This document shows, in pieces, positions 1 through 34,154 of a stretch of DNA of 34,154 bases. Under the pieces are notes generated by a model. That model ran no database searches and was not told the origin of the DNA. It saw only the letters and a list, made by a program, of their open reading frames with translations. The DNA is from Candidatus Thalassarchaeaceae archaeon. GTDB lineage: Archaea > Thermoplasmatota > Poseidoniia > Poseidoniales > Thalassarchaeaceae. Each line of letters begins with the position of its first letter. Position 1 is the stretch's first letter. Made by a program: the position numbers and the translations under genes. The stretch is from positions 1 through 34,154 of the forward strand of contig JALRLV010000004.1 of assembly GCA_023268715.1 (NCBI GenBank). Reading direction: 5' to 3'.

Positions 1-1
1 C

Positions 2-748
2 AGTCGAGAAGGCAGAGAGAGGCACTTGCTGGGTATCGCGAAGATGGCGAAGATGATGTCCAAGCACACCGATGTTCTATGTTCGTTCATCACCCCTTAC
101 GAAGATGTACGAGAGAAAATCCTTGAGATTCTACCTGATGATGCAATTATGGTGCATGTTTCCACTTCTCTTGAAGTCTGCGAAGAGCGTGATGTGAAAG
201 GATTGTATGCAAAGGCAAGAACTGGTGAAATATCCAACTTTACTGGGATTTCCGACCCATTCGATGAGCCGAAATGCGCCGATATTACTCTCAACTCAAC
301 AGGCGAAGAAGGCGGCTCAGTTGATGATATGGTCGAACAATTGGCTCACCTATTTGAGAAGAAGAAGGCGGTTCTCCTTCCTGGTCGATGGCAGCCCCTC
401 CACGTGGGTCATGAATGGTTAATTCAAAGAGAATTGGACCAAGGAAAGAGGGTTGTTGTAGGAATTCGCGACACCCCCGTTTCGGAATCAGATCCTTACT
501 CTGCTGATATGCGCAAGAGGATGATTGAGCACCGCTACGAAGGAGAGGATGTTGAGGCATGGATTATGCCTGATATCGAAGCAATTTCTTATGGGCGAAA
601 GGTTGGCTACGATCTTCGTGAAGCCGATGATATTCCTCCTGAAGTATTCGCTGTATCTGCGACTGGGGTTAGGGGTGGAAATAGGGCGAATGTATCTCAG
701 AAAGTCATGGAGTTCATGATTTCTGAGGGTATTTGGGATGGCGAATGA
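2..748 (+). CDS. cysC: APS kinase fused to HxGH nucleotidyltransferase domain (5' partial)
   Basis: The open frame runs in from the left edge without a start, so the N-terminus is missing. The first part matches the C-terminal half of adenylylsulfate kinase: a segment resembling the family's region around the APS site (ITPYEDVRE), then LEVCEERDVKGLYAKAR and FTGISDPFDEP, close to the family's EVCExRDPKGLY and FTGIDxPYExP. APS kinase phosphorylates APS to PAPS, the sulfate donor; the Walker A region would lie off-window. The last ~125 residues form a second domain with GRWQPLHVGH, an HxGH nucleotidyltransferase motif, and SATGVR near the end, resembling the ISxTxxR motif of NMN-adenylyltransferase and cytidylyltransferase-like enzymes. 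The motif is not the usual form in ATP sulfurylase, so its substrate is uncertain. Two sulfotransferases and a PAP phosphatase downstream support a role in sulfation. Confidence 0.87.
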   Translation, partial: SREGRERHLLGIAKMAKMMSKHTDVLCSFITPYEDVREKILEILPDDAIMVHVSTSLEVCEERDVKGLYAKARTGEISNFTGISDPFDEPKCADITLNSTGEEGGSVDDMVEQLAHLFEKKKAVLLPGRWQPLHVGHEWLIQRELDQGKRVVVGIRDTPVSESDPYSADMRKRMIEHRYEGEDVEAWIMPDIEAISYGRKVGYDLREADDIPPEVFAVSATGVRGGNRANVSQKVMEFMISEGIWDGE

Positions 749-773
749 AGCGCCTGCATAATCGTTAAGTTGG
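705..773 (+). repeat. Copy A of a ~69-bp direct repeat (3' end of APS kinase fusion)
   Basis: This copy covers the last 14 codons of the APS kinase fusion, its TGA stop and about 25 bases after it. It matches 1137-1204 over its whole length with about ten mismatches and one single-base indel. The spacing between copies is 432 bases. The copies bracket the small membrane-protein gene at 795-1136. Confidence 0.8.
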
Positions 774-794
774 TCCGTCTTCAATCTCTTTCTT

Positions 795-1136
795 GTGTCA
801 AAAGGGCGATTGCGGGATCTGCAAGTTTTGGTAGAGTTCGCAAAGAGATACCCCGGCTTTTCCTTAGTGGTTGGAATATTCATTGGATGGTTCCTCTACT
901 TGGCAATAAGTGACCTCGGAGTAATTGTGAGTGTTTTGTTGATTATTGGTCCGCTTTTTACTCCAAAGGATTTGGCTTACATATTGGTGCCTCTTGTTTC
1001 GTTCTTTCTGTTTATTTTCTCATTCATCAAGAGAAATCCATGGTTGGCCCTTCTAGCTGTATTGGGTTTTGTCTCTGTAATCGCATATGACTTGCATACT
1101 GCGTGTGATGGGCTTGAGGAAAGCGTGTGTGGATAA
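795..1136 (+). CDS. Small hypothetical membrane protein
   Basis: I do not recognise this 113-residue protein. It starts at GTG with a short basic N-terminus (MSKGRLRD) and then has about three or four strongly hydrophobic stretches at residues ~22-56, ~60-78 and ~83-97, so it is probably an integral membrane protein. The C-terminal tail contains two cysteines (HTACDGLEESVCG). It lies exactly between the two copies of the direct repeat, and its TAA stop ends at the first base before copy B. It may therefore have arrived with, or been created by, the duplication. A clean membrane-type composition supports a real gene; no function can be assigned. Confidence 0.6.
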   Translation: MSKGRLRDLQVLVEFAKRYPGFSLVVGIFIGWFLYLAISDLGVIVSVLLIIGPLFTPKDLAYILVPLVSFFLFIFSFIKRNPWLALLAVLGFVSVIAYDLHTACDGLEESVCG

Positions 1137-1204
1137 TCATGGAGTTCATGATTTCTGAGGGTATTTGCGACGGCGGGTGAGGCGCCGGGATAATCCTTAA
1201 TTGG
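1137..1204 (+). repeat. Copy B of the direct repeat (remnant of APS kinase 3' end)
   Basis: This repeats 705-773, including the coding end (MEFMISEG-I-like frame), a stop codon in the same place (GGGTGA) and the following intergenic bases. It has no open frame leading into it, so it is a non-coding remnant. It could mark an old tandem duplication or the edge of an inserted segment. Confidence 0.8.
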
Positions 1205-1225
1205 AAATCCTACGTATCGTTATTC

Positions 1226-1342
1226 GTGGCTTTACTTGAGTTGTTGGATATTATCATCTGGGTGATTCGGCGCCCAATGGAGGCTTTATTGGTAGCTTTG
1301 TTATTTGTCGCATTCATTGCTTTCGTCGCACCTCAATTTTAA
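1226..1342 (+). CDS. Possible 38-residue small membrane protein
   Basis: A short frame starts at GTG (1226) and ends at TAA (1340-1342). It encodes a 38-residue peptide: an amphipathic start (VALLELLDIIIWVIRRP) followed by one strong hydrophobic helix (EALLVALLFVAFIAFVAP). The pattern of one helix, a basic pair and a second helix is typical of small single-pass or hairpin membrane peptides. It fills the otherwise empty gap between copy B of the repeat and the Lon-domain gene. There is no clear ribosome binding site and the length is short enough to be chance, so this is a tentative call. Confidence 0.33.
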   Translation: MALLELLDIIIWVIRRPMEALLVALLFVAFIAFVAPQF

Positions 1343-1408
1343 GGGTGAGGTATTCTGTAGATATTTCTAATACCAACTGTTGAATATTAACTCTGAATCA
1401 TACCTTGT

Positions 1409-2155
1409 ATGGCAGAGGTCGTCACAGTTCCTTTGTTCGTCTTACCCATGGGTATTTTCCCAATGTGCCAAGAGCCGTTGAGGGTTTTTGAGCCAAGGTA
1501 CAAACAAATGCTCGACGATTGTGTCTTGAATAATTCTCAATTTGGTTACATTGCTGCAAATATCGACGGAGAAGGTGAAAATGGTTGGACTCTTCCTGCT
1601 GAATATGGTGTACTTACCTCCGCGGAGAATCTCCAGGAACAAGGGACAAATCTGATGTTTACTGCATACGGTGAAAAGAGATTCAGAGTGGTGAACATCA
1701 TCCCTGCAGCGCTTCCAGCCGAAGACTTTGGGGACGTTTTTCCGTCTGTTGACGAACTTGTTGAGCGATACATTGAGGAAAATGTTGAAGGAAAATTGTA
1801 CATCAGGGCTGAAGTCGAGATTTTGCCTCCACTGGATGGTGTCATTAATGATGATGATTGGACGGATATTTTGGAAATGTGGGCATGGCAGATTGTAGAG
1901 ATGTCGAGTATGTTTAGAAATGAAGAATTATCTAACTCCGAAGTCTTCTCGGTTCTGAAATCAGAGTTTTCGCCTTACTCAGAATTCTCTCTATGGTTTG
2001 CTTGCCATTCGCTATTGGATTCGATTGAGGATCGGCAGAGCGCACTAGCTTCTGCATCAGCAAACGATATCCTAGATTTACTGAAGATGAATGTTACAGA
2101 GAAAAATACACAGTTGAAGGCTATTCGTTCAGTTATGGAAAACGGCTCCGATTAA
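1409..2155 (+). CDS. Lon N-terminal (LAN/PUA-like) domain protein
   Basis: The 248-residue protein opens with PLFVLPMGIFPMCQEPLRVFEPRYKQML, the signature of the Lon N-terminal substrate-binding domain (PF02190): a hydrophobic strand, then P-L-x-V-F-E-x-R-Y. The domain fills roughly residues 5-215. There is no AAA+ ATPase or protease part, so this is a stand-alone LAN protein, as found in many bacteria. Such proteins are thought to bind unfolded polypeptides, but their role is not settled. The ATG at 1409 is preceded by a TATA-like AATATTAA about 22 bases upstream, compatible with a nearly leaderless transcript. Its stop directly abuts the alternative GTG start of the next gene, so the two are probably co-transcribed. 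Confidence 0.85.
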   Translation: MAEVVTVPLFVLPMGIFPMCQEPLRVFEPRYKQMLDDCVLNNSQFGYIAANIDGEGENGWTLPAEYGVLTSAENLQEQGTNLMFTAYGEKRFRVVNIIPAALPAEDFGDVFPSVDELVERYIEENVEGKLYIRAEVEILPPLDGVINDDDWTDILEMWAWQIVEMSSMFRNEELSNSEVFSVLKSEFSPYSEFSLWFACHSLLDSIEDRQSALASASANDILDLLKMNVTEKNTQLKAIRSVMENGSD

Positions 2156-2203
2156 GTGTCTCGGAGTCTGTATGCTCATAACTACGTAGTTTGGGCGGAC
2201 ATT

Positions 2204-3082
2204 ATGCTAGAAGTTCCTGAAGTGGGTGCTTTCCTGCTCGGTGCGCCTAAGTGTGGCACCACTTGGTTGGCTGAGGTGTTAACTCAGCATCCGGAAATAT
2301 GCGTCTCTGACCCTAAGGAGCCAAATATTGTCGCTAGCCACAAAGGAACCTTTGGACGAGATGATTCCGAGCCGGATTGGGTAGAATATGCAGGTTGTTT
2401 CAATGGGGCTGGTTTGCGAATTGATTGTTCGGTTCATGCAATGGCTTGCCCTATTGCTCCTTCTCGTGTGGCAAATAATTGGCCTAATGCGCGTCTTATC
2501 ATTTGTCTTCGAGAGCCGGTTAGTAGAACCGTTTCGCATTGGAATATGGTTCTGGATACGAAGGAGGATAAGGAAAATGGTGCTGATTGGAGTGACTTTA
2601 GTTCAGCTTGGGAGGACTCTCGTCTTTCTGATGATACTCTGTATGGTGCTGCGGTTGCAAGATGGTTGGAACACTTTGAGAAAGATTCAATCTTGTTGAT
2701 TGAGGCAAATCGTATGCGCCATGATGCTTCTATGGTTCTAGAAGAAGTTTGTAATCATCTTTCCATATCTTCACACACATTTGATTTTGATTCTGTACAT
2801 AATGCAAATACTGCCGCGGACCGGCGGCCGATGACTGTGTTTGGCCGTCTTTTCCGATTCACTGCGAGCCTGTTGCCGGGTTTCATCAAGGGGCCTATCG
2901 TCAGAAGATTGCAGACAAGGGGTGTGAATGTGTACAAAATGCCCGTTCTGTCAAGCAAGGCCCCTGCAAAGAGAACCATTACTGATCAACAACGGGCCCT
3001 ATTAGCCGAAGTCGTAAATCCAGACTTGGGGCTACTGGAAAAGTCCACTGGATTTGATTGCTCGAATTGGTATATTCAGTGA
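2204..3082 (+). CDS. PAPS-dependent sulfotransferase (first copy)
   Basis: This is a sulfotransferase-family protein that would transfer sulfate from PAPS to an acceptor. The 5'-phosphosulfate-binding loop is GAPKCGTTWLAEVL near the N-terminus. The 3'-phosphate-binding segment is LIICLREPVSRTVSHWNM, with the conserved R and S. The length (292 residues from ATG 2204) is normal for the family. I chose ATG 2204 because it places GAPKCGTT at about residue 13, as usual. The frame also allows a GTG at 2156 that abuts the preceding stop and adds 16 residues. There is no signal peptide or membrane segment in the core, so it probably acts in the cytosol or at the inner membrane face. The acceptor is unknown. 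It converges on the PAP phosphatase gene, whose stop lies 3 bases away. Confidence 0.88.
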   Translation: MLEVPEVGAFLLGAPKCGTTWLAEVLTQHPEICVSDPKEPNIVASHKGTFGRDDSEPDWVEYAGCFNGAGLRIDCSVHAMACPIAPSRVANNWPNARLIICLREPVSRTVSHWNMVLDTKEDKENGADWSDFSSAWEDSRLSDDTLYGAAVARWLEHFEKDSILLIEANRMRHDASMVLEEVCNHLSISSHTFDFDSVHNANTAADRRPMTVFGRLFRFTASLLPGFIKGPIVRRLQTRGVNVYKMPVLSSKAPAKRTITDQQRALLAEVVNPDLGLLEKSTGFDCSNWYIQ

Positions 3083-3085
3083 TTT

Positions 3086-4255
3086 TTATTGATGCTCGAC
3101 CCATGTCTCTGTCCATCTATTATCAGCGGCAACGAGGAAGTAGGGGTTGAGTACCTCTTCAACCAAGTCGTAGTCCAGTGTTTTTCCGTCTGGCCCGACT
3201 ACTATTCCTCCCGCGCCTGAGACGACAGCGTGTGCTGCGGCAATATCCCAACAGGAGGTTGGTCCGAATCTTGGGTAAAGATCGGCACCTCCTTCGGCTA
3301 CAATGCAGGCCTTGAGCGAAGAACCCATACGGACTAGTTCGTGTTCACCGACGGCTGCAGCAAAAGATTCGTCCTTTTCTCCTCGGTGAGAGCCGCTGGC
3401 GACTAATTTCACCTTACCTTCGCTCGGTTGTACCATCATTGAACCTGTTCCATCTGGCCCATGTCGTTGAGATGTTGTCAGAGCTCCTCCATACCACGTG
3501 GTTTCAGAAGCAGGGGCATGGACTACGCCAAACAGGGGTTTCCATCTTGAGCCGTTGCGTTGCATCAAGGCGATATTGACTGTAAACATACCATTTCTCT
3601 TGATGAATTCCTTTGTCCCATCTAATGGGTCAACCAGCCAACATATGTCGCTTGAAAGTGGGTCGCCTACTCTACCTTCTTCCGAGACAATAGGTGTGGA
3701 ATCGATTGACTGTAAGCCTTCAACGATTACTTCATGGGCTGCGATATCTGCTTTTGTTAACGGGGAGTCATCTCCTTTCTGGGTGATTTCGATGTCTTCT
3801 GCATTCTCATAGACATCCATTATTGCCTCGCCTGCTTGAATTGCTATCTTAACGATTTTTTCAGGAGAAAATGCATTAGTTTGTTGGGGTGAAATTTTTT
3901 GTAATTTTTCTTCTATATGGCTCTTCAAAAGATCTACTGAACCATCGAATGATGTTAGTTCCTCATCCGTTGCAAGCATAACAAAACCAGAGTTGATTTT
4001 CCCCACTATACATGGCGTCTTTCCTTCCGTTGCCGCCTCTACATCTTCGGGTCTTTCGTTCAAGTGAACTAGATGAAATGGTATTTCTGATGCGTTTCTC
4101 CATTCCTTCATTTCTCCCTTTTCCCATGCTATGCTATGAGTAATGTCGCAGAGTGAGCAGTGTTCTCCTCTGAACGCGACTCCCATGACGTAACGTAACT
4201 CTCCAAGCAAGCCGCCATCTGCGTGGTAGACACCCCACATCGACTCGACTGTCAT
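3086..4255 (-). CDS. cysQ: CysQ-type 3'(2'),5'-bisphosphate nucleotidase with extra N-terminal domain
   Basis: Residues ~128-389 match the inositol-monophosphatase superfamily, CysQ branch. They carry SEE (191-193), the metal-binding CWLVDPLDGTKEF (~205-217) and CWDIAAAHAVVSGAGG near the C-terminus. CysQ removes the 3'-phosphate of PAP, the product of sulfotransferases, yielding AMP. This fits the sulfotransferases on both sides. The protein is 389 residues against about 250 for stand-alone CysQ. The additional ~125 residues start with GVYHADGGLLGELRYVMG and HCSLCDITHS, a CxxC (C33, C36) followed by H40 that could bind a metal. I cannot name this domain. The start is ATG; convergent with the first sulfotransferase. 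Confidence 0.88.
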   Translation of the reverse strand: MTVESMWGVYHADGGLLGELRYVMGVAFRGEHCSLCDITHSIAWEKGEMKEWRNASEIPFHLVHLNERPEDVEAATEGKTPCIVGKINSGFVMLATDEELTSFDGSVDLLKSHIEEKLQKISPQQTNAFSPEKIVKIAIQAGEAIMDVYENAEDIEITQKGDDSPLTKADIAAHEVIVEGLQSIDSTPIVSEEGRVGDPLSSDICWLVDPLDGTKEFIKRNGMFTVNIALMQRNGSRWKPLFGVVHAPASETTWYGGALTTSQRHGPDGTGSMMVQPSEGKVKLVASGSHRGEKDESFAAAVGEHELVRMGSSLKACIVAEGGADLYPRFGPTSCWDIAAAHAVVSGAGGIVVGPDGKTLDYDLVEEVLNPYFLVAADNRWTETWVEHQ

Positions 4256-4268
4256 CTACAACACCGGT

Positions 4269-4823
4269 TCAGAATTCTTGTAATTCGTCTGATGCTCTCT
4301 CTAAACTTTCTCGTGCAGTTTCAGATAGATGTTGCATAAACGGATCTTCGTCACCCACGATTGTTTTCCATGAACTCATTGTGCGTTGCCAGATTTCCTG
4401 TTGGGAATTCCACTCAAGCCATCTATCGACAAAGTCACAATGGCGTTGAACTTCCTCATCATCTTCAGATATCTTGCGAAGAATAGTGTTAGTCTGGGCG
4501 AGAATAATTCCGAATGGTGCATTCAATTTGTAGGTTGTAAATGGATTTCTTTCCTGCACCACTGTTAGGTGTTCTCGCCATAAGCCGAAGGTTACGTCAT
4601 ACATCCAACCTATTGAGAGGACAATTAACAAAACTCCTGTGAATATCCCCAATAAACCCAGATATGTCGGTGGTATGCCGATTACTGAATCCATTTCTTC
4701 GAATCTCCAACTCGCTAATGGCCAAATTAACAAGGTCAAGGTTGTACACCAAAAACCCATAGAAATGAGGGTTTGGCTCTGCTGTATTCGCCAGTATTGG
4801 CGCATGGCTGTCTTCTTCAGCAC
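4269..4823 (-). CDS. Hypothetical membrane protein with two transmembrane helices
   Basis: I do not recognise this protein. It has 184 residues from GTG 4823; an in-frame ATG at 4805 would give 178. Two hydrophobic helices lie at about residues 22-38 and 52-74. A cytosolic, charged C-terminal half follows, rich in W, E and Q (EVQRHCDFVDRWLEWNSQQEIW) and probably helical. It lies 13 bases upstream of the CysQ gene on the same strand, so the two are probably one transcript. It sits between the PAP phosphatase and the second sulfotransferase. This makes a link to sulfation possible but unproven. Confidence 0.7.
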   Translation of the reverse strand: MLKKTAMRQYWRIQQSQTLISMGFWCTTLTLLIWPLASWRFEEMDSVIGIPPTYLGLLGIFTGVLLIVLSIGWMYDVTFGLWREHLTVVQERNPFTTYKLNAPFGIILAQTNTILRKISEDDEEVQRHCDFVDRWLEWNSQQEIWQRTMSSWKTIVGDEDPFMQHLSETARESLERASDELQEF

Positions 4824-4924
4824 GGTTGGGGCTCATTGCTATCCTCTTTCACGATTCCGCTTAGATGTCGGTGTTGTTCGATATATTCATCTCTAAAGCG
4901 CCGGACGCTGGGTGGGGCATCTAA

Positions 4925-5776
4925 GTGTACTTTCCTGGGCTTTGGACTGTGAAACAGATTGGATTAGATCTGAGGCGTGCATTTGGGAGTAGGCCTGCTG
5001 AGCCGGTTTTCCTCATCACGTATCACAAAGTGGCTACGGTCCTGATTCGGAAAGTGATGATGGAGGTCGCTGAAAATATCGGGTGGCGGTATACTAGCAC
5101 GATGGGAATTGCGGAATATATTCCGAAAAATACCGATATGCTTCATGTGATTCATGGAACTGGAACCAAGGATTTCTTCTCATCAGGAAAAAAAGGTATT
5201 CGGATTATTCGTGACCCTCGTGATGTGATAGTTTCTGGCTTCCTTTACCATCAGAGATGTTCTGAAATTTGGTGTACAAATTCTGATTTTACAAACCCCA
5301 ATCATCCATTTCCCCAAGTGCCTTGGCCTCTAGATGGGGCGGAATTAGCCACTAAAGAAAACTATGTGGCTAGTTTGGATGGACTTTCATATCAAGAAAA
5401 AATTCGTTCCTTGGATAAAGAAGAGGGTTTAATTTTCGAAATGGATGGTTTTGCTAAGTTAACCATCGATGAAATGATTTCTTGGGAGCATGAAGATAGT
5501 GTGTTGACTATCAAGATGGAAGATTTGATTGGAGATTTTGATGGTCAATTTGAGAAAATTTTTCGTTGGTTGGAGATAGAGGATGAATATATTGCAAGTT
5601 GCTTAAAGATAGCTGTAGCCCATGATATGAACAGAATGGGGGATGAGCAAATTGCCTCTAACCCCCACATTTCTACGGGGAAATTGAGGAAATGGGAAGA
5701 ATATTTCACACCCAACGTGTCAAAGGCTTACCAAGAAAGGTTTGCTGACGCCCATAAAAAATTGGGTTATGAGTGA
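4925..5776 (+). CDS. Sulfotransferase-family protein (second, divergent copy)
   Basis: The protein has 283 residues. PVFLITYHKVATVLIRKVM occupies the place of the 5'-phosphosulfate loop (family consensus around TYPKSGTxW). KGIRIIRDPRDVIVSGFLYH is a clear 3'-phosphate-binding segment, with R and S placed as in RDPRDVxVSxYxH. The C-terminal region (HISTGKLRKWEEYFTP) resembles the RKGxxGxWKxxFT motif. It is thus a PAPS-dependent sulfotransferase, but only distantly like the copy at 2204. It keeps K in the loop while the following SGT is replaced by VAT. Start GTG 4925. It reads divergently from the membrane protein at 4269-4823 across a ~100-base gap that holds AT-rich stretches (ATATATTCAT, TCTAAAG). 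Confidence 0.8.
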   Translation: MYFPGLWTVKQIGLDLRRAFGSRPAEPVFLITYHKVATVLIRKVMMEVAENIGWRYTSTMGIAEYIPKNTDMLHVIHGTGTKDFFSSGKKGIRIIRDPRDVIVSGFLYHQRCSEIWCTNSDFTNPNHPFPQVPWPLDGAELATKENYVASLDGLSYQEKIRSLDKEEGLIFEMDGFAKLTIDEMISWEHEDSVLTIKMEDLIGDFDGQFEKIFRWLEIEDEYIASCLKIAVAHDMNRMGDEQIASNPHISTGKLRKWEEYFTPNVSKAYQERFADAHKKLGYE

Positions 5777-5786
5777 TTTTGAAGAT

Positions 5787-6053
5787 TTACTCTTCTTCAT
5801 TTTGGGCAGGTGGAGCCGAGAAATCATGTGTGTCACGGAATTGAGCGATAACTCGTGGTTCTGTTGAGTTGGTCGGATCAATTTCAGACATTGAGTCGAT
5901 ATTTATGAAGCGACGCGGTGTCCCATGGCGGCTACCGAAGTTAGAGTAGACAAGGTGTCTTGCCTCATCTTCGTCAGTTGCTACGACATCAAGAGAGTAG
6001 TTTTGCTCGGTCCTTCCATTGCGGAATGTACCTACGGCTCGGTATGCCTTCAT
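5787..6053 (-). CDS. rpl18a: Large-subunit ribosomal protein L18Ae (LX / L20A)
   Basis: The 88-residue product begins MKAYRAVGTFRNG and contains VVATDEDEARHLVYSNFGSRHGTPRRFINI. This is the archaeal L18Ae/LX pattern: a beta strand, then the acidic AxxEDEAxxxxYSxFGSxHxxxRRxIxI segment. It is a component of the 50S subunit found in archaea and eukaryotes, not bacteria, and is one of the firmest lineage markers here. I set the start at ATG 6053, because the family starts at MKAY and the 29 codons upstream are not conserved-looking. A TTAAAA box centred about 26 bases upstream supports a leaderless start here. The tail after the domain is short and acidic (PPAQNEEE). Confidence 0.9.
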   Translation of the reverse strand: MKAYRAVGTFRNGRTEQNYSLDVVATDEDEARHLVYSNFGSRHGTPRRFINIDSMSEIDPTNSTEPRVIAQFRDTHDFSAPPAQNEEE

Positions 6054-6076
6054 GGCCTTCGCGACCCAAGTTCGTG

Positions 6077-6082
6077 TTTTAA
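6077..6082 (-). promoter_or_regulatory. TATA-like box of the L18Ae gene
   Basis: Read on the minus strand this is GGGTTAAAACACG, with TTAAAA centred about 26-27 bases before the ATG at 6053. That is the archaeal TATA-to-start spacing expected for a leaderless mRNA. It supports the start choice. Confidence 0.4.
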
Positions 6083-6170
6083 CCCAAACGGATAGCATTC
6101 GCGAAACCAGAATGATGGAGAAGTGGTAATGATTCGTCAATTATGCCCTCAAAATTGAAGTGCGGTAAAG

Positions 6171-6680
6171 GTGCGATTCTCCTCGATTGATGTGGTGGCA
6201 GAAGAAGTCGGCGTTGATGAGGCGTCGGAATCAACGCCGATGAAGAAGGAAGATTTGCTAGCCCACCTCAATGCATTCCCCAAGGATCGTTTGGTCGAAG
6301 AAGTTGTTTCGATGTGGGAGGAGTTGGGTGAATTAGAGCGTGAGCTTGCTATGGCCAGACAACGTGCAAGAGCGCTTGATGGGGAATTGACGAGGGTGCG
6401 TTCAAAATCTGGCGGGCGGCTAGATTTGGCTGAATTAGAAGAAAGGTTTCGTGTGGCTGAAGCGCGACGTGGTCAATTGGAAACTATGTTGGCTAACGAG
6501 CAAGGTCGGCGTAAGGACTTGGAAGAAGTCGTTGGTCAGGGGCGTGTTGATGAATTGCGGCGGGAAAATGCGGCTTTAATTCGGCGAGAAGAAGAACATA
6601 TGTTGTTGATATTAGATATGGAGTCTAAAATTGACCAATTGATGGAAATTATCTCTAATTCCGAGCAAAATAATCGATGA
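6171..6680 (+). CDS. Coiled-coil protein of unknown function
   Basis: A 169-residue, highly charged protein. From about residue 40 to the end it is nearly all E, R, L, A and Q in heptad-like spacing (ELGELERELAMARQRARALD, then ELRRENAALIRREEEHMLL), predicting a long coiled coil. The first part contains MKKEDLLAHLNAFPKDRLVEEVVSMW, a possible small helical domain. There is no membrane segment or cysteine. GTG 6171 has an AATTAT element ~30 bases upstream; an in-frame ATG at 6240 would remove 23 weakly structured residues and is a fair alternative. It is divergent from L18Ae and just upstream of the zinc-ribbon membrane protein. No function can be assigned. Confidence 0.75.
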   Translation: MRFSSIDVVAEEVGVDEASESTPMKKEDLLAHLNAFPKDRLVEEVVSMWEELGELERELAMARQRARALDGELTRVRSKSGGRLDLAELEERFRVAEARRGQLETMLANEQGRRKDLEEVVGQGRVDELRRENAALIRREEEHMLLILDMESKIDQLMEIISNSEQNNR

Positions 6681-6719
6681 CGGGGTAATTGATATCAATA
6701 AATTGGCCCTTGAAATGTC

Positions 6720-7706
6720 ATGAGTGAGTTGAGCGGCTACGACTGTCCAAGGTGTAATGTCGAACTCTATATTGAGACTAGTGGCGACTTGGAAGGTGTC
6801 GATTTATTGGTTTGCAAACAATGTTGGGGTGTGGGAGTAATTGCAAAATCTATGGAAATGATATTCAACTCGGGAGATAATTTGGAAGAAAATAAAGGAA
6901 ATCCGATTAGCACTTCACTAAGTTATGGGCTCTGTGAATGTCCAGTTTGTAAAGCAGAGATGGACGAGATTGAGTTACAAATACCGGATGAAATTATTGA
7001 GAAAATTGGTTTAATTGATGGGGCCTCAAATCAAGAAAAGGTAATCATTGACTCGTGTAATAATTGCTCTACCGTTTGGTTTGATGCTGGTGAGTTGGAC
7101 CTCCTTAATGGAATAAAGCCAAAGTTACGAGGAGGTGCTGGCTACGACCCAAAAATGGTCAGGCTTCTCGAAGATCAGAATCTGACAGCAGAAGATATCA
7201 AACGGAAGCGATACGTGAGAATTGGCTTAGGTCTTATTACAATATTTGGAGCTATCATGATTGGTATGGATGGGGGTTTTATTCTTCAATCAATAATGGG
7301 GTTAGTGGGTCTAGGTGGCCTGATAGCAATCTTCACAAAAAGCCCAGAAGTTGCTCTTTCGAGAGGCACTTGTGATAAGTGTTTGAAGCCGAATAAATCG
7401 CTTGCATGGAATTGTCAAAGTGGAGGGTGTTGGGCACACATATGTAGTGACTGTCAAAGTGTTGGTGATGATCCTGTGGAAGCATATGCGAAGACGATTG
7501 GTCAGGTTGCTGCAGGAACTGTAGTTGTAGGGGTAGGAATATTCGCATTATTTGCGACAGATGGTATTGGAGGCCTTGCTTTTGACGTAGCAGCTGCGGG
7601 TGGAGATGCTGCAATTACCGGAGGCTCTACTTCGAAGGAGAAATCTAGTTCAAAGAAGAAAAAGAAAAGTTTGCTCCTGTGTAAAGAATGCGTTGAAAGA
7701 CAGTAA
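6720..7706 (+). CDS. Zinc-ribbon (TFIIB-type zinc finger) membrane protein
   Basis: The 328-residue protein has several Cys pairs. N-terminal: CPRC (9-12) and CKQC, then CPVC (~74-77) and CNNCSTVWFDAGEL. The last matches the zf-TFIIB type, in which a final CxxC-x-x-x-WFDxGEL is diagnostic. Two or three hydrophobic helices follow at about residues 168-205. Next comes a second Cys-rich section (CDKCLKPNKS, CWAHICSDC), another hydrophobic Gly/Ala stretch (~262-285), a poly-Lys/Ser linker and a final CKEC. The layout suggests a membrane-tethered protein with zinc ribbons on the cytosolic side, perhaps for interaction rather than catalysis. ATG 6720 is the clear start. Function unknown. Confidence 0.75.
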   Translation: MSELSGYDCPRCNVELYIETSGDLEGVDLLVCKQCWGVGVIAKSMEMIFNSGDNLEENKGNPISTSLSYGLCECPVCKAEMDEIELQIPDEIIEKIGLIDGASNQEKVIIDSCNNCSTVWFDAGELDLLNGIKPKLRGGAGYDPKMVRLLEDQNLTAEDIKRKRYVRIGLGLITIFGAIMIGMDGGFILQSIMGLVGLGGLIAIFTKSPEVALSRGTCDKCLKPNKSLAWNCQSGGCWAHICSDCQSVGDDPVEAYAKTIGQVAAGTVVVGVGIFALFATDGIGGLAFDVAAAGGDAAITGGSTSKEKSSSKKKKKSLLLCKECVERQ

Positions 7707-7715
7707 TAATTTGAC

Positions 7716-8528
7716 TTAGGAGTTCATTTCTGAGATAAATTCTGTTAAGACTCTTTGAAGTTCGTCTGCATCATCAAATGATTCTGTTAGATTGCCAGTA
7801 ACGATCCAATCAGCGCCCGCTTGTACTGCTTTTCTAGCTGCTTCACCATCTCTTATTCCTCCGCCTACAACGAGAGTAAGGTTGCATGAATTACGAGTTG
7901 CCCGAATCAGTTCTTCACTTACTGGAGTGGTGGCCCCGCTCCCTGCTTCAAGATAGAGAAGTTCGAATCCGTATGATTCTGCTGTCATGGCATAAGCCGA
8001 TGCTCGTTCTGTTTGTCCGACTTCCAGTAGGTCTGCTTTCCCTACTTCTCCCACTCTACCACCGGGCGCACAAACAACGTATCCCATTGGTAGAGTTTCA
8101 ATTCCGGCCTGGCGAATGAATGGTGCTCCGGCTAGTTGTTCCTCAATGAGGAATTTTGGAGTTGTGCTATTCATCAGCATCATGAATGTGATTCCGTCTG
8201 CTGAAGGAGATAGGGCAGCGGCTCCCGCTGGGAATAATACAATTGGCACGCTCCAAGACTCTTCGTCGAGTTCCGAATCTTGGCTGGAGGCCCATGTGAC
8301 CAACTCGAGCGCTTCTTTTATCGCGACTACTGTGTTGTGGACATTTTCCATATCAGTGCCTGTGGAACCTCCCACTAACACCATACTAGAGCCGGCTGAT
8401 ACTGCCGCCATACATCGTTTTGCGGCCATCTCTGGTGTTTGGTCGGCTGGATCAATGAGTATGGCATGCCTAGCTCCCATAGTGGTATTGCTGACATAGC
8501 GGAGGGTTGGGCCTGGCTCTCCGACCAT
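7716..8528 (-). CDS. Geranylgeranylglyceryl phosphate synthase (GGGPS)
   Basis: This TIM-barrel prenyltransferase of the PcrB/GGGPS family joins sn-glycerol-1-phosphate to geranylgeranyl diphosphate. That is the first committed ether-bond step of archaeal membrane lipids. Motifs in order: HAILIDPADQTP (first strand), LVGGSTGTD, VPIVLFPAGAAALSPSADGITFMMLMNS, LLYLEAGSGATTPV and VVGGGIRDGEAA, the phosphate-binding end of the barrel. The 270-residue length is slightly above the usual ~230-250. It is the last gene of a minus-strand run after the Rossmann-like protein and the ferredoxin. Start ATG 8528. Confidence 0.93.
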   Translation of the reverse strand: MVGEPGPTLRYVSNTTMGARHAILIDPADQTPEMAAKRCMAAVSAGSSMVLVGGSTGTDMENVHNTVVAIKEALELVTWASSQDSELDEESWSVPIVLFPAGAAALSPSADGITFMMLMNSTTPKFLIEEQLAGAPFIRQAGIETLPMGYVVCAPGGRVGEVGKADLLEVGQTERASAYAMTAESYGFELLYLEAGSGATTPVSEELIRATRNSCNLTLVVGGGIRDGEAARKAVQAGADWIVTGNLTESFDDADELQRVLTEFISEMNS

Positions 8529-8560
8529 GCCCTTGCGTAGCTATTTACTGTCTAAGTGTT

Positions 8561-9196
8561 TCAGGCGATTGATGCTAATGATTGCCCAAGTTCGACTTCT
8601 TGTTCCAAAGACAGTGCTGGGTCTTCACCAACCCAGTCCATCAACTGTAACCACTTTCCATCGCCCCGTGGTGGTTCCTGCTCTGCCGGCCACCAAATTT
8701 CTACTAGGCCATCCGGTCTATGACCCTCGTAATCTGAGCTATTCAATTCCTCATTGTGTACGCCACCCTTCCAGTAACTAGAGGATTTGTTTTCTGGTTT
8801 GGTGATTACTTTCTCAACTAATAATGTGGAGCCTGATGAATAACCGGCACCATAAAGGGTGATTGATTCTCCCGATTTTGTTTTATCCTGTTGTGTTGTG
8901 GTTCTCAAGTGTAGGTTGGCCCCCCTTTCAACTAATTTTGTCGCCATGGCTTTTTCTAGCCAGGATCGGCGTACTGCGGTGTCGGATGATGTTGGTGTTT
9001 GGGAGCCTAAATCTCCTATCCATTGATTTGTAATTATATTCGAAAGTGGTTGGGTAATCAAACCCGGCAACTCACCTATTAACCCGGCTTCGGCGCGTTC
9101 TGAAATCAGGTGTACTTCCGTATCTGGATGTTTGTCTAGTATAATGTGAGCGCAAACCAATTGCGATAGCTCGATACCAATAATCGCTATCTTCAA
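8561..9196 (-). CDS. Degenerate Rossmann/flavoprotein-like protein
   Basis: The 211-residue protein starts MKIAIIGIELSQLVCAHIIL, ending its first unit with VHLISER. This is the beta-alpha-beta layout of an FAD/NAD(P) Rossmann fold, but the GxGxxG loop is replaced by GIELSQ. RRSWLEKAMATKLVERGANLHLRT resembles the second conserved block of geranylgeranyl-reductase-like and other GR2-type flavoproteins. A catalytic or substrate domain of normal size is missing (such proteins are usually 350-450 residues). It may be a reduced, non-FAD-binding relative or a partner subunit. It lies between the ferredoxin and GGGPS genes, with gaps of 22 and 32 bases, so it is probably in one operon with them. ATG 9196. 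Confidence 0.65.
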   Translation of the reverse strand: MKIAIIGIELSQLVCAHIILDKHPDTEVHLISERAEAGLIGELPGLITQPLSNIITNQWIGDLGSQTPTSSDTAVRRSWLEKAMATKLVERGANLHLRTTTQQDKTKSGESITLYGAGYSSGSTLLVEKVITKPENKSSSYWKGGVHNEELNSSDYEGHRPDGLVEIWWPAEQEPPRGDGKWLQLMDWVGEDPALSLEQEVELGQSLASIA

Positions 9197-9218
9197 AAGT
9201 CCTCATCTCCAATATTTT

Positions 9219-9425
9219 TCAGGCCATCTTGGTCTTCTCAAAGAATAGTGCATGGACGGGGCAGGCGGGTATGCAAAGGTCGCAATGAGTGCATGTTGGT
9301 TCATCTATAATCACCAAGAGATTTGAGAGATCTAGTGCGTCGACTGGACAAATAGCGACGCAGGCGGCGCAGCCAAAACAACGCCCTTCGTCTAGTGAAA
9401 GGATTTCTCCAGCGCGTCTTGGCAT
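9219..9425 (-). CDS. Ferredoxin, 2[4Fe-4S] type
   Basis: The 68-residue protein has two full [4Fe-4S] motifs: CFGCAACVAICP (C-x2-C-x2-C-x3-C-P) and CTHCDLCIPACP. It is an electron carrier. It is the first gene of the run ferredoxin, Rossmann-like protein, GGGPS. A ferredoxin is known to serve geranylgeranyl reductase in Methanosarcina, so lipid saturation is a reasonable but unproven use. The start ATG 9425 gives a compact protein; an AT-rich GATATAAT lies ~85 bases upstream. Confidence 0.93.
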   Translation of the reverse strand: MPRRAGEILSLDEGRCFGCAACVAICPVDALDLSNLLVIIDEPTCTHCDLCIPACPVHALFFEKTKMA

Positions 9426-9633
9426 TGGTTGGTGGAAGTGGTTGCTCTACTCAAACCCACCCCGACCCCTTCATTTCCATTGGAACATTTGGGTTTTGAA
9501 AAAGAAGCGATATAATCTCTGTTTCTAGTTCAATTAGCGATATTCATTGAGCCTATACCACTACCAGCCCATAGCCATTAGGGGGCTTCTTCTCGAACAA
9601 ATTTGCTATCATTACTTTTCGACTGGAAATAGG

Positions 9634-9643
9634 GGGGATCCCC
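9634..9643. repeat. Perfect 10-bp palindrome in the divergent gap
   Basis: GGGGATCCCC lies in the 240-base gap between the ferredoxin and beta-CASP genes, about 50 bases before the nuclease start. It could be a protein-binding site or chance. Nothing else in this gap looks like a gene; GATATAAT near 9510-9517 is the best promoter-like element. Confidence 0.3.
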
Positions 9644-9692
9644 GCCGCATTTCCCAGCGAAGTTTGATTTGGAGACAATCACTCGCCCCCCT

Positions 9693-11003
9693 ATGGTGCT
9701 CTATTCACCCGGCCGCACTACATCGTACCCAGATGAGCCGGTCGAAGAGGGAATTCGCCTCCATTTCCTAGGTGGTGGTGATGAAGTCGGTAACGTGGGT
9801 TGCGTTCTTGAAGACAAAACAGGCACCAGGCTCCTGATAGATTACGGATTAGCTCCTACAAGACCGCCAAAATATCCATCAGAATGCCCGCCAGTAGACC
9901 ACGCAATAATTACACATTCACATATCGATCATATAGGAATGGCTCCTTGGTTAGTCGGTCACCACAACACCACTCTTCACGGAACAGAACTCACTGCAGC
10001 AGTTTCTGAAATGATGTGGCGTGATACTTACAAAGTTTCCAAAATAGAAGGATATCCTCTTCCATGGGATATGAGAGATCTCGATGTAGCATTGGATGCT
10101 TGGCAAACTCACAACTTTGGAGAATGGTTCAATGTTGGAGAATGGAGGTTGAGATTCCATCGCGCGGGCCACATTCCAGGCGCTGCTATGGTTGAAATCG
10201 AAACCCCCGAACTTCGTTTACTATGGGGTGGAGATATGGATACTCGAATTAGTCCAAACGTCGGTGGTGCTAAGCCATTGGATTGCGATATACTTTGTAT
10301 CGAATCAACATATGGTGGGCGAGAGCACCCAAATCGTAGTGAAGAAGAAGCCCGACTTGTTGCAAGAGTGAAAGAAGTTGTTAGTAGGGGTGGAGTAGCA
10401 CTAATCCCAGCATTTGCATCGGGTAGGTGTCAAGACATACTTCGAATATTATACGAGGCGGCCCCACATTTGGAAGTCCACTTCGATGGAATGGGGACTA
10501 GAATAACCCAACACTGGATGAACAACCAACAATACATTCGAGACCCAAGCGGATTAGAAAAAATGTGGCGCTGGGCAAGAAAGGTACGCAGCAAGTCAGA
10601 CCGAAAGAAAGCTTTGGAGGCTGATGTAATTGTCACTACTAGCGGCATGTTAGATGGCGGCCCAGCGATTTGGTACCTTAACAGATTAAGGCATAGTCTA
10701 GCAAATGCAATACTCCTAACAGGATACCAAGCAGAAGGGTCGGGAGGGAGAAGCCTCCTTGAAAATAGAAAATTACCAATTTTTGGAAATTTAACACAAA
10801 TCGATTTAGACGTAGATCAATTCCAACTTTCAAATCATGCAGGACACTCAGAATTAGTATCATTTGTGCGTGATTGCGGACCAAAACACGTAGTCTTCTT
10901 TCACGGTGATGCGGAAGCAAGAGTTGCCATTGGCGCCGCATTCTCACACAACCCAACACCACAACTTCCAGTTAACGGAACTCCTATAATCTTGAAAAAG
11001 TGA
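9693..11003 (+). CDS. Beta-CASP metallo-beta-lactamase-fold ribonuclease (aCPSF-like, KH-less)
   Basis: Motif 2 of the MBL fold is HSHIDHIG, followed by the HRAGHIPGA and LLWGGDMDT motifs that complete the two-zinc site. The beta-CASP insertion and C-terminal motifs follow: ALIPAFASGRCQDIL, TTSGMLDGGPA, GYQAEGSGGRSL, SNHAGHSELV and VVFFHGDAEA. These define the CPSF73/RNase J-like family that processes or degrades RNA. There is no N-terminal KH pair as in aCPSF1, so it resembles aCPSF2. ATG 9693 gives 436 residues; a TTG at 9669 would add eight residues. It is the first plus-strand gene after the divergent gap. Confidence 0.9.
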   Translation: MVLYSPGRTTSYPDEPVEEGIRLHFLGGGDEVGNVGCVLEDKTGTRLLIDYGLAPTRPPKYPSECPPVDHAIITHSHIDHIGMAPWLVGHHNTTLHGTELTAAVSEMMWRDTYKVSKIEGYPLPWDMRDLDVALDAWQTHNFGEWFNVGEWRLRFHRAGHIPGAAMVEIETPELRLLWGGDMDTRISPNVGGAKPLDCDILCIESTYGGREHPNRSEEEARLVARVKEVVSRGGVALIPAFASGRCQDILRILYEAAPHLEVHFDGMGTRITQHWMNNQQYIRDPSGLEKMWRWARKVRSKSDRKKALEADVIVTTSGMLDGGPAIWYLNRLRHSLANAILLTGYQAEGSGGRSLLENRKLPIFGNLTQIDLDVDQFQLSNHAGHSELVSFVRDCGPKHVVFFHGDAEARVAIGAAFSHNPTPQLPVNGTPIILKK

Positions 11004-11051
11004 CTTTTCGACGGCATTTATCATAAGCCGAACAGCAAGTTCAACGACTAA

Positions 11052-11067
11052 GTAGCCTATGCGCTAC
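11052..11067 (+). repeat. Short inverted repeat in the purine permease leader
   Basis: GTAGC and GCTAC flank a six-base loop, 23 bases before the permease start and just upstream of its ribosome binding site. It could form a small hairpin in the leader. The 86-base leader is otherwise unremarkable, and I see no known purine riboswitch core. Confidence 0.3.
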
Positions 11068-11079
11068 AGTAAGAAAGAC

Positions 11080-11084
11080 AGGTG
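11080..11084 (+). promoter_or_regulatory. Ribosome binding site of the purine permease
   Basis: AGGTG sits five bases before ATG 11090, one of the few good Shine-Dalgarno matches in the window. It fixes the start. A CATTTATCATAAG element at ~11016-11028 is a plausible TATA region for a leadered transcript. Confidence 0.5.
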
Positions 11085-11089
11085 AAAAA

Positions 11090-12544
11090 ATGGAAGCACT
11101 AGACAAACAATTTGGAATAACCGCGGCGGGAAGCTCGGTGGAAGCAGAGATTCGTGCAGGATTTACAACATTCCTGACGATGGCCTATATCCTCGTAGTT
11201 AACCCGTCCATGCTGAGTAACTTCGGCGCAACAGGAATCCCATTTGGAGACGTATTATTCGCAACAGCAATTGCTGCGTTTGTAGGTTGTACAATAATGG
11301 GCCTCTGGGCAAATTTGCCATTTGCGCTGGCCCCGGGTATGGGGTTGAACGCCTACTTCACTTTTGGAGTAGTTTTGGGGATGGGAATACCATGGGATAT
11401 TGCACTAGCAGCGGTATTCGTAGAAGGTATCCTGTTCATGGTAATGTCATTGCCACAAGTTGGTCTAAGAACTAAGATGATTAACTCAATCCCAACAGAT
11501 CTGAAGATTGCTACAGGTTCAGGAATAGGAATGTTCCTTGCAATCATAGGTCTCAGAGAGATGGGTTGGATCATGGACGATGGCGCAACACTAGTGAACA
11601 TCGCACAAACTGAGACATTCACTTACGACCATGGAGCTTTAATTTCGATGGTCTGCTTGATGCTTACTGCAGCACTAATGGCCCGCGGTCAAAAGGGTGC
11701 AATAATCATTGGAATAGCAGTAGCATCAATTTGGGGTTGGGCAACTTCTGCATACGATCCATACAATGATTTCGCTGCAGGTGGAGCCGGCTGGGCGTCA
11801 GTTTATGCTGATTGGCCAGACCTAACCGCTATTGCTTTTGTAGGACTTCCTGAAGAAACCATGGGCGCAGCATTTTCTGCCCTAGGTGATGTTGGCTCCG
11901 ACGACGGGGCAACATTGGGAGCATTCTTGATGGTCATGATTACCTTCCTTTTCGTTGATATTTTCGATACCGCTGGTACACTGTATTCAGTTGGCCGCCA
12001 AGCAGGATATGTTGACGAAAACGACGAACTACACAAGTCGGATGAGGCATTCATGTCCGATGCGGCAGCAACCATCGTTGGTGCTGCCCTGGGTACAAGC
12101 ACAACAACCACCTACATCGAATCCGTTGCGGGTGTAGAGGAAGGTGGAAAGACAGGCCTCACAGCAGTGACTGTTGGCGTACTAATGCTGACAGGACTGT
12201 TTTTCGAGGACTTATTCCAATCGATCCCAACATTCGCAGCTGCAATGGCACTAGTCGTCATCGGTGCAATGATGATGCGCCAGGCAGCCGACATCAACTG
12301 GTCAGATTCAGATATAGCGCTACCAGCATTCTTGACCATGGTGCTGATGCCATTCACATACTCAATTGCGGATGGTATTGCATGGGGTGTAATCTCATAC
12401 TGTGCAATCAAGCTAATGCAAGGAAAGCACAACGAACTGAACCCAGTAATGTGGGGGCTTTTCGCATTCATGATGATGTTCTACTTAGGACCAGGCGACA
12501 CAAACACATTCGACTGGCTCTTTGAAGCAATGGGCCTCAACTGA
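11090..12544 (+). CDS. Purine (guanine/hypoxanthine/adenine) permease, AzgA/NCS2 type
   Basis: The 484-residue, strongly hydrophobic protein has about 12-14 transmembrane helices. It begins EIRAGFTTFLTMAYILVVNP, the hallmark start of the AzgA-type purine permeases, followed by FALAPGMGLNAYF and later DIFDTAGTLYSVGRQAG and TTTYIESVAGVEEGG. These motifs line the nucleobase-binding site in the family. It imports purine bases across the cytoplasmic membrane. The next gene, 65 bases downstream, is adenine phosphoribosyltransferase, so the two form a salvage unit; adenine may be among the substrates. A Shine-Dalgarno site supports the ATG. Confidence 0.93.
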   Translation: MEALDKQFGITAAGSSVEAEIRAGFTTFLTMAYILVVNPSMLSNFGATGIPFGDVLFATAIAAFVGCTIMGLWANLPFALAPGMGLNAYFTFGVVLGMGIPWDIALAAVFVEGILFMVMSLPQVGLRTKMINSIPTDLKIATGSGIGMFLAIIGLREMGWIMDDGATLVNIAQTETFTYDHGALISMVCLMLTAALMARGQKGAIIIGIAVASIWGWATSAYDPYNDFAAGGAGWASVYADWPDLTAIAFVGLPEETMGAAFSALGDVGSDDGATLGAFLMVMITFLFVDIFDTAGTLYSVGRQAGYVDENDELHKSDEAFMSDAAATIVGAALGTSTTTTYIESVAGVEEGGKTGLTAVTVGVLMLTGLFFEDLFQSIPTFAAAMALVVIGAMMMRQAADINWSDSDIALPAFLTMVLMPFTYSIADGIAWGVISYCAIKLMQGKHNELNPVMWGLFAFMMMFYLGPGDTNTFDWLFEAMGLN

Positions 12545-12609
12545 GACAAGTAACACAACAACACCCTAGGGAGAAATCCTTAGAGCACGCGCACTTTGGA
12601 GCGAACAGC

Positions 12610-13152
12610 ATGTCTGATGATATGACGCAAAAGTTGAGGGACGCCGTTCGGACGGTACCGGATTTCCCGATTGAGGGAATCATGTTCCGGGACATCACAC
12701 CTGTCTTGTCCGACGGCACCCTCCTCTCTGCCACAACAGATCTGTTCATTGAGAGGATGAATGAAGCGGACTGGAAGCCCGAAGCAATAGTCGGTCCAGA
12801 AGCTAGGGGATTCATCTTCGGGGCGTTACTTGCCGCCGAATTAGGAATCTCATTTGTTCCAGTCCGTAAGCCAGGTAAACTCCCAGCATCGAAGATGAGA
12901 GTTGATTACTCCCTCGAGTATGGAACAAACTCATTGGAGATGCACGAGGACGCGTTGAAGCCCGGAGAAAGAGCGGTAATAGTCGACGATCTTCTAGCAA
13001 CAGGTGGAACTGTAAATGCCTGCATCGAACTTTGCCAAAAGGCAGGAGCAGATGTAGTCGGCGCCCTTTTTGTGATTGAACTTGACGGCTTAGATGGGAG
13101 GGGCGCTATATCGCCTGTACCTAGCATATCATTATTGGACTTCCCAGCCTAA
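12610..13152 (+). CDS. apt: Adenine phosphoribosyltransferase
   Basis: The 180-residue protein has VPDFPIEGIMFRDITPVLSD near the N-terminus, IVGPEARGFIFGALLA in the middle and VIVDDLLATGGTVNACIEL, the PRPP-binding loop. This is the bacterial-type APRT pattern (R-G-F with PDFPxxGIxFxDITP). It converts adenine and PRPP to AMP in the cytosol, following uptake by the permease upstream. Length is normal. ATG 12610 is the start; a second in-frame ATG is four codons later. No strong ribosome binding site is visible. Confidence 0.94.
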   Translation: MSDDMTQKLRDAVRTVPDFPIEGIMFRDITPVLSDGTLLSATTDLFIERMNEADWKPEAIVGPEARGFIFGALLAAELGISFVPVRKPGKLPASKMRVDYSLEYGTNSLEMHEDALKPGERAVIVDDLLATGGTVNACIELCQKAGADVVGALFVIELDGLDGRGAISPVPSISLLDFPA

Positions 13153-13200
13153 ATTGGCATCAACGCCCCGATTCTTTCATAGCATCACCGGCTTTGCCAT

Positions 13201-13206
13201 AGGAGG
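13201..13206 (+). promoter_or_regulatory. Ribosome binding site of the Pro/Lys-rich protein
   Basis: AGGAGG lies six bases before ATG 13213. It is the strongest Shine-Dalgarno match in the window, suggesting that this protein is efficiently translated from a leadered message, possibly downstream of apt. Confidence 0.6.
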
Positions 13207-13212
13207 AATATC

Positions 13213-13791
13213 ATGGCCGAGAAGTCAGCACCACCCCCTCCTCCACCAAAGAAGGGCGGCGCACCACCACCTCCGCCAAAGAAGCAAGCACCACCTCCAC
13301 CAGGGCCTCCTCCAGCGAAGAGGAAAGCGCCTCCACCGCCAAAGAAGGGCGGCACCCCACCCCCTCCAAAGCGCAAGCGACCCGCGCCGGAAGGAAAGAA
13401 ACCAGCACCAAAAGGGCGGAAAAAACCCCCGGCAAAACGAGGACCACCTCCGAAAGGCGCCCCCAAGAGACCGCCTTCAAAGAAGCCAACAGGCAAACCA
13501 AAACAACGCCCTGCAGGTAAAAAGAAGAAGCGACGCCTTCGAATAAAATTGGGACTTCGAGAATCCGAAATTTCAGATGATGGCGACAGATATCAGGACG
13601 AAGTCGGTTGGACATCAGCAGGCACAGTCTTAGACGATTTGGAAGATACTCGACCCAAAGAACCAGAGATCATCACTCACCAATGCTCGATGTGCGGATC
13701 CGTTTTACAAATTCCAAAACCAAAGCGTGACCGATACAAGGTACAATGTGCATATCCAGAATGTGGTCACTCCGACATGATTGGTGTCTGA
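13213..13791 (+). CDS. Pro/Lys-rich protein with C-terminal zinc ribbon
   Basis: Of 192 residues, the first ~110 are almost only P, K, A, G and R, in blocks of three to six prolines separated by KK or KR (PPPPPPKKGG, PPPPPKKQ, then KRKRPAPEGKK). This is a strongly basic, disordered tail. Next comes a short acidic linker (~120-150) and a compact C-terminal module with CSMCGSVLQIPKPKRDRYKVQC and CGH, i.e. two Cys pairs about 20 residues apart that look like a zinc ribbon. Such a basic disordered tail plus ribbon suggests nucleic-acid or ribosome binding, but I do not recognise a family. A strong Shine-Dalgarno site fixes the start. The coding DNA is itself repetitive (CCACCTCCACCA-like units). 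Confidence 0.82.
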   Translation: MAEKSAPPPPPPKKGGAPPPPPKKQAPPPPGPPPAKRKAPPPPKKGGTPPPPKRKRPAPEGKKPAPKGRKKPPAKRGPPPKGAPKRPPSKKPTGKPKQRPAGKKKKRRLRIKLGLRESEISDDGDRYQDEVGWTSAGTVLDDLEDTRPKEPEIITHQCSMCGSVLQIPKPKRDRYKVQCAYPECGHSDMIGV

Positions 13792-13792
13792 G

Positions 13793-14554
13793 TCAGGCAA
13801 GTAGCATCATCCTGCGAATAGCAGCAATCAATAATACCACAACAAGAAAAATTCGAACAGTTCTCTGGGGAATCAAATCCGCACCTAATCTTGAACCGAT
13901 AAATCCACCAATTAGTACCGCTGAACCGAAGGGAGCGAGAGTATCAGTTTCAACCAACCATTCTCCTGAGAGGTAGGACCCAGTTAGGGCAGCAGCAGAA
14001 TTAACCCAAATGAACAGAGCCGCAGTCGCAGCCGCAGTCTTCGGTGTGGCCCATCGCTTCAATAAGATAAGCGGCGAAAGAAAAATTCCTCCACCCACCC
14101 CAACAATTCCACTAACTAAACCAATGCCGGCACCAGCTGGTACTGCCTGAGAAGCAGGAAGCATCTCTATAGAGCCATCATCAAATTCAGAATCGGCTTT
14201 GAATAATCTAAACGACGCCCAAACAAGAGTAATTGATAGCAACGTATCATACAGAGCACCTTCGACTAACAAATATCCCCCAACAAATGCCATTGGTATA
14301 CTTGCAATTACGAAGAGCCCGGTCATTCTAGGAATATGGTGCCCTGCCCGTTGGTAATGATAGAAAGCAATAGCAGCGACAATTAGATTCAGACTCAATG
14401 CGTGTTGTTTCAACCAAAGCTCTTCCATAGTTGCAAACGAGGTCAAAGAAAGTATTGCCAAATATCCCGAAGCGCCACCATGACCAACTGAGGAGTATAG
14501 GGTTGCGACCACCAACAAAGCGATCGCAATCACCACTTCCTCAGTACCCAGCAC
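13793..14554 (-). CDS. TauE/SafE-family membrane permease
   Basis: About eight hydrophobic helices and two copies of the family's glycine motif are visible: TLYSSVGHGGASGYLA near the N-terminus and GLVSGIVGVGGGIFLSPL in the middle. These match the TauE/SafE (DUF81) permeases, which export sulfite, sulfoacetate or related organic anions. The frame is open to 14764, but the upstream ~70 residues lack membrane character and overlap moeA. I chose GTG 14554, giving 253 residues as usual for the family; GTG 14536 is equally possible. It is divergent from moeA with a 50-base gap. The substrate cannot be told from sequence. Confidence 0.82.
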   Translation of the reverse strand: MLGTEEVVIAIALLVVATLYSSVGHGGASGYLAILSLTSFATMEELWLKQHALSLNLIVAAIAFYHYQRAGHHIPRMTGLFVIASIPMAFVGGYLLVEGALYDTLLSITLVWASFRLFKADSEFDDGSIEMLPASQAVPAGAGIGLVSGIVGVGGGIFLSPLILLKRWATPKTAAATAALFIWVNSAAALTGSYLSGEWLVETDTLAPFGSAVLIGGFIGSRLGADLIPQRTVRIFLVVVLLIAAIRRMMLLA

Positions 14555-14604
14555 GCACTCAGGAGGTGGGAATAACACTTCAACGAGGCGGTGTCTGGCC
14601 AACC

Positions 14605-15810
14605 ATGGAGAAGGGCGTCTCCCTTGAGCGAGCAATCGAGTTAGCCCTACAATCTCCATTATCAAAACACACAGAGACCATCTCATTAGATGCTGGAAGA
14701 GGGAGAGTCTTAGCGTCGGTATTAGCATCGAAAGTAGACGATCCTCGCTTCGATAACTCAGCAATGGACGGGTTCGCAGTAATAGCCTCAGATTGCCAAA
14801 GCCCTGGTGCTGAATTGACTATTGTTGGAACAAGCCAAACAGGAGGAGAAACCCCTCCGCCGATAACCTCAGGCCAAGCATGCAGAATCATGACAGGAGC
14901 CCCACTACCAGCCAGAGCAGATGCAATAGTAATGGTCGAAGATACAGAGGTAGAAGGAGACCAAGTAACCATCAATGGGCTAGCGAGAACCGGATATATT
15001 CGCAAAAGAGCAGAGAATCTTTCGATAGGACAAGAAGCACTACCTGCGGGCACTCTACTTTCATCTGCGAGTATTGCATTAGCAGGCACAATGGGGCACG
15101 GAGAAGTCGAAGCAATCAAGAAACCAAGAATTGCTATCCTATCCACAGGAGACGAGTTAGTTCAACCAGGAACAGAACTTGCTCCTGGACAAATTTACGA
15201 GTCCAATTCTCACGCACTCGCCTCATTGGTTGAATCGATGGGCTGCGAAGCAGTAAGATACGAATCGGCGAATGATTCAATGGATGAATTGAGAACAACA
15301 CTTGACTCATTATCATCTTGCGATGCGATCCTCACTAGTGGAGGAGTTAGCATGGGAGAATGGGATCTAGTTCGGAAAATTATGGAAGAAGAGGGAGACA
15401 TATCATTCTGGAGAATGAAGCTCAGACCAGGGGGGCCACCACTGTTTGGAACATGGAAAGGAACCCCTCTGTTCGGCCTTCCAGGAAACCCTGTGAGCAG
15501 CCTCGTTGTATTCCACGTTCTTGTCGCACCTTGGATAGAAAAGTCACTCGGATATCACCCAGATATGGGCCCAAGACTAAGCCAGAGAGTTTCTGTAAAA
15601 CTCGAAAAAGACGTTTCAGGCGCACCCGGAAAACTATGCCTAAGGAGAATCCGAATTAGGTCTGAAAACGGGCAACTACTCGCCACAACCCACACACATC
15701 AGGGCAGCGGAAACATGCACAGCATGGTCGCCCACAACGGACTCACCCTTCTTCCTCCGGATACTGACGGTAAAGCGGGCGAGATAGTAGAAGCACTATG
15801 GCTACTATAG
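14605..15810 (+). CDS. moeA: Molybdopterin molybdenumtransferase MoeA
   Basis: MoeA inserts molybdenum into adenylylated molybdopterin, the last step of molybdenum cofactor synthesis. Visible motifs: DPRFDNSAMDGFAV (N-terminal), GQACRIMTGAPLPARADAIV, IAILSTGDELV, ILTSGGVSMGEWD and LFGLPGNPVSSLV, in the normal order. The 401 residues equal the family length. The start is ATG 14605 because the upstream frame extension to 14431 has no family similarity and overlaps the divergent permease gene. No molybdoenzyme is present in the window. Confidence 0.95.
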   Translation: MEKGVSLERAIELALQSPLSKHTETISLDAGRGRVLASVLASKVDDPRFDNSAMDGFAVIASDCQSPGAELTIVGTSQTGGETPPPITSGQACRIMTGAPLPARADAIVMVEDTEVEGDQVTINGLARTGYIRKRAENLSIGQEALPAGTLLSSASIALAGTMGHGEVEAIKKPRIAILSTGDELVQPGTELAPGQIYESNSHALASLVESMGCEAVRYESANDSMDELRTTLDSLSSCDAILTSGGVSMGEWDLVRKIMEEEGDISFWRMKLRPGGPPLFGTWKGTPLFGLPGNPVSSLVVFHVLVAPWIEKSLGYHPDMGPRLSQRVSVKLEKDVSGAPGKLCLRRIRIRSENGQLLATTHTHQGSGNMHSMVAHNGLTLLPPDTDGKAGEIVEALWLL

Positions 15811-15888
15811 AGATTATTCTCACAATTATCTGCATTTACAATACATGACTTCAAGGACAATCTCTCCCACCAACGACTACTGTAGGGG

Positions 15889-18879
15889 GTGCAAGACTTG
15901 TCTGGGAGAAGGAAGAATGGTGCCGCAAACGATGACTGGATAGTCGTCAAAGGAGCGCGCACTCACAACCTTCGAGACATAGATGTAGAGATTCCGAGAG
16001 GAAAATTCGTAGTAATTTCAGGAGTCTCGGGCTCGGGTAAATCTAGCCTAGCATTCGACACCCTATACGCAGAGGGCCAACGTAGGTATGTTGAGTCACT
16101 ATCCTCGTACGCGAGACAATTTCTTGGGCAGATGAAAAAGCCCGACTGTGACAGTATCGAAGGGCTTTCTCCCGCAATCAGTATCGACCAAAAACAAGGT
16201 AGTCACAACCCAAGATCAACTGTAGCAACAGTAACAGAAATCATGGATTATCTTAGGTTGCTTTGGGCTAGAATAGGCCTCCCGCATTGTCCTGAGTGCG
16301 GTAAAGAAGTCGCCAGAAGGACAGTGCAGGAAATAGTCGACGACGTTTTATGGAGGTTTGAGGGCCATGCGATTTCAATTTGGTCTCCGGCTATTCGCGC
16401 AAGAAAAGGGACTCATGCTGATTTATTCAACGCATTAGTGGAACAAGGTTACCTTCACGGGAGAGTAAACGGCCGAGATGCAGAATTCGAAGATCCACCT
16501 ACCTTGGAGAAGAATCTCAGACATGACATAGATGTAAGAGTCGACAGACTTCGATTATCTAGGTCATCCAAACAGAGACTGACTGAAGCAATCTCGGAAG
16601 GAATGCGAATCGGCGGTGGTGCAGTAGCCGTTGAGAGTCTTGAAGCCCCAGTTGCGGGTCCCGAAGACAATTCCAAAGAACAGAGATACCAAACACAAAT
16701 CGGCGAAACAATATCCTACACAGAAGAATTCGCTTGCCCGGAACATGGTTCTTTCCTTCCAGAGATGAGTCCACGTGTTTTCTCCTTCAACAACCCATTA
16801 GGCGCCTGCCCATCTTGTCAGGGATTGGGGGTACAGAGAGAATTCTCCTCAGATCTAGTAATCGACAGACTAGCAACCGTTGAGGAAGGGTGCATACGTC
16901 CATTCAGAACTTCGATGATGTCTGGATGGTATCGCTCTCAGATGACACAAGTTTGCGAGCATTATGGAATACCATCAGGGGTGCCATTTGGAGAATTAGA
17001 TGAAGATGCAAAGGACATACTCCTCCACGGTAGCGGAAGCACTGCCATCAATTTCCGATTTACTTCAGATAAAGGATCATCATACAATATGACAAGACCG
17101 TGGGAGGGCGTTTTCGCAAGGATTCGGAGAACCTACACAGAAACCTCCTCTGACAGAACACGCTCACGCCTAGCTTCCTACATGACCGATGAGCACTGTA
17201 CGGATTGCAATGGAAGGAAACTAAACAATGCCGTAAGTGGAGTCACTGTTGGTGAAGTCACTCTTCCGGACTTTTCATCCTGCAGTGTGATCGAGGCTCT
17301 TGCGGTCGTCCAGAATTGGCGCTTAGGAAATGTGGACGATACTTGGGACAAATTGGAAAGAGACGTGCCAGAAACAAATATTGTAAATTTGGTACAGCAC
17401 CTTGATGAGAGAAATCTATTCATTGGTAAGGATATCATCAAGGAAATAGAAGCTAGATTACGATTCCTCGCTTTAGTCGGTTTGGATTATCTTACCTTAG
17501 ATAGAAGAGCAAACACACTCTCAGGTGGCGAATCTCAACGAATCCGCCTAGCAACGCAAATCGGCACTAGATTGACTGGTGTTATGTACGTCCTCGATGA
17601 ACCATCGATTGGCCTTCATGCTAGAGATAACGACAGACTCTTGGAAACTCTCCGAGAACTTACAGATCTAGGAAACACGCTCTTGGTGGTCGAGCACGAT
17701 GAAGCGACTCTTAGACAAGCCGATTGGCTAGTCGATATTGGAGTGGGTGCGGGTAAAGAAGGAGGAGAGGTCGTGGCCAACGGACCACTCAAAACATTAC
17801 TTTCCTCCAAAGAAAGCATGACCGCGGCTTATCTATCTGGAAGAAAGTCCATACCACTCCCAGAAGATTCGGCAAGACCAGATGCTGAAAGAATGCTTAC
17901 GATTCGAGGGGCCAGACAAAACAACTTGAGAGATTTAGACGTCGAAATACCACTAGGGTGTATGATTGCGGTAACAGGCGTATCAGGCTCCGGGAAATCG
18001 TCCCTTGTAACCGGAACCCTTGCCCCAGCTTTGTTGAGAGAATTACACGGTGCCGATGTATCTCCAGGAAGTTATGATCGGCTTGAAGGTACGGAGCACA
18101 TCGACAAAACGATAGTAATCGATCAATCTCCAATAGGCAGAACCCCTCGTTCTAATGCAGCAACATACACAGGAGCATTTACTCCAATTCGTGAGTTATT
18201 CGCCGAGACCAAATTATCTCGAGAGAGAGGCTACGGCCCCGGCCACTTCTCTTTCAATGTCAAGGGCGGAAGATGCGAGGCTTGCAAAGGCGCAGGCTCA
18301 ATGAAATTGGAAATGAACTTCCTTCCAGATGTATGGGTAACTTGTGATATTTGTAAGGGCAAGCGATACACTCGTGAGACTCTAGAAGTCAAGTGGAGAG
18401 GAAAGACCATTTTTGACATACTCGAAATGCCTGTAGAAGAGGCGACAAAATTCTTCGCAAATCAGAAGAAAATCCACAGAATACTTTCCACCCTTGAGGA
18501 TGTAGGTTTGGGATACATTCGCCTAGGCCAACCGGCGACCACCCTCTCTGGTGGTGAGGCGCAGAGAGTAAAACTGGCAACGGAACTGCACCGTCCCGCA
18601 AGGAAACATACAGTCTACATACTCGACGAACCAACAACAGGTTTGGCAATGTCAGATGTTCACCAATTGATTGAAGTTCTACTCAGACTACGTAGAAACG
18701 GACATACCGTTATCATAATCGAGCATCATTTGGATGTCGTAAAATGCGCAGATTGGGTTCTTGATCTCGGACCAGAAGGCGGCGAACGCGGAGGAGCAAT
18801 CGTAGCCGAAGGGACGCCGCAAGAGGTAGCAAACAGTAAGGCTAGCTTTACTGGAAAACACTTGAAAGAATTAGTCTAA
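15889..18879 (+). CDS. uvrA: Excinuclease ABC subunit A
   Basis: The 996-residue protein is a full UvrA, the damage-sensing ATPase of nucleotide excision repair. It has two ABC ATPase modules: Walker A GVSGSGKSS at ~45 and ~697, and signatures LSGGESQRIRLA at ~544 and LSGGEAQRVKLA at ~885. Zinc modules are CPSCQGLG (with upstream CPEH) and CEACKGAG...CDICKGK. In the first, the second Cys of the initial pair is His. KSSLAFDTLYAEGQRRYVESLS is intact. UvrABC is bacterial in origin and was acquired by several mesophilic archaea. uvrB and uvrC are not in the window. GTG 15889 is the start. Its stop overlaps the convergent amidohydrolase stop by 4 bases. Confidence 0.96.
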   Translation: MQDLSGRRKNGAANDDWIVVKGARTHNLRDIDVEIPRGKFVVISGVSGSGKSSLAFDTLYAEGQRRYVESLSSYARQFLGQMKKPDCDSIEGLSPAISIDQKQGSHNPRSTVATVTEIMDYLRLLWARIGLPHCPECGKEVARRTVQEIVDDVLWRFEGHAISIWSPAIRARKGTHADLFNALVEQGYLHGRVNGRDAEFEDPPTLEKNLRHDIDVRVDRLRLSRSSKQRLTEAISEGMRIGGGAVAVESLEAPVAGPEDNSKEQRYQTQIGETISYTEEFACPEHGSFLPEMSPRVFSFNNPLGACPSCQGLGVQREFSSDLVIDRLATVEEGCIRPFRTSMMSGWYRSQMTQVCEHYGIPSGVPFGELDEDAKDILLHGSGSTAINFRFTSDKGSSYNMTRPWEGVFARIRRTYTETSSDRTRSRLASYMTDEHCTDCNGRKLNNAVSGVTVGEVTLPDFSSCSVIEALAVVQNWRLGNVDDTWDKLERDVPETNIVNLVQHLDERNLFIGKDIIKEIEARLRFLALVGLDYLTLDRRANTLSGGESQRIRLATQIGTRLTGVMYVLDEPSIGLHARDNDRLLETLRELTDLGNTLLVVEHDEATLRQADWLVDIGVGAGKEGGEVVANGPLKTLLSSKESMTAAYLSGRKSIPLPEDSARPDAERMLTIRGARQNNLRDLDVEIPLGCMIAVTGVSGSGKSSLVTGTLAPALLRELHGADVSPGSYDRLEGTEHIDKTIVIDQSPIGRTPRSNAATYTGAFTPIRELFAETKLSRERGYGPGHFSFNVKGGRCEACKGAGSMKLEMNFLPDVWVTCDICKGKRYTRETLEVKWRGKTIFDILEMPVEEATKFFANQKKIHRILSTLEDVGLGYIRLGQPATTLSGGEAQRVKLATELHRPARKHTVYILDEPTTGLAMSDVHQLIEVLLRLRRNGHTVIIIEHHLDVVKCADWVLDLGPEGGERGGAIVAEGTPQEVANSKASFTGKHLKELV

Positions 18880-20054
18880 GATCCATTTAGCGATTCTAGT
18901 GCAAACGAAACGTGTAACGCAGTTCCCAAAGGCAAAGCGTCTTCATCTACCTTGAATTGAGGTGTATGCACATTGTATATACAACCCTTATCTGGATTAT
19001 TCACCCCAAGCACAACAAAGCATCCTTTTGTTTTCTGAGTGTAGAAAGCAAAGTCCTCGCCTCCCATAACGGGTGCTAATTCGTTGACATTTTCTTCACC
19101 AATGAGCGATTCAGCGACGCCCTTGGCGAAATCCCAGGTTTCAGGGTCATTGTAAGTAGGAGGGTAATCATTACCAGGGAATTCAACCCTCACTTCACAA
19201 CCATTAGCTCGACCGACTAAATCACAGATTTCTGAAACTCTTGTTTGCAAACGCCTCAATCCATCCATTGTCAAAGATCTAACCGTTCCCTTTATTTTGA
19301 CAGATTCTGGAATTACGTTGTGCGCATCTCCGCCATTTACTGCAGTCACACTTACCACTGCAGACTCCAATGGATCGGTTTCTCGGGAAACAATACTTTG
19401 GAGCGAATCTACGATTCTAGAGGAGGCCAGAACAGGGTCCATGCAAAAGTGAGGAGAAGCGGCGTGGCCACCAACGCCTTTGACTTCAATATCCATGAAG
19501 CTAGCAGCCGCCAAGAACGACCCCGCCCTAGAGCCCACTTGCCCTGTAGGCATTCTAGGCCAGACATGCAATCCGAATATACGCTCAACTTCGGGATTTT
19601 CTAATGCGCCTTCATTGGTCATTTTTTGTCCTCCTGCCCCACCTTCTTCAGCAGGCTGGAATAGGAACTTTACAGTCCCTTGAATCTCTTTTTCACTGAG
19701 AATTTTCGCCGCACCTAACAACATAGCAGTATGACAATCATGTCCACAAGCATGCATTTTCCCGTCTATTTCACTCTTGAAATCTACATCTGCGGTTTCG
19801 TGGATTGGCAGAGCATCCATATCTGCTCTCAATGCAATACACGGACCATCTCCATTACCGATCGAAGCGAGAACGCCAGTTTCAGCAATAGGAAACTCAT
19901 ATTCAACCCCTAACTCATCCAATTTTTCTCGAACTAATGTATTGGTACGATGTTCTTCATACATTAACTCCGGAAATCTATGCAATTCCCTTCTAATGTC
20001 TATAATCCAATCTTTGATGCTCTCCGACTCGTTCATAATCGCATCCAATTCCAT
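18876..20054 (-). CDS. M20-family amidohydrolase (N-acyl-amino-acid hydrolase / carboxypeptidase)
   Basis: This matches the M20D amidohydrolases. RRELHRFPELMYEEHRT starts the domain. Metal-binding motifs are ALRADMDALPI, HACGHDCHTAML, FLFQPAEEGGAGG and GLHVWP, and MGGEDFAFY lies near the C-terminus. Members cleave N-acyl or N-acetyl amino acids and similar amides in the cytosol. About 390 residues is normal. Start choice: ATG 20054 (used) or ATG 20036; a TTG at 20093 would overlap the previous gene's TGA and extend by 13 residues. It is downstream of a small membrane gene on the same strand and probably co-transcribed. Confidence 0.92.
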   Translation of the reverse strand: MELDAIMNESESIKDWIIDIRRELHRFPELMYEEHRTNTLVREKLDELGVEYEFPIAETGVLASIGNGDGPCIALRADMDALPIHETADVDFKSEIDGKMHACGHDCHTAMLLGAAKILSEKEIQGTVKFLFQPAEEGGAGGQKMTNEGALENPEVERIFGLHVWPRMPTGQVGSRAGSFLAAASFMDIEVKGVGGHAASPHFCMDPVLASSRIVDSLQSIVSRETDPLESAVVSVTAVNGGDAHNVIPESVKIKGTVRSLTMDGLRRLQTRVSEICDLVGRANGCEVRVEFPGNDYPPTYNDPETWDFAKGVAESLIGEENVNELAPVMGGEDFAFYTQKTKGCFVVLGVNNPDKGCIYNVHTPQFKVDEDALPLGTALHVSFALESLNGS

Positions 20055-20089
20055 GAACCGAGTGGCACTAGGCAGCACTTGAATTTGGC

Positions 20090-20410
20090 TCAATTACGAA
20101 CCATCCAAAAACTACCAATTAGAGTCAAAGCGAATAATAGGCCAACCACCGCAATTTCAGGGTTATACAACTCTCCTGGTCCAGGTGATAATATGCTGTA
20201 ATTGTAGAGCCAGAAAAATAACCCAATTAGTACACAAGGCATTGCTACGATCAACCCTTTCTGAATCGGATGTAGAGTGTTCCAAGGTTGACTATAACGG
20301 CCTGTTTTGGCCTTGTTTTCTTTGAGTTGTTTAGCAACGGCGAATGTTGTATAGAACTCAAATCCCAATCCCAATACGAAGACGGCGCCAACTATCAGGC
20401 CGATATCCAT
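20090..20410 (-). CDS. Small hypothetical membrane protein
   Basis: The 106-residue protein has about three hydrophobic helices (residues ~4-24, ~52-70 and ~84-103) and a short basic loop (KQLKENKAKTGR). No family is recognised. It lies directly upstream of the M20 amidohydrolase on the same strand, separated by 35 bases from the ATG chosen there, or overlapping if the TTG is used. It diverges from the Bax-inhibitor-like gene across a ~75-base gap. The coupling to the amidohydrolase is the only clue. Confidence 0.7.
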   Translation of the reverse strand: MDIGLIVGAVFVLGLGFEFYTTFAVAKQLKENKAKTGRYSQPWNTLHPIQKGLIVAMPCVLIGLFFWLYNYSILSPGPGELYNPEIAVVGLLFALTLIGSFWMVRN

Positions 20411-20487
20411 GAGCCCCTAGAATCGGTATTTTGCATAAACCAATTGCCGGCATTGACCTTTTGAAGGACCATTCATTCGCGGTTAGT

Positions 20488-21246
20488 ATGATGCGTTCAG
20501 GCAATCCAGCGCTAAGCGATGACACATTCTCCTCCACAAGTTATCAAGACAAACCGTGGTGGGATGGTTTTGACCTTGCAGACGAGTCAACAACAATGTC
20601 CATTGAAGGAACAGCCGAAAAAACCGGGATTTTACTAGGAATTACAATTCTAACAGCCCTATTCACAGCATTCTCGATGCCGGCATCAGCACCATTGATG
20701 ATACTAGGGTTTCTTGGAGGCTTCATTACAGCAATGGTAGTAATTTTTTCCCGTTCCACAAATCCAGTCCTAATCTGTCTGTATGCGCTATTCGAAGGAA
20801 TGGCATTGGGCGGGTTAACTTGGTTTTACGAGTTAGCTTTCCCAGGTATTGGCATAATATCTGCTCTACTAACATTCTCGATTCTTGGTGTAATGCTGAC
20901 GATATACAGAATGGGGCTGATTCACTGGGACAAAAATACTCAAATCGCATTGACTTCAGCAATTATTGGGATCTTTGTAATTTATATTATCTCGATAATT
21001 GGGTCATTTGTAGGATTTTCATTACCTTTCATGCAGCCCGGCCCATGGGGTATTGCATTCAGTTTATTCGTGGTAGGAATTGCCTCTTTCTGCCTTGCGG
21101 CGGATTTTGATTTCATCGAAAGGGGAGTCCTTTCAGGCTCTCCAAAAGAACTCGAATGGCGAGCCGCATTTGGCTTGATGGTAACTCTAATCTGGCTATA
21201 CGTAGAGATACTACGCTTACTAGCAATAATTGCAGCTAGTAGGTAG
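20488..21246 (+). CDS. Bax inhibitor-1 / YccA-family membrane protein
   Basis: The start MMRSGNPALSDDTF matches the N-terminus seen in bacterial YccA-like members of the BI-1/TMBIM family (MRSSNPxL). Seven hydrophobic helices follow, including FALFEGM-like LICLYALFEGMALGGLT and a C-terminal acidic/aromatic helix (FGLMVTLIWLYVEILRLL), which are family features. These proteins are proposed pH-gated calcium leak channels or modulators of FtsH-type proteases. Length from ATG 20488 is 252 residues; ATG 20491 is equally good. The open frame starts at 20431, but the extra residues do not fit the family. The stop overlaps the LysE-like start by one base, indicating an operon. Confidence 0.87.
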   Translation: MMRSGNPALSDDTFSSTSYQDKPWWDGFDLADESTTMSIEGTAEKTGILLGITILTALFTAFSMPASAPLMILGFLGGFITAMVVIFSRSTNPVLICLYALFEGMALGGLTWFYELAFPGIGIISALLTFSILGVMLTIYRMGLIHWDKNTQIALTSAIIGIFVIYIISIIGSFVGFSLPFMQPGPWGIAFSLFVVGIASFCLAADFDFIERGVLSGSPKELEWRAAFGLMVTLIWLYVEILRLLAIIAASR

Positions 21247-21893
21247 TGGTGAGCTATTTGGAAACTGATTTGATCCTAGGCCTAGCAATTGCTGGAGCCA
21301 CATTAGGGATAGTAGAGGGAATCAAACCCGGGCCACTCCTAACTATGGTAATCCGTGAAACACTATCCGGTGGTCTTCGAGCGGGTTTGTGGACTGCAGC
21401 CGCCCCTATTTTCACAGATGGGCCACTAGTAATCTTCAGCCTGTTTGCTGCAGCATGGATAGCAACAAATCCCTCAGCCTTACTGGTGATTACGCTTGCA
21501 GGAGCTATATTTCTGGCTCAAATGGGCTACGAATGCTTTGGTTTGGAACCTCCCAATATGGACGAAGACGCACCGCCCCCCACAGGCTCATTTCTTAGAG
21601 GCGTAATCACTAATCTATTGAATCCAAATGTGTATGTTTTCTGGTTTCTAATCGGTGGTCCATTGATGGCCTCAGCGGCCGAGGATGAGATCCTTGCCCC
21701 AATTGCCTATGCGATAACATTCCTAGTGACAATAATGCTGACAAAAGCGACAATCGCCTATGCGATTCATAGAGCAAGTGGCAATATTTCTTCAACAGTT
21801 TATACAAAATTGTTGGCCATTTGTGGCATAATAATGATCGGCTTCTCTCTATATTATGCTTCAGAGGCATATTCCCTCTACCTCAAGATATGA
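21246..21893 (+). CDS. LysE-family amino-acid/metabolite exporter
   Basis: A 215-residue protein with about six hydrophobic helices. GIVEGIKPGPLLTMVIRETLSGG near the N-terminus corresponds to the conserved PGP motif of LysE/RhtB exporters. A second conserved region is GFLRG-like SFLRGVITNLLNPNVYVFWF, which fits the family's G-x-x-x-N-L-x-N-P. It probably exports an amino acid or similar solute. The GTG start overlaps the last base of the BI-1-like gene's stop; a second GTG follows directly. A second, unlike LysE-type gene lies at 32993-33598. Confidence 0.82.
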   Translation: MVSYLETDLILGLAIAGATLGIVEGIKPGPLLTMVIRETLSGGLRAGLWTAAAPIFTDGPLVIFSLFAAAWIATNPSALLVITLAGAIFLAQMGYECFGLEPPNMDEDAPPPTGSFLRGVITNLLNPNVYVFWFLIGGPLMASAAEDEILAPIAYAITFLVTIMLTKATIAYAIHRASGNISSTVYTKLLAICGIIMIGFSLYYASEAYSLYLKI

Positions 21894-21900
21894 TTAAGTC

Positions 21901-21915
21901 CGGTTAGTATAACCG
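21901..21915 (+). promoter_or_regulatory. Palindrome containing a TATA-like box
   Basis: CGGTTA and TAACCG, separated by three bases, form a perfect inverted repeat whose centre reads TAGTATAAC. The centre lies ~29 bases before the GTG start of the thioredoxin-fold lipoprotein, the right place for an archaeal TATA box. A binding site overlapping the TATA box would suit a repressor. Confidence 0.4.
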
Positions 21916-21936
21916 TCAGGCCCTTCTCGTAGAAAT

Positions 21937-22506
21937 GTGGGCAAGTACGCGTTCGTTGTTCTTATTTTACTTTCAACCGTATTTTCTGGTTGCTTATTTG
22001 ATAACGAAGACGCAAAAAAATGCGAGGATTTAGATGCCGTTGAGCTCGTGGGATGCGAATTCCCAGAATTTAACCTAATTTCAGATGATTTAACCCCATT
22101 CAATAACTCAAATATCGTGTCTCAGGGGCGTTGGGTGGCATACTTCTCGGCGTTCTGGTGTACACATTGTAAACCTACGATAGATGCGTTAGATAAGGCA
22201 ATCCCAGAAGACAGAATGCTGGTATTCAACAAATATCCCGGAGAAGATTACGATAACATGAGCGAATGGAAAGACAACATGGAGGACGAATTAAACAGAT
22301 CAATCTCACGTCCCTTCATACACGCTCCAATGTTAGCCGAAAACCTATCTGTAGTTGCTATTCCACATGTTATATTGGTAGAAGATGACACAATCGTAGC
22401 AGTTAGATATGGCCTCTGGGACGACACAAACTCAATCATTCAATGGTTCGAATCTCCGATACCCTCTTCCGGTGCCTCACAGGAAATGCAAGAAGACCAA
22501 TCCTAA
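21937..22506 (+). CDS. Thioredoxin-fold lipoprotein
   Basis: The 189-residue protein starts with a hydrophobic signal peptide ending in a lipobox, STVFSGC (lipidated Cys at 19). It then has RWVAYFSAFWCTHCKP, a thioredoxin-type active site with C75-x-x-C78 and an aromatic before it. VAIPHVILVEDD supplies the cis-proline strand (IP) typical of the fold. The C-terminal tail is acidic and polar. It is probably a surface-anchored thiol-disulfide reductase or isomerase of the TlpA/ResA kind, though CTHC is not the commonest form. GTG 21937; TATA-like palindrome upstream. Neighbouring secreted proteins are Cys-rich enough to be clients. Confidence 0.83.
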   Translation: MGKYAFVVLILLSTVFSGCLFDNEDAKKCEDLDAVELVGCEFPEFNLISDDLTPFNNSNIVSQGRWVAYFSAFWCTHCKPTIDALDKAIPEDRMLVFNKYPGEDYDNMSEWKDNMEDELNRSISRPFIHAPMLAENLSVVAIPHVILVEDDTIVAVRYGLWDDTNSIIQWFESPIPSSGASQEMQEDQS

Positions 22507-22548
22507 GAGGTTCTAGATTAATCTACTAAGTTTAGATTCTAACCCCAC

Positions 22549-24024
22549 TCATTCGATTGGGTTGCTTAGAAGAGTAGTAGGCCCCCCCATAGGCATCTCA
22601 GGTAGTGGGGCAAGTGGCCCACGAAGACTTGGGCCGATTGTAACCGTTCCAAAAATCCCCTCATCTACGATGTTGTGTGAAAGTCCGAACCAAGGCCTTC
22701 CATGTTGATCAATCAAAATATCGATGAAATCCCCAAAACCACCACATCGGTTGTAACCACAGTCAGCCGATACATCCAACGGGTCTCCAAATTCGTTGAC
22801 TTGAACAGTGGTGATAAGTGGATTATCTGAGAAAGCATCGGTAATCATCGAAATATAACCATTCCAAGTATCGTTACCCGAGTCCCCGAGATAAGCCAAT
22901 GCAACCCTACCTTCTCCACCGGCTGCAATTGCTGGAAAACCAGTACCCTCTAACCGGGTTGGCGGGGCTATCATAATAGGATCTGACCAAGTATCGCCTT
23001 CGTCTCTTGAGTATGAGTAATATGGCATATTATCGAGCCCCATCCACATTGCATGGAGATTGTTTTCTTCATCTGGATGAACTTGTGCTTCCTCGAAGTT
23101 CCAAGTATCTGCAGTACCGGTGGTCTCTGTAGGAAGAGGATGCTCAGTCCAAGTTATACCACCATCTGTAGTTCGATAAATCGAATATCCTTCTCCATCA
23201 CATCCAGGGTTTCCACGATACAAATTCCCATCGTTTGCACCAATCATATGCCCGGTCAATCCACCACTATTGCAATTTAGAGGGGAACCTGGAACTTGTT
23301 GAGTCCAAGTAAGGCCGCCGTCAAAACTCGACGAGCATAGTGGAGATTGCCAATTACCATTGATACAGAATACCCAAGTTGTTGGATGTAATGCTGCAGG
23401 ATAAGGGGAAGAAGCAATTGTTTGGTGGTCCTGAATCGATGTTCCAGTGGCTACAGTTGGCGGACTCCAACTCTGTCCTTCATTATCAGACCATTCAACA
23501 GTCATCCCCAAGAGAGCGTGCATATCGAATTTCATTATACGATCAGTCCATGGGTCGACGTAGACATAAGGATCGTTTGAGTTAGCAACAGGAATAGTGG
23601 GTGGATTGTAAACATCTACACATTCATATTCAACAGAACCTATCATTCCGATTAAACTAGAACATTGGACAATAGCGGTTGATCCGGAATCTCCATTCCC
23701 CCAACTTGTGATGTAAAGATTGTCTTCGGATGTAATTCCAATAGTTGGCTCGAAGGTCGACATACCTATTCCATAGTAACTTCCAGCAGTACAAACAGGA
23801 GCGTTATCACCGACCAGCGCCTCACTTCCGTTGAAGATACTTGAGGAATTTACAGCGTCAGTCGCGTTTGCAAAATGATACCATACATGTCTTGCTATTC
23901 CATCCGGGCACAGAGTATCAAACACACCATCTGGCTCCTCTGGAGCCATATCATCCCCTCCGAAACAGCCCGAAAGAGCAGAAGCAAGGAACATTACCAC
24001 CAAGGCTATTGCTTTGGTGCGCAT
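22549..24024 (-). CDS. Asp-box (BNR) beta-propeller lipoprotein
   Basis: From ATG 24024 the 491-residue protein starts with MRTKAIALVVMFLASALSGC, a signal peptide with lipobox Cys at 20. Four Asp-box repeats (S/T-x-D-x-G-x-T/S-W) are visible: SDNEGQSWSPP, SFDGGLTWTQQ, TTDGGITWTEH and SRDEGDTWSDP. Such repeats mark six-bladed sialidase-type or related beta-propellers. Several Cys occur, possibly in disulfides. I cannot identify sialidase catalytic residues, so binding rather than hydrolysis is possible. The open frame reaches 24069, but the lipoprotein start is clear. It is divergent from the subtilase across ~100 bases, and both are secreted. Confidence 0.85.
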   Translation of the reverse strand: MRTKAIALVVMFLASALSGCFGGDDMAPEEPDGVFDTLCPDGIARHVWYHFANATDAVNSSSIFNGSEALVGDNAPVCTAGSYYGIGMSTFEPTIGITSEDNLYITSWGNGDSGSTAIVQCSSLIGMIGSVEYECVDVYNPPTIPVANSNDPYVYVDPWTDRIMKFDMHALLGMTVEWSDNEGQSWSPPTVATGTSIQDHQTIASSPYPAALHPTTWVFCINGNWQSPLCSSSFDGGLTWTQQVPGSPLNCNSGGLTGHMIGANDGNLYRGNPGCDGEGYSIYRTTDGGITWTEHPLPTETTGTADTWNFEEAQVHPDEENNLHAMWMGLDNMPYYSYSRDEGDTWSDPIMIAPPTRLEGTGFPAIAAGGEGRVALAYLGDSGNDTWNGYISMITDAFSDNPLITTVQVNEFGDPLDVSADCGYNRCGGFGDFIDILIDQHGRPWFGLSHNIVDEGIFGTVTIGPSLRGPLAPLPEMPMGGPTTLLSNPIE

Positions 24025-24123
24025 GATGTAATCCACATCCCATCCATACTTGATTTGAACGGTACTCATGTTCGCACTCGTCTTTGGGGTTTGTTGAAAT
24101 CTAACTACTATTCCGACATTGAT

Positions 24124-26562
24124 ATGCGACTTGCCGTATTCATGGTTGCGCTGGTTGCATCGATGTCTGGCTCACTAGCCTACACTAACATAACTGACCA
24201 ACCAGACATGTCTAAAATGAGCAACGAGTTAGTTTCAGAACTGAACTCATCAGAGGAATTAGAAGTAATTATCCAGTTCACAGGCGAGCAGGATAATTCT
24301 GTTTGGAAGTCATTGGAATCTTTGGGAATAGACATGATTTCGGAAATGTCAGTCCTAAATGGCGGCCTCATTGTAGGGACTGCCAAAGAAATATCCAGAT
24401 TATCCACCTTTTCAATGGTAAAACACATGGAACTTAATGTCCCGATAGAACACTTCTATCTCCCTGGGGACCAAGACGATACAGAATCAATGATGCATGA
24501 AACAGTAAGGTGGGTAAACGCTAGTCTTGCTTGGCATCGGGCCATTATTGGAACCGATGGTGTCCTCAAAACTGAACCAGATCTTTCCTTGAAAGAGTAC
24601 GACGGCGAAGGTGCAACCGCTGTAGATCTTGATACCGGAATTGACGGAGAACATCCAGATTTTGATTGTGGAGAACCATGGACTGGAGAGAAATTAATTT
24701 GGTCGGCAAAATGGACAGGGCTTGCTTGGGTGGATGCTCCGAATTGCAACTCCGACACATCTAGTGGGCATGGAACACACGTTGGAGGCACCATAGCAGG
24801 AAATGGAGATGCCTCAGGAGGAAGAAGGCTTGGGACTGCAAAAGGAGCCACAATAGTTGCACTTGGGACGGGAGATGGAGCCTCTATCTTCGCTGCAGTT
24901 GAGGGTCTAGAATGGACTTACCAACACAGTAGGCCAGGATTGAATGACTACAACATCAGAGTGGTGTCGAATTCATGGGGCACTAATGGAGATTACAACC
25001 CTTCCAACACTGTCACAATTCTGACTGATATGTTGACTTATGATAACGACGTAGCAGTCATCTTCGCGGCTTCAAATAGTGGAGGTAATGGCGACGAATC
25101 TGAAAGTGATTTGAGGACAAACGTCTATGCAAATACCCCCTCAGCAATTTCCGTAGCCGCGCTTACACATGACGGCAATTCTGTTACTTCTTTCTCGAGT
25201 AGAGGTTGGAAAACTCAACAGCACACATGGCCGGATGTGGGTGCTCCTGGAAGAAATATTTGGGCAACAGCCCCGAGAGCTACAGCTATCGACGCCTCTA
25301 CTCGCACTCAAGGCGATCTATACTACATGGCGATATCCGGGACTAGTATGGCGACACCCCATATTGGAGGCATTGCCACCCTTCTACTAGCCGCTGCTCC
25401 TTCATTAGGAGCAGCCGATTATCAAATCGAAGATCATGATGAAGGAAATAGCTCATATTTCGATGAGCCTGCTAAAGGGCTACAATTCGAAGACTGGGAA
25501 ACTAGGAATGAGTCGAGAGTGCACGAAATCGAACTAATATTGGAACTTACTTCTCACTACGACAAGCTAAGGAATTCGTGTGAGGAAGGAAATGACGACG
25601 ATACTTGTGACGACATTCCAGAGGATTGCTACATCTCCCAGAACACAAACAAATGTCATGATTGGAGAGTGGGGCACGGACTCGTTGACACAGATAGGGC
25701 GTTGGCACTTGCGAGAACTCTTCAGGTGATGAGAGACCCGGACGAAGACGGATTTCTAGACCATCCAGAAGCCACAGTTTGGGACGCCTACGAGCATTTT
25801 GAAGGTATTATGGACACTAGAGGTTTGAATCTCAGCACAGATCAGCTCAGACATGCTTGGAAAGGAGAATGGAGCCATTTCAACAACGGCCCTACCAGCA
25901 CTTTTGGGACATATGCCACGGACGATCGACATTATGTTTGGGTCCCTAATGGAACATACGAGATGCAAATTGCATTCAGTTCTTTAGATTGGGATACCAA
26001 TACAGCCCAAATAGCCCAAATCAGGCCAAATGTTGACCTCGGCTCCGATGGAAATGATGACGCACAAGGCCAAGGCACACTAGTTGGAGACACCATTTAC
26101 ATTGTATTGGATGTACAGCCCGAGCATTGGAATGCTTGGACAGAATTCGATGTCACAGGCACAGCAATATCCCTGCCGATTACAGGGATATTAACAGGCT
26201 CAGAATTCATGGAACCAAGGGTTCCGTACACCTTTGACGTTCTATTGACTCTTGACGTAAGCGAAGAAAGAATATTCGAAGTGCCATTACGGTTCGACGG
26301 TTATTCGGATTTAGATCCAGCACCACCCTCTGACTTCTTCGATGAAGACTCCTCTTTTGATTTGGTTATGGTAAGGCCGGTTTATGATGAAAGTAAGATA
26401 CCACAATTTAACAGTGAAAAACCATCTAGCTCTGAAGAATCATCATTGTCAAATTTGCTTATCGGAGTATCATTTTCCTCTATTCTAATCGCAATCGTAG
26501 CAACGACCCTATGGCTCCGGAATAAATCCGAAGAAGTTATTGAAGCAGAACTTGAAGGCTAA
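24124..26562 (+). CDS. Secreted, membrane-anchored subtilisin-like serine protease (S8)
   Basis: From ATG 24124 the product has 812 residues. It starts with a signal peptide (MRLAVFMVALVASMSGSLAY), then a propeptide-like region (ELEVIIQFTGEQ), and the S8 domain. The catalytic residues are D170 (VDLDTGID), H216 (SGHGTHVGG) and S408 (SGTSMATPH), with the oxyanion N318 (AASNSGG). Two insertions occur: a Cys-rich segment after D170 and an acidic one (EEGNDDDTCDDIPEDCY) late in the domain. About 250 further residues of beta-type sequence follow, then one C-terminal helix (~778-798) with a positive end. It is an anchored extracellular protease, suited to feeding on marine protein. The longer frame back to 23875 overlaps the divergent gene and lacks a signal. 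Confidence 0.93.
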   Translation: MRLAVFMVALVASMSGSLAYTNITDQPDMSKMSNELVSELNSSEELEVIIQFTGEQDNSVWKSLESLGIDMISEMSVLNGGLIVGTAKEISRLSTFSMVKHMELNVPIEHFYLPGDQDDTESMMHETVRWVNASLAWHRAIIGTDGVLKTEPDLSLKEYDGEGATAVDLDTGIDGEHPDFDCGEPWTGEKLIWSAKWTGLAWVDAPNCNSDTSSGHGTHVGGTIAGNGDASGGRRLGTAKGATIVALGTGDGASIFAAVEGLEWTYQHSRPGLNDYNIRVVSNSWGTNGDYNPSNTVTILTDMLTYDNDVAVIFAASNSGGNGDESESDLRTNVYANTPSAISVAALTHDGNSVTSFSSRGWKTQQHTWPDVGAPGRNIWATAPRATAIDASTRTQGDLYYMAISGTSMATPHIGGIATLLLAAAPSLGAADYQIEDHDEGNSSYFDEPAKGLQFEDWETRNESRVHEIELILELTSHYDKLRNSCEEGNDDDTCDDIPEDCYISQNTNKCHDWRVGHGLVDTDRALALARTLQVMRDPDEDGFLDHPEATVWDAYEHFEGIMDTRGLNLSTDQLRHAWKGEWSHFNNGPTSTFGTYATDDRHYVWVPNGTYEMQIAFSSLDWDTNTAQIAQIRPNVDLGSDGNDDAQGQGTLVGDTIYIVLDVQPEHWNAWTEFDVTGTAISLPITGILTGSEFMEPRVPYTFDVLLTLDVSEERIFEVPLRFDGYSDLDPAPPSDFFDEDSSFDLVMVRPVYDESKIPQFNSEKPSSSEESSLSNLLIGVSFSSILIAIVATTLWLRNKSEEVIEAELEG

Positions 26563-26570
26563 ACAAGAGA

Positions 26571-27593
26571 TTAATCCCAGTTATTCTGAAGGATTGGTGG
26601 TGTCGTATCTAGAATGGAATCTATAGGTTCCCGCCATTCCATTCGCAAATCTTCCTCTGCCGGAGTCGCATCCCAGTAGAGTTTCTTTCGAAGATGTCTC
26701 TTAGCCCACGCCACATCGATTTTGGGGTGGAAAAATGATGCAATAATCGCGAGCCAGTACGGGGCTTCCCGAGTAGTCCACTTTCTTTCAGGATGAGCAA
26801 CCTTGAGAGATTTTGCAATATCATTCATCATCATCTCACCAGAGACTGTTAGGTAGCGCCCCATATCTTCACCTTCGGTCAAGGCTCTGACATGAGCTTC
26901 TGCAACATCTCTAACGTCAACGATATTGATTTGCATGGGCAGATTGAGAGGGACCTCTCTTCTAACAATCGCCATTAAAATCGCAAGAGAGCCCCGCAGA
27001 TGCCGCGGAGACATAGGCGGGCCGAACACCATACACGGATGAATAGTAACCAACCTCGGCCGAGTTTCTTCATCTAGATCGGAATGCCAATCTCTAATCA
27101 AGCGCTCAGCACTAACCTTTGCTAGGCCGTACGGATTCTCTTCTAGAGTTGCATCATCGGCCCAAGTTTCAGTGGTTAGTACAGTACCATCCTTCCAATC
27201 CAAAGGCCTGATTGCAGCCGTCGAGGAAGTGTGCACAATTCGCTTGATTGTACCTGATTTCTCAACGGCCGAAATCACATTTTTTGTGCCAATAACGCTA
27301 GGGTCGACAATTTTTCTTTGAGGGTCCTTTGACCTAACCACTACGGTTGCCGCAGTGTGGATTAAGTCACTACACCCTGCAATTGCAGCATCAACAGAAT
27401 CGGGGTTAAATAGATCCATCTCGATCACCTCCAAACCACCTCCATCTGCGATTGGAAGGTTCCGTAAATGGTCCACACGTTCAGGGTCAGCAATATCTCG
27501 AACAGTAGCTCTGACCTTCTCGCCACGAGCCAGTAAATTGGCTACCACGTGGCTACCGATATACCCCGAAGCACCGGTGACTACGGTTATCAT
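26571..27593 (-). CDS. NAD(P)-dependent epimerase/reductase, extended SDR family
   Basis: The N-terminus VVTGASGYIGSHVVANLLARG has the GxxGxxG Rossmann motif of extended SDRs. DLIHTAATVV, the catalytic-type Tyr-Lys pair in PYGLAKVSAE and RPRLVTIHPCMVFGPP follow. The order and spacing match the NAD-dependent epimerase/dihydroflavonol reductase-like group. The C-terminal part (~250-340) is less conserved and sets the substrate, which cannot be predicted. 340 residues is normal. ATG 27593. It is the last gene of a minus-strand series and converges on the subtilase with an 8-base gap. Confidence 0.88.
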   Translation of the reverse strand: MITVVTGASGYIGSHVVANLLARGEKVRATVRDIADPERVDHLRNLPIADGGGLEVIEMDLFNPDSVDAAIAGCSDLIHTAATVVVRSKDPQRKIVDPSVIGTKNVISAVEKSGTIKRIVHTSSTAAIRPLDWKDGTVLTTETWADDATLEENPYGLAKVSAERLIRDWHSDLDEETRPRLVTIHPCMVFGPPMSPRHLRGSLAILMAIVRREVPLNLPMQINIVDVRDVAEAHVRALTEGEDMGRYLTVSGEMMMNDIAKSLKVAHPERKWTTREAPYWLAIIASFFHPKIDVAWAKRHLRKKLYWDATPAEEDLRMEWREPIDSILDTTPPILQNNWD

Positions 27594-27628
27594 TGGGCTG
27601 GGACAAGCTCCCTGTCTTCAATACTAAC

Positions 27629-29056
27629 TCAGGCCAAACCATCAGTTAATTGTTCAAGCAATTCATCTAATTCTTCTTCATCAGGCATCAATGAAGCCGC
27701 CTCTTGAGCAGCGAATAATGCCGAAGTAGTGCGCCCCATTTCCAGATGCGCTCGCGCTAGATTCGCCCAAGCCGCGCCCCTTTCGCAATAATTTACAGAA
27801 TTAATCGCCCCTCGGAACCATTTGATTGCCATATCGGGCTGCCCTCTTTGTAGCAAAGCCTCGCCTATCTCATTCCAAGAGCCACCATAATTGGGGTTTG
27901 TCTCAATCGCTAGACGCTGCCAAGCCAGGCCGTCTTCCTCATCTTCCGAGAAAGTCATTCCGAGGAAACAAGCCGCCTCTGGAGATGGACTTAGTTGGAA
28001 CGAACTTCCATGATGTTCTGCGGCGACACGAAGAATTCCTAACCGCTGCAAAACATTACCCATCCTAAACAAATCTTGAGCCAACACTTCACGTAAGCCT
28101 ACTCCAATACCTTCGCTTTCAGTAGTCGCCTCCACCTCGCCCCATACTTCTTCGATCATATCCAACAGGGCCGCGGGCCCCAATCTATCTCGAGTAGGCT
28201 CATCATTGGCATGCATCCAAGCGGCCTTGACCGAAGTTGTCTTTGGCTCATCTTGATCTAGCATGTCGACAATTGGTGCCATATCGCAAAGGGACTGAGC
28301 GACCTCATCTTGAATCATATCTACATTCCAAATAGCTAACCATTGAGCTTGAAATTCTCCCTCTGCTTGCCTTGTAATTGTCTGTAAAACAGTACCAGTA
28401 CTTTCCCCGATAGCCGCTACAGCAATTCCAACGAAAGACAGCCGCATCAATAATCCAATAGGAACCCTTGGCAACCCTCCGGTCACCAATATCTTGTCCC
28501 AACCATCCTCTGGAGTTCCTTTGTAGAGATCTTCAACTCCACACCATTCAATCTGACAACCGCAAGCATCGGCAACGATATCGAGACGCAACTCACTCCA
28601 ACGTCTTTGCAATTCTGCTCGCCGACTATCATCGATTTCTACAACCCTCAATCTTGATACTCCCAATTGCATCATAATCTCAGTCCACCAATTTCCGCGC
28701 GGAGCGACTATCATCACCGAGTCCCCGCGCTCAATCTCTAGCATCTGAATAACTTGAGCAGTTTCATAAATTCCAGGAAGTAATGAGTTAGGTGCTTCAA
28801 CATCAGACCACCAAGGCATGCGTAAAGCACTCCCTTCGATGTTATCCCCATCATGCCCTATTGGCAATGGTAGCGCGTGCACTCCGCGTGGTGTGCGTAA
28901 GAGCACATCACGCAACTCATCATCTTCTATCGCCCCCATGAGAACAAGGCGTTCAACAGCCTCAGCATGAGGTGCTAAACTCGGCCATGTTCTTACAAGT
29001 GGAAGCGCATTCAAATCGCAGTCCGAACCGTCCTGGACGTTCCAATCCCTCTCCAC
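27629..29056 (-). CDS. Degenerate PCMT-like methyltransferase fold with C-terminal TPR repeats
   Basis: The N-terminal ~260 residues follow the plan of protein-L-isoaspartate O-methyltransferase: an opening helix (AVERLVLMGAIEDDELRDVLLRTPRGVHALP) and the block LLPGIYETAQVIQMLEIERGD. But where PCMT has VLEIGxGxGY for AdoMet, this has VMIVAPRGNWWTEIM, so the glycine-rich loop is absent. VVEIDDSRRAELQRRW fits the following acidic strand. The C-terminal ~170 residues contain TPR-like helices (GGSWNEIGEALLQRGQPDMA, AAWANLARAHLEMGRTTSAL). A repair methyltransferase seems unlikely; a scaffold or regulator is an inference. GTG 29056; followed at a 35-base gap by the SDR gene. Confidence 0.68.
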   Translation of the reverse strand: MERDWNVQDGSDCDLNALPLVRTWPSLAPHAEAVERLVLMGAIEDDELRDVLLRTPRGVHALPLPIGHDGDNIEGSALRMPWWSDVEAPNSLLPGIYETAQVIQMLEIERGDSVMIVAPRGNWWTEIMMQLGVSRLRVVEIDDSRRAELQRRWSELRLDIVADACGCQIEWCGVEDLYKGTPEDGWDKILVTGGLPRVPIGLLMRLSFVGIAVAAIGESTGTVLQTITRQAEGEFQAQWLAIWNVDMIQDEVAQSLCDMAPIVDMLDQDEPKTTSVKAAWMHANDEPTRDRLGPAALLDMIEEVWGEVEATTESEGIGVGLREVLAQDLFRMGNVLQRLGILRVAAEHHGSSFQLSPSPEAACFLGMTFSEDEEDGLAWQRLAIETNPNYGGSWNEIGEALLQRGQPDMAIKWFRGAINSVNYCERGAAWANLARAHLEMGRTTSALFAAQEAASLMPDEEELDELLEQLTDGLA

Positions 29057-29148
29057 GCTATGTAGTTCAGCAACTTACTCTATTGAAACCCACGCCTCAA
29101 AGATACCTAGAAGCATCATTTTGCACTCTTTTGGGATGGCGGATTAAA

Positions 29149-29940
29149 CTAACAAGTCCGTAAACAAAGTTCTGCAACCGAACCGACGACTAAACTAGGG
29201 TTTTGAGGTGCAGCCTCCAAGTCTTCACGAGTGGCTTCGCCGGACAGAACTAGAATCCCATGAACTCCTGCTCTGTCGGCCATTTCCATATCTGTGTACA
29301 ATCTGTCTCCGACCATTGCACATTCATCAGGAGAGAGGCCTAACTCCTCGACTTTGTGAAGAATCATTCCGGCATTTGGTTTTCCAGCTACATGGAAAGC
29401 AGACTTCCCTGTGGTCGCCTCAAACAACGCCATGTAGGCTCCAGTATCTGGTAATCCTCCTTCAGGCGAAGGGCAAACCATGTCAGGGTGGCTAACGACC
29501 AAAGGAACGCCACGGTGCATTAGGATACTAGCCGTGCTTAATTTCTCGTAATTTATCTCTGTATCATATCCAAGAACGACATACTGAGGATTGGTTGACC
29601 TAGTTTCTATTCCAGAATCCTCCAACATCTCTCGCATACCTTCTGTTCCAACAAGATAGGTTTGGTTTACCCCCTCATTCGCCAACCAGGAGAGTAAATC
29701 ATGAGTCGATAAAAGCACATCCTCATCGGTTGCAGGAATATTCATCGCGTGTAATTTTGTGACGTATTGCTTTACGGAACGGCTTGAATTATTTGACAGA
29801 AAATACCTCTTGATTCCAGCCTCATCAAGCCGCGAGAGAAATTCTAAGGAACCTTCAATCAAATTATCTCCGAGATATATTGTCCCGTCTAGGTCTAAGA
29901 AAACCGCTTTGATTCCGGCTAGAGTTTTGTCTAGGGCCAT
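29149..29940 (-). CDS. HAD-superfamily phosphatase, class IIA (NagD/PGP-like)
   Basis: Motif I is FLDLDGTIYLGD, motif II FLSNNSSR, motif III lysine in VAGKPNAGMI, and motif IV VGDRLYTDMEMA. With a C2A-type cap between motifs II and III and 263 residues, this is a HAD-IIA hydrolase like NagD or phosphoglycolate/4-nitrophenyl phosphatase. These dephosphorylate small metabolites in the cytosol; the exact substrate is not predictable. It is 9 bases downstream of the geranylgeranyl reductase gene on the same strand, so they are likely co-transcribed. ATG 29940. Confidence 0.92.
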   Translation of the reverse strand: MALDKTLAGIKAVFLDLDGTIYLGDNLIEGSLEFLSRLDEAGIKRYFLSNNSSRSVKQYVTKLHAMNIPATDEDVLLSTHDLLSWLANEGVNQTYLVGTEGMREMLEDSGIETRSTNPQYVVLGYDTEINYEKLSTASILMHRGVPLVVSHPDMVCPSPEGGLPDTGAYMALFEATTGKSAFHVAGKPNAGMILHKVEELGLSPDECAMVGDRLYTDMEMADRAGVHGILVLSGEATREDLEAAPQNPSLVVGSVAELCLRTC

Positions 29941-29949
29941 GGTATCACT

Positions 29950-31362
29950 TCAGGGGAGTACAATTGTTTTGAACAGGAACCAAGGATTCCAAAGTTCTGT
30001 CTGAGCCTCTTTACTTGCTATCATTTCAGACATTATTGTACCAATTTCCTTCTTTCGATTGGCCTTATTGATGAACCAATTTGTAAGTCTCTTCCACTTC
30101 ATCATTTTCTGTAGAGTTTTTGAGTTTGTGAGCTCTTTACCCAATATCGCCCACAACTCTTCCATGTAAGCGTCGGCGGCTTCTGAGGGGAAGCCGCCAG
30201 AATGCAGATTCTTATCGAAATGTTTGCTAGTTAGTTTAGCAGATAGTAGAGCATTTCCGATACCCTCTCCACTAAACGGATCGACTAGACTAGCAGCATC
30301 TCCAACCGTCATCGCTCCGGCCATAGCCCCTCTTCGTGGTTGATGAGAAGGAGGGTTTTTCCTAGGTGAGCCAAAAGGTAATTGCCAACCTTTACCAGAA
30401 CCCGATACCATTGTTGCGTTAGCGAATCTTTCTTTGAAACGAGGATGCTCTTGAATTAACCATTCTTGGGTTTTCTTCAATCCCCTCCAGCTCCCTTTCT
30501 TCTTCGCTTTTCTTTCCTCAGAGATCAGCATACCAATTCCTACATTGACCACGCCATCACCCACAGGAAATAGCCAAAAATATCCAGGAATGACTTCGTC
30601 GACAAAGTGGATTTCTATTTGTCCTTCATTTCCTTCTAGCCCTTCCACGTTATCCCAATATTCTCGATAGCCGCCACAAAAATGGTCATCATCTCTATGA
30701 GGCTCATCAAATACATCGAGAGTGATTGTTCTAGATACAGGGCAATTGTAACCACCGGCTCCAATAGTAAGCGCCGAATTGAATTCTAATTCATCAGGAG
30801 CATCTCTTCCAAAATTCCCTTTGACTCCTGTTACACAGGCCTCAATACCTTCACCTTCGACATTAACCTCCGTTACTGTGAAGCCTTGAATTACAGACCC
30901 GCCATTCTCTCGGACAATATCTTGACACTTATGGAACATGAGATAGTCAAATTGCTCTCTGGGTAACGAATAACCAGATTGTAAACCTTGTTTTTCGTAT
31001 GCCTCTTTGGGTAGCATAACCCTAACTTCCGATCCGTTTGCACTTCCAAAAACGATTGAGTCAACAACGTAGTGTGGCGATTCATCAATCAACTCAAGTA
31101 CGCCCAATTCCTTGGCGTGGGAGAGTGATTTTCCTCCAACAGCATCGCCACAAGTTTTGTCTCTGGGCCAAACCCCTTTTTCGATTAGAAGTACTTTACA
31201 ACCATTCATCGCGTTGAAGGCCGCTGCCGCAGAACCACCCGGGCCACCCCCTACAACAATGACATCAAATTGTGACCCATTCTTAGGGATAGGACCTGTC
31301 TCGATAGGTTGTTTGTGGTCCAGCACACAGTTCCCTCGGTAGCGCCCAAGGTCGTCAGGCAT
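29950..31362 (-). CDS. Geranylgeranyl reductase-family FAD flavoprotein
   Basis: The Rossmann FAD motif is DVIVVGGGPGGSAAAAFNA at ~34-52, after a 30-residue lead. KVLLIEKGVWPRDKTCGDAVG continues the family pattern (the substrate-side PRxKxCGDA block). GYFWLFPVGDGVVNVGIGM and MTVGDAASLVDPFSGEGIGNAL are the later FAD-contact motifs. Together these define geranylgeranyl/digeranylgeranylglycerophospholipid reductases, which saturate archaeal lipid chains. Length (470) is slightly above the typical ~400, with a C-terminal basic extension. Ferredoxin and GGGPS are encoded ~20 kb away. ATG 31362. Confidence 0.9.
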   Translation of the reverse strand: MPDDLGRYRGNCVLDHKQPIETGPIPKNGSQFDVIVVGGGPGGSAAAAFNAMNGCKVLLIEKGVWPRDKTCGDAVGGKSLSHAKELGVLELIDESPHYVVDSIVFGSANGSEVRVMLPKEAYEKQGLQSGYSLPREQFDYLMFHKCQDIVRENGGSVIQGFTVTEVNVEGEGIEACVTGVKGNFGRDAPDELEFNSALTIGAGGYNCPVSRTITLDVFDEPHRDDDHFCGGYREYWDNVEGLEGNEGQIEIHFVDEVIPGYFWLFPVGDGVVNVGIGMLISEERKAKKKGSWRGLKKTQEWLIQEHPRFKERFANATMVSGSGKGWQLPFGSPRKNPPSHQPRRGAMAGAMTVGDAASLVDPFSGEGIGNALLSAKLTSKHFDKNLHSGGFPSEAADAYMEELWAILGKELTNSKTLQKMMKWKRLTNWFINKANRKKEIGTIMSEMIASKEAQTELWNPWFLFKTIVLP

Positions 31363-31409
31363 TCAAACTTCACCATCTAGTTGATTGCCTTGACTCCTTA
31401 CGGGGATAC

Positions 31410-31727
31410 ATGAAATCATCCGTCTGGGTAGTCGAAACCACACTGCCAGAGAATTGGTCTGAGGCGATGGTTGGTGAATGGTGCTACAAGTTAGTAGACG
31501 CGGGTCTAATGGCATGTGCTCACCGCTCAAAAACAACCTCAACTTATCGTTGGGAAGGCGCCGTCCACAGCGACCGTGAATGGCTAATTCAATGCAAAAC
31601 TAGTGAATCAAAGAAACAATCTCTGATTGATGAGATTCAAAACAACCATCCCTACGATTTGCCTATGGTAATTTTCTTTGAGACACAGTCCACCGCTGAA
31701 TATGCAGAATGGGTTGAACATAACTAG
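31410..31727 (+). CDS. cutA: CutA1 divalent-ion tolerance protein
   Basis: The 105-residue protein fits the small trimeric CutA1 family: VWVVETTLPE at the start, GLMACAHRSKTTSTYRWEGAVHSDREWLIQCKTS (the family's A-C-x...S-x-Y-x-W-x-G...E-x-x-L-x-x-K-T) and HPYDLPMVIFFET (H-P-Y-x-x-P). The role is usually given as metal tolerance or signalling, but it is poorly established. ATG 31410. It is divergent from the geranylgeranyl reductase gene (47-base gap). A T-rich run and a hairpin follow the stop. Confidence 0.92.
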   Translation: MKSSVWVVETTLPENWSEAMVGEWCYKLVDAGLMACAHRSKTTSTYRWEGAVHSDREWLIQCKTSESKKQSLIDEIQNNHPYDLPMVIFFETQSTAEYAEWVEHN

Positions 31728-31739
31728 ACGATTTTTCTC

Positions 31740-31756
31740 TGAACCCTTTGGGTTCA
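31740..31756 (+). repeat. Perfect hairpin between cutA and the PLP-enzyme gene
   Basis: TGAACCC and GGGTTCA are perfect seven-base arms around a TTT loop, starting 13 bases after the cutA stop and 30 bases before the PLP enzyme's ATG. A GATTTTTCT run lies just before it at ~31731-31739. It could end the cutA transcript or act as a regulatory site for the PLP-enzyme gene. Confidence 0.45.
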
Positions 31757-31786
31757 CTTGATTTGCCGCCCCTGTATCCGGAGGCC

Positions 31787-32989
31787 ATGAACGAGAAACA
31801 CTCGGACAAGGAGTTCGCAACACGAGCAGTTTGGTCTGGCACTCAAAATATCGAGGGAGCAGCAGTAACTCCAATCTTCAATACGGCAACATACCAACTC
31901 ACAGACGAGCGCTATGCAGGTTGGGCCGCGGGAGCGCAGCACACTGCACTTTACTCACGCCTCTCTAGTATCAACTCCGAAGGAGTTGCGATGAAAGTAG
32001 CTCAACTTGAAGGCGCAGAGGATGGGGAGACCTTTGCCAGCGGAATGTCTGCAATATCAACGACTCTCATGTCATTGCTATCTAGTGGAGATCACATGGT
32101 AGCAAGCGCAGACTGTTACGGAGGGTCCTATGGTTTGATGACCGAGGATTTGCCAAGATTTGGAATTGAAGTTACTATGGCAGATATGAGAGATCCAGCA
32201 TCATATGAAGCCGCAATTCAAGAAAACACTAGGATTCTCTATGTCGAAACAATCACTAATCCAGTAATCAAAGTCTGTGACTTAGAAGCGATGGCATCTT
32301 TAGCGAAGAAGCACAATTTGATTTGTATAGTTGACAATACCTTTGCAACTCCTTGGGCTTGCAATCCAATCGATTTAGGATTTGATCTAGTAATCCATTC
32401 AGGAACCAAATATCTTGGCGGCCATTCGGATTTAATCGCAGGAATAGTAGTTGGTAGAAAGGATCTCGTGGCAGAGATTTTCCCACGAAAGGTGCACTTC
32501 GGCGGAGCCGCCGACCCACATATGTGCTACTTGCTTGAAAGAGGGATGAGGACCCTACATGCAAGAATGCCAATTCACACATCAAATTCTGCAGAATTAG
32601 CCAAACGACTTGAGGCACACGATATGATCGAACATGTCAACCACCCTAGCCTTCCAAGTAGTCCAGATTATGAAGTCGCTCAGAGAATCGTTCCAAAAGG
32701 AACAGGAATGCTTTCATTTGTCGTGAAAGGCGGAGATGAAGCGGCCTTGAAATTCATGAGAAGTCTAGATATTATCTTCGAGGCAACAAGCCTAGGTGGG
32801 GTTGAGAGTTTGGTTGAATGCCCATTCAATTCCAGTCACATGTTCGTACCTGAGGATGTTAGAAATCAAGCAGGGATAGTACCCGGCTTTGTGAGAATGA
32901 GCGTCGGTATCGAGGACGTTGAAGATCTTTGGAACGACATCTCATCTGCACTCGCAGACACAGAACAACATCTTGCAACACTGGCTTGA
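31787..32989 (+). CDS. Cys/Met metabolism PLP-dependent enzyme (cystathionine synthase/lyase or O-acylhomoserine sulfhydrylase type)
   Basis: The 400-residue enzyme has the Cys/Met transsulfuration family pattern. YSRLSSINSEGVAMKVAQLEGAE and FASGMSAISTTLMSLLSSGDH are the phosphate-binding region. VDNTFATPW and SGTKYLGGHSDLIAG hold the PLP Lys at position 208. Members make cystathionine or homocysteine or split cystathionine or methionine; the sequence does not decide among these. ATG 31787 was chosen (the open frame begins at TTG 31748, inside the hairpin); GGAGG lies only two bases before it. The LysE-like exporter gene follows after 3 bases. Confidence 0.92.
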   Translation: MNEKHSDKEFATRAVWSGTQNIEGAAVTPIFNTATYQLTDERYAGWAAGAQHTALYSRLSSINSEGVAMKVAQLEGAEDGETFASGMSAISTTLMSLLSSGDHMVASADCYGGSYGLMTEDLPRFGIEVTMADMRDPASYEAAIQENTRILYVETITNPVIKVCDLEAMASLAKKHNLICIVDNTFATPWACNPIDLGFDLVIHSGTKYLGGHSDLIAGIVVGRKDLVAEIFPRKVHFGGAADPHMCYLLERGMRTLHARMPIHTSNSAELAKRLEAHDMIEHVNHPSLPSSPDYEVAQRIVPKGTGMLSFVVKGGDEAALKFMRSLDIIFEATSLGGVESLVECPFNSSHMFVPEDVRNQAGIVPGFVRMSVGIEDVEDLWNDISSALADTEQHLATLA

Positions 32990-32992
32990 GGT

Positions 32993-33598
32993 GTGGGCTT
33001 GAATGAAGCAGATTTCGTTGCTCTGCTAGTGTTCATAGTGCCGATGTGTTTCACCCCTGGTCCAAACAATCTACTCTGCGCTGCCCATGGTTCGCAACAT
33101 GGTTTTCGTGCAACAATTCCAATGACGCTTGGAATGTTAGTCGGATGGTCTAGTTTGGGAGTGGCAGTAGGTCTAGGCACTGTCTACATAGAAGAAAACC
33201 AGGGGATTTTTCAGGCATTAACTTGGGTAGGCGCGGCATACATCGCTTACCTAGGGTGGAACGTTGCAACCTCTAAACCAAAATTGCAAGAATCCGAACA
33301 AACCGAGCGTCTAGGTTTCAAAACCGGACTTATTCTACAAATTGTCAATGGAAAAGCATGGATTCACTTTCTTGTGCTCATGACAAGTTTCGGACTACTT
33401 TTTGGAAGTGGCGCATCTGGGAAGATTTTACTGGTAGCAATCAACGCAACAATCGGCTATCCTGCAGTGCTAACTTGGGCAGCATTTGGAATGGGCCTCA
33501 GCAAAATCTTCTCTTCTCCTGAAAAGGCTAGACTCTTGAATGGAGTTCTAGGCATTTCGCTCATTCTAGTGGCAATTTGGGTTGCATTACCCCACTAA
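32993..33598 (+). CDS. LysE/RhtB-family amino-acid exporter
   Basis: The 201-residue protein has the family start IVPMCFTPGPNNLLCAAHG (PGP-N motif), GFRATIPMTLGMLVGW, and a second half with GLILQIVNGKAWIHFLV, matching the usual F-x-x-Q-x-x-N-x-K-x-x. About six transmembrane helices are visible. These exporters release amino acids such as homoserine, threonine or cysteine derivatives. The gene starts (GTG 32993) 3 bases after the PLP-enzyme stop, so the pair is probably one operon and the cargo may be that enzyme's substrate or product. Its stop overlaps the convergent next gene by 4 bases. Confidence 0.9.
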   Translation: MGLNEADFVALLVFIVPMCFTPGPNNLLCAAHGSQHGFRATIPMTLGMLVGWSSLGVAVGLGTVYIEENQGIFQALTWVGAAYIAYLGWNVATSKPKLQESEQTERLGFKTGLILQIVNGKAWIHFLVLMTSFGLLFGSGASGKILLVAINATIGYPAVLTWAAFGMGLSKIFSSPEKARLLNGVLGISLILVAIWVALPH

Positions 33599-34154
33599 GC
33601 AGACCACTGGCTGCCTGATACTTCGGCCAACCAATTCATTGAATTTACATAGTCTTCTTTCGCATCTAGAACATCTTTGTTGAGTAAGGAATCTGCAGCA
33701 TCCCAAAGAGCAGTCATTGCAGGAACCCAATCGCCACCTTTGTCTCGACTCGCTTCATCGAATCTCCAAGCATCTGATTCGGTTCGATCGTGAACAACCA
33801 GCCAAGCCCAACCCATTGCAGAATCCAAACCCTTTGCTTTTCGACACATAGCAACCGTGGAAGCCACACCTTCCTCCGCAGCCTTCCTAATCAGTGATTC
33901 TGCAAAGTCGAGTGGTGAAGGTAAAGCTCCCTCGTCCCAAGGCAACCTCTCGAGTTTTCTTGCTGAGGATATAGATTCGTTCAGTTCTCTGAGAAAAGCC
34001 CCAAATCCTTGTTTTCTTTTGGCCTGTTTAGCATGAATCGTTTCAGCCTCTTCCCCTTCTAGGCCGAACATAGATTGCAATATTTCCATTCCATTATCTT
34101 CCCATAGAGCAACTAATACCGGATGGCAAGAACTGTCTTCAAATCGAATTACAT
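33595..34154 (-). CDS. Hypothetical protein (5' end beyond the right edge)
   Basis: The frame stays open from the stop at 33595 to the window edge. Upstream of the internal ATG at 34089 the codons still read like protein (VIRFEDSSCHPVLVALWEDNG), so the true start is off-window. The visible ~186 residues are mostly helical, charged and rich in W, A and E (ESLIRKAAEEGVAS, WLVVHDRTESDAWRF). No membrane helix, signal or known motif is seen. It converges with the LysE exporter with a 4-base stop overlap. I do not recognise a family. Confidence 0.65.
   Translation of the reverse strand, partial: VIRFEDSSCHPVLVALWEDNGMEILQSMFGLEGEEAETIHAKQAKRKQGFGAFLRELNESISSARKLERLPWDEGALPSPLDFAESLIRKAAEEGVASTVAMCRKAKGLDSAMGWAWLVVHDRTESDAWRFDEASRDKGGDWVPAMTALWDAADSLLNKDVLDAKEDYVNSMNWLAEVSGSQWSA

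Follow-up and report, generated by a model that had tools for sequence, protein, structure and literature searches.

The window analysed here, 34,154 nucleotides long and including the start of its contig (C44:1-34154), comes from an assembly of 1.55 Mb in 92 contigs that belongs to Ca. Thalassarchaeaceae (Marine Group IIb, MGIIb). A previous interpretation based on the letters alone (the sequence-only reading) had placed an APS kinase, two sulfotransferases and a CysQ phosphatase near the contig start, and profile searches recovered all four close to the coordinates claimed; a protein read as Lon-N also kept its identity as a LON substrate-binding protein (Table 1). The island also houses genes for ribosomal L18Ae, prefoldin, FtsY and GGGPS.

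Table 1. Features of the predicted sulfation locus, with positions in the window
Feature	Positions	Strand	Evidence and remarks
Kinase-NTase fusion ORF	2-748	+	PF01583 and PF01467; 5' end cut by contig start
APS-kinase domain of fusion	2..349	+	PF01583, 95 bits; alignable to APS kinases and PAPS synthetases of solved structure; contains lid DVKGLYAKAR and FTGI
C-terminal NadM-like adenylyltransferase domain, proposed compact ATP sulfurylase	350..748	+	PF01467; GRWQPLHVGHEW ... GRKVGY ... SATGVR
Lon-N protein	1409-2155		PF02190, 35.8 bits
ST1, PAPS-dependent sulfotransferase	2204..3082 (ORF open from GTG 2156)	+	PF00685/PF13469; PAPS-binding motifs
CysQ ORF, whole	3086-4255	-	TIGR01331; solved CysQ 3b8b
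CysQ PAP phosphatase domain	3086..3874	-	TIGR01331, 226.7 bits; 3b8b, 159 bits
~127-aa N-terminal domain fused to CysQ	3875..4255	-	Matches to residues 1-~125 at other loci
m184, small conserved protein, probably membrane	4269..4823	-	Adjoins CysQ across genera; without Pfam match
ST2, second sulfotransferase	4925..5776	+	PF00685, 46 bits; 3/79 family genomes

The ORF formerly read as an APS kinase (1-748) does encode one, matching PF01583 over profile positions 52-151, but a C-terminal NadM-like domain of ~125 aa had been overlooked. This second domain is matched by CTP_transf_like (PF01467) at aa 125-248, and the NTase makes up the last ~130 residues of the ORF, with GRWQPLHVGHEW near the domain start and VSATGVR near its end. 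Because the contig begins there, the window kinase is without its first ~45 aa, including Walker A; another contig was rejected as the home of the missing N-terminus, the sole other PF01583 match (on C5) being FtsY and the left end of C5 encoding another protein. Full-length orthologs of the fusion measure ~293 aa, and Walker A (GLSG[AS]GK[TS]) is intact in 16/16 of those aligned, a point on which the sequence-only reading had made its kinase depend. The APS-binding and lid pattern DxKG[LM]YxxAxxGxIxxFTG is present in the window kinase as DVKGLYAKARTGEISNFTGI, and curated scores reach 95-141 bits in Pfam (cut-off 21.1) and 136.8 for NCBIfam apsK TIGR00455, just under its cut-off of 138.7. At the position where most APS kinases carry Asn (RxEN), those of MGIIb have His (RERH), as does Aeropyrum 2yvu. 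Assignment to the APS-kinase family is strong, with kinase activity predicted, and the alignment displays the hallmarks of that family. A model of the full-length fusion finds human PAPSS1 as its best PDB match, driven by the kinase part. Weak PF01583 matches in relatives, at 20-25 bits, were attributed to FtsY-type GTPases or to other PP-loop proteins and discarded. The NTase domain is under purifying selection: mean pairwise identity is 86% in the NTase half vs 82% in the kinase half, and omega, estimated from a small number of unsaturated pairs, is ~0.03 vs ~0.06. Its HxGH superfamily motifs, GRWQPLHVGH and VSATGVR, are kept in haloarchaea and phages bar conservative changes, and its GRxVGY motif is invariant.

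The remaining enzymes of the locus are likewise recognisable by motif. ST1 carries PKCGTTWL (5'-PSB) and REPVSRTVSHW (3'-PB), and ST2 combines a divergent 5'-PSB, HKVATVLI, with a clear 3'-PB, RDPRDVIVSGF. CysQ falls 2 bits under the TIGR01331 cut-off of 228.8 and contains WDIAA and, as its IMPase metal-binding motif (DPxDGT), DPLDGT; the first ~128 aa of the window CysQ are an extra domain, fused only in the window's subclade and a separate ORF elsewhere. Across a sample of 79 family genomes ST1 occurs in 39, including 35/41 kinase genomes, and is found without the kinase in four. With phylogeny uncorrected, co-occurrence in these 79 genomes gives Fisher p = 8e-16 for kinase with CysQ and 7e-12 for kinase with ST1. 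CysQ, ST1 and the kinase are jointly missing from genera g4, g6 and g11 and from almost all of g7 and g8, and elsewhere jointly present, even where ST1 lies on another contig. The sequence-only reading had staked its case on these genes occurring together in relatives, as they do, and its PAPS-dependent sulfation locus stands and is conserved; the target, which it had left as a surface glycan, a lipid or an exported metabolite, is probably a glycan. This is suggested by ST1 orthologs of other genera, which, where they lie away from the kinase, commonly have a glycosyltransferase (GT2 or GT4) and further sulfotransferases as neighbours. The solved relatives of ST1 include heparan sulfate 3-O-sulfotransferases.

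Gene order is kept across genera as w211-GGGPS-prefoldin-like-L18A-m184-CysQ-(ST1)-X-prefoldin-FtsY, in which X is the fusion in g1 (for example G034 and G011), g3, g5, g7 and g9 (G046), and CysD-CysNC in G065 (g1, the window's genus), G058 (g9) and G056 (g10). CysQ thus adjoins either the fusion or CysD-CysNC. Within g1 and within g9 this slot is filled by either the fusion or CysD-CysNC while its flanks otherwise keep their order, an exchange in place. The CysQ-(ST1)-kinase adjacency recurs in g1, g3, g5, g7 and g9, with ST1 directly adjoining the fusion in g1, g5 and g9, and clustering of these genes is far beyond chance. The window and its subclade have this segment in a rearranged form, in which a Lon-N gene separates kinase and ST1.

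Two unrelated enzymes, Sat and CysDN, are known to activate sulfate. The sequence-only reading had expected an ATP sulfurylase left of the window, which is not supported: neither the window's genome nor any fusion genome of the family sample holds Sat, CysD or CysN. Searches of Poseidoniales with PF01583 find two protein types: type a (~644 aa), a CysN-CysC fusion (CysNC) with CysD beside it, and type b (~300 aa), the kinase-NTase fusion. Type b occurs in 29 of the 79 family genomes and type a in 12, with no genome holding both. One Poseidoniaceae MAG, G059, carries the two types together. Sat (PF01747) is found in 0/79 family genomes, CysD is limited to the 12 type-a genomes and CysN exceeds its cut-off in the same 12 only; matches to TIGR02034 below the cut-off were taken as elongation-factor-like GTPases, and PF01507 matches of 20-30 bits in relatives were rejected on the same grounds as the weak PF01583 ones. 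Type b therefore sits where the known sulfurylases are missing: 0/29 fusion genomes carry any of Sat, CysD and CysN, a pattern consistent throughout the 29, though not proof in MAGs that are 60-97% complete. As a control, Thermoplasmatota outside Poseidoniales were searched, in 98 sampled genomes whose APS kinase is unfused. Sat is present in 80/98 and CysD with CysN adjoins the kinase in 13 of the other 18, so that a known sulfurylase accompanies the unfused kinase in 93/98, and several of the last five loci end at contig edges. The comparison with 0/29 for the fusion gives Fisher p = 8e-24; related genomes are not independent, and this value, uncorrected for phylogeny, serves as description only. 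Sulfurylase activity is likely to reside in the 'kinase' ORF itself, in its C-terminal domain. PAPS reductase was not recognised in the fusion genomes, where PF01507 matches are weak, which is consistent with sulfation rather than assimilation.

By sequence and predicted fold the NTase is nearer to NMN and phosphopantetheine adenylyltransferases than to ATP sulfurylase. NMNAT profiles match it at 31 bits and the NadM profile TIGR01527 at ~23 bits (cut-off 181 bits), over the first ~70 positions only, and PF01747, the Sat catalytic domain, is not matched in the fusion protein. Nearly all genomes, including the window's (G000:C11:141214-141735), have a separate NadM-like gene, and these genes score 50-88 bits, likewise below the curated cut-off. 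Aligned with the separate gene, the fusion domain retains the HxGH motif, the NP/ER region and the PDI motif, and it keeps GR[FW]QP[LF]HxGH and ISxTxxR-type motifs; two NadM segments, among them the NW stretch of the NMN site, are missing from it. Because the NMN-site segments are missing and a separate NadM-like gene exists, the fusion domain is not the housekeeping NMNAT of the cell. A fold search with the NTase model (pLDDT 83) ranks NadM and PPAT first and also lists the ATP sulfurylases 3cr8, 1g8f and 2gks with weak E-values; structural comparison thus speaks decisively neither for a sulfurylase nor against one.

Taken with the positional exchange, these data are best accommodated by a module for glycan sulfation that has a single-polypeptide PAPS synthase at its core, an interpretation in which we place good confidence. 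The C-terminal NadM-like domain would transfer AMP from ATP to sulfate, the ATP sulfurylase step, and the N-terminal domain, on its strong family assignment, would phosphorylate APS at the 3'-OH to give PAPS. ST1, joined in some lineages by further sulfotransferases, would then move the sulfo group to an acceptor, for which the glycosyltransferase neighbours suggest a surface glycan as likeliest, and CysQ would hydrolyse the inhibitory by-product PAP. The fusion would in this way stand in for CysD, CysN and CysC at the same chromosomal slot. It is also likely that the C-terminal domain, which would descend from the NadM-type adenylyltransferases and be cut to ~125 residues, is a third evolutionary type of ATP sulfurylase, within a ~290-aa PAPS synthase that can replace CysD-CysN-CysC in place and is found in MGIIb and haloarchaea.

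Animal PAPSS1/2 (APS kinase and PF01747) have the same order of kinase then adenylyltransferase, with a kinase alignable over ~165 aa and PAPS as the proposed shared product, but their sulfurylase part is a Sat of ~390 aa where the second domain of the fusion is NadM-like and ~125 aa. The CysD-CysN/CysC complex shares the slot beside CysQ/ST1 and, by inference, the overall reaction from ATP and sulfate to PAPS; it differs in having three domains in two proteins, with a PP-loop and GTPase sulfurylase, neither of which the fusion possesses. In sequence and fold the closest relatives of the second domain are archaeal NadM proteins (TIGR01527; MJ0541 1f9a, 2qjt), from which it differs by the missing NMN-binding segments. 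Orellana et al. 2019 (PMC6864105) reported that MGIIb has CysD, CysN and CysC whereas MGIIa lacks them, and pointed to sulfotransferases as the users of PAPS. Supply of PAPS in MGIIb through CysDN/CysC has been proposed previously. The fusion route is not described in the open papers searched. If the proposal is true, a third and very small sulfurylase would fill what looks like a gap in the pathway of ocean archaea that are abundant but uncultivated, haloarchaeal genes annotated as 'APS kinase only' would need correction, and a compact PAPS-making enzyme would become available to biotechnology; the proposal is also easily testable, haloarchaea being cultivable. We know of no chemistry of surface-glycan sulfation in planktonic archaea, to which genome-scale evidence is here linked.

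Beyond MGIIb, the fusion recurs on haloarchaeal plasmids: tblastn with the window NTase detects it, at 41-44% identity in the NTase, in Haladaptatus, Halostagnicola, Natrinema, Natronococcus, Halocatena and Haloprofundus. A sulfotransferase gene lies just upstream in 5/5 records opened, and the kinase half keeps a canonical DRTENLRR, including the Asn replaced in MGIIb, and the KGMY lid. Annotation, where given, is 'cysC adenylyl-sulfate kinase' (for example WP_227356187.1), directly behind the sulfotransferase. The protein is annotated as a kinase only; unlike in MGIIb, CysQ was not seen adjoining it, and YqcI/YcgG follows or accompanies it. More distant homologs, 26-28% identical (phrog_10255), were found by tblastn against phage records in five phage genomes: the Stenotrophomonas phages DLP_6, Suzuki and Bhz60, Xanthomonas phage AhaSv and Clavibacter phage 33. 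The phage 'kinase' has the two-domain architecture and NTase motifs (YGRxVGY and ISATxIR) in common with the archaeal fusion, but the kinase part is without the APS lid in the two phage proteins read. The phage fusions lie near NADAR, MazG and DNA-metabolism genes, with no sulfotransferase adjoining in the four records opened, so this architecture need not always mean PAPS, and the phage homologs are the main reason for caution over the PAPS-synthase reading. IMG/VR viral contigs held no close relative of the window NTase, a fold search against viral models gave generic cytidyltransferase-like matches only, and matches in Pseudomonas and Acidobacteria were dismissed as a NadR-like protein or chance.

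The phage proteins give some substance to the idea that the fusion has nothing to do with sulfate and that its kinase and NTase act on another small molecule, whether in NAD salvage or on a sugar, alcohol or phosphoramidate in activated form. In Campylobacter a homolog of CysC uses CDP-phosphoramidate as substrate, phrog_10255 is without the APS lid and near NADAR and MazG genes, and the NTase resembles NMNAT. However, archaeal members keep the lid (KG[LM]Y, FTG[IV]), sulfotransferases are associated with the fusion in two lineages and CysQ in MGIIb, the fusion exchanges with CysDNC, and separate NadM-like genes exist; a role of this kind in the archaea is quite improbable.

An ordinary APS kinase, supplied with APS by an unrelated and unrecognised sulfurylase elsewhere in the genome, with the NTase regulatory or in some other role, would also fit a kinase domain that by itself bears APS-kinase hallmarks and an NTase closer to NadM than to Sat. 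This is unlikely, as it needs an unknown enzyme to appear exactly where the fusion is present and CysDN and Sat are absent, whereas the swap with CysD-CysNC exchanges sulfurylase and kinase together and two archaeal lineages, as well as the phages, have kept the NTase's catalytic motifs. That the locus is a chance neighbourhood of housekeeping genes without joint function might be suggested by the L18Ae, prefoldin, FtsY and GGGPS genes in the island and by the use of MAG contigs, but it is already contradicted by the co-occurrence of CysQ, ST1 and kinase across genera and is hardly credible.

ST2, which the sequence-only reading had counted as part of its module, and ORF113 and the Lon-N protein, which it had put forward as possible accessory parts, instead prove to be lineage-specific neighbours: ST2 is restricted to 3/79 family genomes, and none but the closest relatives of the window have Lon-N between kinase and ST1. 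Among the unrecognised, Lon-N and ST2 neighbours in the window m184 alone is conserved, and it is a possible accessory.

The phage family phrog_10255, annotated as a 'kinase', is a two-domain kinase-nucleotidyltransferase protein related to the archaeal fusion (phage records KU682439.2, OR797045.1, MZ326855.1, OR820514.1 and OR548257.1; loci L144, L145, L147 and L148). The two share this architecture, but the phage protein lacks the APS-kinase lid region. In phage Bhz60 a NADAR gene adjoins the phrog_10255 gene, and MazG-like genes lie close to it in three phages. On haloarchaeal plasmids, the sulfotransferase and fusion operon is joined by a YqcI/YcgG-family gene (L149-L153).

One Poseidoniaceae MAG, G059, carries both a CysN-CysC fusion and a kinase-nucleotidyltransferase fusion (C2:41029 and C43:1819); either the two genuinely occur together in this organism, or the bin may be contaminated.

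The N-terminal domain of approximately 127 aa is joined to CysQ, the PAP phosphatase, solely within the window's subclade; in other genera its counterpart is a separate ORF of approximately 130 aa. The small conserved protein m184, to which no Pfam family corresponds, adjoins CysQ across genera and, where CysQ is absent, lies near the conserved sulfotransferase ST1 (G028 and G109).

Features of the CysQ region in the window
Feature	Position	Strand
Additional N-terminal domain on CysQ	3875-4255	-
m184	4269-4823	-

Other Thalassarchaeaceae genera hold small islands of two to three different sulfotransferases with GT2/GT4 glycosyltransferases (L162, L164, L165 and L170), and the sulfotransferase island of genome G042 also includes a TylF-like methyltransferase.
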